The notes under the pieces are model-generated. The model saw nothing but the letters and a program-made list of their open reading frames with translations. It did no database searches and was not told the DNA's origin. From positions 1,526,501 through 1,590,500 of the forward strand of contig CP136052.1 of assembly GCA_032620915.1 (NCBI GenBank): a stretch of DNA of 64,000 bases, read 5' to 3'. This document shows positions 1-64,000 of the stretch, piece after piece; position 1 is the first letter of the stretch, and every line of letters begins with the position of its first letter. The translations under genes and the position numbers were made by a program. The stretch comes from Oscillospiraceae bacterium NTUH-002-81. GTDB lineage: Bacteria; Bacillota; Clostridia; Lachnospirales; Lachnospiraceae.

Positions 1-2
1 CA

Positions 3-44
3 GAGACGGTGATCCTGCCGCTGGTGCGGGGAAATGACGGATGA
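3..44 (+). CDS. C-terminal end of a truncated upstream gene, possibly a sensor kinase
   Basis: Only the last 13 codons lie in the window, reading ETVILPLVRGNDG before a TGA that overlaps the ATG of the next gene (ATGA). Ending in a T-V-x-L-P-L strand just before the stop is common for the ATPase domain of GHKL-type sensor kinases, which usually sit next to LytTR regulators. The stop overlap with the LytTR gene fits such a pair. The fragment is too short to identify firmly. Confidence 0.4.
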   Translation, partial: ETVILPLVRGNDG

Positions 45-757
45 TTCATATGTTGATTGTGGACGGGCAGGCAGATGAGCTTTGGCTGATCCAGCGGGAA
101 GCGCATGAGCAGGCGGCGCTGCTGACGGATGAACGATGGGAAATTCGCGGCATGTTGCACCTGGAGGTGCAGGAAATCAGCGAAAGTGAGGTGCTGGATA
201 TTGTATATCTGGATGTGACGGATGCGCAGGGGCTGGCAGCTGCCATGACTGTCCGAAAATGGTGGAAAAATGTATATATGGTGCTGATCGTATCGGAGAG
301 TCTGTCGCCGGTGCAATATCTGCGGCCGTCGATCATGGCGGCTTCCGTGCTGCTGCGCCCGGTGGAACAGATGCAGGCGGCAGAGAGTATCCGGGAGGCG
401 ATTCACTGGCTTCCAGGAAAAGCAGATGACGAGGATGTGTTTGTATTCGCTGACCGGGATGGAAAACTGAGGATTCCTTATGGACAGATTTTATATTTTG
501 AGGCGCGGGCCAAGAAGATTTATATTGCTCTGCAAAATGAGGAATACGGGTTTTATGATTCCATGGATCACCTGGTACAGAATCTGCCAGACTATTTTTT
601 TCGATGTCACAGAAGTTATATTGTGAATATGCATCACCTGCGGCGGTACCAGGCTTCTCAGGCGCTCTGTATTCTGACGGACGACGTGGAGATTCCGGTG
701 TCCCGCAGCTATCGACCACTGATGAAGGAGAAGTTTTCAGTATGGAAAACGGAATGA
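41..757 (+). CDS. LytTR-family DNA-binding regulator with a degenerate receiver domain
   Basis: This is a 238-residue two-domain protein. Residues about 130-235 are a LytTR DNA-binding domain: YFEARAKKIYI, the FFRCHRSYIVN segment and the VSRSYRPLMKE end are typical. Residues 1-120 look like a CheY-type receiver but lack the usual acidic pair after the first strand (VDG instead of VDD). They also carry Arg in the place of the conserved Lys before Pro (LLRP). Phosphorylation may therefore be weak or absent (inference). The start overlaps the previous stop, and the next gene begins inside its 3' end, so these are one operon. Its position upstream of the WXG100 genes suggests that it controls the type VII locus, but no operator was identified. 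Confidence 0.85.
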   Translation: MIHMLIVDGQADELWLIQREAHEQAALLTDERWEIRGMLHLEVQEISESEVLDIVYLDVTDAQGLAAAMTVRKWWKNVYMVLIVSESLSPVQYLRPSIMAASVLLRPVEQMQAAESIREAIHWLPGKADDEDVFVFADRDGKLRIPYGQILYFEARAKKIYIALQNEEYGFYDSMDHLVQNLPDYFFRCHRSYIVNMHHLRRYQASQALCILTDDVEIPVSRSYRPLMKEKFSVWKTE

Positions 758-1416
758 TCATAAAAAAACAGGAATTGTGTTTTCTTCTTTTCTGCAAAGG
801 CGTGAAAAAATGCCCGGGGATATTTGCGGTGGATGGGAAGCAGGATGCGGCACAGATTCTGAAGGCGCTTTTTCAAAAAGGGTGGCTGGAAAACACCGGT
901 GAACATTTCCGGGTCAGGGAGCCGCTGGCGAAGCTGCTGGGGCAGATGGCGAAGGCAGAAACTCTGGTGGCGCTTTATCCGGGAAATCCAGCGAGAGAGT
1001 GGACTTATCTGTATCCGGGGGAAGAAATCGTCGCGGTGCAGGAGGTACAGCAGCGAAAAGAGGCCGTTCGTCTTTTTTTCATAGAAAAAGACCAGTTTCA
1101 GGATTTCCTGCGGGAGCAGGGGCTGACGGGAGAAGACGACAGCTGGGAGGCACTGCCCTATCGGGATATGGAAGAAATACTGCCGCAAACGCTGGATAAC
1201 AGAAAGGAACTGCAGGCGTATCCGTGGATTTCCCTGCTGGCGGTACAGATGGATGCAAAAAACCGGGAAAAAGCAGGGCAAACAGGGGTTGCGCGCCTGG
1301 GTATTCACAGAATGCTGGTGGAAGAGGATGCCATGGATGAGACGAGAAAGACTGGGCCGTACCGGGAAAGCTTCCTTGTGTCCTGGCTGGAAGAGGCTTT
1401 AAGCGGTGGAAGATAA
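742..1416 (+). CDS. Uncharacterised protein of the type VII locus
   Basis: This 224-residue protein has no signal peptide or membrane segment. The start at 742 overlaps the LytTR stop by 16 bases; a longer form from 604 would run through the LytTR domain and is less likely. Residues about 30-75 (QILKALFQKGWLENTGEHFR) look like a small winged-helix-like segment followed by a helix with LAKLLGQMAKAETLVALYPG. That layout recalls the EspG/DUF5081-like chaperones of ESX systems, which bind secreted WXG or partner proteins. I cannot confirm membership by eye. Its place between the regulator and the yukD-like gene supports a role in type VII secretion. Confidence 0.6.
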   Translation: MENGMIIKKQELCFLLFCKGVKKCPGIFAVDGKQDAAQILKALFQKGWLENTGEHFRVREPLAKLLGQMAKAETLVALYPGNPAREWTYLYPGEEIVAVQEVQQRKEAVRLFFIEKDQFQDFLREQGLTGEDDSWEALPYRDMEEILPQTLDNRKELQAYPWISLLAVQMDAKNREKAGQTGVARLGIHRMLVEEDAMDETRKTGPYRESFLVSWLEEALSGGR

Positions 1417-1428
1417 GAGGTGACAAAC
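1414..1428 (+). promoter_or_regulatory. Orphaned ribosome-binding site left of the IS110 insertion
   Basis: Just after the stop of the preceding gene lies AGAGGTGACAAAC. The same signal, GAGGTGACAACT followed by GTGGCAGAG, starts the WXG gene at 4041. On the far side of the IS110 element the yukD-like gene begins with GTGGCAGAA at 2999. The simplest reading is that this site once drove the yukD-like gene and that the element separated it from its start codon. Confidence 0.55.
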
Positions 1429-1490
1429 TATAAACAGTCAAGTGTTTTTTTGGAATTTTATGGTTTATAAAAAAGGGTAACCTTAATAAA

Positions 1491-1518
1491 CCATCTGAAA
1501 ATAGCGTATTTCAGATGG
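1491..1518. repeat. Inverted repeat (hairpin) at the 3' end of the IS110 element
   Basis: CCATCTGAAA at 1491-1500 pairs perfectly with TTTCAGATGG at 1509-1518 around an 8-base loop. It lies 26 bases beyond the transposase stop. There is no T-tract on the transcribed side, so it may be an end-recognition structure or a weak terminator. Confidence 0.6.
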
Positions 1519-1543
1519 AGGGTGTTAACTTATGAACATGAGC

Positions 1544-2720
1544 TCATCGAAGTTTCTTTGGGTCAAAGTCGATATCTTGACTCTCCAATGCATAGATGAC
1601 TCTGACAAGCTTCTTAGCTACATGAGTGATAGCAACCCGGTGAGGCTTGTTCTCTGAACGTTTTCTGGCATAGTATGTAGCAAATGTCACATCAAACCGT
1701 ATCAACGGCAGACAGCAGTTGATAAGCACATATCGTAGCTGTGAGGAACCGTGTTTTACCATCTTGCCATTATATGCTTCAGTTCCTGACTCATGTACGC
1801 TGGGTTCTATTCCGGCAAAAGCAAGCATCTGGTTAGGACTGGAGAAGTTTGAAATATCACCATATTCAGCGTAAATGATAGCAGCGGATATAGGACCGAT
1901 ACCTGGAATGGACATATAGTGTGGATGCACTTCATCTACCAGTCTGTTGATTTCGCTTTCTAATGTTTTGATTTCATCTACAAGGGACTTGTATAAGGTC
2001 AGCAGACTATTAAGTTCTACATCGAAGATAGAGTTGTTTACACCGACTGTATTAGCGGCAAGTTCTTTCAAGCGAATAAACTGCTGGGGGAGAAAATTTT
2101 CCTCTGGAAATGGATCGAAGTTTCTCATAGGATGCGGAATTCATTCTTGCTATCTTTTCAGCGGAGCCGTAGTTTTCAAGGAGGTATAAGGCAGTTTTAG
2201 ATAAACGCTCATGGAAGAACGGTTTGAACTCTGGAAAGGTGTGGTCAAGAACGTTTGTAATTTTAACAAGATAAAAAGAACGCTGGCGAACCAGCCTGTC
2301 CCGTAAACGAGTTAATGACTTTAAGGAATAAGCGTGGTAAAATCCTTTTGAATGGGGTTTGTATTCAACAGTCATTAACCAACGGGCTATTAACTCGCAG
2401 TCGATAGAATCGGTTTTGGTGCGTCGGAGAGTCTGAGACTTCTTGAAATCCTTGATTAAAACTGGATTAATTTCCATGAAGCTGTGGTTGGCATTTTCAA
2501 GGAAGAGTTCAAGATTGAGGGCATAATGGGCAGTTGATTCAAACCCTATTTTTATATCCTCAGGAGTGGAGAGTGAATTTAAGATAAGATTTAGTTGTTC
2601 AAAACCGGACTTATCATTTTTGAAAGTAAACTTTGAAACAACTTTCTGGTTGGCTGCTGATATGATGCAACAGTCGTGCTTGTACTTGGAAATATCGATT
2701 CCAACAAAGTACATGGTCAT
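1544..2720 (-). pseudogene. IS110-family transposase, apparent frameshift
   Basis: The N-terminal part (from 2720; MTMYFVGIDISKYKHD) has the DEDD RuvC-like fold: the first Asp in GIDISK, a Glu in GFESTAHY and the segment RTKTDSIDCELIARWL. The C-terminal part has the transposase-20 domain, with SIPGIGPISAAIIYAEYGD and FAGIEPSVHESG. The two halves lie in different frames. Removing one base from the G5 run at 2086-2090 joins them as RGKFSPQQFIRLKEL, the expected family sequence, and gives about 391 residues. A clear ribosome site (AAGGAGG) precedes 2720. As read it is broken, but see the note on homopolymer errors in this window. Confidence 0.88.
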
Positions 2721-2998
2721 AGAAATAAGCCTCCTTATAAGATATTTAGCACTGCTGTCTTCCACAGAGAATTCGGCTGCGTAATCACGTAAATACAAAC
2801 GTCATGCGTTAACAAACTAATTACCAGTAGTAGACGAAAAGCTGTGGTCTGAGTCACCTCGGAACAGTCAAAGCCGTAATGAAATAGGTACAGATCCACA
2901 GTGCTGTAATTATTATAATGGAGTATTCAATAAAGCCCAAGAGATTGGGAGAAAGGGGAATAATCCATTACCCTCAAAAGAGGATAATTGGATTATAC
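2721..2998 (-). ncRNA. Putative bridge-RNA-bearing 5' end of the IS110 element
   Basis: These 278 bases upstream of the transposase contain no convincing coding sequence. IS110-group elements are known to encode a bridge RNA of roughly 180 bases in the flank upstream of the transposase, and length and position fit. At the outer edge, 2962-2996 forms a strong hairpin: TAATCC and CCCTC pair with GAGG and GGATTA around AAAA. The assignment rests on family knowledge and position. The guide loops were not identified. Confidence 0.35.
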
Positions 2999-3256
2999 GT
3001 GGCAGAAATGATTCTGGTGAACGTATATGTGCCTGCGGTGGAGCATACGTATGATTTTCGATTGAATGAAAGCTTTGCACCGGGGGTGATCGTCAATGAA
3101 TTGTGTGAAATGGTGGAACAGAAGGAACAGCTGTCCCCGGGAAACGGCAGGGAGAGGCTGATGCTGTTTGATGCGTCTCTGCAAAGAATGCTGCCATTTG
3201 ACCGGTCGCTCCGGGAAAGTGGCGTAGTGGATGGACATTTGCTGATTCTGGTTTGA
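2999..3256 (+). CDS. YukD/EsaB-like ubiquitin-fold protein
   Basis: The gene encodes about 85 residues. MILVNVYVPAVEHTYDFRL followed by a helix (VIVNELCEMVEQKE) and an ending GVVDGHLLILV match the WXG100-associated ubiquitin-like proteins YukD and EsaB. These small cytosolic factors are needed for type VIIb secretion in Firmicutes. The start is uncertain. GTG at 2999 is preferred because GTGGCAGAA matches the start of the 4041 gene, while ATG at 3008 is the alternative. No good ribosome site remains in front of it, because the IS110 element ends directly upstream, so expression may be reduced. Confidence 0.75.
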   Translation: MAEMILVNVYVPAVEHTYDFRLNESFAPGVIVNELCEMVEQKEQLSPGNGRERLMLFDASLQRMLPFDRSLRESGVVDGHLLILV

Positions 3257-3355
3257 AAAATCAGCTATTCGTCAGATAAAAGCGGTTGTCTGTCAGCTTT
3301 TTTCTTATCCGGCAGCAGGGCTGTGGTAATCTACAGATACAGGGAGGACATACTG

Positions 3356-3712
3356 ATGCTTCAGGTTTCGTTGGGACAAATGCATCTTTGCGGTGAGGAA
3401 CTTTCCGCTTTCCGGGAAAAGCTGGGATCTTTGGAAGGCTGCCTGGGGGATTTGATTTCGAAGTTAAAAACCATGGAATCCTTTGCAGACGTTTCCCAGT
3501 GGCTGGAAAGAGAAGAAGAAAATCTGGATATGCAGAGGCGAAAGGCAGCGGAACTGGAGGAAGCGCTGACGATGATCTGCCGTTTTTATGAAAAAAGCGA
3601 GACGGAAATTGTGGACTGTCTGGAAAACGGGAAGCCCCAGACCATGGATACCCCACTGACATTCACATCCACGGGAAGTGACGAAAAGTGGGCATCACTG
3701 ATCACGTTTTAG
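3356..3712 (+). CDS. Small helical protein of the type VII locus
   Basis: The protein has 118 residues and is almost all helical. Residues 1-80 (LSAFREKLGSLEGCLGDLI, then VSQWLEREEENLDMQRRKAA) are coiled-coil-like and end in EIVDCLENG. The tail from about 95 is polar and probably flexible. There is a strong ribosome site (GGGAGG) 8 bases before 3356. It lacks a WXG motif but has the size and helical layout of small partner or chaperone proteins that accompany WXG100 genes. It lies 12 bases before the next WXG gene, in the same operon. Confidence 0.6.
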   Translation: MLQVSLGQMHLCGEELSAFREKLGSLEGCLGDLISKLKTMESFADVSQWLEREEENLDMQRRKAAELEEALTMICRFYEKSETEIVDCLENGKPQTMDTPLTFTSTGSDEKWASLITF

Positions 3713-3724
3713 AGGAGAAATCAA

Positions 3725-4030
3725 ATGGAAAACAGGTACATGGAAGTGCAGTCTGACAGACTCACACAGGACACGGAAGTCCTTCGCGGAGACATTGAGA
3801 AAGCCAGACAGGAGATGGAAGCGCTGACAGAGCTTGTGGCATCGCTGCACGTACACTGGGAGGGCGCCGCTGCAGGGGTGTTTGGCCAGCGATTCGCAGA
3901 AGGAATGACTGCTTTTGGTGACAGTCTGAAGGAACTGGCATCCTTTGCAGAAAGTCTCGGCTTTGCATCAGAGAAATATGTGGAATGTGAAAATTCCGTG
4001 GCGGACATTATTGCTGCCGTCAGAATGTGA
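3725..4030 (+). CDS. WXG100-type secreted protein
   Basis: This 101-residue helical hairpin has the central turn HWEG, the WXG motif, near residue 42. The C-terminal helix carries YVECE, which fits the YxxxD/E signal of ESX substrates. WXG100 proteins form four-helix-bundle dimers and are exported by the EccC/EssC ATPase; no such ATPase lies in this window. A ribosome site (AGAGGAG) precedes the ATG. It belongs to a row of five WXG-type genes. Confidence 0.85.
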   Translation: MENRYMEVQSDRLTQDTEVLRGDIEKARQEMEALTELVASLHVHWEGAAAGVFGQRFAEGMTAFGDSLKELASFAESLGFASEKYVECENSVADIIAAVRM

Positions 4031-4040
4031 GGTGACAACT

Positions 4041-4362
4041 GTGGCAGAGGAACTGCACGTCAGCATTGCTACAGAGCAGCTGCGGGAGACTGCGCGGGAT
4101 ATTGCAGTAAAGGTATCCGCTCTGAAAGCGGTGTTTGAGGATATGGATATGGCCGTGAAACGGACAGAAGGATACTGGATCGGCGAAGCAGCGGAAGCGC
4201 ATCGGGAAGCCTATCGCCGGATGTCGCCGGAGCGGGGAAGCAATTCTCGCCTATCTTTTCGGACAGGCGGACGATCTGGCCGCCATTGCGGGGATCTGGG
4301 AAGGAAAGGAAGAAGAGGTAAAGGAGCTGGCGCAAAGCCTTCCTGGCGATGTGATTGTATAG
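4041..4362 (+). pseudogene. WXG100-type protein, apparent frameshift
   Basis: A GTG start (MAEELHVSIATEQLRETARD) follows GAGGTGACAACT. The first 62 residues form one amphipathic helix and the turn YWIGEA, a WXG motif. The frame is lost in the G4 run at 4234-4237. Removing one G continues it as PEREAILAYLFGQADDLAAI and ends in KELAQSLPGDVIV, about 106 residues in all. That ending is nearly the same as the end of the 5027 protein (VELAQSLPGDVIV), so the two are paralogues. As read, it would give a longer, basic, non-family tail ending at 4394. Confidence 0.75.
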
Positions 4363-4375
4363 GAGGAACGAAAGA

Positions 4376-4684
4376 ATGGGCAATGACAGGATAGAGATTG
4401 ATTTTCATGCTGCTATGGAAAGTGCGGATGCTCTGGATCAGATCGCAGCAGATCTGGAAAATGCACTGAACAACAGCTACGGAGAGGCGATGATGCGTCT
4501 GTCAGAGAGCTGGAAGGGGACAAATGCCAGCTTCTATCAGGAAAAAGCGGCAGCGCTCAAGGAACAGATCCAGAGCTCTGTCAAACAGATTCGTTCGGGG
4601 GCGGAGGAAGTGAGAAGAACCGCAAACCGGATCCACAAGGCGGAATTGCTGGCGAGAACGCTGGCTGAGGCAAGAAATTATTGA
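4376..4684 (+). CDS. WXG100-type protein
   Basis: The protein has 102 residues, with two helices around SWKG (WXG) near residue 44 and a C-terminal helix rich in Lys, Arg and Glu. AGGAGG lies 9 bases before the ATG. It ends ...LLARTLAEARNY and has no clear YxxxD/E signal, so it may travel as the partner of another WXG protein that has one (inference). It is in the same operon as its neighbours, 19 bases before the next start. Confidence 0.8.
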   Translation: MGNDRIEIDFHAAMESADALDQIAADLENALNNSYGEAMMRLSESWKGTNASFYQEKAAALKEQIQSSVKQIRSGAEEVRRTANRIHKAELLARTLAEARNY

Positions 4685-4703
4685 AAAACAGGAGGAATGA
4701 AAG

Positions 4704-5006
4704 ATGGCACAGATCACAGTAACCATGTCACAGTTAAAGACACAGGCGGAACAGCTGGAGAGTTTGAATGAGCAGTTCAAATCACAGGTGGCGGAGCTGG
4801 AAGCACTGGAACAGCAGCTTGGCACCATGTGGGAGGGCGAGGCACACACAGCTTTTCACAATGCATTTTCCAGTGATAAGGTACAGATGGATAATTTTTA
4901 CAATACCATTCGCGTCTATGTGCAGGCGCTTCTGGCAAATGCGGATAAGTACAGTCAGGCAGAGATCGCAAGTTATAATCTGGCAGCAGAGAGAACATAT
5001 CGGTAG
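4704..5006 (+). CDS. WXG100-type protein (EsxA-like)
   Basis: At 100 residues this is the most canonical member of the row. It starts MAQITVTMSQLKTQAEQLES, has MWEGEAHTAF at the turn (WXG near residue 47), and carries YSQAE near the C-terminus as a YxxxD/E signal. It is the best candidate for the core EsxA-like secreted protein. AGGAGG lies 9 bases upstream of the ATG. Confidence 0.88.
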   Translation: MAQITVTMSQLKTQAEQLESLNEQFKSQVAELEALEQQLGTMWEGEAHTAFHNAFSSDKVQMDNFYNTIRVYVQALLANADKYSQAEIASYNLAAERTYR

Positions 5007-5026
5007 AGCGGGAAAGGAGCAGCGTT

Positions 5027-5341
5027 ATGGATGGATTATTAAGAGTAGTACCGGAAGAGTTAGTTGCAGCGTCAAATGAATTTTCAACAAAGGCAGGAAC
5101 CGTGGGAAATTTAACTTCTGAGATGATGAATCTGGTTGTCAGCTTGTCGGGCGGCTGGGAAGGCGAGGGTTCTACCGCCTATATTGGGAAGTTCAAAAAT
5201 CTGGAAGAGGATATTCAGAAAATTGTGCGGATGATCCAGGAGCATTCTTCTGATCTGAATGAAATGGCAAACCGCTATAAGGGTGGCGAGGCAGAAGTGG
5301 TGGAGCTGGCCCAGTCTTTACCCGGGGATGTGATTGTCTAA
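5027..5341 (+). CDS. WXG100-type protein with conserved LAQSLPGDVIV tail
   Basis: The protein has 104 residues, with GGWEGEG (WXG) near residue 44 and YKGGE as a likely YxxxE signal. The last 13 residues (VELAQSLPGDVIV) are shared with the frameshifted gene at 4041, while the DNA of that tail differs at many third positions. This suggests selection on the tail at the protein level. It lies 20 bases after the EsxA-like gene and 12 before the next gene. Confidence 0.85.
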   Translation: MDGLLRVVPEELVAASNEFSTKAGTVGNLTSEMMNLVVSLSGGWEGEGSTAYIGKFKNLEEDIQKIVRMIQEHSSDLNEMANRYKGGEAEVVELAQSLPGDVIV

Positions 5342-5353
5342 TAGGGAGCGTGT

Positions 5354-5962
5354 ATGAGCAGAGAAGATGGTGTGATCTGCTATATGGAAAAACGATATGG
5401 GAAAACTTTCACCTGTGAGGGCGAAGTCCATGGGATGTTTGGCTCTAAGTCGATTACTGTCCGTCTGAACTGTCAAGATCATCCAGAAATGCCGGTGCTG
5501 GCATCTTATCTGGAAAAGGACGGAGCAGTGTATTACGGGGATAACTTTCCGGCGGTATATTTTCATAAGGAAGCCTGTGGACAGCTTCAGCAGGCAGTAG
5601 ATGCAGTATTTGCAAATGTCCGGCTGTACTTTAAAGTACCGGATGTGGTGCTGCCGGTGGAGGATCCGAAACGATATACGCTCAGAGACTATATGGCAGA
5701 TCCGCTGGCTTTCAAATCCGTCCGTATTCTCGCGAAAGAAGCATTGGATGAAAACAGCTTTCAGGCGCTGATGGAGACTTTTGGCCGTGCCGGGATCGCG
5801 GTAAAAGGAATCGCGGCGGTTCCGGCGGACTGGAATGCAGTATCTGCCCTTACGGAAAAAACAGTGGATGATTTTCTGGCAAATGCAGATAACGTGCAGA
5901 CACAGGTCATTTTCAAATATGAAAAAGGAACCATCGTCACGGAAAGATGGAGGAAGTCATAA
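5354..5962 (+). CDS. Uncharacterised protein next to the type VII lipase
   Basis: The protein has 202 residues, with no signal peptide and no membrane segment. The N-terminal half (KRYGKTFTCEGEVHGMFGSK, then SITVRLNC) looks like a small alpha/beta domain. The rest includes YTLRDYMADP and a region ending QVIFKYEKGTIVTERW. Its stop (TAATG) overlaps the start of the lipase-like gene by one base, so the two are translationally coupled. By position it could be a chaperone or the immunity partner of the lipase. I recognise no family. Confidence 0.6.
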   Translation: MSREDGVICYMEKRYGKTFTCEGEVHGMFGSKSITVRLNCQDHPEMPVLASYLEKDGAVYYGDNFPAVYFHKEACGQLQQAVDAVFANVRLYFKVPDVVLPVEDPKRYTLRDYMADPLAFKSVRILAKEALDENSFQALMETFGRAGIAVKGIAAVPADWNAVSALTEKTVDDFLANADNVQTQVIFKYEKGTIVTERWRKS

Positions 5963-7596
5963 TGGGAAGTGCGGCAGATTCCAGAAAAACACAGATCGCA
6001 GCGATGCTGAACATGTTTGAGTATCTGGATTATCATATGGGCGAACCGGGAACAGATCTGCGGACGCTGGTCAGTGAGGCCGAGCAGTATTTTGCCAGCA
6101 ATCCATCCCAGGCGGACGGGAGCAAGGAAACCATGCTTCGGATCTTGAAAGATGCCATTGATCATGTGGATGGTCTGGGGGATCTTCGACTGGCGATGTC
6201 AGACCATGGTGGCGCGATCGAGGCGGATGCCTTTTTCAGTGACAGCAAAAATCAGGAGGCCTATGTGGTGTACCGGGGAACTGGCGATGGAAAGTGGCTG
6301 GATAATGGAAGAGGCATGACAGAGGAACTGACAAAGTCTCAGCAGGCGGCCAGCACATTCTGCGACCGGTTTGTTCAGAACTGTGGGATCGACGAAGATG
6401 CAGATCTCACGGTCACAGGACATTCCAAAGGGGGAAACAATGCCCAGGCTGCGACGCTGAATGCGGACAACCGAAGATATATTGACCGATGTATTTCCTT
6501 TGACGGACAGGGCATGTCCAATGCGGCGGTGGAACGGTATCAAAGAATGCCGGGGTATGAAGAGCAGCGGCAGAAAATGTATGCGGTCAACGGGGAAAAT
6601 GATGTGGTCAATGAATTGGGAAATGAGGTCATTCCAAAAGAAAATACGACTTACATAGAAACGAATACCGGGATTTCGGATATACTGGAAACCCATATGC
6701 TGGAATATCTTTTTCACAGAGAGGACGGAAGCTACGGGTATACGCTGAATGAGGAGACCGATCAGAAAAGCCTGGGAGAATATGCACACCGTCTGTCGGC
6801 ACTTCTGATGAATATGCCGGAGGAAATACGGGCACACTGTGCCATGACGCTGATGCAGCTTCTGGAGCTGAGCGAGGAAATGAAAATAGGATATGACGGC
6901 GACCATGCTTCCTATGCAGATATTTCCGGCTTTATCAAAATCGGGATTCCAACGATTATTTACAGTCTGGTGGACACCCCGGAAGGGAGAGAGGCCATGG
7001 CAGATATTCTGCGGGATATGCTGGTTTCCTACGAGGCTGAAAACTGTGCAGTGAAAACCGTGGCGCTGGTAACCGCTTCTGTTTTGTTAATTCCGGTGAT
7101 TTTTCCGGTAACCGTGACAATCACGGCGGTTGCTTTGGCGGGTGTTGCCTTTGTTATGGATATCTGTGCTTCATTGGAGGCATTGAGAGCAAAGATGGAA
7201 GAGCTTCGGGGATATGTGCAGCAGTGTATGGAGATGCTTCAGCAATACTGGAATCATGCCGGTGATCTGATCCAGCATGTGGTTTCCGGCCGTCCCATCA
7301 TCAAAAACGTAGACTTTTCTGTGGATACAGGAAGTCTGTATGCTAGCGCTTCCGGGCTGTACGATATGCAGCAATCCATGCAGCATGCGGTGGACAGACT
7401 TGGTCAGATCCGGCGGACGCTGCCCATGCAGGGTGTCTCAGCAAGTGCGCTGAAAGTATACCTTGCTTTTTCAATGAGCAGTGTCAATCAGACTTCAGGA
7501 GCGGTCAGTCGTCTGGGGCAGGCGCTGGAGCAGACGGCCAGGGCTTATGCACGGTATGAAAAAGAGATTGCAGCACATGCTGCATTATATGAATAA
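5962..7596 (+). CDS. Lipase-fold type VII effector with C-terminal secretion-like helical domain
   Basis: This 544-residue protein starts at 5962 behind GGAGGA; an upstream ATG at 5947 overlaps that ribosome site. Residues about 60-300 are an alpha/beta hydrolase of the Mbeg1-like (DUF2974) type. VVYRGTGDGKWLDNGRGM precedes the nucleophile elbow GHSKGG, with Ser155, followed by an Asp in NGENDVV and a His in ETHMLEYL. Residues about 367-403 are strongly hydrophobic, either one long or two short membrane segments. Residues about 450-544 are a helical domain ending in YARYEKEI, with a YxxxE pattern. This order, enzyme first and LXG/WXG-like helices last, resembles the reversed T7SS lipase TslA of Staphylococcus aureus. 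The substrate is unknown. Confidence 0.72.
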   Translation: MGSAADSRKTQIAAMLNMFEYLDYHMGEPGTDLRTLVSEAEQYFASNPSQADGSKETMLRILKDAIDHVDGLGDLRLAMSDHGGAIEADAFFSDSKNQEAYVVYRGTGDGKWLDNGRGMTEELTKSQQAASTFCDRFVQNCGIDEDADLTVTGHSKGGNNAQAATLNADNRRYIDRCISFDGQGMSNAAVERYQRMPGYEEQRQKMYAVNGENDVVNELGNEVIPKENTTYIETNTGISDILETHMLEYLFHREDGSYGYTLNEETDQKSLGEYAHRLSALLMNMPEEIRAHCAMTLMQLLELSEEMKIGYDGDHASYADISGFIKIGIPTIIYSLVDTPEGREAMADILRDMLVSYEAENCAVKTVALVTASVLLIPVIFPVTVTITAVALAGVAFVMDICASLEALRAKMEELRGYVQQCMEMLQQYWNHAGDLIQHVVSGRPIIKNVDFSVDTGSLYASASGLYDMQQSMQHAVDRLGQIRRTLPMQGVSASALKVYLAFSMSSVNQTSGAVSRLGQALEQTARAYARYEKEIAAHAALYE

Positions 7597-7641
7597 AATC
7601 GTGGTACAAGCGTTGTCATACGTTCAGGGGGGAAGGTGTTG

Positions 7642-8742
7642 TCATGATTCCTTTTCCCTGTTATCATTATATGTTTTTAGGCGTTCCACTTCTACAGCAT
7701 AACTGGATCTCAGTTCAAGCAAAGATCTCACAAGGTTATGCATATCAATATCTTTGAAAAGGTCGGAAGAATCATCCCGGTTAATATCCTCCTGGAGAAA
7801 ACGGAACCAGTGGCTGTCATCACTGTTGTCAACTGTCATTACCCCATTTTTGGTCTGGAGAGACAATTCAGCTATGAGCTGCATGGAATTTGTGTTAAAA
7901 GGTTTTTTGTCTGTTTCTGAATTGGTGATATGTTCCAGGCCCATTTTGAAAGCTGCAATATCTCTGCCGCGGCGACCGTCATTGGTATCTACAACCAGTG
8001 CGGATCCACCGATATAGGATTCCCGTTTTATTTCATTTACAATGCGAATATTCCAGAACATGGTACAGCGGCATGGATCGTCTTCTATGGATGTAAAATG
8101 GATACGGATACAATTATTGGTGAAAAGGATATCCTCATGCTCAGCGATATATAAATTGAGAGATTCCAGTTTTTTATTGCTGATAAAGCTTGTGTGTTCA
8201 TGTGCGAAAGCTTTTTTCAAATTTTCGGGTGTGTCGAAGTTATTCAGAATGGCTTTTACTTGTGGCAGTTCAAAGTCCTTGATGCCGAGAATCATGCATG
8301 CATAGTACTTGCCTTTGGTTTCGAATAATTTGAAATACCCTGTGTATGCGTGGTAAGCCGAGTGGGATACCATATAATAGCAGCGAAAAAGCTGGTTGGT
8401 AAATAAAGTGATATTATCAAAAGAATGGTACGTGTATGTTTGTGTAAAGTATTCTTTTGGAAACTTACGTTTGAAATCACTTGTCGGCAAATACAGATCT
8501 TCTGCTGCGAGGCTGTTTTTTGTTGAATCAGATAAATAGTGGCAAAAGCTGTCAGCAATCTGTCGTGCTGTTTTTACAGACAAATTTTCTCCATAGAGTG
8601 CTTTTTTCAATGTGGAAAGACTGATATTTAAGTTGTAGAATGTCTGTTTTGGAACATATTTTGACAAAGTAAATGCAGGGCTGACGCAATCAATCAAGTA
8701 TTTGATATTGTTTCCGTATGTTTCTGAATTCTTTTTAGGCAT
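7642..8742 (-). CDS. Putative transcriptional regulator, divergent from the island operon
   Basis: The protein has 366 residues and no membrane segment. The N-terminal 70 residues have helix-turn-helix spacing: ISLSTLKKALYGENLSVKTA then RQIADSFCHYL, which resembles a two-helix DNA-reading unit followed by a dimer helix. The remainder is a mixed alpha/beta region with no motif that I recognise. It is transcribed away from the 8899-12713 operon. A 26-bp perfect palindrome lies between the two starts, as expected for an autoregulator. Codon use is AT-richer than in the flanking genes. The regulatory role is inferred. Confidence 0.6.
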   Translation of the reverse strand: MPKKNSETYGNNIKYLIDCVSPAFTLSKYVPKQTFYNLNISLSTLKKALYGENLSVKTARQIADSFCHYLSDSTKNSLAAEDLYLPTSDFKRKFPKEYFTQTYTYHSFDNITLFTNQLFRCYYMVSHSAYHAYTGYFKLFETKGKYYACMILGIKDFELPQVKAILNNFDTPENLKKAFAHEHTSFISNKKLESLNLYIAEHEDILFTNNCIRIHFTSIEDDPCRCTMFWNIRIVNEIKRESYIGGSALVVDTNDGRRGRDIAAFKMGLEHITNSETDKKPFNTNSMQLIAELSLQTKNGVMTVDNSDDSHWFRFLQEDINRDDSSDLFKDIDMHNLVRSLLELRSSYAVEVERLKTYNDNREKES

Positions 8743-8768
8743 AAAATAATACCATCCCTTCTGTAAAA

Positions 8769-8794
8769 TATAATAAGATATATATCTTATTATA
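8769..8794. promoter_or_regulatory. 26-bp perfect palindrome, likely operator of the divergent promoters
   Basis: TATAATAAGATA at 8769-8780 begins a perfect 26-bp dyad centred between 8781 and 8782. Imperfect outer arms TTCTGTA and TACAGAA flank it. It lies 26 bases from the start of the putative regulator and about 105 from the first operon gene. Its AT-rich halves also contain TATAAT-like -10 elements on both strands. Confidence 0.55.
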
Positions 8795-8898
8795 ACATAT
8801 CATACAGAAAAGTAAATATGATAAATATCTTGAATTGGCTATTATAGGAGGATAAAATAAAAGAAAATAAATTGATAGTAATGAAGGGAGAATGAAAA

Positions 8899-9566
8899 AT
8901 GATTCATGAAACAAAGAAACCCGTAATTGTAATTTCCGGCCCGTCTGGGGTGGGAAAGTCAACAGTCATTCATCATTTTGTTGCCCTGCACCCGGAGTTT
9001 GCGCTTGTTCGTTCGGTGACGACAAGAAAGAAAAGAAATGACGATGACTGTTACCTTTATGTAGACGAAAGTACGTTTGATAGCATGGAACTGGCTGGCG
9101 AATTCCTGGAGACAGACCGGTATCTGGGGTATCCTATGGGACACCTCGCCAGGAATTAGACCGGCTCTATGAAGAAAACAAGATTCCCATCTTGGATATC
9201 ATTTATTCTGGCATGAAAAATCTGAAAGCAAATAAGGAATTTGACATGAAAACCATCTTCCTCTGGGCATCCCCGCATGTATTGTTAAAGCGTATTCGTG
9301 AGCGTGAGGGAGAAGACAAAAATAGGTACAAGCATGCTTCCAAACTTTCATCTGCTATTGCCGCTATCGAGGTAAGTAGTGAGTACGATTTTTTGGTAAA
9401 TACAGAAAATGACATCGATGATACGACAGACAAATTAGAAAAAATCATACTGGGAGATGGTACTACATATAGCAGTGCTCGCAAAAAAATTGATATAGCT
9501 GAGTATATTTACAAAACAAAGCTGGCAATAGCCATTTATTTCGAGAGGGAGAAACGGAAAAAATGA
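8899..9566 (+). pseudogene. Guanylate-kinase-like P-loop protein, apparent frameshift
   Basis: The N-terminus has the P-loop GPSGVGKS and the GMP-site segment RSVTTRKKR. After one G is restored in the G4 run at 9126-9129, the frame continues as LGVSYGTPRQELD, then ILDIIYSGMKNLK, IFLWASPHVLLKRI and YDFLVNTEND. These are all the landmarks of guanylate kinase, in order, over about 222 residues. As read it splits into 8899-9159 and 9192-9566. The lid region and overall sequence diverge from housekeeping Gmk, so the substrate may be different. It is the first gene of the island operon and overlaps the next by ATGA. Confidence 0.75.
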
Positions 9567-10534
9567 AAAGAAGAATAGTGAGTGCAGGACTTCTTGTGGT
9601 GGTTATGATGTGTGCCCTTTGGTGGGCACTGCATCTGTACCACCCTAGGAGGAAAGAGGTTGTAAATGTTTTGAAAGCTTCAGAGGATGAGACCATGAGG
9701 GCAAATGAAAATGAAATACAATCCGATTTGCCTATGAAATATATGGTAATGTTAGACAGCTGTTGTGAGATGAAATCATCCTTCAAAGGATACGGAAGCG
9801 GTGCGTATTTGAGAGAAGCCTTTCTTCTTTTTGGAAGCATTCTTGCAGAAGAAGATGAGATCCAGATATTTCCAGGTACTACAGCATCCGAAACAAAGTC
9901 ATCTTATGGCATATCTGGTGGTATGGATCTGCAAGAGATAAAAGCTGTCGTGGATCAGATACCTTATATAACAGAAAATCCGTCTTCCTCTTTGGTTGAC
10001 GAATGGGAAAGAAAAGTGATGGACGCGGCGGAAGCGGCAAAAGGAAAGGCAAATGTCAGGATTCTGACCATTTGCTGCCATAACCATAAAAAACAGCTGA
10101 GTCAAAACGATTTTTCTGCATTTCCCATGGAGCTTATTTCAGATGCACTGGAATTTTCGGAAGAGTATGCGGCTGATGATTGCATCATCGAAGCGAAAGA
10201 CTTTCCGCAGGCTATGTTTCGGGCAACCCCGTATCTGATGCTGCAGGAGAGTGATTTGATGACAGATCACTTCACCCTGTCCTTTCCGACACCTACGGAT
10301 CAGTTTTCTATTGTCCTGCAATCGACGTTTCCGGAGGTGATTTTTACTGATCAGGAGTATACATACAAGGGATTGATTTTGTCAAGCGGGAGAATATTAT
10401 ATCAGGTGCATATGGACAGCCCAACGGGAAGCGTGGAGATATTTCTGAACAAGAAAGAGAATCAACAGATCCAGATCATATATCCGATGAATGATGCTGC
10501 CTCGGACAAATGGCTTATTTTAAGGGAGGAATGA
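9563..10534 (+). CDS. Membrane-anchored extracytoplasmic protein of unknown function
   Basis: The protein has 323 residues. Residues 5-25 (IVSAGLLVVVMMCALWWALH) form a signal anchor, and the rest is outside the membrane. Residues about 52-100 (YMVMLDSCCEMKSS, then LREAFLLFGSILAEEDEIQI) have the strand-helix-strand layout of a von Willebrand A domain. The metal-binding DxSxS is replaced by DSCCEM, so normal metal binding is doubtful. The C-terminal part is probably beta-rich. The gene overlaps its neighbours at both ends (ATGA at 9563 and 10531-10534), which implies one translationally coupled operon. Confidence 0.65.
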   Translation: MKRRIVSAGLLVVVMMCALWWALHLYHPRRKEVVNVLKASEDETMRANENEIQSDLPMKYMVMLDSCCEMKSSFKGYGSGAYLREAFLLFGSILAEEDEIQIFPGTTASETKSSYGISGGMDLQEIKAVVDQIPYITENPSSSLVDEWERKVMDAAEAAKGKANVRILTICCHNHKKQLSQNDFSAFPMELISDALEFSEEYAADDCIIEAKDFPQAMFRATPYLMLQESDLMTDHFTLSFPTPTDQFSIVLQSTFPEVIFTDQEYTYKGLILSSGRILYQVHMDSPTGSVEIFLNKKENQQIQIIYPMNDAASDKWLILREE

Positions 10535-10539
10535 TGGAA

Positions 10540-11473
10540 ATGAAAGAATGGAAAGGGTTTTGTGATCTACATGTACACACCACAAATTCAGACGGGAAGT
10601 ACACACCGTATGAATTAGCAAGACTATGCATGGATAAGGGGATTCAGACTATTGCTTTTACGGATCACAACGTGATGTTGACGAAGAAGGAAATGAATGC
10701 GTTGCGAGAAAAATTCCCCGAGATGCATTTGATTGATGGTTCCGAAATTTCTGCAGCACACCAGTTGCTTTCAGGAAAAATGAAAGAAATCCATATCCTT
10801 GGATTATTTTTTAAAACCAACGGATAGATTGGAGAAGTTTCTCCTACAGAATAAAAACCGTGTAGAAGGCGAAACAAAGACACAGATTAAGGAAATGATT
10901 GCATTGCTCAATGGGCTGGGAATGAATTTTACATATGAAAACGTCGCAGAGATGTTTCCTGAAAAAATAATTGGTCGTATGGAACTTGCCCGGTTCCTGA
11001 CAGAAAAAGGAATGGTACGAACAGAAGAAGAGGCATTTGACACGTATATTGGAGATTCGGGAGAAAAACGCGCTTATGTTGAAAGAAGCGTACACTGTGC
11101 CAGTATGAAAAAAGTCATTGCCGAGATTCTGGAGGCAGATGGAGTCCCTGTGCTTGCGCATGTTTTTAATTATAGTTTTCCACCGCATGAGAGAAACTAT
11201 GAGAGAAATTATTTGATAAAAACCTTTGTGCAGGAAGGTGGTCTGGCGATAGAAGCCTTTTATAGTCCTTACATGGAGGCGTTACAGCAATATCTTTATC
11301 TTTTTTGTGCAAGGAAAAGAGGGCTGGGAGTCAGCGCCGGATCCGATTTTCATGGTTTTTTTGAACATGATTCACTGGAATGCAGATATCCTGCAGCAAT
11401 CGCCTGTCTGTTGGGGCAGATGGCCAGGGAGAAAAGAGGGATCGTGTGGGATGATGAGCGTGGGGGAGAGTGA
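10540..11473 (+). pseudogene. PHP-domain metal-dependent phosphoesterase, apparent frameshift
   Basis: The N-terminal half has CDLHVHTTNSDGKYTPYEL and TIAFTDHNV, the first metal motifs of the PHP superfamily. The C-terminal half has VLAHVFNYSFPPHE, GLAIEAFYSP and LGVSAGSDFHG, the remaining metal-ligand motifs. The frame breaks in the TTTTTTAAAA run at 10807-10816. Removing one base joins them to about 310 residues. The start at 10540 follows GGAGGA by 9 bases; 10531 is possible and would overlap the previous stop. PHP enzymes of this type act on nucleotides or phosphorylated sugars. The substrate here is not predictable. Confidence 0.75.
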
Positions 11474-11475
11474 GT

Positions 11476-11931
11476 ATGAAACAGGAGTATATTGAGGTTC
11501 TGGAAGAAAGGTTAAAAACGAAAGGATATGTTTTTGATAAGAGATGCAAAGAAGGAAAGGTGACGTTTGTGATCTATATGCAGACGGTAAGCCAGAGTGC
11601 CTTGTGCATGGAACTGGAACTGAACGAGAATGGTGTTGGACGACTGTTTTGCACTGTCATCCCTACTTTTCCGGGGAAAAATCGTGACGCTGTGGAAAAG
11701 GAGCTGAATCGACTCTTTTTCCTTTCTGAGATGGTTAAATTCGATATCGAAGAAGAGAGCATTGTGGCTGTTTCAGAGTTTGATATGAGAAAAGTTGAAA
11801 GAGCAGATGATACTATGCTAATACTATTTTCAAGGCTGCATACGTTTAAAAACCAAATTGAAGCAGCGCTTCCAGGGATTCAGTACGCAATATACAGAAG
11901 TGATATTGAAAATATGAGGAGTTCAATATGA
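11476..11931 (+). CDS. Uncharacterised small acidic protein in the island operon
   Basis: The protein has 151 residues and is cytosolic. The layout is helix (YIEVLEERLKTKGY), a beta-sheet region (KVTFVIYMQTV, SALCMELELN, GRLFCTVIPTF), then helix, which loosely recalls the YbjN/secretion-chaperone fold. No family signature is certain. The ribosome site GGGGGAG lies 7 bases before 11476. The gene overlaps the next one by ATGA, so both are made from one transcript. A chaperone-like role for a partner protein is only a guess. Confidence 0.6.
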   Translation: MKQEYIEVLEERLKTKGYVFDKRCKEGKVTFVIYMQTVSQSALCMELELNENGVGRLFCTVIPTFPGKNRDAVEKELNRLFFLSEMVKFDIEEESIVAVSEFDMRKVERADDTMLILFSRLHTFKNQIEAALPGIQYAIYRSDIENMRSSI

Positions 11932-12713
11932 TAAATATGCGACTTATTTTTGTATGCTTGTTCTATTTCCTGTTTTCACTGTTGCCAGCATGGTTGTTTC
12001 TGCTTTTTATTTTTTGCATAACGAAAAAGAGAGGAAAGTTCCCTAAGAAGCGAACATTTTATAAGGCGTTCGTGTGTGCGCTGTCGGCTGCGCTGGTGAT
12101 TCCATCTCTATATATAGCTGGAGTGATTATTTTTCACGTACCGAAGAAACAGGAGAAAACAACAGAAGAAAGTACGTCTGTTTTTGATGACTATACACTC
12201 CTGCAATATGATGAAGATGCAGCCTACAAAGAGTATGAAAATCAAAATCTATTTGGGAGGCTCAGGCAGTCGCACTGGGAGTTATGTGATACAGAACGAA
12301 AAATAGAGCTTCTTCAGGAGCTGGCTGACTTCGAGACACGGGAAAATTTACATATTCCAGAAGTGAAAGTGTATGGAGAAACATTACCGGAAACGATAGG
12401 TGGGCGCTACCGCGATGGAAAAAATGAGATCCAGATCAATGAACAATATTTGGAAAATGCATCTGAAGCTATCAGAATTTTGCTGCACGAGCTGTTTCAT
12501 AGAGAACAGGATTATTTGCTGACACACTTGAACATTGATGTAGATACAGCGAGAAATTATTATTTTAAACATATTAGACAGTGGAAGAAGGAAACGCTCA
12601 ATTATATTGGTTCTAACGGAGAATATGAACGTTACAGCGAGCAAACCCTGGAAAGAGACGCTGAATCATTCGCAGAGGAAGAATGGGAGAAGATTGAACC
12701 GTATATAAAATAG
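11928..12713 (+). CDS. Membrane protein with HExxH zinc-protease motif
   Basis: This 261-residue protein has two N-terminal membrane helices (residues about 5-32 and 48-70), followed by a soluble domain of about 190 residues. LLHELFHREQDY places HExxH at residues 187-191, and a conserved-looking acidic region EQTLERDAESFAEEEWE follows, where a third zinc ligand could be. The layout suggests a membrane-anchored gluzincin-like peptidase. The soluble domain would be cytosolic or external depending on the hairpin. It is the last gene of the island operon. No peptidase subfamily was recognised. Confidence 0.65.
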   Translation: MINMRLIFVCLFYFLFSLLPAWLFLLFIFCITKKRGKFPKKRTFYKAFVCALSAALVIPSLYIAGVIIFHVPKKQEKTTEESTSVFDDYTLLQYDEDAAYKEYENQNLFGRLRQSHWELCDTERKIELLQELADFETRENLHIPEVKVYGETLPETIGGRYRDGKNEIQINEQYLENASEAIRILLHELFHREQDYLLTHLNIDVDTARNYYFKHIRQWKKETLNYIGSNGEYERYSEQTLERDAESFAEEEWEKIEPYIK

Positions 12714-12787
12714 CGGCACATTCTTAATTTTATTTGCGTGCGAGTCATTTTTCCGCTATACTGAGATGATAGACTTATGTATACCAT

Positions 12788-12877
12788 ATGGCGCGCGGCT
12801 GGCTGGTGAACCGACTGGCTGTTGAAAATCAGCTGGGTGTATATGCAAAAGCAGAAGAAGAAATTGAATTTGAATGA
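12788..12877 (+). CDS. Possible 29-residue ORF before dut
   Basis: The frame [20 protein letters not shown] then KAEEEIEFE is open and ends 15 bases before the dUTPase start. Base composition is like that of the genes downstream rather than the AT-rich island upstream. No good ribosome site precedes it, and it may be the remaining tail of a deleted gene at the island edge. Confidence 0.25.
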
Positions 12878-12891
12878 TGAGGAGAGACAAC

Positions 12892-13329
12892 ATGAAACAG
12901 ACCATCAGGATAAAATATTTCACCGACAAGATTGACAAGCTTGCCTATATCGGCGGAAAATCCGACTGGATCGACCTGCGTGCGGCAGAGCGGGTGGAAT
13001 TGAAAAAAGGCGAATTCAAGCTGATCCCCCTTGGTGTGGCGCTGGCGCTGCCCAAGGGCTATGAGGCCCATGTGGTGCCTCGAAGCAGTACCTTCAAGAC
13101 TTACGGTGTGATCCAGGCCAATTCCATGGGGATTATAGATAACTCCTACTGTGGCCCCAATGATCAGTGGAAGTTCCCGGCGCTGGCAGTACGGGATACG
13201 GTGATCGAGGTAAATGACCGGATCTGCCAGTTCCGCATTATGGAGAATCAGCCGGAACTGGTCTTTGAGGAGGACAGCCTGGAAGGAAATGCAGACCGGG
13301 GCGGCTACGGCACCACCGGGCGGCAGTAA
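12892..13329 (+). CDS. dut: dUTP diphosphatase (dUTPase)
   Basis: This trimeric dUTPase of 145 residues hydrolyses dUTP to dUMP and pyrophosphate, keeping uracil out of DNA and feeding thymidylate synthesis. All five motifs are visible: DLRA (motif 1), PRSSTF (2), GIIDNSYCG (3), RICQFRI (4) and RGGYGTTG (5) at the C-terminus. Motif 3 contains the catalytic Asp and the uracil-stacking Tyr. The ATG at 12892 follows GGAGAG; the upstream ATG at 12874 is too close to any ribosome site. Standing alone after the island, it seems to mark the return to core chromosome. Confidence 0.92.
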
Positions 13330-13457
13330 ACTGGATTGGGAGAGGCAGAGACATTCGTGGCTGACGGAAGTGATATCCGGTAAGAGATGTGAATACGTGA
13401 CACCCATGGGCGATGTGGAAAAGCTGCATGGATAATACGGAAAGGGAGGAGTAAATA

Positions 13458-13956
13458 ATGAAAGAACCAAAGCTTCATGAGAGTGTTTTTATCGCGGACG
13501 GCGCGAAAGTGCTGGGCGATGTGGTGATGGGGGAGGATTCCTCGGTGTGGTACAATGCGGTGATCCGGGCGGATAATGCGCGGGTGACCATTGGAAAACA
13601 GACGAATATCCAGGACGGGGCGATCATTCATGTGGATCCGGACAGTCCGGTGAACATCGGAGATGGCGTGGTGGTGGGCCATGGAGCCATCATCCATGCA
13701 TGCACGGTGGGAGATCATTCCCCTAGTGGGCATGGGAGCCATCATCCTCAATGATGCTGTGATCGGAAAAGACTGCCTCATCGGCGCCGGGGCGCTGGTG
13801 ACCGGCGGTACGGTGATCCCGGATGGCATGCTGGTGCTGGGAAGCCCGGCAAAGGCGATCCGACCGGTAACGGAGGCGGAAAAAGCAGATATCCGGGAAA
13901 GTGCCGAAGGGTATGCCGCAGAGGCAAGACAGATGAAAGCGGAGCAGAAGAACTGA
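13458..13956 (+). pseudogene. Gamma-carbonic-anhydrase-like hexapeptide protein, apparent frameshift
   Basis: The protein is a left-handed beta-helix of the YrdA/PaaY type: GDVVMGEDSSVWYNAVIRAD, then TNIQDGAIIHV and VVVGHGAIIHACTVGD. His residues are at the usual zinc positions. The frame is lost in the C4 run at 13720-13723. One C less gives HSLVGMGAIILNDAVIGK and the normal C-terminal helix (165 residues). Members bind zinc or iron, and some hydrate CO2; many have no proven activity. A good AGGGAGG site precedes the ATG. A long-armed terminator follows at 14005. Confidence 0.82.
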
Positions 13957-14004
13957 AAATAGATTCTATTGAAAAGAAAATGCCCGAAAAAATAAAACAA
14001 ATAC

Positions 14005-14069
14005 AAAAAAGAACAGCGACATCGGACAAACTGATGAAAATATGCCAGATGATATTGCTGTTCTTTTTT
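14005..14069. terminator. Bidirectional terminator between the gamma-CA and DUF1893 genes
   Basis: AAAAAAGAACAGC at 14005-14017 pairs with GCTGTTCTTTTTT at 14057-14069. A-runs and T-runs on both sides suit termination of the two convergent genes. The loop of about 39 bases is long but has some inner pairing (GACATC with GATGAT). Confidence 0.7.
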
Positions 14070-14106
14070 GTTGCAATCTATTTCGAAGAAATTATTCACA
14101 GAGGCT

Positions 14107-14580
14107 TTACGCTTCAGCAGTTTCCTCCGCCTGGCAGGGACAGACCTTCCCGGCAGCCTCTTCTCTTGGCAGCAGTTGATCGAAGAATTCATAGGCCTGG
14201 AATGCGGAGCGGATGTCCAGACATTTCTGTTCCAGGGCAGCAGCTTCCGGTGCGCGGTTGGGCAGGATGACATCCACCAGCTCTTCATAAGTGACCTTAA
14301 TGCCGCTGGCCCGCAGAGCTTCTGTGGCAGGAATACTTATGATTTCTGCAAAGAGTTCCCGGATACCTCCGTAACAAAGAAGCAGTGCGTCGGCGCGGCC
14401 GATGCGGTGGGCGGCTGCAACGGTGCCGGACAGGCTGTTTTTGTCTTCGCGCAGCTTGTTCAGCAGCAGGCCGGTGTGGTAATCGGCTTCTTCCCAGGTG
14501 GAATTCACCCCCATGGCGACGAAGGTCAGTTCTTTGGTTTTGAGCTCATTTTTTGCATTTTCGATGGTGTTCATAGTCAT
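14107..14580 (-). CDS. DUF1893 family protein
   Basis: The protein has 157 residues. The central part, SLSGTVAAAHRIGRADALLL, then CYGGIRELFAEIIS and ALRASGIKVTYEELVDVILP, is the pattern of DUF1893 proteins, which have a cytidine-deaminase-like fold but no proven function. The N-terminal 40 residues and the C-terminal tail (LPREEAAGKVCPCQAEE) are extra. GAGAGGGG lies directly before the first of two near ATGs. It is monocistronic and convergent with the gamma-CA gene. Confidence 0.7.
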   Translation of the reverse strand: MTMNTIENAKNELKTKELTFVAMGVNSTWEEADYHTGLLLNKLREDKNSLSGTVAAAHRIGRADALLLCYGGIRELFAEIISIPATEALRASGIKVTYEELVDVILPNRAPEAAALEQKCLDIRSAFQAYEFFDQLLPREEAAGKVCPCQAEETAEA

Positions 14581-14841
14581 AGCCCCTCTCTTGGTGAAAA
14601 TAGAATAGATAAGATTAATAATTTTTTAACGAAATTGCTTTCCACATTTTATATCTTGCGTTTGCGAATAAATTCGTGTAAAATGTGTTTAAAACAAATC
14701 CTTATGTAATATATTAAACCACCTTTTAAAAGTAAAATCAATACCTTTCAGGTGGAAAAATGTTAAAATATTAACATTGGCGTGAGTGAACGGAAATTGT
14801 ACCACTGACCAGACAGACATCCAAGGAGAACAAAGAATCAT

Positions 14842-16286
14842 ATGATAAGCAATGACGCGACAATTTTGAATATCAAACATGAAGTGCTGTATGAGGTGGC
14901 GAAGCTGGCCTTTGCCGGGACGCTGGAGGAGCGAAAGGAGGAGCTTCCTTTTGAGATGATCCCGGGGCCGAAGGCGCGGTTTCGCTGCTGTGTGTATAAG
15001 GAGCGGGAGGTGATCCGGCAGCGGATCGCGCTGGCGGAAGGAAAGCCGCCGCTGGGTAAGCAGTCGGACAATATTGTACAGGTCATTGACGCGGCCTGCG
15101 AGGACTGTCCGATCTCCCGGTTTGTGGTGACGGATAACTGCCAGAAATGTATGGGAAAGGCCTGCCAGCAGTCGTGCCGCTTTGATGCCATCGAGATGGG
15201 GCGGGAGCGGGCGCACATCGATCCAGCCAAATGTAAGGAGTGTGGCAAATGTGCCCAGGCGTGCCCGTATAATGCCATTGCCGATCTGATCCGGCCCTGC
15301 CGCAGGAGCTGTCCGGTGGATGCCATCAAGATCCACCCGGAGACGGGGCTGGCGACCATCGACGAGAGCCGTTGCATCAACTGCGGGGCCTGCATCCACC
15401 GGTGCCCCTTTGGCGCCATCAGTTCCCGGTCGTTTATCGTGGACGTGATCCGAGCAATCACCGGCGGTAAGCGGGTGATCGCACTGGTGGCACCTGCCAC
15501 GGAAGGGCAGTTCGGCCCGGGGATCACGATGCAGAGCTGGCGCACGGCCCTGCAAAAGGCAGGTTTTACGGATATGGTAGAGGTGGCCCTGGGGGCGGAT
15601 CTGACGGCGGCGTCGGAGGCGGAAGAGTGGGCGGAGGCCTATGCGAAAGGGGGAGGAAGAAGACCACCTCCTGCTGTCCGGCCTTTGTGAGCATGGTGCG
15701 CAAGCTTTACCCGCAGCTGGCGGGGCATTTGTCGGAGACTGTTTCTCCCATGTGTGCGGTTTCCCGACTGGTGAAGGCCAAGGATCCGGAGGCGGTGACG
15801 GTGTTTATCGGCCCCTGTGTGGCCAAGAAGCAGGAAGCGGCAGAGGGAAAAGAGGGAACGGCGGATTTCGCCCTGACTTACGGGGAGATCCGGGTGATTT
15901 TGAAAGCCAAGAATGTGGAGCTGCAGCCGGAGGAAAATCAGGAGCAGCAGGCCAGCGTTTACGGCAAACGGTTTGCCAATGCAGGCGGCGTGACAAAAGC
16001 GGTGCTGCGATGCATGGAAGAGATGGGACAGCCCACGGACAAGCTGCAGGTGATGGAGTGCAACGGCGCGGCGGACTGCAAGAAAGCGCTGATGCTGTTG
16101 AAGATGGGACGGCTCCCGGCAGATTTCATCGAGGGTATGGCCTGCGAGGGCGGCTGTGTGGGCGGCCCCAGCAGTCATATGGCCATTGCCGGATTCCAGA
16201 AGGAGCGCAACGCCCAGATCGCCCAGGCGGATGACCGGGGCATTCATGAAAATCTGGCACACTACGATTCTGTTGTGATGCATTGA
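14842..16286 (+). pseudogene. Monomeric [FeFe] hydrogenase, group B type, apparent frameshift
   Basis: The restored length is about 481 residues. The N-terminal part has ferredoxin-like clusters: DNCQKCMGKACQQSC, KCKECGKCAQACPYNAI and RCINCGACIHRCPFGAI. The C-terminal part has the three H-cluster signatures: TSCCPAF, GPCVAKKQEA and GMACEGGCVGG. The ACEDCPISRFVVTDNC opening is typical of the group B (B1/B3) monomeric enzymes of Clostridia, which reduce protons or oxidise H2 with ferredoxin. The frame breaks at the G5 run at 15649-15653. Adding one G gives AKGGRKKTTSCC. No maturase genes are in the window. Confidence 0.85.
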
Positions 16287-16356
16287 GGATGGAATATACA
16301 AAATGCAGGAACATGCGACGTCGGATCTGGCAGAAGAAACAGAAGATCAGGACACA

Positions 16357-16405
16357 CAAAAAACCTCTCGGAGACTCTTTTCACAGAATCCCCGGGAGGT
16401 TTTTT
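16357..16405 (+). terminator. Rho-independent terminator after the hydrogenase gene
   Basis: AAAAAACCTCTCGG pairs with CCGGGAGGTTTTTT, with one mismatch. The T-run is followed by coding-free sequence up to argG. The symmetric A/T tracts would also stop argG transcription from the other side. Confidence 0.8.
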
Positions 16406-16506
16406 GCTCATACAGAGCGGGTTCCAGCGCCTTTCTTCTACGGATGAGCAAGCCCATGTGGAGACAGATGCCGGAACCCTGATATATTTGTTTTTTCAGG
16501 AAGGAT

Positions 16507-17739
16507 TTATTTCTCTTTGTTAGCCTCTGCGACAGCGGCCATTTTCATGGCACGAACCTTTAACGGCAGGCCGAACAGGTTGATGAAGCCTTCTGCGTCG
16601 TGGTGGTCGTACAGATCGCCGGTGGTGAAGCTTGCCAGGCTCTCATTGTACAGGGAGTACGGAGAGGTGGTGCCAGCTTTGATGATGTTGCCTTTGTAGA
16701 GCTTGAATTTTACTTCGCCGGTGACATACTGCTGGGTGGACTCTACGAAAGCCTGTACAGCCTCGCGGAGCGGTGTGAACCATTTTCCTTCATATACGAT
16801 GCTGGCAAATTTGCTGCCCATGTCTTTCTTTACGGCGTAGGTGTCGCGGTCAAGGATAAGCTCTTCCAGCTGCTGATGCGCCTCCATGAGGATGGTTCCG
16901 CCAGGGGTCTCATAGACACCGCGGGATTTCATGCCGACCACACGGTTTTCTACGATATCTACGATGCCGATGCCGTGCTTACCGCCCAGCTCGTTTAATT
17001 TCCTGATGATATCGGAAAGCTTCATTTTTTCGCCGTTGATGGCGGTAGCCACACCTTTTTCAAAGGAAAGGGTCACATATTCGCCCTCATCGGGTGCTTT
17101 TTCCGGGGTCACACCCAGAACTAACAGGTGATCGTAGTTGGGCTCGTTGGCCGGATCCTCCAGCTCCAGACCCTCATGGCTGATGTGCCACAGGTTGCGG
17201 TCACGGCTGTAGCTGGAATCTGCGGAGAACGGAAGATGAATGCCGTGCTGGTGGCAGTACTCGATCTCATCTTCACGGGACTGCATTTTCCATGTCTCGT
17301 TGCAGCGCCAGGGAGCGATGATCTTCAGATCGGGAGCCAGTGCCTTGATGCCCAGCTCGAAACGTACCTGGTCGTTTCCTTTACCGGTAGCGCCGTGGCA
17401 GATGGCAACAGCACCTTCTTTGCGGGCGATCTCCACCAGCTTCTTGGCGATCAGCGGACGTGCCATGGAAGTACCCAGCAGGTATTTGTTTTCGTAGATG
17501 GCGTTGGCCTGTACGCAGGGAGCGATGTACTCGTCAGCGAACTCGTCGATGACATCTAAGATGTAGCATTTGCAGGCACCTGTGGAGAGCGCACGCTCTT
17601 CCAGGCCTTCGGTCTCTTTGCCCTGTCCCACGTCGATACAGCAGCAAACCACATCATAGTCATAATTTTCTTTTAACCACGGGATGATGGCGGTGGTGTC
17701 CAGTCCGCCGGAATATGCGAGAATAACTTTTTCTTTCAT
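16507..17739 (-). CDS. argG: Argininosuccinate synthase
   Basis: This 410-residue enzyme joins citrulline and aspartate with ATP to give argininosuccinate, the next-to-last step of arginine synthesis. The N-terminal ATP-pyrophosphatase loop [11 protein letters not shown] is clear. [18 protein letters not shown] and [14 protein letters not shown] follow at the usual places. The start at 17739 is set by AGGAGG about 9 bases upstream; the extra 22 codons further upstream are Lys-rich and not family-like. It is transcribed divergently from argC across a shared region with two inverted repeats. argF and argH are not in this window. Confidence 0.95.
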
Positions 17740-17806
17740 AATAATGAGCCTCCTGAAATATATTTTTTTCTTTTGTTTTTGGATTTGTTTTTCAAGCGAT
17801 GTCATT

Positions 17807-17850
17807 ACTATACACCCTGATTAATAAATATGCAAGTATAAATTTGCATA
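17807..17850 (-). promoter_or_regulatory. argG promoter with overlapping inverted repeat
   Basis: On the minus strand, TTGCAT (17835-17830) and TATAGT (17812-17807) are spaced by exactly 17 bases. The -35 box is one arm of the inverted repeat TATGCAA-8-TTGCATA at 17829-17850. A repressor bound there would block polymerase. ArgR/AhrC is the obvious candidate by context, although the sequence only partly resembles the known ARG box. Confidence 0.65.
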
Positions 17851-17897
17851 AAATACAAATTATTTTTCAGCTATACTTAAGAAAATAAAATTAATGG

Positions 17898-17933
17898 TTG
17901 CATATTATTCTGATTAATTGTATAATTATGCAA
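17898..17933 (+). promoter_or_regulatory. argC promoter with overlapping inverted repeat
   Basis: TTGCAT (17898-17903), 17 bases, then TATAAT (17921-17926) form a near-consensus promoter for the argC operon. TTGCATA at the -35 and ATGCAA at 17928-17933 form an inverted repeat around the promoter. The same hexamers are used in the argG promoter, so both sides are probably under one repressor (inference). Confidence 0.68.
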
Positions 17934-17976
17934 ACGAACAACGAGAAAGATGTATAAAGAGAAGAAAGGAGTATTC

Positions 17977-19020
17977 ATGATGATAAAAGCAGGCATCATC
18001 GGTGCCACCGGTTATGCGGGCGGCGAGATCGTACGGATTCTGGCAAACCATCCGGATGTGGAGGTTGTCTGGTACGGTTCCAGAAGCTATATAGATAAGA
18101 AATATGCGGATGTATTTTCCAATATGTTCCAGATCGTGGAGGGCAAGTGCCTGGATGATAACATGGAAGAGCTGGCAGAGCAGGCGGATGTGATCTTCAC
18201 CGCCACACCCCAGGGACTGTGCGCTTCCTTATTAACAGAGGATATTTTGAAAAAAACGAAGGTCATCGACCTGAGCGCGGATTTCCGTATCAAGGACGTG
18301 GCTACCTATGAAAAATGGTACAAGATCCAGCACGCCAGCCCCCAGTTTATCGGTGAAGCGGTTTACGGGCTGTGCGAGATCAACCGGGAGCAGGTAAAAC
18401 AGGCGCGCCTTGTGGCGAACCCGGGCTGTTATCCCACCTGTTCCACCCTTTCTATTTATCCTTTATTAAAGGAAGGGATGATCGATCCGTCTACCATCAT
18501 CATTGATGCAAAGTCGGGGACATCCGGCGCGGGAAGAGGCGCCAAGGTGGATAACCTGTTCTGCGAGGTGAACGAGAACATCAAGGCTTACGGCGTGGCG
18601 GGACACCGGCACACCCCGGAGATCGAGGAGCAGCTGTCCTATGCGGCGGGAAAACCGGTGCTGATCAATTTTACGCCGCATCTGGTGCCCATGAACCGTG
18701 GCATCCTCATCACGGCTTACGCTTCCCTGACTGGCGATTTTTCCTATGAAGAGGTAAAAGCAGCCTATGACAAATATTATCAGGATGAGTTTTTTGTCCG
18801 GGTGCTGGATAAGGACGTGTGCCCCCAGACGAAATGGGTGGAGGGCAGCAACTATGTGGATGTGAATTTTAAAATCGATCCGCGGACTCATCGGGTGATC
18901 ATGATGGGTGCCATGGATAATCTGGTAAAAGGAGCGGCCGGGCAGGCGGTGCAGAATATGAATCTGATGTTTGGGCTGGAGGAGACGAAGGGACTGAAAC
19001 TGGTTCCCATGTTCCCGTAG
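17977..19020 (+). CDS. argC: N-acetyl-gamma-glutamyl-phosphate reductase
   Basis: The protein has 347 residues. It reduces N-acetylglutamyl phosphate to the semialdehyde with NADPH. The N-terminal Rossmann motif is GIIGATGYAGGEIVRIL. The catalytic Cys is in VANPGCYPTCS, and GVAGHRHTPEIEEQL contains the conserved His. AAAGGA lies 6 bases before 17977; a second ATG follows directly. It is the first gene of the arginine operon, with an acetyltransferase, argJ, argB and argD behind it. Confidence 0.95.
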   Translation: MMIKAGIIGATGYAGGEIVRILANHPDVEVVWYGSRSYIDKKYADVFSNMFQIVEGKCLDDNMEELAEQADVIFTATPQGLCASLLTEDILKKTKVIDLSADFRIKDVATYEKWYKIQHASPQFIGEAVYGLCEINREQVKQARLVANPGCYPTCSTLSIYPLLKEGMIDPSTIIIDAKSGTSGAGRGAKVDNLFCEVNENIKAYGVAGHRHTPEIEEQLSYAAGKPVLINFTPHLVPMNRGILITAYASLTGDFSYEEVKAAYDKYYQDEFFVRVLDKDVCPQTKWVEGSNYVDVNFKIDPRTHRVIMMGAMDNLVKGAAGQAVQNMNLMFGLEETKGLKLVPMFP

Positions 19021-19045
19021 CAGCCGGAAAAAAGAGGTGACCGAA

Positions 19046-19489
19046 ATGATACGACCAATGACAATGGAGGATTTTGAGGAAGTACATGCCCTGTGGATGG
19101 GCATTCACGGATTTGGTATCCGCAGCATCGACGATGCCAGAGAGGGTGTGGAGCGTTTTTTGCGAAGAAATCCTGACACCAGCGTGGTGGCGGTGGAGGA
19201 CGGCAAAATCGTGGGAAGCATTTTGTGCGGTCATGACGGTCGAAGAGGATGTTTTTACCACGTGTGTGTGGCGGAACAGTACCGGAAACAGGGCATCGGA
19301 AAGGCCATGGCCATCGCCGCCATGGAAGCGCTCCGCCGGGAAAAAATCAGCAGCGTGACGCTCATCGCCTTCAAGGACAACGAGGTGGGCAATTCCTTCT
19401 GGAAGGGCGTGGGCTGGACATTCCGGGATGATCTGAACTATTATGATTTTATCTTAAATGAAGAAAACATTACGGCGTTTAATAAGTAG
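19046..19489 (+). CDS. GNAT-family N-acetyltransferase
   Basis: The protein has 147 residues. The acetyl-CoA site is VAEQYRKQGIGKAMAIAAME, the Q/RxxGxG/A motif, and VVAVEDGKIVGSILCGHD is the central sheet of the fold. AAAGAGG is 8 bases upstream of 19046. It lies between argC and argJ in the same direction. The position raises the possibility of a role in N-acetylating an arginine intermediate, but the sequence is that of a general small GNAT (RimI-like). The substrate is unknown. Confidence 0.85.
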   Translation: MIRPMTMEDFEEVHALWMGIHGFGIRSIDDAREGVERFLRRNPDTSVVAVEDGKIVGSILCGHDGRRGCFYHVCVAEQYRKQGIGKAMAIAAMEALRREKISSVTLIAFKDNEVGNSFWKGVGWTFRDDLNYYDFILNEENITAFNK

Positions 19490-19664
19490 AATGGATTACA
19501 GAGTCAAAAGATCAGAACCTATTGTGCTTGTACCATTGTGGGGGAAAGATTTTGAGACAAGTTTCGACATGAGCATAAAATGATTTGGATTGCTCTGTAT
19601 CCGAAAGAAACTGCCAGTGGCAGATTCTGCAGGTAATTCATGAAAAGAGTAGGAGGAGAAAATA

Positions 19665-20889
19665 ATGAAAAAAATCGAAGGCAGTGTGACCGCAGCAAAA
19701 GGCTTTCTGGCAGCAGGAACCGAGGCCGGTATCAAATATCAGAACCGCAAGGATATGGCAATGATCTACAGTGAGGTGCCTTGTATTCTGGCAGGCACGT
19801 TTACCACCAATCTGGTGAAGGCAGCGCCGGTGCTGTGGGATAAAAAGATCGTAAAGGAGTCCCCTTACGGACAGGCAGTGGTGATCAATTCCGGCATTGC
19901 CAATGCCTGCACGGGCAAGGAGGGATTTGCTTACTGTGAAAAAACGGCCCAGGTGGCTTCGGAGGTGTTGCATATTCCCGAATCTTCCGTTCTCTGTGCT
20001 TCCACCGGCGTCATCGGTATGCAGATTCCCTTTGATAAATTAGAGGCAGGCATCCGTGATCTGTCCACCAAGCTGGGCGGCGGCCAGGAGAAGGCCCACG
20101 ATGCGGCCTGCGCCATCATGACCACGGACACCATGGCAAAAGAGGTAGCGCTGCAGGTGGAGATCGGCGGCAAGACCGTGACCATCGGCGGCATGAGCAA
20201 GGGCTCCGGCATGATCCATCCGAATATGTGCACCATGCTGGCCTTTGTCACCACGGATGTGGATATTTCCAAGGAGCTGCTGCAGGAGGCAGTCAGCGAC
20301 AGCGTGAAAGATTCCTTCAATATGATTTCCGTGGACGGCGACACCTCCACCAACGACACCCTGCTGGTGATGGCCAACGGCCAGGCAGGCAACCCGAAAA
20401 TCAATAAAAAGGGCGCGGACTATGACACCTTCAAGGAAGCACTGGATTATGTGAATATGACGCTGGCGAAGATGATGGCCGGAGACGGAGAGGGCGCCAC
20501 CGCCCTGTTTGAGGTAAAAGTTGTGCACGCGGACACGAAGGAACATGCGGCAGTCATCGCCAAATCCGTCATCACCTCTTCTCTGACGAAGGCGGCCATT
20601 TTTTGGACATGACGCCAACTGGGGCAGGATTCTGTGCGCTATGGGGTATTCCGGTGCCCAGTTCGATCCCGAGGCCGTGGAACTCTGGTTTGAGAGCAAG
20701 GCTGGCAAGATCCTCATTTACAAGGATGGTGTGGCTGCGGATTACAGCGAGGAGGAAGCAACAAAGATTCTCTCCGAGCCTGAGGTGACGGTCATCGCAG
20801 ACCTGAAAATGGGCGAGGCAGAGGCGACGGCCTGGGGCTGTGACCTGACCTACGATTACGTGAAGATCAATGCGGATTATCGTTCTTAA
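19665..20889 (+). pseudogene. argJ: Bifunctional ornithine acetyltransferase / N-acetylglutamate synthase, apparent frameshift
   Basis: ArgJ moves the acetyl group from N-acetylornithine to glutamate, closing the acetyl cycle. The self-cleavage site is in KGSGMIHPNMCTMLAF, where the Thr after MC becomes the catalytic nucleophile of the beta chain; Cys replaces the more usual Ala before it. The frame breaks in the T6 run at 20599-20604. With five T's it reads AAIFGHDANWGRILCAMGYS and ends at 20889, giving 407 residues, the family norm. Because the rest of the operon is intact, an error in the sequence is more likely than loss of the gene. Confidence 0.9.
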
Positions 20890-20904
20890 GAGGAGGATGA
20901 AAAA

Positions 20905-21807
20905 ATGGAAAACGGCATGCACGAATGGATGCAGAAAGCGGAGGTGCTCATCGAGGCGCTCCCCTATATTCAGCGGTTTAACCGGAAGATCATTGTGGTA
21001 AAATACGGCGGCAGCGCCATGGTGGATGAAAATATCAAGAAAAACGTCATCAAGGATGTAACCCTGTTGAAACTGGTTGGATTTAAGCCCATCATTGTCC
21101 ACGGCGGCGGCAAGGAGATCAGCCGGTGGGTGGGCAAGGTAGGCATGGAAGCCCAGTTTGTCAACGGCCTGCGGGTGACGGATGCGGACACCATGGAAAT
21201 CGCGGAGATGGTGCTGAACAAGGTAAACAAAGGTCTGGTACAGATGGTGGAAGAGCTGGGTGTCCGGGCAGTCGGCATCAGCGGAAAGGACGGCGGCCTT
21301 CTGCATGTACAGAAGCGCTATTCTGACGGCAAAGACATCGGCTATGTGGGCGAGATCACCCAGGTGCACCCGGAGGTGCTCTATGACCTGCTGGAAAAAG
21401 ATTTCCTGCCCATCGTGTGCCCCATCGGTATGGACGACAACTACGATACATACAACATCAATGCGGACGACGCAGCCTGCGCCATTGCCCGGGCGGTGAA
21501 AGCCGAGAAGCTGGCTTTCCTCACCGATATCGAGGGCGTTTACAAGGATCCGGCGGACAAGAGCACGCTGATCTCCGAGCTGCATGTGTCGGAGGCCAAG
21601 GAGCTCATCGGTCAGGGCTACATTGGTGGCGGCATGCTGCCCAAGCTGAACAACTGCATTGATGCCATCGAAAACGGTGTTTCCCGGGTACATATCCTGG
21701 ACGGACGGATTTTACACTGTCTGCTTCTGGAAATCTTCACAAACAAAGGAATCGGCACCGCCATTTTAGGCGAAGGGGAGGGAAAATACTATCATGAAGA
21801 GCAGTGA
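20905..21807 (+). CDS. argB: Acetylglutamate kinase
   Basis: This 300-residue enzyme phosphorylates N-acetylglutamate with ATP. The landmarks are VVKYGGSAM near residue 33, [11 protein letters not shown], and the C-terminal ATP-site segment [18 protein letters not shown]. The N-terminal helix ([20 protein letters not shown]) is the one that forms the hexamer in arginine-sensitive kinases, so feedback inhibition by arginine is likely (inference from the family). AGGAGG precedes the start. It overlaps argD by 14 bases. Confidence 0.95.
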
Positions 21808-22987
21808 ATATCAAAGCCGGGCGGAGCAGGTGGTGCTCCACACGTATAATCGTTTCCCTGTGGTGCTGGATCACGGCAAGGGCGTGCGGCTGTATGATGT
21901 AGACGGCAACGAATATCTGGATTTCGGCGCAGGCATTGCGGTGTGTGCGCTGGGGTACGGCGATCTGGATTATGAGGAAGCACTGAAAAATCAGATCGGC
22001 AAACTGCTGCATACGTCCAATCTCTATTACAATGTGCCTGCCATGGAAGCCGGGGAAAAGCTGGTGAAGGCCAGCGGCCTGAGCAAGGTATTTTTCACCA
22101 ACAGCGGCACGGAAGCCATTGAGGGCGCCATCAAGGCAGCCCGGAAATATGCCTACAACAAGGACGGCTGCACCGATCATGAGATCATTGCCATGAACCA
22201 GTCCTTCCACGGAAGAACCATGGGCGCCCTGTCTGTCACCGGCAATCCCCATTATCAGGAGCCTTTCAAGCCTCTCATCGGTGGCATCAAATTCGCAGAT
22301 TTCAACGATTTTGACAGTGTGAAGGCCCAGGTGACGGACAAAACCTGCGCCATCCTGCTGGAAACCGTCCAGGGCGAGGGCGGCATTTACCCGGCAGAAC
22401 CGGCATTTTTAAAGGCGGTGGGCGACCTCTGCGCAGAAAAAGATATCCTGCTGATCCTGGACGAGATCCAGTGCGGCATGGGCAGAATCGGCGCCATGTT
22501 TGCCTGGCAGGACTACGGCGTGAAGCCGGACATCATGACCTGCGCTAAGGCGCTGGGCTGCGGCGTGCCGGTGGGGGCGTTTGTGCTGGGAGAAAAGGCG
22601 GCGGCTTCCTCTCTGGAGCCCGGCGATCACGGCACCACCTACGGCGGCAACCCTTTTGTGTGCGCAGCCGTCAGCAAGGTGTTTGATTTATTCGAAGAGA
22701 AAAAACTGGTGGATCATGTGAAAGCGCTGACTCCGTATCTGGAGCAGAAGCTGGACGAGCTGGTGACATCCCACGATTGTCTTGCCGCCCGTCGGGGCAA
22801 GGGCTTCATGCAGGGCCTGGTGGTGACCGGCAAACCGGTGGGCCAGGTGGTGAAAAAAGCACTGGACAATGGTCTCATCGTCATGTCTGCCGGGGCAGAT
22901 GTGATCCGGCTGGTGCCGCCGCTTGTCATTGAAAAGAGCGATATCGACGAGATGGCGGAAAAATTAGGGAAAGCGCTGGAAGACTAA
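21794..22987 (+). CDS. argD: Acetylornithine aminotransferase
   Basis: This 397-residue class III PLP aminotransferase makes N-acetylornithine from the semialdehyde. [18 protein letters not shown] binds the cofactor phosphate, [13 protein letters not shown] has the Asp that contacts the PLP ring nitrogen, and [14 protein letters not shown] contains the Schiff-base Lys. The start lies inside the end of argB, which indicates coupled translation. It is the last recognisable gene of the arginine operon, as no argF or carA follows. Confidence 0.95.
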
Positions 22988-23082
22988 CCCAAAGGCGAGG
23001 GCTTGTCATTCCCTGTTTTATATGGTAAAATTGCTTGTAATATTTTTGTAATAATTTGGAAATGTTTACAGGAGAATACCAT

Positions 23083-24474
23083 ATGAAACGAGGAGTGACA
23101 GGTCTTTTTTTGCTATTGGCGACTGCCTGTGTGGTGGGCGGCTGCGGCGCAAAGAAGGATGCCCAGATAGATGCGTCTGCCCAGGCGGCAGAAGGTGACG
23201 CCGCAGAGGAAACGGCGGATACGCAGACAGATACAGAAAGTACGGACGGTGAGGGCACAGACAGTGCCGGGAGCGGCCAGGATGCCCAGACCGGAAATGC
23301 CGGAGACGGGGCAGGCGGCAGCTCTGCGGACGGAACGACGGGGGAAGAGGCCCAGCCGGTGTCGCTGACGCTTTGGTACACCCAGCCGGAGCTGGAGGCG
23401 TATTTTACCCAGGCGGCAGCAGACTACGAGGCCCAGACCGGCAATTCGGTGACGGCGGTGCAGGTGCCTGCTTTGGATTACATTGAGGCCATCAACGATG
23501 CCAGCGTGAAAGACGGGGATTACCCGGATCTTTTTGTGGCAACGCCGGATCTTCTGGAGAAGGCCAAGCTGGCCGGGCTGACCCAGCGGGCCAACGGGGA
23601 CATCTGTTCGGCAGACAATTTCAGTGAGAAAGCGCTGACGGCAGTCACCTATAAGGATGAAAAAATCGCCTATCCTTTTTATGCGGACACCAGTGTGCTC
23701 GTCTACAATGAGAATTATGTGAGCGAGGCGCCGGGCAGCATCGAGGATATCCAGAATTTCTCGGAGAATTTCGAGGGAGACGGCCAGATCCAGGATATTT
23801 TTGTGTGGAACGTCAATGATATTTTCGTGGACTTTTTCACCATTGGCAATTATGTGAATCTGGGCGGTACCGCCGGTGACCGGGTGCAGGAAATGACGCT
23901 GAACAGCGAGGAGATCCGCAACTGTCTGACGGTTTATCAGGAGCTGAGCCAGTTCTTTGCCATCGACCGGTCGGCGGTGAGCGAAAATCAGATCGTACAG
24001 GATTTTGCAGACGGCAAGATCGTGTATGCCATCGTCCGGGACGACTCCATTCAGAAGCTGGACGAGTTGCTGGCGGACGGCCAGTTTTCCTACGGGGTGG
24101 CGCCGGTGCCGGATCTGAATAGCGAGCTTGTGGTGCGGCCGCTGTCTATCACCCATTCTTTGGTGGTAAACGGTTATACGAAGCATCCGGCGGCAGCAGA
24201 TGCCCTGGCAGGGTATCTTACCGTCACGGCAGCGGACAGTCTGTACGAGCAGACAGGGAACATTCCGGTGAAAAATAATGTGACCTTTGCCAACGAAAAG
24301 CTGCCTGTGGTGCGTGCCCAGTATGAGGAGGCCGTGGAGGTGCCGAAGATCATGCAGATGAGCAGCTACTGGCTGCTGATGGAGTCAGTATTTTCTGACA
24401 TCTGGACCGGTGCGGACGTAACAGAGCGCATGGCTGAGGCGGAGAGCTCCATGCTGACGGCACTGGGGCAGTAA
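23083..24474 (+). CDS. Extracellular solute-binding lipoprotein (ABC type 1)
   Basis: The protein has 463 residues. The signal peptide ends in a lipobox (VVGGC), so the mature Cys is lipid-anchored. A long acidic, Ala/Gly/Asp-rich linker (about residues 25-95) separates the anchor from a periplasmic-binding-fold domain. That domain starts VSLTLWYTQPELEAYF and contains KIAYPFYADTSVLVYNENYV, typical of sugar- or oligosaccharide-binding proteins. AGGAGA precedes 23083. No permease or ATPase genes follow, so it must work with a transporter encoded elsewhere or have another role. The ligand is unknown. Confidence 0.85.
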   Translation: MKRGVTGLFLLLATACVVGGCGAKKDAQIDASAQAAEGDAAEETADTQTDTESTDGEGTDSAGSGQDAQTGNAGDGAGGSSADGTTGEEAQPVSLTLWYTQPELEAYFTQAAADYEAQTGNSVTAVQVPALDYIEAINDASVKDGDYPDLFVATPDLLEKAKLAGLTQRANGDICSADNFSEKALTAVTYKDEKIAYPFYADTSVLVYNENYVSEAPGSIEDIQNFSENFEGDGQIQDIFVWNVNDIFVDFFTIGNYVNLGGTAGDRVQEMTLNSEEIRNCLTVYQELSQFFAIDRSAVSENQIVQDFADGKIVYAIVRDDSIQKLDELLADGQFSYGVAPVPDLNSELVVRPLSITHSLVVNGYTKHPAAADALAGYLTVTAADSLYEQTGNIPVKNNVTFANEKLPVVRAQYEEAVEVPKIMQMSSYWLLMESVFSDIWTGADVTERMAEAESSMLTALGQ

Positions 24475-24540
24475 TAGAGAGAATAAGAAAGCGCCTATTG
24501 GAAATACTAAGTACTATAGTAAAATCCAGGAGGCGGCTTT

Positions 24541-24972
24541 ATGTGGGGCATTGTGACAGCACTGATTTCCGGTGCACTGATGAGCATTCAGGGCGTATTT
24601 AATACAGAAGTGACAGATCATACAAGCATATGGGTATCCAGCAGCTGGGTACAGGCTACGGCGCTGATCGTCTGTCTTGCGGCATGGTGTTTTACCGGTC
24701 GGCAGTCCTTTGGAGGGCTGTGGACGGTAAGACCCTGGTATATGCTGCTGGGCGGCGCGATCGGCGCTTTTATCACGTATACGGTCATCCGCAGCATGGA
24801 CACCCTGGGGCCTGCCCGGGCGGTGATGCTCATTGTCATTGCCCAGCTTCTTGTGGCGTATGTCATCGAGCTTCTGGGGCTTTTCGGTGTGGAAAAACAG
24901 CCGCTGGAATGGCGGAAGGTCATCGGCATGGGCATGGCCATCGTTGGCGTGATTATTTTCAAATGGAACTAA
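24541..24972 (+). CDS. Small DMT-superfamily membrane protein (DUF606/YdcZ-like)
   Basis: The protein has 143 residues with four or five predicted membrane helices: IVTALISGALMSIQGVF, VQATALIVCLAAWCF, YMLLGGAIGAFITYTVI, then AVMLIVIAQLLVAYVIELLG and VIGMGMAIVGVIIF. This is the half-size EamA-like repeat of the YdcZ (DUF606) family. Members act as dimers in export or uptake of small molecules. AGGAGG lies 8 bases before the ATG. The substrate cannot be read from the sequence. Confidence 0.8.
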   Translation: MWGIVTALISGALMSIQGVFNTEVTDHTSIWVSSSWVQATALIVCLAAWCFTGRQSFGGLWTVRPWYMLLGGAIGAFITYTVIRSMDTLGPARAVMLIVIAQLLVAYVIELLGLFGVEKQPLEWRKVIGMGMAIVGVIIFKWN

Positions 24973-25055
24973 AATCGCTATTGTAAACAGGGCGGATATC
25001 CGATACAATAGAAGACAGCATAACAGAGGAATCCGGCGGTCTGCCGCGGGAGATT

Positions 25056-26024
25056 ATGCGGGAAAAGAAAAACAACAGAAAAACGAGCCGGAGAGGGCAA
25101 AGAAAAGCTGCATGGACGTATTTTTGTGTGATAGCCATGCTGCTTTTGTGCGCCTGCGGGAAAAAGAGCGAGGTCTGGGAGACGGACGGTGCCGGGCTGT
25201 TGCAGATGGAAACGCCGGAGGACGGTGAGAAAATCGTGGAAAAAGGCAGGGAAGTTGTGGCAAACGGTGAAAAAGTCACGAAGGACAGCGGAGCATCTGC
25301 GGAAGTATCCGAAAGAGATTCGGAAGGCCTAGAGGCGGATCAGACTACGGAAAGTGATAAAGAATATTCGACGGTGATTGCAGATAGTGAGAATGATCAG
25401 CAGTCAACAAGAAATGCCGATGGTGCAAAGCACTCAGAGCAGGTGGACAGTTCATCTTCTGAAATAGAAAATTCCGTGTCGATTTCACAGATTTACGTCT
25501 ATATCTGCGGTGCGGTCGTTACCCCGGATGTCTATGCCCTGCCGGAGGGCAGCCGGGTGTACGAGGCGGTGCAGCTGGCCGGAGGGCTCGCAGACGATGC
25601 GGACGCCGACCAGGTGAATCTGGCGGTGGTGTTATCCGATGGGCAGAAGGTGCGCATCCCCCGAAAAGGGGAGAAGCTTTCCGCAGCGCAGATGCTGTCG
25701 GATGGAAGTGCTGGGATCTATGGCGGTTCCTATGGAGCAGAATCTTGGGACACAGGGGTGTCTGATGGCGGATCTGACGGAATGGGAAGCACAGTCAGAG
25801 GCGCTGGAAGCGGTGTGGCCGGAAGCGGCGGCCTGGTGAACATCAATACCGCCGGAAAGGAAGCGCTGATGACGTTGAGTGGTATCGGCAGTACCCGGGC
25901 GGAGGCGATCATTCGGTACCGGGAAATCCACGGGGCGTTTCAGAGTCCCCGGGATCTTTTGAAAGTAAGTGGCATTAAAGAGAAGACCTATGAGAAGATC
26001 AAAGGTCAGATTTCGATAGAATAA
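25056..26024 (+). CDS. comEA: ComEA-like DNA-binding competence lipoprotein
   Basis: The protein has 322 residues. An N-terminal signal ends LLLCAC, a lipobox, so this ComEA appears to be lipid-anchored rather than held by a membrane helix. A charged low-complexity linker runs from about residue 40 to 140. An SLBB domain follows (QIYVYICGAVVTPDVYALPE), then a Gly/Ser linker, then the helix-hairpin-helix pair (VNINTAGKEALMTLSGIGST then RAEAIIRYRE) that binds double-stranded DNA. It captures DNA outside the cell for ComEC, which is encoded 3 kb downstream. Confidence 0.88.
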   Translation: MREKKNNRKTSRRGQRKAAWTYFCVIAMLLLCACGKKSEVWETDGAGLLQMETPEDGEKIVEKGREVVANGEKVTKDSGASAEVSERDSEGLEADQTTESDKEYSTVIADSENDQQSTRNADGAKHSEQVDSSSSEIENSVSISQIYVYICGAVVTPDVYALPEGSRVYEAVQLAGGLADDADADQVNLAVVLSDGQKVRIPRKGEKLSAAQMLSDGSAGIYGGSYGAESWDTGVSDGGSDGMGSTVRGAGSGVAGSGGLVNINTAGKEALMTLSGIGSTRAEAIIRYREIHGAFQSPRDLLKVSGIKEKTYEKIKGQISIE

Positions 26025-26036
26025 TGAGGTGGAGAT

Positions 26037-26729
26037 ATGGCAAAGAAAGTGCTGGTTGTCGATGATGAGAAGCTGATCGTAAAAGGACTGCGGTTCAGCC
26101 TGGAACAGGAAGGAATGGAAGTGGACTGCGCTTACGACGGAGAGGAAGCGCTGGACAAAGCGAAAGAGAAGGAGTACGACATCATCCTTCTGGATGTGAT
26201 GCTGCCGAAGCAGGACGGTTTTGCCGTGTGCCAGCAGATCCGGGAGTTTTCTTCCGTGCCCATCATTATGCTGACCGCCCGGGGAGAGGATATGGATAAG
26301 ATCCTGGGACTGGAATACGGCGCCGACGACTACATAACGAAGCCATTCAACATTCTGGAAGTGAAAGCCCGGATCAAGGCGATCATGCGCCGGATGGCAG
26401 TGAAACAGCAGAAGGAAGAGCACAACAGCAAGGTGCTGGTGACCGGCGATCTGAAGCTGGATCTGGAGAGCCGCCGGGTTTACATTGCGGGCAAAGAGAT
26501 CAATCTCACCGCCAAGGAATTCGATGTGCTGGAGCTGCTGCTGACCAACCCCAACAAGGTGTACAGCCGGGAAAATCTGCTGAATCTTGTGTGGGGCTAC
26601 GAGTATCCCGGCGATGTGCGTACGGTAGATGTTCATATCCGAAGACTGCGGGAGAAGATCGAGAGCAATCCCAGCGAACCGAAGTACGTGCATACCAAGT
26701 GGGGAGTAGGGTACTATTTCCAGGTTTAA
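26037..26729 (+). CDS. OmpR/PhoB-family response regulator
   Basis: The protein has 230 residues. The receiver domain has LVVDDEK, the phosphorylated Asp in ILLDVMLPKQDG and Lys in ITKPFN. A winged-helix domain follows (LTAKEFDVLELLLTNPNKVY, then VDVHIRRLREKIE). It ends KWGVGYYFQV. The codons for WGVGY contain GGGGAG and appear to serve as the ribosome site of the overlapping kinase gene. It is paired with the kinase at 26815 and the GerMN lipoprotein at 28250. Confidence 0.93.
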   Translation: MAKKVLVVDDEKLIVKGLRFSLEQEGMEVDCAYDGEEALDKAKEKEYDIILLDVMLPKQDGFAVCQQIREFSSVPIIMLTARGEDMDKILGLEYGADDYITKPFNILEVKARIKAIMRRMAVKQQKEEHNSKVLVTGDLKLDLESRRVYIAGKEINLTAKEFDVLELLLTNPNKVYSRENLLNLVWGYEYPGDVRTVDVHIRRLREKIESNPSEPKYVHTKWGVGYYFQV

Positions 26730-26814
26730 GGGCGGCAGGGGCCTTCTCGCCAGAAACTATCTGAAGAACAGCTATTTTCAGAGTCTTCGGTTCCGGCTGC
26801 TTCTCTGTTTTCTG

Positions 26815-28176
26815 GTGATCGGCATTGTACCGCTCATTCTTTTAAAAACAATCATGCTGAATGTGTATGAATCCCGGGCAGTGGAGCTGCGCCAGATGGA
26901 GCTCCAGGAGCAGTGCCGGATCATCAACAATCAGCTGACGGCCTGTGGCTATATGGACAATCCGGGTTCGGAAGTGATGGACGCGGAGCTTTTGCAGTTC
27001 TCCAATATTTATGATGGCCGGGTGCTGATCATCGACAGCAGTCTGCAGATCATCAAGGACACCTATCTGCTGGAAGAGGGGAAAACCGTCGTTTCCGCTG
27101 AGGTGATCCGTGGTTTTCAGGGGATGGGCACCACCAATTATTCCAGACGGCATAAATACGTGGAGGTGACGGCACCGGTGAAGGAAGCGGACGGCACCAT
27201 TTCCGGCGTGATCCTCGTGAGTGCGTCAGTGGACAGCCTGCTGCGCATCCGGGACACCCTGCAGACCAAGGGCATGCTCATCCAGCTGGCGCTGGCGGCG
27301 GTGATCGTCGTGCTGTCGGTGGCGGCTTCTGTGGTTCTCGTGAAACCGCTGGGAAAAATCACCCATTCCATGGAAGATCTGTCGAAAGGGGATGTGGAGG
27401 AGATCGTTTCGGTTTCCGATTACACGGAGACCAAGGCCATTTCCGATGCCTATAACAATATGATCCGCCGGATCCGCAAGCAGGAGGACAGCCGTCAGGA
27501 ATTTGTTTCCAACGTGTCCCATGAGCTGAAAACGCCGCTGACATCCATGAAGGTGCTGGCGGATTCCCTCACCATGCAGGGCGACCAGGTGCCGGTGGAG
27601 CTGTACCGGGAGTTTATGGAGGACATTGCGGCGGAGATCGACCGGGAAAATAAGATCATCAACGATCTGCTTTCTCTGGTAAAAATGGACAAGAAAAATG
27701 CGGACCTGAATATTCAGTCTATCAACATCAATGATTTGCTGGAGCTGATCCTGAAACGGCTGCGGCCCATCGCGGCAAAATCCGATATCGAGCTGGTGTT
27801 TGAGAGCTTCCGGCCGGTGGTGGCGGAGGTGGACGAAGTGAAACTGACGCTGGCGCTGAGCAATCTGATTGAAAATGCCATCAAATACAATGTGGAGAGC
27901 GGATGGGTGCATGTGTCGCTGAACGCGGATCACAAGTTTTTCTATGTGAAGGTGGCGGACTCCGGCATCGGTATCCCGGAGGAAGACCAGGAGCGGATCT
28001 TCGAGCGTTTTTATCGGGTGGACAAATCCCATTCCCGGGAGATCGGCGGCACAGGCCTGGGGCTTGCCATCACGAGAAATGCTATCCTCATGCACCGGGG
28101 CGCCATCAAGGTGTACAGTAAGCCCGGCGAGGGGACGACTTTCACCGTGCGGGTGCCGCTGGCGTATATCCGTTAA
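26815..28176 (+). CDS. Sensor histidine kinase, true start probably at an ATT codon near 26716
   Basis: From GTG 26815 the protein has 453 residues, but this start cuts into the first membrane helix. The frame is open from 26710 and reads SRFKGGRGLLARNYLKNSYF, then QSLRFRLLLCFLVIGIVPL. With GGGGAG 9 bases upstream, ATT at 26716 would give a complete helix. After an extracellular sensor domain there is a second helix near residue 160 and a HAMP domain. A HisKA box with FVSNVSHELKTPLTSMK (His is the phosphate acceptor) follows, then a HATPase with DSGIGIPEEDQERIFERFYR and GGTGLGLAI. The signal is unknown. Confidence 0.88.
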   Translation: MIGIVPLILLKTIMLNVYESRAVELRQMELQEQCRIINNQLTACGYMDNPGSEVMDAELLQFSNIYDGRVLIIDSSLQIIKDTYLLEEGKTVVSAEVIRGFQGMGTTNYSRRHKYVEVTAPVKEADGTISGVILVSASVDSLLRIRDTLQTKGMLIQLALAAVIVVLSVAASVVLVKPLGKITHSMEDLSKGDVEEIVSVSDYTETKAISDAYNNMIRRIRKQEDSRQEFVSNVSHELKTPLTSMKVLADSLTMQGDQVPVELYREFMEDIAAEIDRENKIINDLLSLVKMDKKNADLNIQSININDLLELILKRLRPIAAKSDIELVFESFRPVVAEVDEVKLTLALSNLIENAIKYNVESGWVHVSLNADHKFFYVKVADSGIGIPEEDQERIFERFYRVDKSHSREIGGTGLGLAITRNAILMHRGAIKVYSKPGEGTTFTVRVPLAYIR

Positions 28177-28249
28177 AACAGGCACACCCCGGATTTGAAG
28201 GGAAGGCATGATGGGAAGATGTGTTACAGTTGGTTTTGAAAGGAAAAAA

Positions 28250-29158
28250 ATGAGACGATATTTGGCATTGTTGCTGGCGGCGCTGTTGCTTCTGGTTTCC
28301 TGCGGGAAAACGGAAGAAGCAGACCAGGGCGGCTATCAGATTTATTATGTGAATAAAGAGGGCACGGCGCTGGCCCATGAGGGGTACGAACCCCAGGCGA
28401 CGGACACGGATGCCCTCATCGGGGAACTGCTGGAGCAGATGAACACGGCGCCGAAGGATGCGTCCATGAGGATCGCCAAGCCGGACGGGGTGACCATCAA
28501 CGGCTACAGCGTGGAGGCGGAATTCATTTATATGGATTTCGGGCCGGAGTATCTCACCATGAACGTGGTGACGGAGGTGCTTTACCGCGCCGCGGTTGTG
28601 AAGACGCTGACCCAGATCGCGGGCATTGAGGGGGTGTCCTTCCAGGTGGCGGGCACACCGCTTTCTGACCAGAAGGGCAATGCGGTGGGCGTTATGACCG
28701 ATGACAGCTTTGTGGAAAATACCGGTGAGACCATCAACGCCTACAGCCGGGATACGCTGACGCTGTATTTTGCATCGGAGGATGGCACCCATCTGCGGCA
28801 GGAGCGGGTGAACGTGGTGTACAACAGCAACATGTCCATGGAGAAGCTGATCATGGAGCAGCTCATCGCAGGCCCCCAGGCGGAAGGTTATCGGGCTGTG
28901 CTGCCCGCGGATGTGACGGTGCTGAGCATCAGCGTAACGGATGGCACCTGCTACGTGAATTTCGACGGAAAACTGCAGAACATCGAGGCCGACATCACAG
29001 AGGATGTGGCACTGTATGCCATTGTGGATTCCCTGACCGAACTGACTTCCATTCAGCGGGTGCAGATCGCCGTCAACGGGGAGACCCAGACGGCGCTGCG
29101 GGAAAGCAGAAGACTGGATCAGTCCTATGTGCGGAATCTGGATCTGGTAGAAGAGTGA
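28250..29158 (+). CDS. GerMN-domain lipoprotein
   Basis: The protein has 302 residues. The signal peptide RRYLALLLAALLLLVSCGK contains a lipobox. Two GerMN (sporulation/germination) repeats follow. The first is around residues 30-150, and the second, around 160-290, contains TLTLYFASEDGTHL and LIMEQLIAGPQAEGYRAVLP. The start at 28250 has GAAAGG before it; the upstream 14 codons are not signal-like. It directly follows a response regulator/kinase pair, the same order as MtrA-MtrB-LpqB in actinobacteria, where the GerMN lipoprotein tunes the kinase. A comparable role is plausible here. Confidence 0.82.
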   Translation: MRRYLALLLAALLLLVSCGKTEEADQGGYQIYYVNKEGTALAHEGYEPQATDTDALIGELLEQMNTAPKDASMRIAKPDGVTINGYSVEAEFIYMDFGPEYLTMNVVTEVLYRAAVVKTLTQIAGIEGVSFQVAGTPLSDQKGNAVGVMTDDSFVENTGETINAYSRDTLTLYFASEDGTHLRQERVNVVYNSNMSMEKLIMEQLIAGPQAEGYRAVLPADVTVLSISVTDGTCYVNFDGKLQNIEADITEDVALYAIVDSLTELTSIQRVQIAVNGETQTALRESRRLDQSYVRNLDLVEE

Positions 29159-31987
29159 GGAGGAAAAATAGAATAGGAAGAGAGAACAATACCCGCTGGC
29201 GGTGCAGGCGGCCGCTGTGGGGGTGCAGTATCTTTCTGCTGGGCGTCTGCTTTCTTTTCCTGCTGTGGCAGGATCAAAGGGAGCGCGCGCCCGGCTGGGA
29301 GGAACGCCTGATCCCATTTACCGGCAGACAGACTGCCGTGGGAGAAATCTATTACCGGGAAACCGGATCGGAACATACCATTCTTTATGTGAAAAATGTG
29401 CATCTTGCAGATGCACCCGCAGAGGGCGGACCAAAACGGCTGCTGATCTATGCGGACAACGATTCTGTCATTTCTTATCCTGCCTTTGAAAAAGGCAGTT
29501 CTGACCAATCATCCGGTCAGCTATCCATTGGTTCTGTCGTACGGACAGAGGGGAAAATCAAATATATGGAGCACGAGACAAATCCGGGGCAGTTTGATGA
29601 GCGGACTTTTTATCGTGCCCGAGGAATTTTGTGGAAGCAGTATGCCGACGATGTACGGATCGTGGGACACACCGGCAGCTTTGATGCCTGGTTCGGAGAA
29701 GGGCTGGCTCTTTTTCGGGAAAATGCCTGCGGGCGGTTGGAAAAGCTCTTTGATTCTGACACCGCCGGGCTTTTTGCAAGCCATGCTTTTTGGTGTGAAA
29801 AATAATCTGCCTGTGGAACTGGCGGATGGTTTTTCACGGATGGGCACGGGACATCTGCTCAGTATCTCCGGTCTGCATTTTACCCTGCTCATGGGGACGC
29901 TGCACCAGGTGCTGCGAAAGCTGGCGGTGCCCATCGGGCCGGAGTTGGTGAGCGGAGAACGGAAGCTGTGCCGTAAGGAACCAGACAGAGGGCAAAGAGA
30001 GATATGTCGGAAAGTGCCGGTCAGATGTCAAAAGAGGATGCGTTGGAAGGTGTTAGTCAGAAGTCAAAGGAAGATGCACCGCGAAAAGTCGATGAGAAAG
30101 GGGTTACGCAGGTGGGCTTGCTTGTTGTTGGTATTTGGGGCAATTTTCGCGTACATACAGATGCTGGGCGTGCGGGTATCCAGTCTGCGTGCCGGGATCA
30201 TGCTTGTTCTGTTGCTGCTGGCGGAAGGACTGGGCCGCAGTTGTGACCGGGTGACAGCCTGGGGCTTCGCCGGTCTGGTGGTGCTGGTGGCGCAGCCCTG
30301 GGCGCTGCTCACCAGTGGTTTCTGGCTGTCTTTTGGCGCCACCGGTGCGGTGATCATGGCGCTGGAATGGCAGGAGGAGCAGAAACGGCGGGAAAAAGAG
30401 GCGGAACTGCTGGAACGGCGAAGACCACTGCCGAAGGAAGGAGAAATCCTGGGTTCGAAAGATCCGTTACCAAAAGAAAGTGGGATAGCAGAGCGGAGAA
30501 AGCTGTTGCGTTCGATGAAGAAGGTGTTGGGAGAACGACAAGCGGCTCTGGTAAAAGATCGGATGTGGGTAGGAAACCCGGACGTAAAGCCAGATAAGAC
30601 AAGAAAGGCCTGGCGCAGCAGTCTGGGCATTCCCCTTTTCATTCAACTTGCCCTTTTGCCGCTGCAGCTGTGGTTTTTCTATGAAGTGCCTGTGTATGCG
30701 CTTGTTTGGAATGTGCTGCTGGTGCCAATGGCAGGAATTTTGCTGGGCGCAGGGGTGCTGGCATTGCTTGTCAGTGGACTTCTGGATCTGGCAGGACATT
30801 TCATCGTGACTTTCAGTGTGTTTTGTCTGGGACGGTTGTTTGGAATCAGAGTGCCTGGTTTTCTGCGCATGGTTGATTTGACGTTTCAGGAATTTGGAAA
30901 AATCATGGGTGTTTTTCTCGGCGGCCCGGCAGCGACGGTGAGTGAAGTTTATCAGCTGTCCTGCAAGGTACAGCGGCTGCTTCCTGGCAGTGTATACGTG
31001 TGCGGGAAGCCGGCGCTGTGGCAGGTATTGTTCTATTATGGTGTTTTTCTGGGGGTGCTGTTGGCTGGAAGTGCGGAAAACGAAGAAGCCTTCGGAAATA
31101 TGGAAAATGCGACATGGGGACAAGGCGGTTTCAGGCGTAAAAGATTGTTGAAAATATGCCTGCCCTTGTATATGGCAGCTTTTCTGTGCCTGCTTTTCTA
31201 CCGGAACCGTCCGCCCTGGCAGGTGGCTTTCCTTGATGTGGGCCAGGGGGATTGTGCCGTTCTGCAGGAAGAGAGCGGCAGAACCGTGGTGATCGATTGC
31301 GGCAGCAGCGACGAGAAAGGCGTGGGGACGTATCGACTGCTGCCTTATCTGAAATATATGGGGGTGCAAAAGGTGGACGCTGTGTTTGTGTCTCATGCGG
31401 ATGAAGACCATATTTCCGGTATCCGGGAACTGCTGGAGCAGACAGAGCTCCCGGTAGAACATCTGGTCTGCTATGCGGAGGCGGGAGAGAAAATGGAGCC
31501 GCTTTTGTGCCTGGCAGAAGAAAGAGAAGTGCCGGTGCTGGGGATGGCAGCGGGCAATTCCCTGCACATCGGTCAGATGCAAATGACCTGTCTGGCACCG
31601 AGTATGGGGGATATTTCATCCGATGAAAACAACCGTTCCCTGGTGCTTCTGGAAGAGCAGGAGAGCGTGCGGATGCTGTTTACCGGTGATATGGGAGAGG
31701 AGGAAGAAGGACGGCTGTTGGAGCAAATTTATCCTCTTACTGCGCAGATATTAAAGGTGGGCCATCACGGCTCTGCCACTTCCACATCGGTGCCTTTTTT
31801 GCAGGAAGTCTCTCCGGGGCTGGCGGTGATTTCCTGCGGGGAAAACAACCGTTACGGCCATCCGGCACCCGAGACAGTGGAGCGCCTTATGGAGGCAGAT
31901 GTCCGCATTTATAAGACGCCGGAAAACGGGGCGGTGATCCTGCAAATAAAGCGAGGAAAGATCCGCGTGAATTGTTGGAGAAAATAA
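29155..31987 (+). pseudogene. comEC: ComEC/Rec2 DNA-uptake channel, apparent frameshift
   Basis: The restored length is about 943 residues. The N-terminal part has a membrane helix and the DUF4131/OB-like domain. The Competence domain follows (MGTGHLLSISGLHFTLLMGT and further helices). The C-terminal metallo-beta-lactamase-like domain has FLDVGQGDCAVLQ, SHADEDHISGI and KVGHHGSATS. ComEC passes single-stranded DNA through the membrane. The frame breaks in the T5 run at 29771-29775; with four T's it reads TAGLLQAMLFGVKN. Two very basic or charged insertions (about 29940-30110 and 30370-30600) lie between membrane helices and are unusual. The GTG start overlaps the previous stop. Confidence 0.87.
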
Positions 31988-31994
31988 AAATTTA

Positions 31995-32023
31995 TTGACA
32001 ATATAGGATATATCCTATATTAT
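31995..32023 (+). promoter_or_regulatory. Promoter with a 22-bp palindromic operator in its spacer
   Basis: TTGACA (31995-32000), 17 bases, TATTAT (32018-32023). The spacer and box edges form a perfect 22-bp palindrome, AATATAGGATA plus its complement, at 32000-32021. A dimeric repressor bound here would cover both promoter boxes. The HTH protein encoded at 32318 is the natural candidate. Confidence 0.75.
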
Positions 32024-32040
32024 GGAGAGGAGGAAGTATA

Positions 32041-32295
32041 ATGCCAGTTATTGCGAGATTTTGTGGAATTGTAATCAAGATGTATTTGCGGCAAAAGGAG
32101 CATAATCCACCGCATATCCATGCCATAGCAGGAGAGTATGTGGGGATGTTTTCCTTGAAAGATGCAGAAATGTTTGAGGGAGATCTGCCGCTTCGATATC
32201 AGGTGTATGTCAGACAGTTTATTGCAGAATATAGAGATGCGTTGTACAGAATGTGGGAGAACCAGGAGTTCAGAAAGTTGCCGTTTATGGAATAA
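32041..32295 (+). CDS. DUF4160 protein, toxin-like partner of a TA-type pair
   Basis: The protein has 84 residues. The pattern MPVIARFCGIVIKMYLRQKE followed by HNPPHIHAIAGEYVGMFSL is DUF4160; the HxPPHxHA motif is its signature. DUF4160 genes are commonly paired with DUF2442 genes in toxin-antitoxin-like modules, but the activity of the family is not established. GAGAGGAGG lies close before the ATG. It is the first gene behind a palindromic promoter and 22 bases ahead of the DUF2442-HTH gene. Confidence 0.8.
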   Translation: MPVIARFCGIVIKMYLRQKEHNPPHIHAIAGEYVGMFSLKDAEMFEGDLPLRYQVYVRQFIAEYRDALYRMWENQEFRKLPFME

Positions 32296-32317
32296 TCAGA
32301 TCAGGAGGGACTTGTGT

Positions 32318-32839
32318 ATGTCGAACAGAATAGAATGTGTACAGGCGATGGAAAATATGACGTTACGGGTGATTTTTCGGGATGGAACGGAAAAAAGCTA
32401 TGATGTTCGGCAGATGTATGCGTCTTTTCCGCAGTTCCGGCAACTAGAGGATGATTTTTCGTTATACCAGTCTGTTCAGGTGGATACCGGAGGCTATGGT
32501 GTGTCCTGGAATGATGATTTGGATCTGGATGCGGAGGAACTATGGGACAATGGAGTGTGTACAGGCAGACGGTATGAGCTGGATCTGGAGCACAGACTTG
32601 CCGCTGCACTGGTAAAAGCAAGAGAGGCAGCCGGTATTACCCAGAAGGAGCTGGCAAGACTCACAGGCATTGCCCAGGGGGATATCAGCAAGATTGAGAA
32701 TGCCACTGCAAATCCCTCCCTTCGTACACTGAAACGTTTGGCGGCGGGCATGGGAATGCGGGTACAGCTTACGTTTGACAGCCGTGCGGCCACCCCGTAT
32801 AATGAAGGGCGGAGGAATGAGCATGCAGACCATCAATGA
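32318..32839 (+). CDS. DUF2442-XRE fusion protein, likely antitoxin and autorepressor
   Basis: The protein has 173 residues. Residues 1-85 are DUF2442 (TLRVIFRDGTEKSYDV, then VQVDTGGYGVSWNDDLDLDA and EELWDNG). Residues 95-155 are an XRE-type helix-turn-helix (VKAREAAGITQKELARLTGI then AQGDISKIENATANPSLRTL). The start at 32318 follows AGGAGGG. The fusion of the partner domain to a DNA-binding domain explains how the pair could repress the palindromic promoter at 31995. The 3' end overlaps holA by 17 bases, so this cassette is wedged tightly against a core gene. Confidence 0.85.
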   Translation: MSNRIECVQAMENMTLRVIFRDGTEKSYDVRQMYASFPQFRQLEDDFSLYQSVQVDTGGYGVSWNDDLDLDAEELWDNGVCTGRRYELDLEHRLAAALVKAREAAGITQKELARLTGIAQGDISKIENATANPSLRTLKRLAAGMGMRVQLTFDSRAATPYNEGRRNEHADHQ

Positions 32840-33800
32840 AGATATCAAAAACGGCACGTTTCGCCGGGTATATCTCCTATACGGAGACGAGGATTATCTG
32901 AAATTACAATATAAGAACAAGCTGCTCCGGGCGCTGGTGACGGAGGGTGACACCATGAATTTTTCCAGATTTGAGGGGAAGGAGGCCCAGGTGCCCGCCC
33001 TCATCGATCTGGCGGAGACCATGCCCTTTTTTGCTGAGCATCGGGTGATTCTGGTGGAGGATTCCGGCTTTTTCAAAAATGCAGCGCCCCAGCTGGCGGA
33101 ATATCTGCCGGATATGCCGGAGACCACCTGCATGATTTTTATAGAAAAAGAGGTTGACAAGAGAAGCAAGACGTACAAATCTCTGAAGGATATCGGGCGG
33201 ATGGTGGAATTTAAGACGCCGGATGAGAAAATGCTGACCCGCTGGGTGCTGACAGTGCTGCAGAAGAATGGCAAGAAACTGACCCAGCCCACCATGCAGC
33301 TGTTTCTGGAAAAGGCCGGGAATTCCATGGGAAACATTGACCGGGAGCTGGAAAAACTCATCTGCTACGTGGGCGATCGGGAGATCATCCAGATGGACGA
33401 TGTGGAGGAGATCTGCACCGGCCAGACGGAAAACCGGATTTTCGACATGATCCATATGATGGCGGAGAAGCGGCAGAAGGAAGCGCTGGAGCTGTACTAT
33501 GATCTGCTGGCATTGAAAGAGCCGCCCATGCGGATCCTGTTTTTGCTGGTGCGCCAGTTCAACATCCTGCTGCAGGTGAAGACCATGGTGGCAGCAGGGA
33601 TGGAGCAGAACCAGATCGCTGACCGGGCGGGGCTTCGCAGCTTTACCATTCGAAGATACCGCTCCGAGGCAGGGCATTTTTCCGTACAGAAGCTGAAAGA
33701 AGCGCTGCGGGACTGTGCCCGGGCGGAAGAGGATGTGAAGACCGGACGGCTGGACGACCGGCTGAGCGTGGAGCTGATCCTTGTAAAATACAGTGCGTAA
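32823..33800 (+). CDS. holA: DNA polymerase III delta subunit
   Basis: The protein has 325 residues. It is the clamp-loader subunit that opens the beta sliding clamp. FRRVYLLYGDEDYLKLQYKN is the typical N-terminus, with a degenerate P-loop region. The domain order, with RWVLTVLQKNGKKL, GNSMGNIDRELEKL and the C-terminal collar domain RILFLLVRQFNILLQVK, fits HolA/YqeN. GGAGG is 7 bases before 32823; ATG 32817 is too close. It follows comEC in many Firmicutes, but here the TA-like pair intervenes. Confidence 0.92.
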   Translation: MQTINEDIKNGTFRRVYLLYGDEDYLKLQYKNKLLRALVTEGDTMNFSRFEGKEAQVPALIDLAETMPFFAEHRVILVEDSGFFKNAAPQLAEYLPDMPETTCMIFIEKEVDKRSKTYKSLKDIGRMVEFKTPDEKMLTRWVLTVLQKNGKKLTQPTMQLFLEKAGNSMGNIDRELEKLICYVGDREIIQMDDVEEICTGQTENRIFDMIHMMAEKRQKEALELYYDLLALKEPPMRILFLLVRQFNILLQVKTMVAAGMEQNQIADRAGLRSFTIRRYRSEAGHFSVQKLKEALRDCARAEEDVKTGRLDDRLSVELILVKYSA

Positions 33801-33808
33801 AATAAAAA

Positions 33809-33846
33809 GAAGCATCCGGCTGACGGGACCGAATGCTTCTCTTTTA
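33809..33846. terminator. Terminator between holA and rpsT
   Basis: AGAAGCATCCGG pairs with CCGAATGCTTCT around a short loop. CTTTT follows on the plus strand and an A-run precedes it, so it can end both convergent transcripts. Confidence 0.8.
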
Positions 33847-33874
33847 TGTTACTCTTTATATCATTCCGAACAAC

Positions 33875-34138
33875 TTATGCGATAGCGTTTACAGCTTTGG
33901 TTAAGCGGGAAACCTTTCTGGAAGCTGTGTTCTTGTGATAAACGCCCTTTGTGCAGGCCTTATCGATCTCGGAAATGCAAGCAAGTAAAGCTGCATTAGC
34001 TGCCTCTTTATCCTTTGCTGCAACACAAGCCTCAACCTTCTTCACATAGGTCTTCACCTTGGATCTGATTGCTTTATTTCTTGCTGCTTTTGTTTCGTTA
34101 ACTAAAATTCTCTTCTTCGCGGATTTAATGTTAGCCAA
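33875..34138 (-). CDS. rpsT: 30S ribosomal protein S20, TTG start
   Basis: The protein has 87 residues. ANIKSAKKRILVNETKAARN, then SKVKTYVKKVEA and VYHKNTASRKVSRLTKAVNA are diagnostic of S20, a three-helix protein that binds 16S rRNA. The start is TTG at 34138, with GGAGGTG 8 bases upstream. No in-frame ATG exists at the right place. TTG and other non-ATG starts are known for rpsT in several bacteria and are linked to autoregulation of translation. It sits in the conserved holA-rpsT-gpr order. Confidence 0.95.
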   Translation of the reverse strand: MANIKSAKKRILVNETKAARNKAIRSKVKTYVKKVEACVAAKDKEAANAALLACISEIDKACTKGVYHKNTASRKVSRLTKAVNAIA

Positions 34139-34396
34139 TCCTGACACCTCCAAATATTCTTGTAAAAAGTATTTCAATCTCCCTGTTCCATTAAACGAGA
34201 CACGAAAAAGTCTAATGTAAACATACTCATATAGTATATCGGATGCCCCCGGGAATGTCAATACATATTTGCCGGTATTTTTGAGAAAAATAAAGTTACA
34301 GTTCACTCGTATATTCTTGCGGATAGATTCCATGCTTGCATGAAAATCTGTTTGCGAAACTGAGTAGTATACAGGAGGAATTAGGAGGGATCAGCG

Positions 34397-35353
34397 ATGG
34401 AAAAATTTCAGGTGCGGACGGATCTGGCGCTGGAAGCCAGGGAACGGTTTGAGGAAGATCATGTGGAGGTGCCGGGGGTGAAGATTGAGGAGCGCTACCG
34501 GCAGGAGACGGATATCCGGATCACCCGGGTGGTCATTGAAACGGAAAATGGTTCCAAAATCATGGGAAAACCGAGGGGCGTCTATGTGACGCTGGAAGCG
34601 CCGGGCATGTCGGTGCCGGATGAGGGCTATCACCGGGAAATTTCCGAGGAGCTGGCCCGCCAGCTAAAGCAGCTTCTGGATGACGGGCAGGAGCAGCTGT
34701 CGGTGCTGGTGGTGGGGCTTGGCAACCGGGAGGTGACGCCGGACGCGCTGGGCCCGGAGGTGGCGGGAAACCTGTGCATTACCAGGCATATCATCAACGA
34801 GTACGGGGAGGCTGCCTTTGACGGAGAGCAGGTGAACCGGATCAGCGCCATCGTGCCGGGGGTCATGGCCCAGACTGGCATGGAGACGCTGGAGATCATC
34901 CGGGGCATTGTGGAGCAGACCCATCCCACGGCTCTTGTGGTGGTGGATGCCCTGGCGGCCCGGAATACGAAGCGGCTGAACCGGACGATCCAGATTTCGG
35001 ATGCGGGCATTCATCCGGGTTCCGGGGTAGGCAACCACCGGCAGGCACTGACGAAGGAAACGCTGGGTGTGCCGGTCATCGCCATTGGTGTGCCCACGGT
35101 GGTGGATGCGGCCACCATTGCAGCTGATACGATGGAAACGCTGGTGGAGGCCATGAGCCAGGCGGAAAGTCTGAAAAATCTGGGTTATACGTTAAGCCAG
35201 CTGGATTCCGCGGAAAAATATCAGCTGATTCGGGAGCTGATCTCGCCCCAGCTTAACGGTATGTTTGTGACGCCCAAGGATATCGACGAGACGGTCAAAC
35301 GGATCAGTTTTACCATTTCAGAGGGCATCAACCTGGCGCTGAAAGCAGGATGA
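34397..35353 (+). CDS. gpr: Spore germination protease GPR
   Basis: The protein has 318 residues. GPR degrades small acid-soluble proteins during germination. It is made as a zymogen in the forespore; FQVRTDLALEARE contains the self-processing region. VVGLGNREVTPDALGP, VPGVMAQTGMET and DALAARNTKRLNRTIQISD are typical, the last ones near the catalytic acidic residues. AGGAGG lies upstream. The presence of GPR and SpoIIP shows that the host is a spore former. The upstream region may hold a sigma-G promoter but I could not place one with confidence. Confidence 0.95.
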   Translation: MEKFQVRTDLALEARERFEEDHVEVPGVKIEERYRQETDIRITRVVIETENGSKIMGKPRGVYVTLEAPGMSVPDEGYHREISEELARQLKQLLDDGQEQLSVLVVGLGNREVTPDALGPEVAGNLCITRHIINEYGEAAFDGEQVNRISAIVPGVMAQTGMETLEIIRGIVEQTHPTALVVVDALAARNTKRLNRTIQISDAGIHPGSGVGNHRQALTKETLGVPVIAIGVPTVVDAATIAADTMETLVEAMSQAESLKNLGYTLSQLDSAEKYQLIRELISPQLNGMFVTPKDIDETVKRISFTISEGINLALKAG

Positions 35354-35488
35354 GATCATAAAATCTGACGCGGTAGTTTGTCAGGAAGCATCGGCAGAAA
35401 AAAGAATAAAAATAGAACAGGCATCATATATATACAACACCCGGGAGCAGGGAAAAGCTGTGCCCGGATATAAAGGTGGTGCCTGTGG

Positions 35489-36937
35489 ATGAGACCCGGT
35501 TTTTATAAGGGATTGCATAGAGTGCTGCGGCTGGCCTGCGGGGCGGCCGGGGTTTATCTGGTATTGAAAAGTTATGCGGTGCTGGGAAAAGGGGAAAATG
35601 CCAGCCATGTGAATGCGTTTTTGCAGCAGTTAGAATATGAGGCCCAGACGGCGGCGGTGCGGCAGGTGCTGCCGGGACTTTTATACCCGGCACAAGCCGG
35701 AAAAACCAGTGAGAGCCTGACGGAGGGCATTGTGCGGGAGGCGTTCCGGCTTATGCCCCTGTACCGGTATGCGGAGCAGGCGCTACTGTATGAGGACGGA
35801 CAGGAGGAAGAATTTTCCCTAGCCGGGGCAGAAGCGCTGGGGACGGATGGAAGTCCGCCATCACATAACAGCCAGTCAGGTGCAGATGGTAACGGCCAAT
35901 CCGACCAGGTGACAGACAACATAGAGAGTGAAGGACAGATCATGAACAGAAGCAGTGAAGAGTCTGACAATCTGGAAACAAATGGAAGTGATGACGCAAT
36001 GAATGGACAGTCAACCAACAGTGACGGAACAAGAAGCGCCGGTACAGGAGAAAACGGGCAGCTGCCCCAGACCCGGGTGGAGCTGGCGGACAGTGGCCTG
36101 CCTTCCACAGATGCCGGAACAGACGGGGAAGCGGCGGTGGAGACTTCCGTGCAGCCTGCGCCCGGCGGCATCGTGTACAGCGCCGCACAGCTGGCGGATT
36201 TTGATTTTCTGCTGGATCATTTTTATACGGTGGATGCTTCCACCGCCATCAGCGGTGCCCTGCTGGACGGTGAGGATCTGCTTTCCAGGGATATGACGGT
36301 GGATCATTCCGTGGATGGCCCGGAGATTCTGATCTATCATTCCCATTCCCAGGAGGGCTTTGTGGATTCTGAGGAGGGCAATCTGGACACGACCATTGTG
36401 GGAGTGGGGGATTATCTGACGGAGCTTCTGGAAAAAAGGTACGGCTACCGGGTGCTGCACAACCGGGAGGTGTTCGATCTGGTGGACGGGGAGGAAGACC
36501 GGAACCGGGCATTTACGCTGTCGGGCAACCGGGTGAAGGAGCTGATGGAACAATATCCCTCCATTCAGGTCATTCTGGATCTGCACCGGGACGGTTTAAG
36601 CGAGGACACCCATCTGGTGACGGACATCAATGGAAAGCCCACGGCCCGGTTCATGTTTTTCAACGGGTTGTCTTATTCCCGGAAAAACGGGGAGATTTCC
36701 TATCTGCCAAATCCCTATATTGCGGATAATCTGGCGCTGACCCTGCAGCTGCAGTTAAAAGCCCAGGAATATTACCCGGGGGTGACGCGGAAGATTTATC
36801 TGAAAACGTACCGCTACAACCTGCACCTGTGCCCGAAGGCCATGCTGGTGGAGTGCGGCGCCCAGACGAACACGCTGGAGGAGGAGAAAAATGCCTGTGA
36901 GCCGCTGGCGTCGATTTTACATATGGTATTGCAATAG
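35489..36937 (+). CDS. spoIIP: Stage II sporulation protein P
   Basis: The protein has 482 residues. An N-terminal membrane anchor (LRLACGAAGVYLVLK) is followed by a long Ser/Asp/Gly-rich linker (about 125-245) with little structure. The amidase/endopeptidase domain contains EILIYHSHSQEGFVD and VILDLHRDGL, with zinc-binding His and Glu residues, and ends MLVECGAQTNTLEEE. SpoIIP degrades peptidoglycan with SpoIID and SpoIIM to drive engulfment. It directly follows gpr, as in Bacillus. The linker is longer than in most members. Confidence 0.93.
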   Translation: MRPGFYKGLHRVLRLACGAAGVYLVLKSYAVLGKGENASHVNAFLQQLEYEAQTAAVRQVLPGLLYPAQAGKTSESLTEGIVREAFRLMPLYRYAEQALLYEDGQEEEFSLAGAEALGTDGSPPSHNSQSGADGNGQSDQVTDNIESEGQIMNRSSEESDNLETNGSDDAMNGQSTNSDGTRSAGTGENGQLPQTRVELADSGLPSTDAGTDGEAAVETSVQPAPGGIVYSAAQLADFDFLLDHFYTVDASTAISGALLDGEDLLSRDMTVDHSVDGPEILIYHSHSQEGFVDSEEGNLDTTIVGVGDYLTELLEKRYGYRVLHNREVFDLVDGEEDRNRAFTLSGNRVKELMEQYPSIQVILDLHRDGLSEDTHLVTDINGKPTARFMFFNGLSYSRKNGEISYLPNPYIADNLALTLQLQLKAQEYYPGVTRKIYLKTYRYNLHLCPKAMLVECGAQTNTLEEEKNACEPLASILHMVLQ

Positions 36938-37096
36938 TATGAAAATCATCCTTGAAGCGAGTTGGCTCCTTTGTTATATTTGAAGTAAGAGCCGGATATC
37001 GAATGGCATGGTGCGCCCTGCTTTTTTGAGCAGCTACGGGGAGGTGAAGATTTTGGGGGGCGGAAATAGATATCCGGGACAAAGGAGGAAAACGGT

Positions 37097-37801
37097 ATGG
37101 GGTCTATTTTATACTATGAAGAAAGCGGATCGGGATTTCCACTGATTCTGCTGCACGGCAACGGGGAGAGCTGTGAATATTTCGTGCATCAGGTGGCACA
37201 TTATGAGAAATTTTTTCATGTGATTGCCCTGGATACACGGGGACAGGGAAAATCACCCCGGGGAATGACGGAATATACCATCAACCAGTTTGCGGAGGAT
37301 GTGCACGAGTTTATGGAAGAGCATCAGATTGCAAAAGCGCATGTGCTGGGATTTTCTGATGGCGGCAACATTGCGGTGACCTTTGCGCTGAAATATCCGC
37401 AGATGGTGGAAAAGCTGATCCTGGACGGGGCGAACATTTTCCCAGAGGGCGTGGAGCAGGATTTCCTGGATCGGGTGGAATTTGCCTATGCCAGAGAGTG
37501 TCGGAAAGCGAAGGAAGGGCCGGACGAGGAGAGCCGGGCGAGGGCAAAAGCTTATGCGGAGCGGCTGCGGCTCATGATCCGGGAGCCACAGATCCAGCCG
37601 GAGGAGCTTGCCGTGCTCACCATGCCGGTGCTGGTCATTGCCGGAACCGAGGACATCATTCTGGAGGATCACACGAAGCTCATCGCGGACAGCCTGCCGG
37701 ATGGGAAGCTGGTGTGGATCAAGGGGGATCATTTCATCGCCCGGGACAACCCGGATGATTTCAATGCGGCGGTAGACGAATTTTTAGGTATAAAAAAATG
37801 A
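37097..37801 (+). CDS. Alpha/beta hydrolase
   Basis: The protein has 234 residues. PLILLHGNGESCEYFVHQV gives the oxyanion region, GFSDGGNIA is the nucleophile elbow with Ser, GTEDIILEDH supplies the Asp, and GDHFIARDNP supplies the His. This is a complete catalytic triad in the right order, and the size fits small serine esterases or C-C hydrolases. AAAGGAGG precedes the start. It is inserted between spoIIP and lepA, a place taken by a different gene in Bacillus. The substrate is unknown. Confidence 0.87.
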   Translation: MGSILYYEESGSGFPLILLHGNGESCEYFVHQVAHYEKFFHVIALDTRGQGKSPRGMTEYTINQFAEDVHEFMEEHQIAKAHVLGFSDGGNIAVTFALKYPQMVEKLILDGANIFPEGVEQDFLDRVEFAYARECRKAKEGPDEESRARAKAYAERLRLMIREPQIQPEELAVLTMPVLVIAGTEDIILEDHTKLIADSLPDGKLVWIKGDHFIARDNPDDFNAAVDEFLGIKK

Positions 37802-37953
37802 TGCTCTATCTGTTGTTTTTACTATGCGTCATCCTTTATTTTGGAAAAATGATGTATAGAAATTATCAAAAAGAAGTCACCACGGCAAAGCGGTGTATAT
37901 GCATAGGCACAGGCGTTGTTGCAGTTGCTTTCTTTTTGGTCAGTGAACTGTAA
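37798..37953 (+). CDS. Small two-helix membrane protein
   Basis: This is a 51-residue open frame starting at the ATGA overlap with the hydrolase stop. [20 protein letters not shown] is one membrane helix, [13 protein letters not shown] a basic loop, and [18 protein letters not shown] a second helix. Basic residues in the loop suggest that both ends are outside. There is no separate ribosome site, so translation would depend on coupling. I recognise no family. Confidence 0.5.
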
Positions 37954-38054
37954 CGGACAGATGCTGGACATTCCGTGGACAATTATGCTATACTTTAACG
38001 TGCATTATCATGCATGGCGGCGGGAGCCGCAGCATAGTTCAGGAGGAATGTGAA

Positions 38055-39869
38055 ATGGCAGAGTACGATCAGAGCAAAATTCGTAATTTCTGTATCATCG
38101 CCCATATTGACCACGGCAAATCCACGCTGGCAGACCGGATCATTGAGATGACGGGAACACTTACCAGCCGGGAGATGCAGGCACAGGTGCTGGACAATAT
38201 GGAACTGGAGCGGGAGCGGGGAATTACCATTAAAGCGCAGACCGTGCGTAACATATATAAAGCAAAAGACGGGGAGGAGTACGTGTTCAACCTCATCGAT
38301 ACGCCCGGGCATGTGGACTTCAACTACGAGGTGTCCAGAAGCTTGGCAGCCTGTGACGGCGCGGTGCTGGTGGTGGATGCGGCCCAGGGCATTGAGGCCC
38401 AGACGCTGGCCAATGTGTATCTGGCGCTGGATCACGATCTGGACATCATTCCGGTGATCAACAAGATCGACCTTCCCAGTGCAGAGCCTCAGCGGGTCAT
38501 TGACGAGATCGAGGACGTGATCGGACTGGAAGCCCAGGATGCACCGCTGATTTCCGCGAAAAACGGCATCAACATCGAGGCGGTGCTGGAAGCCATTGTG
38601 GAAAAGATCCCGGCGCCTACCGGAGACCCGGACGCGCCGCTGCAGGCGCTGATCTTCGACTCCCTGTATGATTCCTACAAGGGCGTCATCATTTTCTGCC
38701 GGATCAAAGAGGGCCGTGTGCGAAAAGGTACCCGGATCCGGATGATGGCCACCGGCGCGGTGGAGGAAGTGGTGGAAGTCGGCTATTTCGGCGCAGGGCA
38801 GTTTATCCCCTGCGAGGAGCTGGCGGCAGGCATGGTTGGTTACATCACTGCCAGCCTGAAAAATGTAAAACAGACCCGGGTGGGCGATACGGTGACGGAT
38901 GAGGACCGTCCCTGTGCAGAGCCACTGCCGGGCTATAAGAAGGTACAGCCCATGGTGTACTGCGGCCTGTATCCGGCGGACGGCGCCAAGTACCCGGATC
39001 TGCGGGATGCGCTGGAGAAGCTGCAGCTCAACGATGCTTCTTTGCAGTTCGAGCCGGAGACATCCATTGCGCTGGGCTTTGGTTTCCGTTGCGGTTTTCT
39101 GGGCCTGCTGCATCTGGAGATCATCCAGGAGCGGCTGGAGCGGGAGTACAACCTGGATCTGGTGACGACGGCGCCGGGCGTTGTGTACCGGGTATACAAG
39201 ACCAACGGCGACATGATCGAGCTGACGAACCCGTCCAACCTGCCGGATCCGTCGGAGATCGACCACATGGAGGAGCCCATGGTGGATGCGGAGATCATGG
39301 TGACCAAGGAATTCATCGGTTCCATCATGGATCTTTGTCAGGAGCGCCGCGGCACCTACGTGAGCATGGAATATATGGAAGAAAACCGTGCGCTGTTAAA
39401 ATACGAGCTGCCGCTGAACGAGATCATCTATGATTTCTTTGATGCGCTGAAATCCCGTTCCCGGGGCTATGCGTCCTTCGACTATGAGATCAAGGGCTAC
39501 AAGACGTCCCAGCTGGTGAAGCTGGACATCCTCATCAACAAGGAAGAGGTGGATGCCCTGTCCTTCATCGTGTTTGAGGGCACGGCCTACGAGCGGGCGA
39601 GAAAAATGTGCGAGAAGCTGAAGGAGGAGATTCCCCGTCAGCTGTTTGAAATTCCGATCCAGGCAGCCGTGGGCAGCAAGATCATTGCCCGTGAAACAGT
39701 AAAAGCCATGCGCAAAGATGTGCTGGCCAAGTGCTATGGCGGTGATATCAGCCGTAAGAGAAAGCTTCTGGAAAAACAGAAGGAAGGCAAGAAGCGGATG
39801 CGCCAGGTGGGCAATGTGGAGATCCCGCAGAAGGCGTTCATGGCAGTGCTGAAGCTGGATGACGAGTAA
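38055..39869 (+). CDS. lepA: Elongation factor 4 (back-translocase GTPase)
   Basis: The protein has 604 residues. The GTPase motifs are [14 protein letters not shown] (G1), DTPGHVDF (G3) and NKIDLP (G4). The LepA-specific C-terminal domain ends [20 protein letters not shown]. It acts on stalled ribosomes. The start at 38055 has AGGAGG 8 bases before it; the 15 codons further upstream are not family-like. It is in the expected place after spoIIP and before hemW. Confidence 0.96.
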
Positions 39870-39975
39870 ATAGAAGAATTGTGAGAGTGCGAAGCACGGA
39901 ACAATGCGTTGGTATCATAAATAATGACAGATGCGATACAGATACAATAGAGAAAATCAGAGAGAAGGAAGCAAT

Positions 39976-41055
39976 ATGCAGCAGGAGAGAATCAACAGAG
40001 TTTGCGAGGAAATGAAAAAGGACGGGATCAGTCAGCTGCTTGTGACAGATCCGATGGCTATTTTTTATCTGACAGATAAGTGGCTGGTGCCGGGAGAGCG
40101 GATGTACGGCCTGTACCTTAACGTGGAGGGCGGCCGCTGCCTGATCATCAATGAGCTGTTCCCGGTGCACGAGGATCTGGGCATGGATATCCTCTGCTAT
40201 AAAGATACGGATGATTCCATGGCACTGCTGGCGAAGCGTCTGCTGCCCGGTACCCTGGGCGTGGACAAGAATATGGCTGCCCATTTTCTGCTGGAGCTGA
40301 TGGCTCAGTGGAAGGGCCAGGTGGTCAACGGTTCTCTCATTGTTGACCGGGTGCGCCGGTGCAAGGATGCGGAGGAAATCCGCCGGATGCGCCAGGTGTC
40401 TCTCATCAACGATGCGGTGATGGAAGACCTGTGGGGCCATGTGGACGAGCATACCTCCGAGGCAGAACTGGCAAAAATCTGTGAGCAGCTGCAGATCGCC
40501 CACGGCTGCGAGACGGTTTCCTTTGAGGCCATCACGGCATTTGGTGCCAACTGCGCAGACCCACATCATGCCAACGACGGCACACTGGGGAAACCGGGAG
40601 ACAGTGTGGTGCTGGACATTGGCGGCCGGAAGGATTCCTACTGCTCCGACATGACACGTACCGTTTTCCTGGGGGAGGCAAGTCCCAAGGCCAGAGAGGT
40701 GTATGAGATCGTAAAGGAGGCCAATCTGCGGGGCATCCAGGCGGCAAAGCCGGGGGCCAGATTCTGTGATGTGGATGCGGCAGCCAGAGATTATATCACC
40801 TCCAGGGGCTATGGTCCGTATTTCACCCACCGGACCGGCCACTGCATTGGCTTGGACTGCCACGAGGCCGGGGACGTATCCGGGGCCAACGAGGAAGTGT
40901 TAAAGCCGGGCATGTGCTTTTCTGTGGAGCCGGGCATCTATCTGCCGGGCGAGTTTGGCGTGCGCATCGAGGATCTGGTGCTCATCACCGAGGATGGCTG
41001 CGAGGTGTTAAACCACCTGAGCAAGGATCTGAAAATCATTCCGTTGAAAAGATAA
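39976..41055 (+). CDS. Xaa-Pro aminopeptidase-like M24 metallopeptidase
   Basis: The protein has 359 residues. The N-terminal creatinase-type domain ([20 protein letters not shown]) is followed by a pita-bread catalytic domain. The five metal ligands are visible: Asp in [20 protein letters not shown] (two), His in [15 protein letters not shown], and two Glu in [20 protein letters not shown]. It releases N-terminal residues before proline. The start at 39976 follows GAAGG. It lies between lepA and hemW. Confidence 0.9.
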
Positions 41056-41098
41056 GGATGCATGGTACAGTCCTGAAAAGTGGAAGAAGGAATATGTG

Positions 41099-42311
41099 AT
41101 GGAATCTGGGAAAAAGATGCAGGAAAACAGAAAACCGGGAGAAGCAGGCGAAACGAAAGCCGAGCTTGGCATCTACATCCATATTCCGTTTTGTGTCAGA
41201 AAATGTGCTTACTGTGATTTCCTGTCGGCTCCTGCATCGGAAGCGGTGCGGGAGCAGTATGTCCAGGCGCTGCTTTCGGAGATCGAAAGCAAAAATGCCG
41301 GCAAAAAAGACCGGATCGTGACGAGTATCTTTTTTGGCGGCGGCACCCCTTCCCTGCTGGATGTTACCCAGACAGAACGGATCCTTTCTGCCCTGCGGCG
41401 GGAATTTGTCCTGTCGCCGGAGGCGGAGATCACCACAGAGGCCAATCCGGGCACGCTGGATCTGGAAAAACTCGCCGCCTATCGCCGGATGGGCTTCAAC
41501 CGTTTAAGCATCGGGGCTCAGAGCTTTGACGATGAGCTTCTGCGTACCCTGGGCCGGATCCACACAGCGGCGGATTTCCGGGCATGTTATGCCTGGGCCA
41601 GACAGGCCGGATTTAAGAATATTAATATAGATCTGATGGCAGCCCTGCCGGGACAGACCCGGGAGGGCTTTTGTGCTGCGCTGAAAGAAGCGGTGGCGCT
41701 GGCCCCGGAGCATCTGTCGGTGTACAGCCTGATTGTGGAGGAAGGGACGCCTTTTTACGACCGGTATGAGGACGATGTACTGCTGCGGGAGCAGGGAAAG
41801 TTGCCGGTGTATCTGCCGGACGAGGAAGCTGAGCGGGGCATGTACGCGGATGCGGAAGCGCTGCTTGGGGCTGCCGGGTATGGGCACTATGAGATTTCCA
41901 ACTATGCGAAGCCGGGCTTTGTGTGCCGCCACAACGACAACTGCTGGCTGAGGAAGGAGTATGTGGGCTTTGGCATCGGCGCAGCCTCCCTTTATGAGGA
42001 ATGTCGGTTCACCAATCACCGAAATCTGGAACGGTATGTGCAGGGAGATTTCACACCGGAGAGCCGGGAAGTGTTGTCCCTGCGGGAGCAGATGGAGGAA
42101 ACCATGTTTCTGGGGCTGCGGCGGACAACTGGCGTGTCGGCGGCAGATTTTGCCCGGACGTTCGGTGTGGATATGCGGGAAATTTATGGACGGCAGCTGG
42201 AAAAGTACGAGACAGAAGGGCTGCTGATGATCTGCGACGGGCAGATTTTTTCTCACAGAACGGGGCCGGGATCTGGCCAATTACGTGATGGAGGGATTCC
42301 TGGAAGAATAA
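41099..42311 (+). pseudogene. hemW: Radical SAM heme chaperone HemW, apparent frameshift
   Basis: The restored length is about 403 residues. The radical SAM motif is CVRKCAYC (CxxxCxxC), and GIYIHIPFC before it and FFGGGTPSLL after it are typical of HemW rather than true HemN. GYGHYEISNYAKPGFVCRHN is the family hallmark. The frame breaks in the T6 run at 42246-42251. With five T's it ends QIFLTERGRDLANYVMEGFL and stops at 42309-42311. As read it runs to 42346 with an alien tail. The protein inserts heme into target enzymes. Confidence 0.9.
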
Positions 42312-42545
42312 CGATCATAAATGGATCAGGGATGTGCAATGCATGACGATATACAAGATGAAAGATGTGATCGGTGGCAGGTAATGCTTTCGGGCTGGCA
42401 GTGTTATTGCGATGAATCACAATGACAGAGCTTATAGTAATGGCAGATACAGATTGTGGCATCGAGATAGGAAATGCTTCGGGATAGGCGAGGGCAAGGA
42501 AGTGGCAATGGGGAAAATGTGTAGAACAGGAGTGGGGAGAATACA

Positions 42546-43106
42546 ATGAATTATATAGAAGAAATCCGAAATTTTGTTCCGGGCTGTGAACAGGAGGAGA
42601 AGGACCGGGCGCTGATGCTGGCGGCCTGGAAAACTTATGGGGATGCGATCCTGGAGCGCTCCTGTGAGCTGTTTCATCTTACCGCGTCGTCCATGATCTT
42701 CAACCGGGAGCGGACGAAGGTGCTCATGGCGTACCACAATATTTTTCAGTCCTGGGCCTGGACCGGCGGACATGCCGACGGAGAGCCGGACGGGCTGGTG
42801 ACTGCGCTGAAAGAGGCAAGGGAAGAGACGGGCATCCAGACCATCCGTCCGTTGCAGAAGGAATTGGCTGCGGTGGACATCCTGGAGGTGCGGCGGCATA
42901 TCAAGCGGGGCAAATTTGTCAACGCTCATCTGCATTTCAATCTGACATATCTGTGCGAAGCGGACGAGACGGAAGCCCTGCAGGTGTGCGAAGGGGAGAA
43001 CAGTCAGGTGGGCTGGCTGCCCATAGAGCAGTTAAGGCAGCAGGTGAGTGAGGCCCACATGCTGCCTGTGTATGAGAAGCTAATCAGGCGCGGACTGACA
43101 CTTTGA
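42546..43106 (+). CDS. Nudix hydrolase
   Basis: The protein has 186 residues. The Nudix box GHADGEPDGLVTALKEAREE then TGI fits Gx5Ex7REUxEExGU, with Lys in place of the first Arg. The N-terminal helices and WAWTGGHADG resemble pyrophosphohydrolases of the MutT/NDP-sugar type. It would hydrolyse a nucleoside diphosphate linked to another group with Mg2+. A GGGGAGA site precedes the ATG. The gene ends exactly where the convergent deacylase gene ends. Confidence 0.88.
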   Translation: MNYIEEIRNFVPGCEQEEKDRALMLAAWKTYGDAILERSCELFHLTASSMIFNRERTKVLMAYHNIFQSWAWTGGHADGEPDGLVTALKEAREETGIQTIRPLQKELAAVDILEVRRHIKRGKFVNAHLHFNLTYLCEADETEALQVCEGENSQVGWLPIEQLRQQVSEAHMLPVYEKLIRRGLTL

Positions 43107-43670
43107 TCATTCAGCCCCTAACTTTACAAAGATCGGCTCATGATGCACAGCCGGGAGAAATTTTTCCAGAATATCGTTGGTTTTCATTTTCAGGCTGGAT
43201 GTGTTGATGCACGGGTGACAGCCGAAACACTCGTCCTTCACTACATCCTCGTCGATGAGCAGCTGCACGCGATTGTCCGTGTCATTCATAAGCCCCAGGA
43301 CAGTGACGGAGCCGGGGGTCAGGTCAAGAAACTGCTCCATGTATTCTTCTGAGGCGAAGGAAAGTCTGGCGGAACCGATCTGGGCGGACAGCTCTTTCGT
43401 GCGGAAGGGCTTGCTGCCGGGCATGAGCAGCAGGTAGAACTGGGTCTTTTGCCGGTTGCACAGGAATAGATTTTTACAGATCTCCATGCCCAGGAGCGCA
43501 TCGACGCCCTGGCAGGCTTCGATGGTCATGGCCGCCTCGTGGTCTACCCGGACGAACGGAATGGAAAGCCTGTCCAGCAGGTCATAGGTGTGGATTTCTT
43601 TTGGCAGGCGTCCGGTCTCGTCGGCGGGACGTCCCTCATAAACGGTGGTATCTATGTGTAAGTCACTCAT
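43107..43670 (-). CDS. YbaK/ProX-type aminoacyl-tRNA deacylase
   Basis: The protein has 187 residues. VDHEAAMTIEACQGVDALLG, then ICKNLFLCNRQKTQFYLLLM and GSVTVLGLMNDTDNRVQLLI are the pattern of the prolyl-tRNA editing (ProX/PrdX) family. Members remove mischarged alanine from tRNA(Pro). The Lys of KNLFLC is the usual functional Lys. AGGAGG lies upstream of 43670. It is a single gene, convergent with the Nudix gene without spacing. Confidence 0.88.
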   Translation of the reverse strand: MSDLHIDTTVYEGRPADETGRLPKEIHTYDLLDRLSIPFVRVDHEAAMTIEACQGVDALLGMEICKNLFLCNRQKTQFYLLLMPGSKPFRTKELSAQIGSARLSFASEEYMEQFLDLTPGSVTVLGLMNDTDNRVQLLIDEDVVKDECFGCHPCINTSSLKMKTNDILEKFLPAVHHEPIFVKLGAE

Positions 43671-43961
43671 GGTTCAAACCTCCTGAATTTTTAAATGATA
43701 TACGAAAAAACTTCCGATGATCTTTTTGTTAAGAATAGCAAACTCCCACGTTGGATGCAAGAAAATTTTCAGGCGGCTTAAGAATTCAGTAAGGATTTCT
43801 CCTTCTGTTTTGTGTTAGAATTAGAATGAGTACAGATAAAAGGAAAAAATGAAAGATAAGAGATTCCCATACACTGGCCGTATCCTGTGTGATTTGTTGA
43901 TAGATTGGTTGTGTTATGGGATATTGTGGAATGATATAGTTAAGAGAGGCAGGAAAATGAT

Positions 43962-44663
43962 ATGCAGGAAACGAAGATTCTTGTGGTAGATGATGAGAAG
44001 GAGATCGCGGATCTGATCGAGATTTATCTGGTCAGTGACGGCTACAAAGTATATAAGGCGTACAACGCGGCGGACGGCTTGGATATTCTGGCAAAAGAGG
44101 ACATCAAGCTGGTGCTGCTGGACATCATGATGCCGGGGATGGACGGGCTTGCCATGTGCCGGAAGATCCGGGAGACGAGCAACATACCCATTATTATTTT
44201 AAGTGCCAAGTCCACCGACCTGGACAAGATCCTGGGGCTGGGCACAGGTGCCGACGATTATGTGACGAAGCCCTTCAACCCGCTGGAACTGACCGCCCGG
44301 GTGAAATCCCAGCTGCGTCGGTTTACCCAGCTGAATCCCGGCAGTGACAAGGGAAAGCCGGAGACGGAGATCCAGATCCGGGGGCTGGTGATCAACAAGG
44401 AGAATCACAAGGTGGTCGTGTACGGCGAAGAAGTGAAGCTGACACCCATCGAGTTCAACATTCTGTACCTGCTGGCGTCCAACCCGGGGCGGGTGTTCAG
44501 CACCGATGAGATTTTTGAGCGGGTGTGGAACGAGAAGGTCTATGAAGCAAACAACACGGTGATGGTGCACATCCGGCGACTGCGCGGCAAGATGAAGGAG
44601 GATACCAGAACCGAGAAGATTATCACGACGGTATGGGGAGTGGGATACAAAATTGAGCGATGA
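43962..44663 (+). CDS. VanR-like OmpR-family response regulator
   Basis: The protein has 233 residues. The receiver has LVVDDEKEI, Asp in LLDIMMPGMDG and Lys in VTKPFN. The winged-helix domain has LTPIEFNILYLLASNPGRVF and MVHIRRLRGKMKED. The close match to the VanR branch, with NNTVMVHIRRLRGK, suggests cell-envelope sensing but does not imply vancomycin resistance, as no vanHAX genes are nearby. Its last codons (WGVGYKIER) overlap the kinase gene. Confidence 0.92.
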   Translation: MQETKILVVDDEKEIADLIEIYLVSDGYKVYKAYNAADGLDILAKEDIKLVLLDIMMPGMDGLAMCRKIRETSNIPIIILSAKSTDLDKILGLGTGADDYVTKPFNPLELTARVKSQLRRFTQLNPGSDKGKPETEIQIRGLVINKENHKVVVYGEEVKLTPIEFNILYLLASNPGRVFSTDEIFERVWNEKVYEANNTVMVHIRRLRGKMKEDTRTEKIITTVWGVGYKIER

Positions 44664-45789
44664 ATTGTTCAAATCCTTTCGGAGACGGATTTTTTTCAGT
44701 GCCCTGGCCAGCATTCTCATCACCTGCGGCGCGGAGCTGATCGTTATTTTCAATCTGCAGGTGATCGTGGAATTCCTGCGCCGGAACGGGTATCGCAATG
44801 CCATTCTTGGAAGAGACGGCCTGAATCCCACCGTGCAGATGATTATTCTCTTTGCGGTGGGCGGTGCGGTGTTTCTCATAAGCTTTGCCATGTGTATGGA
44901 CGGTGTGGTGCGTTATGTCCGGGAGATTTCCAATGGCATCACCCGGATTGCCTGCGGTGACCTGAATACGGAGATCAGTGTCCGGGGACAGGATGAGTTT
45001 GCATCCATTGCCCGGAGCCTGAACAAGATGACCGGGGAGGTTCGGGTACTCATGGACAAGGAGCGGGAAGCGGAGCGATCGAAGAATGATCTGATCACCA
45101 ACGTGGCCCACGATCTGCGCACGCCGCTGACGTCGGTCATCGGATATCTGGAGCTTCTGAAGACACGGCCTGATCTGGAACCGGAAGTGCGTCAGAACTT
45201 TGTGGACATTGCCTATAAGAAATCCAAGCGGCTGGAGAAGCTGATCGAGGATCTGTTTGGCTTTACGAAACTGAATTATGGAAAAATTACGATGAAGCCG
45301 GGGATGTTGGACATTGTCAAGCTGCTGGAACAGATGCTGGATGAGTTTTATCCGAATTTTCAGGAGGCGGGGCTTACCTATGAGTTTACCAGCTCCCAGA
45401 ACAGTCTCCAGATCGAGGCGGACGGCAACCTGCTGGCGCGGCTGTTTGACAACCTGATCAACAACGCCATCAAGTACGGCGCGGACGGGAAGAAGATCGT
45501 GGTCAGCGTGGAGCGGGAGGATCCCATGGTGGTCATCCGTGTGCTGAACTATGGGAAGATCATCCCGCCGGAGGAGCTGGATCATATTTTTGAAAAATTC
45601 TACCGTGTGGAGCATTCCCGTTCCATGAATACCGGGGGCACCGGACTGGGGCTGGCCATTGCGAAGGGTGTGGTGGAGCTTCACGGCGGAACGATCCATG
45701 CAACCAGCAATATCCGGGGAACGGTTTTTGAGGTGCGCCTGTATCAGTCGCTGAAGGACCGGCCGGAGCATTTTGATTCTTGCGGTTAG
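44653..45789 (+). CDS. VanS-like sensor histidine kinase, TTG start
   Basis: The protein has 378 residues from TTG 44653, inside the end of the regulator gene; GGGGAGTGGG just upstream is the likely ribosome site. Two membrane helices (about residues 15-35 and 60-85) flank a short outer loop. HAMP follows, then HisKA with LITNVAHDLRTPLTSVIGYL and a HATPase with NLINNAIKYG, IFEKFYRVEHS and GGTGLGLAIAKGVV. With the regulator it probably controls the adjacent exported protein and ABC transporter genes. Confidence 0.9.
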   Translation: MSDELFKSFRRRIFFSALASILITCGAELIVIFNLQVIVEFLRRNGYRNAILGRDGLNPTVQMIILFAVGGAVFLISFAMCMDGVVRYVREISNGITRIACGDLNTEISVRGQDEFASIARSLNKMTGEVRVLMDKEREAERSKNDLITNVAHDLRTPLTSVIGYLELLKTRPDLEPEVRQNFVDIAYKKSKRLEKLIEDLFGFTKLNYGKITMKPGMLDIVKLLEQMLDEFYPNFQEAGLTYEFTSSQNSLQIEADGNLLARLFDNLINNAIKYGADGKKIVVSVEREDPMVVIRVLNYGKIIPPEELDHIFEKFYRVEHSRSMNTGGTGLGLAIAKGVVELHGGTIHATSNIRGTVFEVRLYQSLKDRPEHFDSCG

Positions 45790-45808
45790 ATATATGAGGA
45801 GAGGGTAT

Positions 45809-48139
45809 ATGCAAACATACAGAAAACAAAGAGTCTGGCGTGTGGCCGGCGTCTGTCTTCTGGCAGTGCTTCTGCTGCTTGGTGCAGGGCGGAGGACAGA
45901 AGCGGCAGCGCCTGTGGCGGATACCTTTGATATTTCGCTGACCTATGGGTATGATAATTCGGTAAAATATAACCGGGATGCCGCTTTTCATGTACAGGTA
46001 ACGAGTAAGGACGCAGATTTTTCCGGAAAGGTGCATCTTCTGACTTCTGCTTACAGACAGGATGTATACTATGGCTCCGGTTCGTTGATGAGCCTGCCTT
46101 TTGGCCACAGGGCCTATGCACTCAGCTATGACAATTATGGGGTTTCCAAAGTGCTGGAGCTGGAACCGGGACAGAGCAAGACAGTGACATTTACACTGCC
46201 CATGACCGGATGTTCCCCTTTTGTAAAAATTCAGCTCATCGGGGCGGACGGACAGATACAGGCGGAGAAGGACTTTTCCCTGTCAGTGCGCACCTCCTCC
46301 GGAGAGTTTCTGGCGGGGGTGCTGACAGATGATCCGACAGGCATGCAGTATCTGGACGGCCTGCGCACGTCGGCCTATTCTTCTGTCAGTCTGGCAGCGG
46401 TGCTGTTGGATGAGACCACACTGGAGGATACCCGGGCCGGGCTGGATATGCTGGATCTGCTCCTGGTGCAGGATTTTGATACAGACAGGCTGCGCACGGA
46501 ACAGAAGGAAGCCATCAAGCGCTGGGTGAGAGACGGCGGTGTGCTGGTGCAGGGCGGCGGACAGAAGGCTGCAGACATGGCAGACCTGACACCGGAGATC
46601 GAACCTTACGGAGAGGGACGGATCGTGACCTACCCCCAGCGGCTGACCATGGGAGAGGACGAGGTAGCCGGTACCGATCTGATGGGACAGATGCTTTTGG
46701 AGGACTGCTTTTCCAGGCAGCAGCTGGAGGAAGCGGATCCCACGGTAACGCACACCGGGGACGATTACTGGGTCGTTTCCAGTGAGCTGGAGGGCGTCAG
46801 CATGGAACATATCCCGAAGACCGGCAGATATGCGGTAGTGCTGGCCGTCTATGTGATCCTGGCAGGGCCGGTGGTTTACCTTGTATTGAAAAAATTTCAC
46901 GGAAGAAAATATATCTGGGGCTGTGTGGGTGTTCTGGCGATCCTGTTTTCCGGGATCGTGTTTGTCATGGGCAGCCGCACCCGGTTTAATGCGCCCTTTG
47001 TCAATTATGTGCGGAAGATCAATCTGATGCCGGGCGTGAAGGATGAGAAGGTAGATTTTTCTGTCCGGGCGCCTTATAACACGGCGTACAGCATTTATGT
47101 GAATCAGGACTATGATCTCATGCCGGTGTGCGATACGGCTTATTATGGCGCCGCCTATATGGATGCGGTGCCTGATTTTTCCAGAGAAAGCATGCAGATC
47201 GCCTATGGGGAGACGGAAAATGTGCTGTCCATGGAGAGTGACCGGGCGTTTACGGCCAAATATGTGCAGGCCTCCCGGACGGAAAAGACGGATGCGGATT
47301 TTGGCGTGCAGGGAGAGCTTTGCTATTTTGATGGCGCACTGACCGGGACGCTGGTCAACCGGACATCTTACAATCTGACGGATGTGTTCCTGATATTTCA
47401 GAATCATCTGGTGTATGTGGAACAGTTCCCGGCCGGTGGATCCCTGGATGTGGGAACATGCAGTCTGTATTCCTTTGTTCCGGGAGAGGGATATGAGATT
47501 GTGCAAAAATGCCTGGATTATGAAGCGGGATATCACAGGGAAGTGAATGCGGATTTTCTGGATGCCTGCTGGAAGACATCGATCCTTTCCAATCAGTTGG
47601 AGGAGGGCTATGAGAAGGAGCCGAAGGGCTGTCGTCTGGTGGGGTTTGTGGACGGTGTGCCACTGGATTTGCTGAAGGACAGTGCCTATCAGACGGAAGG
47701 GCAGACACTTGTGAATACAGACATTTCACTTTCTTATGAGAAAGAAGAAAATGGGAAAATCTGGAAATATTTCCCGTTTATCACCAGTACGGTGCGGGTG
47801 GTGTCCGGCGATTACGTTACCTATAATAATACCGCTTACGGCAATGATGTGGTGCTGGAATACCAGGTGCCGGAGGATGTGCAGGATCTGTCCCTGATGT
47901 TTGGCCGTGAGGATTACTATGATGCGGATGCTTACCAGGAATTTGCCGGGACGATAGAAATTTATAATTACAGGGCCGGTCGGTATGAGAAGGTGTCTGA
48001 GGAGGACGAGCTGACGGGTGACCGGCTGGAGCAGTGCATTTCGCTGGATCACCGGCTGCTGTTGCGTTATCGGGATACGACCGTGGGATCAGACAAATCA
48101 GACAAGCTGCCGATTTTGATCATGAAGGGGAGGATCTGA
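45809..48139 (+). CDS. Large exported membrane protein upstream of an ABC transporter
   Basis: The protein has 776 residues. A signal peptide (VAGVCLLAVLLLLGAG, then cleavage near TEAAAPV) leads to an Ig-like beta domain. A segment around 170-260 follows that resembles a glutamine-amidotransferase-like fold without catalytic residues (LLVQDFDTDRL, WVRDGGVLVQGGG). Two membrane helices lie at about 345-395 (VVLAVYVILAGPVVYLVL and WGCVGVLAILFSGIVFVMGS), then a large outer C-terminal domain. It ends 2 bases before the ABC ATPase start. This layout is seen next to ABC-2 exporters of the gliding/Gld type. The role is unknown. Confidence 0.72.
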   Translation: MQTYRKQRVWRVAGVCLLAVLLLLGAGRRTEAAAPVADTFDISLTYGYDNSVKYNRDAAFHVQVTSKDADFSGKVHLLTSAYRQDVYYGSGSLMSLPFGHRAYALSYDNYGVSKVLELEPGQSKTVTFTLPMTGCSPFVKIQLIGADGQIQAEKDFSLSVRTSSGEFLAGVLTDDPTGMQYLDGLRTSAYSSVSLAAVLLDETTLEDTRAGLDMLDLLLVQDFDTDRLRTEQKEAIKRWVRDGGVLVQGGGQKAADMADLTPEIEPYGEGRIVTYPQRLTMGEDEVAGTDLMGQMLLEDCFSRQQLEEADPTVTHTGDDYWVVSSELEGVSMEHIPKTGRYAVVLAVYVILAGPVVYLVLKKFHGRKYIWGCVGVLAILFSGIVFVMGSRTRFNAPFVNYVRKINLMPGVKDEKVDFSVRAPYNTAYSIYVNQDYDLMPVCDTAYYGAAYMDAVPDFSRESMQIAYGETENVLSMESDRAFTAKYVQASRTEKTDADFGVQGELCYFDGALTGTLVNRTSYNLTDVFLIFQNHLVYVEQFPAGGSLDVGTCSLYSFVPGEGYEIVQKCLDYEAGYHREVNADFLDACWKTSILSNQLEEGYEKEPKGCRLVGFVDGVPLDLLKDSAYQTEGQTLVNTDISLSYEKEENGKIWKYFPFITSTVRVVSGDYVTYNNTAYGNDVVLEYQVPEDVQDLSLMFGREDYYDADAYQEFAGTIEIYNYRAGRYEKVSEEDELTGDRLEQCISLDHRLLLRYRDTTVGSDKSDKLPILIMKGRI

Positions 48140-48141
48140 CC

Positions 48142-49074
48142 ATGCTGAAAATCAGAAATCTGACGAAACGTTATGGCAGATATACAGCGCTGGACAGTCT
48201 GGATCTGCAGATTGACAGAGGGGAGATCTTCGGTTTCGTAGGACCAAACGGTGCGGGAAAGACCACAACCATGAAAATCATGGCAGGCCTTCTCAAGGCA
48301 GATGCGGGAGAGATTTACATTGATGATATCAAGCTTTTTGAGGATTATAACCGGCTGAAAGAGGTTATCGGTTATATGCCGGATTTTTTTGGCGTTTATA
48401 ACAATCTGCAGGTAATGGAATATCTGGAATTTTATGCCAGTGCTTATGGCATGGAGACGAGGCAGGCCCGCAGGCTGGGTGGACATCTTCTGGAAATGGT
48501 GCATCTGGAGGGCAAGGAAGAGTGCTATGTGGATGAACTTTCCCGGGGAATGAAGCAGCGGCTCTGCCTGGCCCGGGCGCTGATCCATGATCCTCAGTTT
48601 CTTATTCTGGATGAGCCGGCATCAGGTCTGGATCCCAGAAGCCGGTTTGAATTTAAGGAGATCCTGAAAGAACTCCGGGATGACGGCAAGACGATCATCA
48701 TCAGTTCCCACATTCTTATGGAGCTGGCAGAGATGTGTACAAGCATTGGTGTCATCGAGCGGGGTAAGATGATCCTCCAGGGAAGTATCGAAGACATTCT
48801 GGAGACAGTGGATACGTCTAATCCGCTGATCATCCGGGTGTATGACCAGGTGGATACAGCAGTGCTGCTGTTGAAGAAGGAGGAGAAGATTGAGAGCCTT
48901 ACCATCCAGGGCAACAGTATTTTCGCTTCTTTTTCCGGAAACCGGGAGGAGGAAGCAAGACTGTTGAAAACGCTCATCGATAATGGTGTTCTTGTCCAGT
49001 CCTATTCCAGAGAGCAGGGCAGCCTGGAATCCCTGTTCCTGAAGATTACAGAACACAGTGAGGAGGCAGGATAA
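48142..49074 (+). CDS. ABC transporter ATP-binding protein
   Basis: The protein has 310 residues. Walker A is GPNGAGKTTT, the signature is ELSRGMKQRL (SRGMK in place of LSGGQ), Walker B is FLILDEPASGLD, and the switch His is in IIISSHI. The variant signature and C-terminal extension are typical of ABC-2 exporters such as NatA or CcmA. GGGGAGG lies before 48142; longer frames from 48034 overlap the previous gene. It works with the permease encoded next. Confidence 0.92.
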   Translation: MLKIRNLTKRYGRYTALDSLDLQIDRGEIFGFVGPNGAGKTTTMKIMAGLLKADAGEIYIDDIKLFEDYNRLKEVIGYMPDFFGVYNNLQVMEYLEFYASAYGMETRQARRLGGHLLEMVHLEGKEECYVDELSRGMKQRLCLARALIHDPQFLILDEPASGLDPRSRFEFKEILKELRDDGKTIIISSHILMELAEMCTSIGVIERGKMILQGSIEDILETVDTSNPLIIRVYDQVDTAVLLLKKEEKIESLTIQGNSIFASFSGNREEEARLLKTLIDNGVLVQSYSREQGSLESLFLKITEHSEEAG

Positions 49075-49947
49075 GTGAAGCTGAATCCGGTATTTAAAAA
49101 TGAGATCAAATTAAGCAGCCGAACGATGAAAAGCAGTTGGATGGTATTTGGCTATAATGCCGTGCTTATCGTGGTGAGCATGATGGTGCTGTACAGTATG
49201 ATGAATTCGGTACATTATGGATACAGCATGGATTATTCTGAGACGGTGAGCCTGTATGTGGTCATGGCTTATATAGAATTTGGTATGATCCTGCTCATCA
49301 TCCCGGCCATTACGGCGGGCAGCATCGCCGGGGAGCGGGAACGGCAGACGCTGGACATGCTGCTGGCGACGAAGATGAAGCCCTGGTCTATCGTGCTGGG
49401 CAAGCTGGAATCGTCCCTGAGTTCGGTGCTCATGCTGGCCGTCTCCAGTCTGCCGGTGCTGTCCATTGTGTTCATCTTTGGCGGTGTGGGCATTCTGGAG
49501 CTGGTGGGATTTGTGGTGATCCTGGGCGTATCGGCAATTTTTGTCGGCAGTGTGGGTATTTTCTTTTCGGCCTACACAAGAAGGGTGACCACTGCCACGG
49601 TGCTGACCTATCTGGCGGTGCTGTTCCTGCTGGGCGGCACACTGGTCATCGAAAGCGGCGTTTACAGTCTGGTACAGATGCAGATGTCGGCAGTGGGACA
49701 GACGGAGGGCATCACCGTGGGCAACGTCATCGGCCTTCTTCTGGTCAATCCGGCGGTGACCTTCTATGGCATGGTCAGCAGCCAGGTGGGAGACCCGGGA
49801 GCCATCGTAGCGCTCTGTACCCGGTTCGGGCTGAACGGGGCGGAAGGCATCCTCACCCACTGGATCGCCGTCAGCGAGGTGGTGCAGCTGCTGCTGTCCG
49901 GCGTGCTGCTGTATCTGGCGGGGAGAAAGATCAATCCATTAAAATAG
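49075..49947 (+). CDS. ABC-2 type permease
   Basis: The protein has 290 residues from GTG, with six predicted membrane helices. The first is near residues 25-45, and ITAGSIAGERERQTLDMLLA contains the conserved coupling segment of ABC-2 permeases (ERE..T...LL). Later helices include GFVVILGVSAIFVGSVGIFF. It ends close to the downstream terminator. The exported compound is unknown. The arrangement of regulator, kinase, exported protein, ATPase and permease suggests an envelope-stress or peptide-response unit. Confidence 0.87.
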   Translation: MKLNPVFKNEIKLSSRTMKSSWMVFGYNAVLIVVSMMVLYSMMNSVHYGYSMDYSETVSLYVVMAYIEFGMILLIIPAITAGSIAGERERQTLDMLLATKMKPWSIVLGKLESSLSSVLMLAVSSLPVLSIVFIFGGVGILELVGFVVILGVSAIFVGSVGIFFSAYTRRVTTATVLTYLAVLFLLGGTLVIESGVYSLVQMQMSAVGQTEGITVGNVIGLLLVNPAVTFYGMVSSQVGDPGAIVALCTRFGLNGAEGILTHWIAVSEVVQLLLSGVLLYLAGRKINPLK

Positions 49948-50037
49948 AGGGAAAATCGTGGAAACAGCACAGAACGGTGTAAACATGGAAGCCGGGAAAA
50001 TAGCTGGAATATGAGAAAAATATGGCGATGAAAAAAG

Positions 50038-50087
50038 AAAGTTCTGTCAAGATCTTCGATAACAGAAGACCATGACAGAACTTTTTT
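50038..50087. terminator. Terminator between the ABC permease and nhaC
   Basis: AAGTTCTGTCA (50039-50049) pairs with TGACAGAACTT (50072-50082), and TTTTT follows. A-rich sequence on the left suits termination of the convergent nhaC transcript as well. Confidence 0.82.
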
Positions 50088-50120
50088 GTTGCAAACTTTG
50101 TGTCAGGCGTAACCTATGGT

Positions 50121-51653
50121 TTATGCCTGCTTTTTATTTACCGAATGCTGATGCAGCACCACCAGAGCCACCACCAGACACACAATGGCGGAGGCCAGCG
50201 TCAGCACCACATTGCCGCCGCTGAACCCGGCCACCACATAGCCGACAAAACAGCAGGAGGCTACGGTGAGTGCGTAGGGCAGCTGGGTAGATACGTGTTC
50301 AATATGCTGGCATCCCGCACCGGTGGAGGACAGGATGGTGGTATCAGAAATCGGGGAGCAGTGATCGCCGAATACACTGCCTGCCAGAGTGGCGGACAGA
50401 GAGACGATGATCAGCTGCGGCGCGATGGCAGAGCATACCGGTACGATGATGGGAATCAGGATACCGAAGGTGCCCCAGGCTGTGCCCATGGAGAAGGACA
50501 AAAATGCCGCAATGACAAAGATCAGGGCCGGAATGATGGCCGGGGGAAGGCTGGAGCTCTCCACAATGCCGCGGACATATTCGCCGGTCATGAGAAGGTC
50601 ACGGCACACGCCGCTGATGGTCCACGCCATGATCAGGATCAGGTAAGCGGGCACCATGTTTTTCACGCCGCTCTCAATACCGGACATGAAATCATGGAAG
50701 GTTACCAGTTTGCGCGGAATGAACAGAATAAAAGCTACGATCAGGGCACCGAAGCCGCCCAGCACCAGCGCATCAGAGGCGCTGCAGTTACCGAAGGCTG
50801 CCATAATGGTGTGATAAGCCGGATCGTCTCCCCAGAGGCCGCCGTTCTGCAGCATGGCCAGAATGGAGAAAATGATCAGGGCGATGACCGGGATGAGCAT
50901 GTCCGATACCCGGCCACGCTCGGAAATGTGCACGGATTCTTCGATGGGCGCATCAAAATCACCCAGGTCGCCTGCCTGTGCAGCCTCTTCCTTTTCTTCC
51001 ATGGGGCCGAAGTCCAGATCCTTCAGACAGAGAAGCAGTACCATTAATATAGAAAGAATGGCATATAAGTTGTAAGGGATCGTTGCCATAAAGGCTGCGA
51101 TATCACTGGTAAATTCACCGGTGGCTGCCAGAGAAGAGCCGACAGCGGCTGCCCAGCTGGAAACCGGGGCAATGATACATACCGGGGCAGCGGTGGCATC
51201 GATGATGTAAGCCAGCTTGGCCCGGGGAATGTTATGCTTGTCTGTCAGCGGTTTCATAACGGTGCCGACGGTCAGGCAGTTGAAATAGTCGTCAATAAAG
51301 ATCAGGATGCCCAGGGCGGCGGTTGCCAGCTGTGCCATGTGGCGGTTTTTGATCTTATCGGATACCCAGCGGCCGTAAGCCCGGGAACCGCCTGCCATGG
51401 TTACGACAACGACCAGAGCGCCTAAAAGACCCAGGAATATCAGAATCTTCATATCTACCCGGGATGCCATCAGGTCAAAGGTGGTGGTCAGGGTACCCAT
51501 AAACGGGTTCAGGCCGGAGGCACAGGCATAGATCAGAGATCCTGACAGAATACCGATGAGCAGGGAGGACATAACCTCCTTGGTGATCAGCGCAAGTGAA
51601 ATTGCAAGAAGCGGAGGCAGTAAAGACAGCCAGCCGACAAAAATTGGTTCCAT
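50121..51653 (-). CDS. NhaC-family Na+/H+ antiporter
   Basis: The protein has 510 residues with 11-12 membrane helices. GILIFIDDYFNCLTVGTVMK and the later SFSMGTAWGTFGILIPIIVP and GDHCSPISDTTILSS are hallmarks of the NhaC superfamily, the last being the conserved ion-path segment. The start at 51653 has GAGAGGGG upstream; the extra eight codons before it are unlikely. Some NhaC members exchange malate/lactate or amino acids instead of ions, so the substrate is not certain. Confidence 0.88.
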   Translation of the reverse strand: MEPIFVGWLSLLPPLLAISLALITKEVMSSLLIGILSGSLIYACASGLNPFMGTLTTTFDLMASRVDMKILIFLGLLGALVVVVTMAGGSRAYGRWVSDKIKNRHMAQLATAALGILIFIDDYFNCLTVGTVMKPLTDKHNIPRAKLAYIIDATAAPVCIIAPVSSWAAAVGSSLAATGEFTSDIAAFMATIPYNLYAILSILMVLLLCLKDLDFGPMEEKEEAAQAGDLGDFDAPIEESVHISERGRVSDMLIPVIALIIFSILAMLQNGGLWGDDPAYHTIMAAFGNCSASDALVLGGFGALIVAFILFIPRKLVTFHDFMSGIESGVKNMVPAYLILIMAWTISGVCRDLLMTGEYVRGIVESSSLPPAIIPALIFVIAAFLSFSMGTAWGTFGILIPIIVPVCSAIAPQLIIVSLSATLAGSVFGDHCSPISDTTILSSTGAGCQHIEHVSTQLPYALTVASCCFVGYVVAGFSGGNVVLTLASAIVCLVVALVVLHQHSVNKKQA

Positions 51654-51732
51654 ATCGTTTTCCCCTCTCAAATTCAAGAAATTTTTAATTCTATCTTATT
51701 GTAATCGGTGAATCCGGTTCCGTCAATGAGAC

Positions 51733-51771
51733 TTTACATAAACTTTACATTTGCTTCGTACAGACTTTACA
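51733..51771 (+). promoter_or_regulatory. Pho box upstream of the Na/Pi transporter gene
   Basis: TTTACA occurs at 51733, 51744 and 51766, with a degenerate copy (TTCGTA) at 51755, an exact 11-bp period over four positions. A -10-like TATTGT starts at 51781. Four TT(A/T)ACA repeats at 11-bp spacing are the binding pattern of PhoP in Firmicutes, and phoP is encoded at 60187. Confidence 0.75.
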
Positions 51772-51853
51772 GGAATTTCATATTGTTGAGAAGTAGGTAG
51801 ATGAATATTCAGAAAAGAAGCAATAACGAGGAGAGAGTAGGAGGACAAAAGAG

Positions 51854-53524
51854 ATGGAGCATATGAAAATGCTGTTTATGTTTATCGGGGGCCTGGGGAT
51901 GTTCCTGTATGGCATGAACGTCATGGCGGACGGCCTGCAGAAATCTGCAGGAAACCGGATGCGCAAATTATTACAGTTTTTAACGAGCAACCGGCTCATG
52001 GGTGTACTGGTAGGACTGGGAGTTACCGCCATCATCCAGAGCTCATCCGCCACAACCGTTATGGTGGTCGGTTTTGTGAATGCAGGCATTCTGAACCTGA
52101 CCCAGGCTGTGGGCGTGATCATGGGTGCCAATATCGGAACAACAGTGACTGCATGGATCGTGTCCATGAGCGAGTGGGGCAGTATGTTAAAGCCGGAGAC
52201 GTTTGCACCGCTGCTCATCGGCATTGGCGCTTTTATGCTGTTATTCTGCAAAAAAGAACGGCAGAAGGAAATTGCCCAGATTCTGGTGGGATTTGGTGTA
52301 CTGTTCGTGGGCTTAAGTTACATGTCCGGTTCCATTGCACCGTATAAGAGTGCGCCGATTTTTTCCACAGCCTTTTCCGTGCTGGGGAACAACCCCATCC
52401 TTGGCATCCTGACCGGTGCGGTGGTGACGGGCGTCATCCAGAGCTCTTCCGCTTCTGTAGGTATTCTGCAGACGCTGGCCATGAACGGGATCGTGACATG
52501 GAATTCTGCCGTGTTCATCACTCTTGGCCAGAATATCGGTACCTGTGTAACGGCGCTGCTGTCCAGTATCGGCGCTCAGAAAAATGCCAAGCGGGCAGCG
52601 GTGATCCACCTTTTATTTAATGTGATCGGTGCGGTAGTCTTTGGTATTGTCATGGTTATCGTGTTTGGCCTGCGCCCGGCTTTCGGCACATCGACCATCA
52701 GCAGCGTACAGATTTCCATTTTCCACACGGTATTCAATGTGACCAATACAATCCTGCTGTTCCCCTTTGCCAGAGTACTGGTGAAATTATCGGAAAAAAT
52801 TGTCCGGGATGAAAAAGAGACCGGCGAGGCAGAGGAGATGGCAGACATCGCTCTGCCGCAGCTGGATGCCCGTGTGCTGGAAACCCCTGCTTTCGCTGTG
52901 GAAAATACGATCCAGGAGCTGCTTCGGATGAGTGAGATCACGGTCTGTCATCTGCGCACTGCCATGGATGCAGTGCTGACAGGCAGCCACCGGAAAATCG
53001 AGAAGGGGCGGAAACTGGAAGAAACCGTGAATGAATTCGAAAAACTGATCATGGAATATCTGGCGAAGCTGGACCACACTTCCCTGACAGACAAACAGCG
53101 GGAGATCGTGGGTGATCTCATGTATACCGTAAAGGATGTGGAGCGGATTTCCGACCACTGTGACAATATCGTAGATCTGGCTGAGGAAATGTCGGATACT
53201 TCCATGGAGTTTTCTATGGATGCCAAGGAAGGGTTGCGGGAAATGACGGAGCTGTCTGTGGAGACCATTGAGGGCGCCATTGCGGCCAGAAGAAGCGAGA
53301 AGCCGGAGCAGTGCCGGGAAAATGTGCAGAAGGTCAAAGATTTGGAGGACGAGATTGACGGACTGAGAAAGGAACTGCGGAAATCCCATATGGAGCGGAT
53401 CGCCCGGAACGAGTGCTCTGCCTCCAAGGGCATCATCTTCCTGGATATCATCAGTAATATGGAGCGGGTTTCTGACCATGCCAGAAACATTGTGGAGTAT
53501 ATTTCTTCGGAAATGGCCCACTGA
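51854..53524 (+). CDS. Na+/phosphate symporter with C-terminal PhoU-like domain
   Basis: The protein has 556 residues. The membrane part contains two inverted repeats, each with the QSSSA signature (AIIQSSSATT and VIQSSSASVG), and NIGTTVTAW/NIGTCVTAL, as in NptA/YjbB sodium-phosphate carriers. Residues about 345-550 are a helical PhoU-like domain (VERISDHCDNIVDLAEEMSD and NMERVSDHARNIVEYI) that may sense or regulate flux. The Pho box upstream predicts induction at low phosphate. It is the first gene of a phosphate cluster. Confidence 0.92.
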   Translation: MEHMKMLFMFIGGLGMFLYGMNVMADGLQKSAGNRMRKLLQFLTSNRLMGVLVGLGVTAIIQSSSATTVMVVGFVNAGILNLTQAVGVIMGANIGTTVTAWIVSMSEWGSMLKPETFAPLLIGIGAFMLLFCKKERQKEIAQILVGFGVLFVGLSYMSGSIAPYKSAPIFSTAFSVLGNNPILGILTGAVVTGVIQSSSASVGILQTLAMNGIVTWNSAVFITLGQNIGTCVTALLSSIGAQKNAKRAAVIHLLFNVIGAVVFGIVMVIVFGLRPAFGTSTISSVQISIFHTVFNVTNTILLFPFARVLVKLSEKIVRDEKETGEAEEMADIALPQLDARVLETPAFAVENTIQELLRMSEITVCHLRTAMDAVLTGSHRKIEKGRKLEETVNEFEKLIMEYLAKLDHTSLTDKQREIVGDLMYTVKDVERISDHCDNIVDLAEEMSDTSMEFSMDAKEGLREMTELSVETIEGAIAARRSEKPEQCRENVQKVKDLEDEIDGLRKELRKSHMERIARNECSASKGIIFLDIISNMERVSDHARNIVEYISSEMAH

Positions 53525-53528
53525 TGCT

Positions 53529-53567
53529 TTTACAAAGACTTAACAAAAAGCAAATATTTCTTTTATA
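53529..53567 (+). promoter_or_regulatory. Pho box upstream of pstS
   Basis: TTTACA at 53529, TTAACA at 53540 and TTTATA at 53562 lie on the same 11-bp grid, with the third position (53551) degenerate. A -10-like TATAGG begins at 53575. The layout copies that of the box at 51733, including the missing third repeat. Confidence 0.72.
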
Positions 53568-53641
53568 CACCGGGTATAGGATGGTTTCAACAGATGAGGA
53601 AAACAATCTGAAAGATAAGTTTTAGGAGGAGTATGAGAGAA

Positions 53642-54556
53642 ATGAAAAAAGCAATCGTAATTGGCATGATCGCAGCAATGACAGTAGGCATGACTGCCTG
53701 CGGTAACAGCAGCAGTGACAGCGCACCGGCAACAACAGCACCGGCAGCGACAGAGAATACACAGCAGGAGAAGACAGCAGATGCCACAGCAGCAGATACT
53801 GCAGCTTCAGACCTTTCCGGTACCGTCGTGATCACAGGTTCTACTTCCGTTGAGAAGATCCTGAATGACATGAAGGATGAGTTCACCGCACAGAACCCCA
53901 ACGTGACCATCGAGTACACCGGCAGCGGTTCTTCCGCAGGCATCAAGGACACCAAGGCAAAGACCAACAACATCGGCGCTTCTTCCAGAGAGATCAAGGA
54001 TGATGAAAAGGATGCTGATCTGAAGCAGGAAGTATTTGCTTATGACGGAATCGCAGTCATCGTAAACCCGGCAAATGAGGCAGTGAAAAATATCACCACC
54101 GAGCAGCTGGCAGATATTTATTCCGGTAAGATCACAAACTGGAAAGAGGTTGGCGGTGATGATGCAGAGATTTTTGTGGTGTCCCGTGAGGAGAGCTCCG
54201 GGACCAGAAGCGCTTTTGAAGAGCTGATTGCCTTAGAGGATGCAGGCGGACTGACCGGTGCAGCTTCTGTATCGGAAGGAAATGGTCCGGTACAGGCAGC
54301 AGTGGCAGAGAATGCCAACGCTATCGGCTATGTATCCTTCTCCTTCATCGATGACACGGTAAAAGCGCTGACCGTCAATGATGTGGAGCCTACGGCTGAG
54401 CTTGCAAAGACCGGCGAGTATCCGCTGTCCAGACCGTTCATCTTCGTATACTACGATGACACCGTAACAGATGCAGGAAAAGCATTTCTTGACTTTGCCC
54501 TGACAGAAGACGGACAGGCGTGCGTAGATAACCACGGCGGAATCCGTGTGAAATAA
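53642..54556 (+). CDS. pstS: Phosphate-binding lipoprotein PstS
   Basis: The protein has 304 residues. The signal peptide ends GMTACGN, a lipobox. A short Ala/Thr-rich linker precedes the binding domain, with TVVITGSTSVEKILNDM, YTGSGSSAGIKD and REESSGTRSAFEELI, the segments that hold the phosphate. The start at 53642 is 11 bases from AGGAGGA; 53633 is possible but too close. It delivers phosphate to PstCA. A terminator hairpin between pstS and pstC probably lets PstS be made in excess. Confidence 0.95.
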   Translation: MKKAIVIGMIAAMTVGMTACGNSSSDSAPATTAPAATENTQQEKTADATAADTAASDLSGTVVITGSTSVEKILNDMKDEFTAQNPNVTIEYTGSGSSAGIKDTKAKTNNIGASSREIKDDEKDADLKQEVFAYDGIAVIVNPANEAVKNITTEQLADIYSGKITNWKEVGGDDAEIFVVSREESSGTRSAFEELIALEDAGGLTGAASVSEGNGPVQAAVAENANAIGYVSFSFIDDTVKALTVNDVEPTAELAKTGEYPLSRPFIFVYYDDTVTDAGKAFLDFALTEDGQACVDNHGGIRVK

Positions 54557-54588
54557 ATTTTCCGGAGAACGAAAAAGAAAAAGAAAGC

Positions 54589-54638
54589 TGCCCCAAAACA
54601 AAGACTGGATATCCGGAGCCTGTTTTGGGGCATTTTTA
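54589..54638 (+). terminator. Hairpin terminator/attenuator between pstS and pstC
   Basis: TGCCCCAAAACA (54589-54600) pairs perfectly with TGTTTTGGGGCA (54621-54632), followed by TTTTT. It would end most transcripts after pstS, with read-through giving less of the permease and ATPase. Confidence 0.82.
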
Positions 54639-54649
54639 AAGGGGAAAAT

Positions 54650-55531
54650 ATGAACAGAGAAAAATTAGGAGAAAAAAGCATAGAGACATTGTTTCTGCTC
54701 TGTGCGCTGGTGGGTGTGGTGTCGGTAACGGCCATCATCGTCTTTGTATTCTACAAAGGGCTACACCCGTTTTTCGGCCCGGATGCTTACAGCTTTCTCG
54801 ATTTTATCACGGGAACCCGGTGGGCGCCCGGAGAAAACATATATGGTATTTTCTATATGATCGTGGCTTCCGTGCTGGCTACTGTGGGTGCCATTGTCAT
54901 CGGCGTGCCGGTGGGACTTTTGACTGCAGTCTTTATCTCGGAGCTGGCGCCTGACCGGTTCGTCAGGATCATCAAACCGGCGGTGGAGCTGCTGGCCGGG
55001 ATCCCGTCGGTGCTGTATGGTGCCTTTGGCCTTGGCATCATCGTACCGCTGATCAAAAAGGTATCGCCCATGGTACAGGGCCAGTCGCTGCTGGCGGTGA
55101 TCATCGTGCTTACCATTATGATCCTGCCCACCATCGTATCCCTGTCAGAGACATCCCTGCGGGCCGTACCGAAATCTTACCGGGAGGCATCCTATGGGCT
55201 GGGGGCTTCCGAGATCCAGACGATTTTTAAAGTGACGATCCCGGCAGCCAAATCCGGTATCCTCTCCGCAGCAGTGCTGGGCATTGGCCGGGCCATCGGA
55301 GAAACCATGGCGGTGATGATGATCGCGGGAAATCCCACCTCAGGCCTTCCTAAGAGTATCTGGTCCATGGTACGTCCGCTGACGACGAACATTGCCATGG
55401 AAATGAGCTATGCCTCCGGCAGACAGTCAGAAATGCTGTTTGCCACTGGTGTGATCCTTTTTATTTTTATCATGATCGTCAATACGACACTGATCGTACT
55501 GACCCATAAGGCAGGTGAGTCGAAGAAATGA
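54650..55531 (+). CDS. pstC: Phosphate ABC transporter permease PstC
   Basis: The protein has 293 residues with six membrane helices. The conserved binding-protein-dependent permease loop is SYREASYGLGASEIQTIFKV. ELLAGIPSVLYGAFGLGIIV is typical of PstC. The N-terminal outer region includes FLDFITGTRWAPG, the PstC-type opening. The ribosome site is weak (AAAGGGGAAA). It overlaps pstA by ATGA. Confidence 0.94.
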   Translation: MNREKLGEKSIETLFLLCALVGVVSVTAIIVFVFYKGLHPFFGPDAYSFLDFITGTRWAPGENIYGIFYMIVASVLATVGAIVIGVPVGLLTAVFISELAPDRFVRIIKPAVELLAGIPSVLYGAFGLGIIVPLIKKVSPMVQGQSLLAVIIVLTIMILPTIVSLSETSLRAVPKSYREASYGLGASEIQTIFKVTIPAAKSGILSAAVLGIGRAIGETMAVMMIAGNPTSGLPKSIWSMVRPLTTNIAMEMSYASGRQSEMLFATGVILFIFIMIVNTTLIVLTHKAGESKK

Positions 55532-56706
55532 GCAGAAAACAGAAAGATGGCATCCTTCGGGGATGTATTTACGGGTGTGCGGGGGTTACCGTGTTGATCC
55601 TGGTGGTGATCATCGGTTTTATCCTGATCAAGGGTATGCCTGGTATCACACCGGCATTCCTGACCCACGCCTATGAAGATAAGACCACCTATGTGACCTG
55701 TGGCCGGTACGTGGATCCCCAGCCGGACAGCGGCGACTATTATGTGAACACGGTGGGTATCCACCTGGGAATCCGGGACGGCCAGGTAGTGGTGACTGAT
55801 ATGGACAGTTATTCTCCGGTGCGCAGTGCCGTGGATGGCACAGGAGCTACTTATGCGGTGAAAAAAGGGGATATCCTGACCAAGTTCGGCGCCTATGATG
55901 TGGAGGCCGCTTATAAAGAAGAGGTAACCGGCGGAAAACTTTCCGAGGAAGCCTTCCTGGCGGAAGCGGTACAGCAGATGGAAGCCCAGACGGACGCGGC
56001 CCTTCGGCTGAAGGTGGTGCGGCCCGGTGGTGGTATCGTACCTATGGTGGTGACGACGATTTACATGATTCTTCTTTCTATCGGCATTGCGGCGCCCATT
56101 GGTATCCTGGCAGCAGTGTATCTGATCGAATATGCCAAACCGGGCAAGCTGCTGACGATGATCCATTTTGCCATTGAGAATCTGGCCGGTATCCCGTCCA
56201 TCATATATGGCCTGTTTGGTTCCCTGTTCTTCGTGCAGATTATGCGTTTACAGTATTCCATCCTGGCCGGTGCCCTGACAGTGAGTATCATTTTGCTGCC
56301 CACCATCATCACCACTACGGAGGAAGCACTGAAGGCCATTCCAAAAGGTTACCGGGAATCCTCCCTGGGCCTGGGAGCCACCAAGCTGCAGACCATCGGC
56401 CATGTGGTGCTGCCCAACGCCATCCCCGGCATTCTGACTGCTGTGCTTTTAAGCATCGGCCGTGTGGTGGGAGAGTCGGCGGCCCTGCTTCTGACAGCGG
56501 GAACGGTGGCCCAGATCCCGAAAGCGCTGTTCGGCAATTCTGCCAGCGGCGCCACCCTGACCATCAAGGCCTATACGCTCATGAAGGAAGAGAACGACCT
56601 GACGACGGCCTGCGCCATCGGTATCATTTTGCTTATGATTATCATCGGCATCAACGCCCTGTCCAAATGGATCACCAGACGGATGCTGCGTCGGCAGGGA
56701 AGATAA
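55528..56706 (+). CDS. pstA: Phosphate ABC transporter permease PstA with PDZ-like insertion
   Basis: The protein has 392 residues, about 100 longer than a usual PstA. Helix 1 (residues about 15-36) is followed by an outer insertion of about 120 residues (50-169). In it LGIRDGQVVVTDMDSYSPV, then AVKKGDILTKFGAYDVEA and ALRLKVVRPGG follow the pattern of a PDZ domain as found in HtrA proteases. The rest is a normal PstA with five helices, NLAGIPSIIYGLFGSLFFV and the coupling loop GYRESSLGLGATKLQTIGHV. The inserted domain would face the outside and could contact PstS or a peptide signal (inference). Confidence 0.9.
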   Translation: MSRKQKDGILRGCIYGCAGVTVLILVVIIGFILIKGMPGITPAFLTHAYEDKTTYVTCGRYVDPQPDSGDYYVNTVGIHLGIRDGQVVVTDMDSYSPVRSAVDGTGATYAVKKGDILTKFGAYDVEAAYKEEVTGGKLSEEAFLAEAVQQMEAQTDAALRLKVVRPGGGIVPMVVTTIYMILLSIGIAAPIGILAAVYLIEYAKPGKLLTMIHFAIENLAGIPSIIYGLFGSLFFVQIMRLQYSILAGALTVSIILLPTIITTTEEALKAIPKGYRESSLGLGATKLQTIGHVVLPNAIPGILTAVLLSIGRVVGESAALLLTAGTVAQIPKALFGNSASGATLTIKAYTLMKEENDLTTACAIGIILLMIIIGINALSKWITRRMLRRQGR

Positions 56707-56718
56707 AGGAGAATACAT

Positions 56719-57480
56719 ATGGAACAGACAAAATCCAAGTTTTCCGTAAAAGACTTAAGCCTGTATTACGGGGACTTTAAAGCATTGAAAAATATCAATA
56801 TGGAGATTCAGGAAAACGAGATCACCGCGTTCATCGGGCCTTCCGGTTGTGGCAAATCCACCTTCCTGAAAACCGTCAACCGGATGAATGATCTGGTTGA
56901 CGGCGTGCGGATCGAAGGCAATATCTATCTGGACGGCGTGGATATTTACAGGGATATCGATGTCATCGACCTGCGCCGCCGCGTAGGCATGGTATTCCAG
57001 CAGCCCAATCCTTTCCCCATGACCATTTATGACAATGTGGCTTACGGTCCCCGGATTCATGGCATCAAGAAAAAAAGCCAGCTGGATGACATTGTAGAGC
57101 GAAGCCTGAGACAGGCGGCCATCTGGGATGAGGTCAAAGATCGGTTAAAGAAAAATGCGCTGGGCGTGTCCGGCGGACAGCAGCAGAGAATCTGTATTGC
57201 CCGGGCGCTGGCAGTGGAGCCGGAGGTGCTGCTCATGGATGAACCCACCTCCGCCCTGGATCCCATTTCCACCATGAAGATCGAGGATCTGGCGCTGGAA
57301 TTAAAGAAAAATTATACGATCATCATTGTGACCCATAACATGCAGCAGGCCAGCCGTATTTCTGATAAGACCGCTTTCTTCCTCACCGGAGAAGTGGTGG
57401 AGTACGGCCCGACCCTGCAGATCTTCAATAACCCTGTGGAAAAGAAGACAGAGGAATACATTACCGGCCGGTTTGGCTGA
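56719..57480 (+). CDS. pstB: Phosphate ABC transporter ATPase PstB
   Basis: The protein has 253 residues. Walker A is GPSGCGKST, the signature is [16 protein letters not shown], Walker B is [12 protein letters not shown], and the switch His is in [29 protein letters not shown] and the full length are diagnostic of PstB. AAAGGAGA precedes the ATG. It drives phosphate import with PstCA and is part of the signalling complex with PhoU and PhoR. Confidence 0.96.
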
Positions 57481-57494
57481 TGGAGGAGGAAAAC

Positions 57495-58148
57495 ATGACA
57501 AGACAGGTATATCTGGATGAATTGGATAAACTTCACAAAAAAGTGGTGGAGATGGGGACGCTGATCGAGGAATCCCTGGATCAGGTGGAGGAAGCCCTCT
57601 ATAAAATGAACCGGGAAAAGGCCCGGGAAATCATCGCCGGGGACGACCGGGTGGACGCCATGGAGCGGGAGATCGAGCGGGCCTGCATCGACATGATCGC
57701 CACCCAGCAGCCGGTGGCCACCGACCTTCGCCGGGTGACCTCCATCATGCGCATCATTTCTGATCTGGAGCGGATCGCGGACCACTGCAGCGACATTTCC
57801 GAATACATTCTCCTGCTCTCCGACGAGAAGGAAATTCCCATGCCCGACTGCGTGCCGGACATGATCCGCAGCGTCAAAGACATGATCCACCGCACCGTAG
57901 AAGCTTTCGTCAGCGACGACAAGGCAGAGGCAGAGCAGGTGGAAGCCTCCGACGACATCGTGGATGATTACTTTGTAAAAATCAGGGACGAGATTGCCAT
58001 CGCCATGAAACATAATCCTGACCGGATCAAACAGTATATTGACTATTTGATGATAATCAAGTATCTTGAACGTATGGCAGACCATTCCACCAACATCGCC
58101 GGGTGGATCACCTTCGTGGTGACCGGGGAGTTAGACAACCTAAAATAA
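57495..58148 (+). CDS. phoU: Phosphate signalling protein PhoU
   Basis: The protein has 217 residues built from two three-helix repeats, each with the metal-binding signature: SDLERIADHCSDISEYI and KYLERMADHSTNIAGWI. PhoU links the Pst transporter to the PhoR kinase and lowers signalling when phosphate is plentiful. The start at 57495 is 5 bases after GGAGGAGG; the earlier ATG at 57480 overlaps the pstB stop and precedes that ribosome site. Confidence 0.95.
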   Translation: MTRQVYLDELDKLHKKVVEMGTLIEESLDQVEEALYKMNREKAREIIAGDDRVDAMEREIERACIDMIATQQPVATDLRRVTSIMRIISDLERIADHCSDISEYILLLSDEKEIPMPDCVPDMIRSVKDMIHRTVEAFVSDDKAEAEQVEASDDIVDDYFVKIRDEIAIAMKHNPDRIKQYIDYLMIIKYLERMADHSTNIAGWITFVVTGELDNLK

Positions 58149-58351
58149 ATAACAGTTCAGTCAAGGGTTTATGGAGCCAGACGTCATGCTTGCATGTAAG
58201 GCGGGCTTCGTGAAGCCTTGGACGGAGCGCCCGCTTATGAGCAAAAAATAGCTGCGTAGCAGCGGAGAGCGTGGTACACGCGGTTTTGCGAATGGGTGCG
58301 TCTGAACTGTTATAGGGCAGCTGGACGCGAATGGCGCATCTGAACTGTTAT
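58149..58351. repeat. Structured intergenic repeat with terminal inverted repeats (MITE-like)
   Basis: ATAACAGTTCAG at 58149-58160 is the exact inverse of CTGAACTGTTAT at 58302-58313 and again at 58340-58351. About 27 bases before each right copy are near-duplicated (GCGAATGG...GCG/CATCTGAACTGTTAT). Between the ends are several perfect small hairpins: GGCTTCGTGAAGCC (58204-58217), GCTGC-GTA-GCAGC (58251-58263) and GCGTG-GTA-CACGC (58269-58281), as well as GCGGGC (58201) with GCCCGC (58229). No coding frame stands out. It lies between phoU and phoR. Confidence 0.6.
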
Positions 58352-58384
58352 GGTGAAGTCAGCAGAAAGGAGAATGCAGGAGCG

Positions 58385-60190
58385 ATGCGGAAGCGACTGT
58401 TATTTACATATATAGCACTTGTATTTGTGACGCTGATGGCTTCCCAGATCTCCTTCTGGAGCAGCGGCCAGCGTTTTTTGCAGCAACAAAGTGAGGCGCA
58501 GTATACAGATCAGGCAGAACTGATCCGGGATGTGTTTGAGCAGACGGACTTTGCCGGAACGGCAGATTATGATGCCTTTGCAAAAAAATATGCTAGACGG
58601 CAGGAAGTCCGTATCACCATTATCGACATGGATGGCACCGTGCTGGGGGAATCTGAGGAAAGCCCGTCTGACATGGAAAATCATAAGGACCGGGAGGAAG
58701 TAAAAAAAGCCATGACAGGGGAATCTGCCAGCATTGTCCGGCGTTCCAGCACCCTTGGCATGGATTATTGTTATTGCGCCGTTCCTGTTCGGACAGACAG
58801 CTTTGAGGGGGTACTGCGGGTGTCGGTGCCGCTGGAAGAGCTGCACGCCCTGCGGCTGGAATATATGAGATCCACTATTTTTATGCTGGCCATCGGTGTT
58901 TTGCTGATCGCCGGGCTGGTGATCGCTTTTACCAGGTTCATTGCAGACCCCATTGATGAGGTCATCGAGGCGGCCGGGAAGATTGCCGAGGGCAGTTACG
59001 GAATCCGGCTGAAAACCAGACAGAACAGTCAGATCGGTAAGCTGGCGGACTCTTTCAACTGGATGTCCGGTCGGCTGGAAGCGGCTGTGAAAGAGCTGAA
59101 GGACCGTAACAACGAGCTGGAAGCCATTCTGCGCAGTATGCGGAACGGCGTGCTGGCCATCAACGGCAGGGACGAGATTTTGTTTTACAATGATGCTCTT
59201 ATGAATCTCATCGGCCACCGGGGAGATTTCCTTGGGGAATCCGTATACCATCTGGTACGCAGCTCCCTGATCTTCGATGTCATTGAAAAAGTGCGGGAGT
59301 CCCGGGATGTGATCTGCGAGGAGGGGCAGTCCCGGATCATGGGTGAGCAATATCTGCGGATTACAGGCACGGTGCTGAACCGGGAAAAAGAACAGTCCCG
59401 CAGCGTCCTTCTCATCATTGAGGACATCACCGATGTGAAAAAACTGGAAAACATGCGGTCAGATTTCGTGTCCAACGTCACCCATGAGCTGAAAACGCCC
59501 CTGACATCCATTCGGGGCTTCGTGGATACGCTAAAGCAGGGCGCCATCAAGGATGAGCAGTATGCCCGCAAATTCCTGGACATCATCGACATTGAGGCAG
59601 AGCGGCTGTATACCCTCATTCAGGACATTCTGCTGCTATCCGAGATCGAGTCCGGCAGCGACTACAACATCCAGGACTGCGATGTGAACGGTATCATCGA
59701 TGAGACGTTGAACCTTCTGCAGCCCAAGATCGAGCAGAAACCGGAGGTGGATGTGATCTTCCAGCCGGAGCCCTACATCCGTCCCTTCCCCTGTAACCCG
59801 GACCGGATGAAGCAGCTGTTCATCAATCTCATAGATAATGCGGTAAAAAATACAGAAAAAGGCAGCGTCACCGTGACCTGCCGGGTGCATAACGATCACC
59901 TGATGATTTCCGTCAAAGACACCGGCATCGGCATTCCCAAGGAACATTTAAGCCGCATTTTCGAACGGTTCTATCGGGTGGACAAGGGACGTTCCCGGAA
60001 AATGGGCGGCACAGGCCTTGGCTTATCCATTGTCAAACACATTGTGGAAATGTACGAGGGAGACATTTTTGTGTCCAGCGAAGTGGGCGAGGGCACGGAA
60101 TTTATCATAAAGCTGCCCTATGACAGAAAACATACAGGCACCAACGTGGTGCGCGTACAGGGCAGAAAGAGAGGAATCGGGCAGGTATGA
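58385..60190 (+). CDS. phoR: Phosphate-responsive sensor kinase PhoR
   Basis: The protein has 601 residues. Helix 1 (residues about 5-25), an outer sensor domain with ITIIDMDGTVLGESEES, and helix 2 (about 163-185) are followed by HAMP and a PAS domain (ILRSMRNGVLAINGRDEILF). HisKA comes next, with FVSNVTHELKTPLTSIRGFV, then a HATPase (NLIDNAVKNTEKG, DTGIGIPKEHLSRIFERFYR, GGTGLGLSIVKHIV). This is the PhoR/WalK-type layout. The start at 58385 is preferred because the upstream codons belong to the repeat. It follows pst-phoU and overlaps phoP by ATGA, so assignment to phosphate control is well supported by context. Confidence 0.92.
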   Translation: MRKRLLFTYIALVFVTLMASQISFWSSGQRFLQQQSEAQYTDQAELIRDVFEQTDFAGTADYDAFAKKYARRQEVRITIIDMDGTVLGESEESPSDMENHKDREEVKKAMTGESASIVRRSSTLGMDYCYCAVPVRTDSFEGVLRVSVPLEELHALRLEYMRSTIFMLAIGVLLIAGLVIAFTRFIADPIDEVIEAAGKIAEGSYGIRLKTRQNSQIGKLADSFNWMSGRLEAAVKELKDRNNELEAILRSMRNGVLAINGRDEILFYNDALMNLIGHRGDFLGESVYHLVRSSLIFDVIEKVRESRDVICEEGQSRIMGEQYLRITGTVLNREKEQSRSVLLIIEDITDVKKLENMRSDFVSNVTHELKTPLTSIRGFVDTLKQGAIKDEQYARKFLDIIDIEAERLYTLIQDILLLSEIESGSDYNIQDCDVNGIIDETLNLLQPKIEQKPEVDVIFQPEPYIRPFPCNPDRMKQLFINLIDNAVKNTEKGSVTVTCRVHNDHLMISVKDTGIGIPKEHLSRIFERFYRVDKGRSRKMGGTGLGLSIVKHIVEMYEGDIFVSSEVGEGTEFIIKLPYDRKHTGTNVVRVQGRKRGIGQV

Positions 60191-60897
60191 AAAAAGTAAT
60201 CTTAACCGTAGACGATGAGGAACACATTCTGGAACTCATCAGTTACAATCTGGAACGCAACGGCTACGAGGTATTAAAGGCGCTGACCGGCGAGGAAGCG
60301 CTGGAAATCCTCGATCAGCACCAGGTGGATCTGGTACTTCTGGACCGGATGCTGCCGGGCATCGATGGGATTGAGGTGCTGAAGCAGATCCGTGGGGACA
60401 AAAACAAAAAAGATCTGCCGGTCATTCTGCTGACTGCCAAATCCGAGGAATTTGACAAGGTTGTGGGACTGGAGATTGGTGCAGACGATTACATTTGCAA
60501 ACCCTTTGGGGTCCATGAACTCATTGCCCGGATCAAGGCCGTACTGCGCCGCTCCGGAGACGGCGGCCTTGCGGCGGAAGAGGATGGCGAAGAAGACAAA
60601 GACCGGATCTGCATCGATAATCTGGTCATCAACTACACCACCCGGGTTGTTACTGTGGACGGCAGGGAAGTCGATCTCTCTCTGAAAGAATTCGAGCTTC
60701 TTTATCTGTTGGCCTCCAACCGCAACCGTGTCTACTCCCGGGACACCCTCCTGGAGAAAATCTGGGGCTACGACTACATGGGCGAGACGCGCACCATCGA
60801 TGTCCATATCCGGAACCTCCGCAAAAAAATCGAGCAGGATCCCGACCACCCCGAGCATGTCAAGACCGTGAGAGGCGTTGGGTATAAGTTTGTCTGA
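60187..60897 (+). CDS. phoP: Phosphate response regulator PhoP/PhoB
   Basis: The protein has 236 residues. The receiver has LTVDDEEHI, the Asp in LVLLDRMLPGIDG and Lys in ICKPFG. The winged-helix domain has LSLKEFELLYLLASNRNRVY and IDVHIRNLRKKIEQD and ends VRGVGYKFV. It is expected to bind the two Pho boxes at 51733 and 53529. The kinase-first order and ATGA overlap mean equal, coupled production. No separate promoter was seen for phoP. Confidence 0.93.
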   Translation: MKKVILTVDDEEHILELISYNLERNGYEVLKALTGEEALEILDQHQVDLVLLDRMLPGIDGIEVLKQIRGDKNKKDLPVILLTAKSEEFDKVVGLEIGADDYICKPFGVHELIARIKAVLRRSGDGGLAAEEDGEEDKDRICIDNLVINYTTRVVTVDGREVDLSLKEFELLYLLASNRNRVYSRDTLLEKIWGYDYMGETRTIDVHIRNLRKKIEQDPDHPEHVKTVRGVGYKFV

Positions 60898-60934
60898 AAA
60901 ATGAACATTGTTATAGAAAAAGTTTTATAAGAAT

Positions 60935-61270
60935 CTAGTCATTTAGATTCATTCTATTCAGAGCTTTGAGTTGATCACGCTTTGCATAGATCACATTTAG
61001 AATATATACCTTACCTGATGAATCATCTGGTCGATAATAGATATAAAAATTCTTTGCAATAATCTTTCGCACACCTCTGGAATGCCAGGGTTCCTGTTTT
61101 ACGGGAACAATACTTGAAGCCATATATGTCAGCTTTTGTATTTCGCTGCGAATTGCTCGAATGTAATTTAGTGCCACGTCCGGGACTGACAAAGTGTATG
61201 CAATGTAGTCACGGATTTCAAAGAGATCAGCTTCTGCATCCGGTGTGATGATGATTTCATAGGCGTCCAT
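60935..61270 (-). CDS. RelE/ParE-family toxin
   Basis: The protein has 111 residues. YEIIITPDAEADLFEIRDYI is the typical RelE/ParE opening. RGVRKIIAKNFYIYYRPDDS and KVYILNVIYAKRDQLKAL are the sheet and C-terminal Arg-containing strand. It would be an mRNA interferase or gyrase poison; sequence alone does not decide. It begins directly after the antitoxin stop (TAAATG), so it is coupled to it. Confidence 0.87.
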   Translation of the reverse strand: MDAYEIIITPDAEADLFEIRDYIAYTLSVPDVALNYIRAIRSEIQKLTYMASSIVPVKQEPWHSRGVRKIIAKNFYIYYRPDDSSGKVYILNVIYAKRDQLKALNRMNLND

Positions 61271-61567
61271 TTATTTAAGACCCCTTTCCAGATCGTCAAA
61301 CACTGCATCCATTGATCGTCCTTCACCGGCAAGTGACTGTGCATAGCTACGTTGAAGTTTGGCGTCGAGTTCAGCATCAGACATTGCATCGCTGGTTTGT
61401 GGTTCAGAAGGAATTGTTAATGAGAATGGAACCCCATGATGATAAATGATCTGACGATAGAGGGAATTGATTACAACAGAGACAGGAATTCCCAGCTTCT
61501 GAAGAATATCTTCTGCTTCAAGCTTTATATTATTTTCGACGCGAGCGCTTACAGTTGAATCTTTCAT
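61271..61567 (-). CDS. RelB/DinJ-family antitoxin
   Basis: The protein has 98 residues. STVSARVENNIKLEAEDILQ then LGIPVSVVINSLYRQIIYH is the ribbon-helix-helix of RelB/DinJ antitoxins. The acidic C-terminal half (SDAELDAKLQRSYAQSLAGE) would wrap the toxin. AGGAGGTG is 6 bases from the ATG at 61567. RelB-type proteins repress their own operon with the toxin. No clear operator palindrome was seen upstream. Confidence 0.87.
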   Translation of the reverse strand: MKDSTVSARVENNIKLEAEDILQKLGIPVSVVINSLYRQIIYHHGVPFSLTIPSEPQTSDAMSDAELDAKLQRSYAQSLAGEGRSMDAVFDDLERGLK

Positions 61568-61644
61568 TATAAACACCTCCTGTTGCTTTTATTGTAATTT
61601 ACTGTCTTGCAGATTGCAAGACATATTGTGCGAAACATTTTAAG

Positions 61645-61717
61645 AAAAATGGACATTGAGACTGAAAAGTGGACATTCAACGTCAAAAAGTGGATATTCA
61701 CAACCAAAAGTGGACAT
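61645..61717 (+). repeat. Four-copy 20-21 bp direct repeat (AAAAGTGGACATT units)
   Basis: GGACATT or a close variant starts at 61651, 61671, 61692 (GGATATT) and 61712 (GGACATG), each preceded by AAAA(G)T. The period is 20, 21, 20 bases. Such short multiple repeats occur in the terminal regions of IS21-family elements, but no transposase is nearby. It could be a leftover end or a binding array. Confidence 0.6.
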
Positions 61718-61720
61718 GGA

Positions 61721-61760
61721 AAGGCATGCCAGAATATTTTCATTCTGGCCTGCCTTTTTT
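61721..61760 (+). terminator. Terminator-like hairpin upstream of pyk
   Basis: AGGCATGCCAGAAT pairs with ATTCTGGCCTGCCT (one mismatch) and is followed by TTTTT. No plus-strand gene of normal size precedes it, so it may belong to the leftover element carrying the repeats or end transcripts from phoP read-through. Confidence 0.65.
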
Positions 61761-61875
61761 TCGTCATAATGAAACTTGTTTTCCCGGGAATTCGATGATA
61801 GAATAGATGATGGGTAAATTTTTATAAAATAACAGACAATAATCAATAAACGCAAACCAAAGGAGCAGACTAACT

Positions 61876-63618
61876 ATGAGAAAAACAAAAATCGTATGTA
61901 CACTGGGACCTGCAAGTGAGAGCGAGGAGATGATCCGTCAGCTGATGCTGGAGGGCATGAACGTTGCCCGCTTTAATTTTTCCCACGGCGATCATGAAGA
62001 GCAGCTGCGAAGGCTGCAGATCGTGAAAAAGGTGCGGGAAGAGCTGAATCTCCCGGTGGCAGCCATGCTGGATACCAAGGGACCGGAGATCCGCCTGCGA
62101 AATTTCAAGGATCACAAGAAGGTGCTTCTGAAAGAGGGCCAGACGTTTACACTGACTACAGATGAGATCGAGGGAGACGAAACCAGGGTTTCCATTTCCT
62201 ATAAAGAACTGGTGCATGATATCAAGCCGGGCGGCCGGGTACTGATCGATGATGGCCTGGTGGAGCTGACGGTGCTGAGCGTTACCGATACAGACATTGT
62301 ATGCCGGGTGCTCAACGAGGGCACGGTGTCCGACCACAAGGGTGTGAATGTGCCGGGGACAGAGCTTTCCATGCCGTTCATCAGTGAACAGGACTACAGC
62401 GATATCTGCTTTGGTATCGAACAGGGCTTTGATTTTATCGCCGCATCCTTCGTGCGTAATGCAGAGGATGTACTGGAGATCCGCCGGATCTTCCAGGAGA
62501 AAGGCTGCAATTCCATCAATATCATTTCCAAGATTGAGAATATGCAGGGTGTGAAAAATATTGACGAGATCATCCGGGTATCGGACGGCATCATGGTAGC
62601 CAGAGGCGACATGGGCGTGGAGGTACCGCTGGAGGATGTGCCGATCATCCAGAAGATGATCATTCATAAAGTATACAATGCGGGCAAGCAGGTCATCACG
62701 GCGACCCAGATGCTGGATTCCATGATCCGCAATCCCCGTCCCACCAGAGCAGAGGCTGCTGACGTGGCCAACGCCATTTACGACGGCACCAGCGCTATCA
62801 TGCTGTCCGGCGAGACCGCTGCGGGCGAGTACCCCATCGAGGCTGTCCGCACCATGGTGAAGATTGCCGAGCGCACAGAGGAAGATATTGACTATACCGA
62901 TATTTTGAGAAAACGCGTGATCCCGGATAATCCGGATGTGACCAACGCCATTTCTCATGCCACCTGTACCACAGCCAGTGACCTGAAGGCTGCCGCAGTC
63001 ATTACGGTGACCAAGAGCGGCAAGACGGCAAGAATGCTGTCCAAGTACCGCCCGGCATGCCCCATTGTGGGCTGTACGCCTTATGAAAATGTATGCCGAC
63101 AGATGAACCTTTCCTGGGGTGTTTATCCGTTCCTGGTACCGGAGAAGACGACCACAGACGAGCTGTTTGAGTGTGCGGTGGAGGCTGCAGAGAAGGGCGG
63201 CATTGTAAAAGCAGGCGAGCTGACGGTTATCACCGCCGGGATCCCGCTGGGCATTTCCGGCACCACCAATATGATCAAGGTGCATGTGGTGGGCCACATT
63301 CTGGTGACCGGCAAGGGCCTGTCCCACAAGAAAGCATGCGCAGGCCTGTGTGTATGCGAGACGGCAGAGGAGCTGGCCGCACATTATAAGACAGGAGATA
63401 TCATCGTGGTTCCGGCCACCAACAACTGCATGCTTCCGCAGATCCGTACCTGTTCCGGCCTGATCGTGGAGGAGGGAGGCATCAACTCCCACGCAGCCAT
63501 TGTGGGCCTGAGCCTGGACATTCCTGTCATCCTGGAAGCAAAGCATGCAACAAAGATTCTGAAATCCGGCGCGATCGTGACGATCGACGGCGAGAAGGGA
63601 ATTGTCAGCTGCAACTAG
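61876..63618 (+). CDS. pyk: Pyruvate kinase with C-terminal PEP-utiliser domain
   Basis: The protein has 580 residues. TKIVCTLGPASESEEMIRQL, AAMLDTKGPEIRLRNF and ISKIENMQGVKNIDEII, with MVARGDMGVE, are the pyruvate kinase core; Lys and Glu of SKIEN are catalytic. About 100 residues at the C-terminus (IIVVPATNNCMLPQIRTCSG then INSHAAIVG) are the extra phosphohistidine-like domain found in Bacillus-type enzymes, here with the SHAAIVG signature. It makes ATP and pyruvate at the end of glycolysis. AAAGGAG precedes the start. Confidence 0.95.
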   Translation: MRKTKIVCTLGPASESEEMIRQLMLEGMNVARFNFSHGDHEEQLRRLQIVKKVREELNLPVAAMLDTKGPEIRLRNFKDHKKVLLKEGQTFTLTTDEIEGDETRVSISYKELVHDIKPGGRVLIDDGLVELTVLSVTDTDIVCRVLNEGTVSDHKGVNVPGTELSMPFISEQDYSDICFGIEQGFDFIAASFVRNAEDVLEIRRIFQEKGCNSINIISKIENMQGVKNIDEIIRVSDGIMVARGDMGVEVPLEDVPIIQKMIIHKVYNAGKQVITATQMLDSMIRNPRPTRAEAADVANAIYDGTSAIMLSGETAAGEYPIEAVRTMVKIAERTEEDIDYTDILRKRVIPDNPDVTNAISHATCTTASDLKAAAVITVTKSGKTARMLSKYRPACPIVGCTPYENVCRQMNLSWGVYPFLVPEKTTTDELFECAVEAAEKGGIVKAGELTVITAGIPLGISGTTNMIKVHVVGHILVTGKGLSHKKACAGLCVCETAEELAAHYKTGDIIVVPATNNCMLPQIRTCSGLIVEEGGINSHAAIVGLSLDIPVILEAKHATKILKSGAIVTIDGEKGIVSCN

Positions 63619-63678
63619 CAGTTTGCAATAGATAAGCAGCTGCCTGTTTTTCGGGCAGATAAAAAGAGGAGGAGCATC

Positions 63679-64000
63679 ATGGAATTGTTATCCATCGAGA
63701 AGGAACTGAAAAAAAATGCATACCCGGGAAGAGGAATCATCATCGGGCGTTCGAAAGACGGAACGAAGGCAGTCACTGCCTACTTCATCATGGGAAGAAG
63801 CGAGAACAGCCGCAACCGTGTATTTGTGGAAGACGGAGACGGCATCCGCACCCAGGCATTTGACCCATCCAAGCTTACCGATCCCAGTCTGATCATTTAC
63901 GCACCTGTGCGTGTGTTGGGCAACAAGACGATCGTCACCAACGGAGACCAGACAGATACGATCTATGAGCTGATGGATCGTCAGCATACCTTTGAGCAGG
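63679..64000 (+). CDS. IMP cyclohydrolase-like protein (5' part)
   Basis: The first 107 residues are in the window and the frame continues past its end. LKKNAYPGRGIIIGRSKDGT, then VTAYFIMGRSENSRNRVFVE and GNKTIVTNGDQTDTIYE match the PurO-type IMP cyclohydrolase family (PF07826-like), which closes the purine ring in the last step of IMP synthesis. AGGAGG lies before the ATG. It follows pyk by 60 bases with a small CTGCC/GGCAG hairpin between. Confidence 0.82.
   Translation, partial: MELLSIEKELKKNAYPGRGIIIGRSKDGTKAVTAYFIMGRSENSRNRVFVEDGDGIRTQAFDPSKLTDPSLIIYAPVRVLGNKTIVTNGDQTDTIYELMDRQHTFEQ

Follow-up and report, generated by a model that had tools for sequence, protein, structure and literature searches.

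A cassette at positions 7642-12713 of the 64,000-nucleotide stretch that was analysed (the window; Oscillospiraceae bacterium NTUH-002-81, contig CP136052.1) is a genuine, foreign-looking accessory operon without counterpart in what was searched, and it is probably under repressor control. A minus-strand regulator gene (7642-8742) is divergent from five plus-strand genes (8899-12713; Table 1), with ORF positions that bear out the coordinates and gene order given in an earlier reading of the sequence alone, hereafter the original prediction.

Organization and composition of the cassette

All four junctions among the five plus-strand genes were 4-nt overlaps, three of them ATGA and one GTGA, in agreement with the predicted coupling by ATGA-type overlaps. 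The AT-richer composition was likewise upheld, with a GC content of 0.400 for the cassette and 0.522 for the remainder of the window. GC3 was 0.38-0.46 in the cassette versus 0.48-0.58 in the five genes tested from the upstream secretion locus and 0.65-0.74 in a further five tested downstream, which we take to be dut, argG, argC, lepA, and pyk. In three congeners, dut adjoined genes other than the cassette, and the short contigs (7-13 kb) that hold it contained no cassette match; together with the low GC3, this setting of dut is why we read the operon as acquired.

Table 1. Features of the cassette (window positions) and ATPase genes near relatives of its HExxH protein (positions in the named loci)
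Feature	Position	Strand	Remarks
Divergent regulator, 366 aa	7642..8742	-	Helical N-terminus and C-terminal beta-barrel
Perfect 26-bp palindrome, candidate operator	8769..8794	.	Inside 156-bp divergent gap
Guanylate-kinase-like gene, first frame	8899..9159	+	P-loop GPSGVGKST; PF00625 E 6.6e-8
Guanylate-kinase-like gene, second frame	9160..9566	+	PF00625 E 6e-6; listed ORF starts at 9192
323-aa membrane-anchored protein	9563..10534	+	TM 5-23 predicted; VWA-like by eye only
PHP gene, first frame	10531..10827	+	DLHVH, SDG, TDH, GSE, EIH motifs
PHP gene, second frame	10799..11473	+	LAH, GSDFHG; NF041577 E 3.2e-19
153-aa soluble protein, no family	11470..11931	+	No usable match
261-aa HExxH membrane protein	11928..12713	+	HELFH residues 187-191; two predicted TM segments
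Gene overlaps	9563, 10531, 11928; 11470	+	ATGA; GTGA
VirD4-type ATPase and nearby HExxH relative	L019 4469-8558; L086 1238-5384; L017 3707-6056; L082 5639-9236

The five genes stood as to their order, but the kinase-like and PHP genes did not stand as single frames, each running across two reading frames in the assembly, which the original prediction overlooked. Two neighbouring genes were also split between frames: one at 13458-13956, presumably gamma-carbonic-anhydrase-like, is a single frame in congeners L062 and L063, and another at 14842-16283 is a single frame in congener L063. Because both are intact in congeners, the assembly is suspect for indel errors, but the errors are not everywhere, since a 1634-codon frame immediately before the window start is unbroken. 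The breaks in the cassette may be assembly errors or real, and they bear on the alternative that the cassette is a decaying remnant, in which genes of separate origin were thrown together, two of them broken, and have no present function. Such a remnant would fit the two breaks, the nearby unbroken frame, and the lack of a second copy in the collections searched; the similarly split neighbours point instead to the assembly, and the four precise overlaps and the intact palindrome argue for recent function, and we consider this alternative improbable.

The divergent regulator and its candidate operator

The helical N-terminus of the regulator was read as an XRE-like HTH, and the predicted structure placed the C-terminal beta-barrel at about residues 108-273. 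Pfam gave no match for this protein, the model was of moderate confidence only (pLDDT 57.7), and Foldseek returned no match with an E-value under 1e-3. Structural matches indicated that barrels of this type resemble many unrelated proteins, designed ones included. Cap15, a defence protein built of a barrel with a membrane anchor, was among the closest natural barrels within the limits of this model and of the Foldseek result, at 7% identity; in the regulator, a predicted HTH takes the place of the membrane anchor. A PDB title describes Cap15 as a cyclic dinucleotide receptor. The modelled regulator barrel may hold a pocket for a small-molecule ligand.

The palindromic element predicted between the divergent genes proved to be a perfect 26-bp palindrome, whose 13-bp arms were reached in 0 of 2000 dinucleotide shuffles (longest shuffled arms, 11). 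A promoter-like site on the minus strand (8816-8789) has its -10-like hexamer within the palindrome, although promoter-like sites occurred in the region at chance frequency (14 observed versus 13.8 expected). The palindrome, the barrel model with its structural matches, the gene overlaps, and the TM predictions are among the grounds for the preferred explanation given below.

Relatives of the regulator were found in 2 of 298 other genomes, and in 2 of 391 with profile A2, a count that includes L118, a weak match to a protein of other appearance taken for chance. The regions tested next to the regulator relatives of L024, L025, and L117 contained no such palindrome. The relative in L117 adjoins a Schlafen AlbA_2-type protein (7810-10733), and that in L024 lies near an excisionase-like and integrase-like gene pair (6257-10585), all labelled by eye.

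The kinase-like and PHP enzymes

The predicted guanylate-kinase-like protein was borne out by Pfam Guanylate_kin (PF00625) matches in both frames, with 32.9 and 26.5 bits, both above the gathering score of 25.2. The two pieces, scored apart, reached 56.3 and 28.8 bits with TIGR03263, against an equivalog cut-off of 160. Elsewhere in the same genome is a separate gmk-like gene; comparison by eye showed ILEIEIQG in gmk versus ILDIIYSG in the cassette gene, with the E and Q of the former replaced by I and S. A phosphonate route of PhnN plus PHP (TIGR02322, NF041661) was set aside, as its matches were weaker than those to guanylate kinase and RNase AM.

Pfam also recognized the predicted PHP phosphoesterase, with PF02811 at E 5.6e-9 for the first piece (ORF taken from 10510) and no match for the second. 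The best NCBIfam matches of the two pieces were RNase AM (Rnm/YciV) and 3',5'-nucleoside bisphosphate phosphatase, with bit scores for the pieces scored apart of 53.3 and 54.5 (cut-off 375) and of 47.2 and 69.1 (cut-off 400), and PDB matches were 9etk and 7ug9 for the first piece and 2yb1 for the second. The cassette PHP shares the metal-motif layout of these enzymes, and most of the motifs are kept (DLHVH, SDG, TDH, E, H, LAH, GSDFHG). One metal-motif His is replaced, the cassette reading GRME in place of R-x-H, where 29 of 29 other PHPs have His; with Glu in place of the family His, activity of the cassette PHP is not certain.

The genome carries a second PHP gene of its own, and among 298 other genomes of the family the best match to the cassette PHP was in L025 (G152). 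The cassette and L025 PHPs grouped together in the PHP tree (support 96/87), both on very long branches, and shared GEKR, present in no other row of the comparison, from which duplicates were removed and to which L052 yielded no row. Unlike the RNase AM and bisphosphate phosphatase PHPs, the cassette protein lacks R..RN and KPxxxLGTG, and both motifs are also missing in L025. R..RN was present in 27 of the 28 other PHPs compared, the sole exception being L038, whose gene is split in two ORFs (L107), and in the PHPs of L045 and L053 a single residue departs from the KPxxxLGTG pattern. In PMC9410882, the 5'-phosphate pocket of RNase AM is described as lined by Arg107, Arg110, and Arg141, and by spacing the R..RN motif would correspond to Arg107/Arg110. 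The PHP enters our preferred explanation on the strength of its largely kept metal motifs and of the loss of R..RN in both the cassette and L025.

The 323-aa and 153-aa proteins

One predicted TM segment confirmed the membrane anchor of the 323-aa protein, but its VWA-like label was not sustained, with no Pfam or NCBIfam family (VWA included) at E-values up to 1 and no meaningful PDB sequence match. The AlphaFold2 single-sequence model was poor (pLDDT 40.7). Relatives of this protein were found in 0 of 115 other genomes, and of the 153-aa protein in 0 of 189 other genomes of the family.

The HExxH membrane protein and the adjacent secretion locus

The last gene encodes the HExxH membrane protein that had been predicted, with both the motif and two predicted TM segments in place. 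E188, H191, and E242 were invariant in 9 aligned sequences, and H187 varied; the protein thus has the gluzincin-type combination of HExxH with a downstream acidic residue, and E242 is a candidate third zinc ligand. Since the two TM segments flank a loop with 7-8 Lys/Arg, the peptidase domain is predicted to lie outside. Weak matches to SprT-like and DUF6782 metallopeptidases surrounded the motif, but the SprT-like score was 22.9 bits against a curated cut-off of 25.6, and the cassette protein is instead membrane-anchored. Relatives in L012 (7586-8749) and L014 (7699-8781) carry EExxH, the first His being Glu, and are possibly inactive members.

Relatives of the HExxH protein occurred in 9 of 298 other genomes of the family and, with profile A1, in 17 of 391, several of them weak; profile matches in G073, G360, G130, G101, and G596 (E 9.5e-6 to 8.7e-4) were outside the long stretches surveyed. 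We surveyed 21 loci, of which 19 kept an ORF at E 1e-3 and two (L020 and L089) kept none and were counted as misses. A VirD4-type ATPase lay within 2 kb of the relative in 4 of 21 loci (L017, L019, L082, and L086, with L093 weak), and a HerA-like ATPase, labelled by eye, in another 4 of 21 (L018, L088, L090, and L091). The latter loci contain a recurring unit of HerA-like ATPase, HExxH protein, and, directly after the latter, a 96-98-aa protein (L018 5447-9249); in L087 (584-880) the small protein follows the HExxH gene with no ATPase in view. A ClpP gene adjoins the VirD4-type ATPase in L019 and L086. We know of no prior characterization of the association of this family with VirD4- or HerA-like ATPases.

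Upstream of the cassette, matches to LytTR, YukD, four WXG100 proteins (one below cut-off), and an Mbeg1-like protein define a type VII secretion (T7SS) locus at 41-7596. The 1634-codon frame, stop-free and presumably EssC-like, runs up to the window start (L064), and L064 also holds what we take to be kinase/PP2C-like genes upstream. Within the locus is an IS110-type transposase in two overlapping minus-strand frames (1544-2798; Pfam was run on 2052-2798). The cassette could be a T7SS accessory in which the outward-facing peptidase and the anchored protein deal with proteins being secreted or coming in, while its other genes provide regulation and support. The adjoining upstream matches and 1634-codon frame and the ATPases near HExxH relatives speak for this role, but the cassette comes with a regulator and a divergent gap of its own, its GC3 is below that of the secretion genes, and Pfam found no WXG100 match among its proteins, and we judge it unlikely.

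Recurrence and comparison with known systems

Co-occurrence of the whole unit at other loci, proposed as a check on the original prediction, was not borne out: the collections searched yielded no second full copy, and only pairwise links were found. The cassette DNA matched no plasmid or phage, and no second copy was detected with the 323-aa protein (viral contigs, plasmids, phages, and genome contigs), the HExxH protein and the regulator (each against plasmids and viral contigs), the second PHP piece (genome contigs and plasmids), or the PHP pair alignment (viral contigs). The scans of contigs pick up only close relatives and can miss near records, and the kinase-like and 153-aa proteins were searched in some collections only. 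Weak matches to cassette or neighbour proteins in L104, L106, L109, L112, L113, and L114 were taken as chance.

One pairwise link was in L025, where the PHP gene and a regulator-family ORF lie head to head about 0.1 kb apart, and this divergent arrangement of a PHP of the same subfamily counts in favour of the preferred explanation given below. Against plasmids, the L025 PHP found only distant PHPs below 60% identity (28 records) and the L025 regulator nothing. The stretches examined around the regulator relatives of L024 and L117 held no convincing PHP, and 0 of 20 other PHP neighbourhoods (the 19 other-genome places next after G152 in the list of PHP matches, and the genome's own second PHP) held a regulator relative at E 0.05. 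A guanylate-kinase-like gene lies directly 5' of the HExxH gene in L019, 1 of 21 HExxH loci.

The cassette matches none of the known systems tested. PADLOC gave only weak matches for its proteins, the best (E 1.2e-4) being the P-loop stretch, and no CBASS CD-NTase was among the PADLOC and Pfam matches of the cassette proteins. CapH/CapP and ImmR/ImmA are switches of an HTH protein with a metallopeptidase and, like the cassette, combine an HTH-like regulator and an HExxH protein in one locus. The CapP-type protease is cytosolic and cleaves its regulator, whereas the cassette peptidase is predicted outside the membrane, which makes regulator cleavage by it unlikely. The titles and abstract openings returned by a literature search did not describe this gene set.

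These comparisons bear on a nucleotide-signalled defence, in which infection would alter a nucleotide, the barrel regulator would derepress the operon, and its products would end or survive the infection. The likeness to Cap15 favours it, and enzymes of the PHP and kinase-like types could control how much of a nucleotide is present, but PADLOC gave no convincing match, the genes do not recur as a unit, Pfam recognized no nucleotide cyclase or killing domain, and the proteins tried against plasmids and phages found only distant ordinary PHPs; defence is one of several options and a quite unlikely one. Still less likely is a fuller nucleotide-signalled system, new in kind, with a repressor family that fuses an HTH to a Cap15-like barrel and senses a cytosolic nucleotide, a partner PHP, from a subfamily that travels with this regulator, that hydrolyses the nucleotide, a kinase-like enzyme that makes or recycles it, and a membrane-arm effector.

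Proposed function and implications

Our preferred explanation, held tentatively and at somewhat less than even odds, is an acquired accessory operon with a ligand-released repressor and two arms in an envelope stress response. After horizontal acquisition, the HTH and barrel repressor would sit on the 26-bp palindrome and silence both its own gene and the operon, until a small ligand, plausibly a nucleotide, freed it. A cytosolic arm would consist of the kinase-like enzyme and the metal-dependent PHP phosphoesterase, the latter with phosphorylated nucleotides or similar phosphates as substrates, and an outward-facing arm of the anchored 323-aa protein and putative zinc peptidase. The two arms would act jointly, as their operon structure suggests. 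Against this explanation stand the limited regulator model, with no close Foldseek match and a barrel resembling many proteins, the frame breaks in two of five genes, the lack of the palindrome in the tested regions next to regulator relatives, and the PHP Glu where 29 others have His. Of the original prediction, a regulated, foreign-looking set of nucleotide-phosphate enzymes and membrane parts is supported; a mobile system, for which recurrence at different loci was to be the sign, is not, as no second whole copy was found.

Should its ligand prove to be a nucleotide, the regulator would represent a transcription factor whose barrel resembles, among others, that of a bacterial cyclic-dinucleotide receptor, and the same operon would encode a candidate hydrolase of that nucleotide. 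Regardless of the regulator's ligand, the recurrence of the HExxH family beside VirD4- and HerA-like ATPases deserves a survey.
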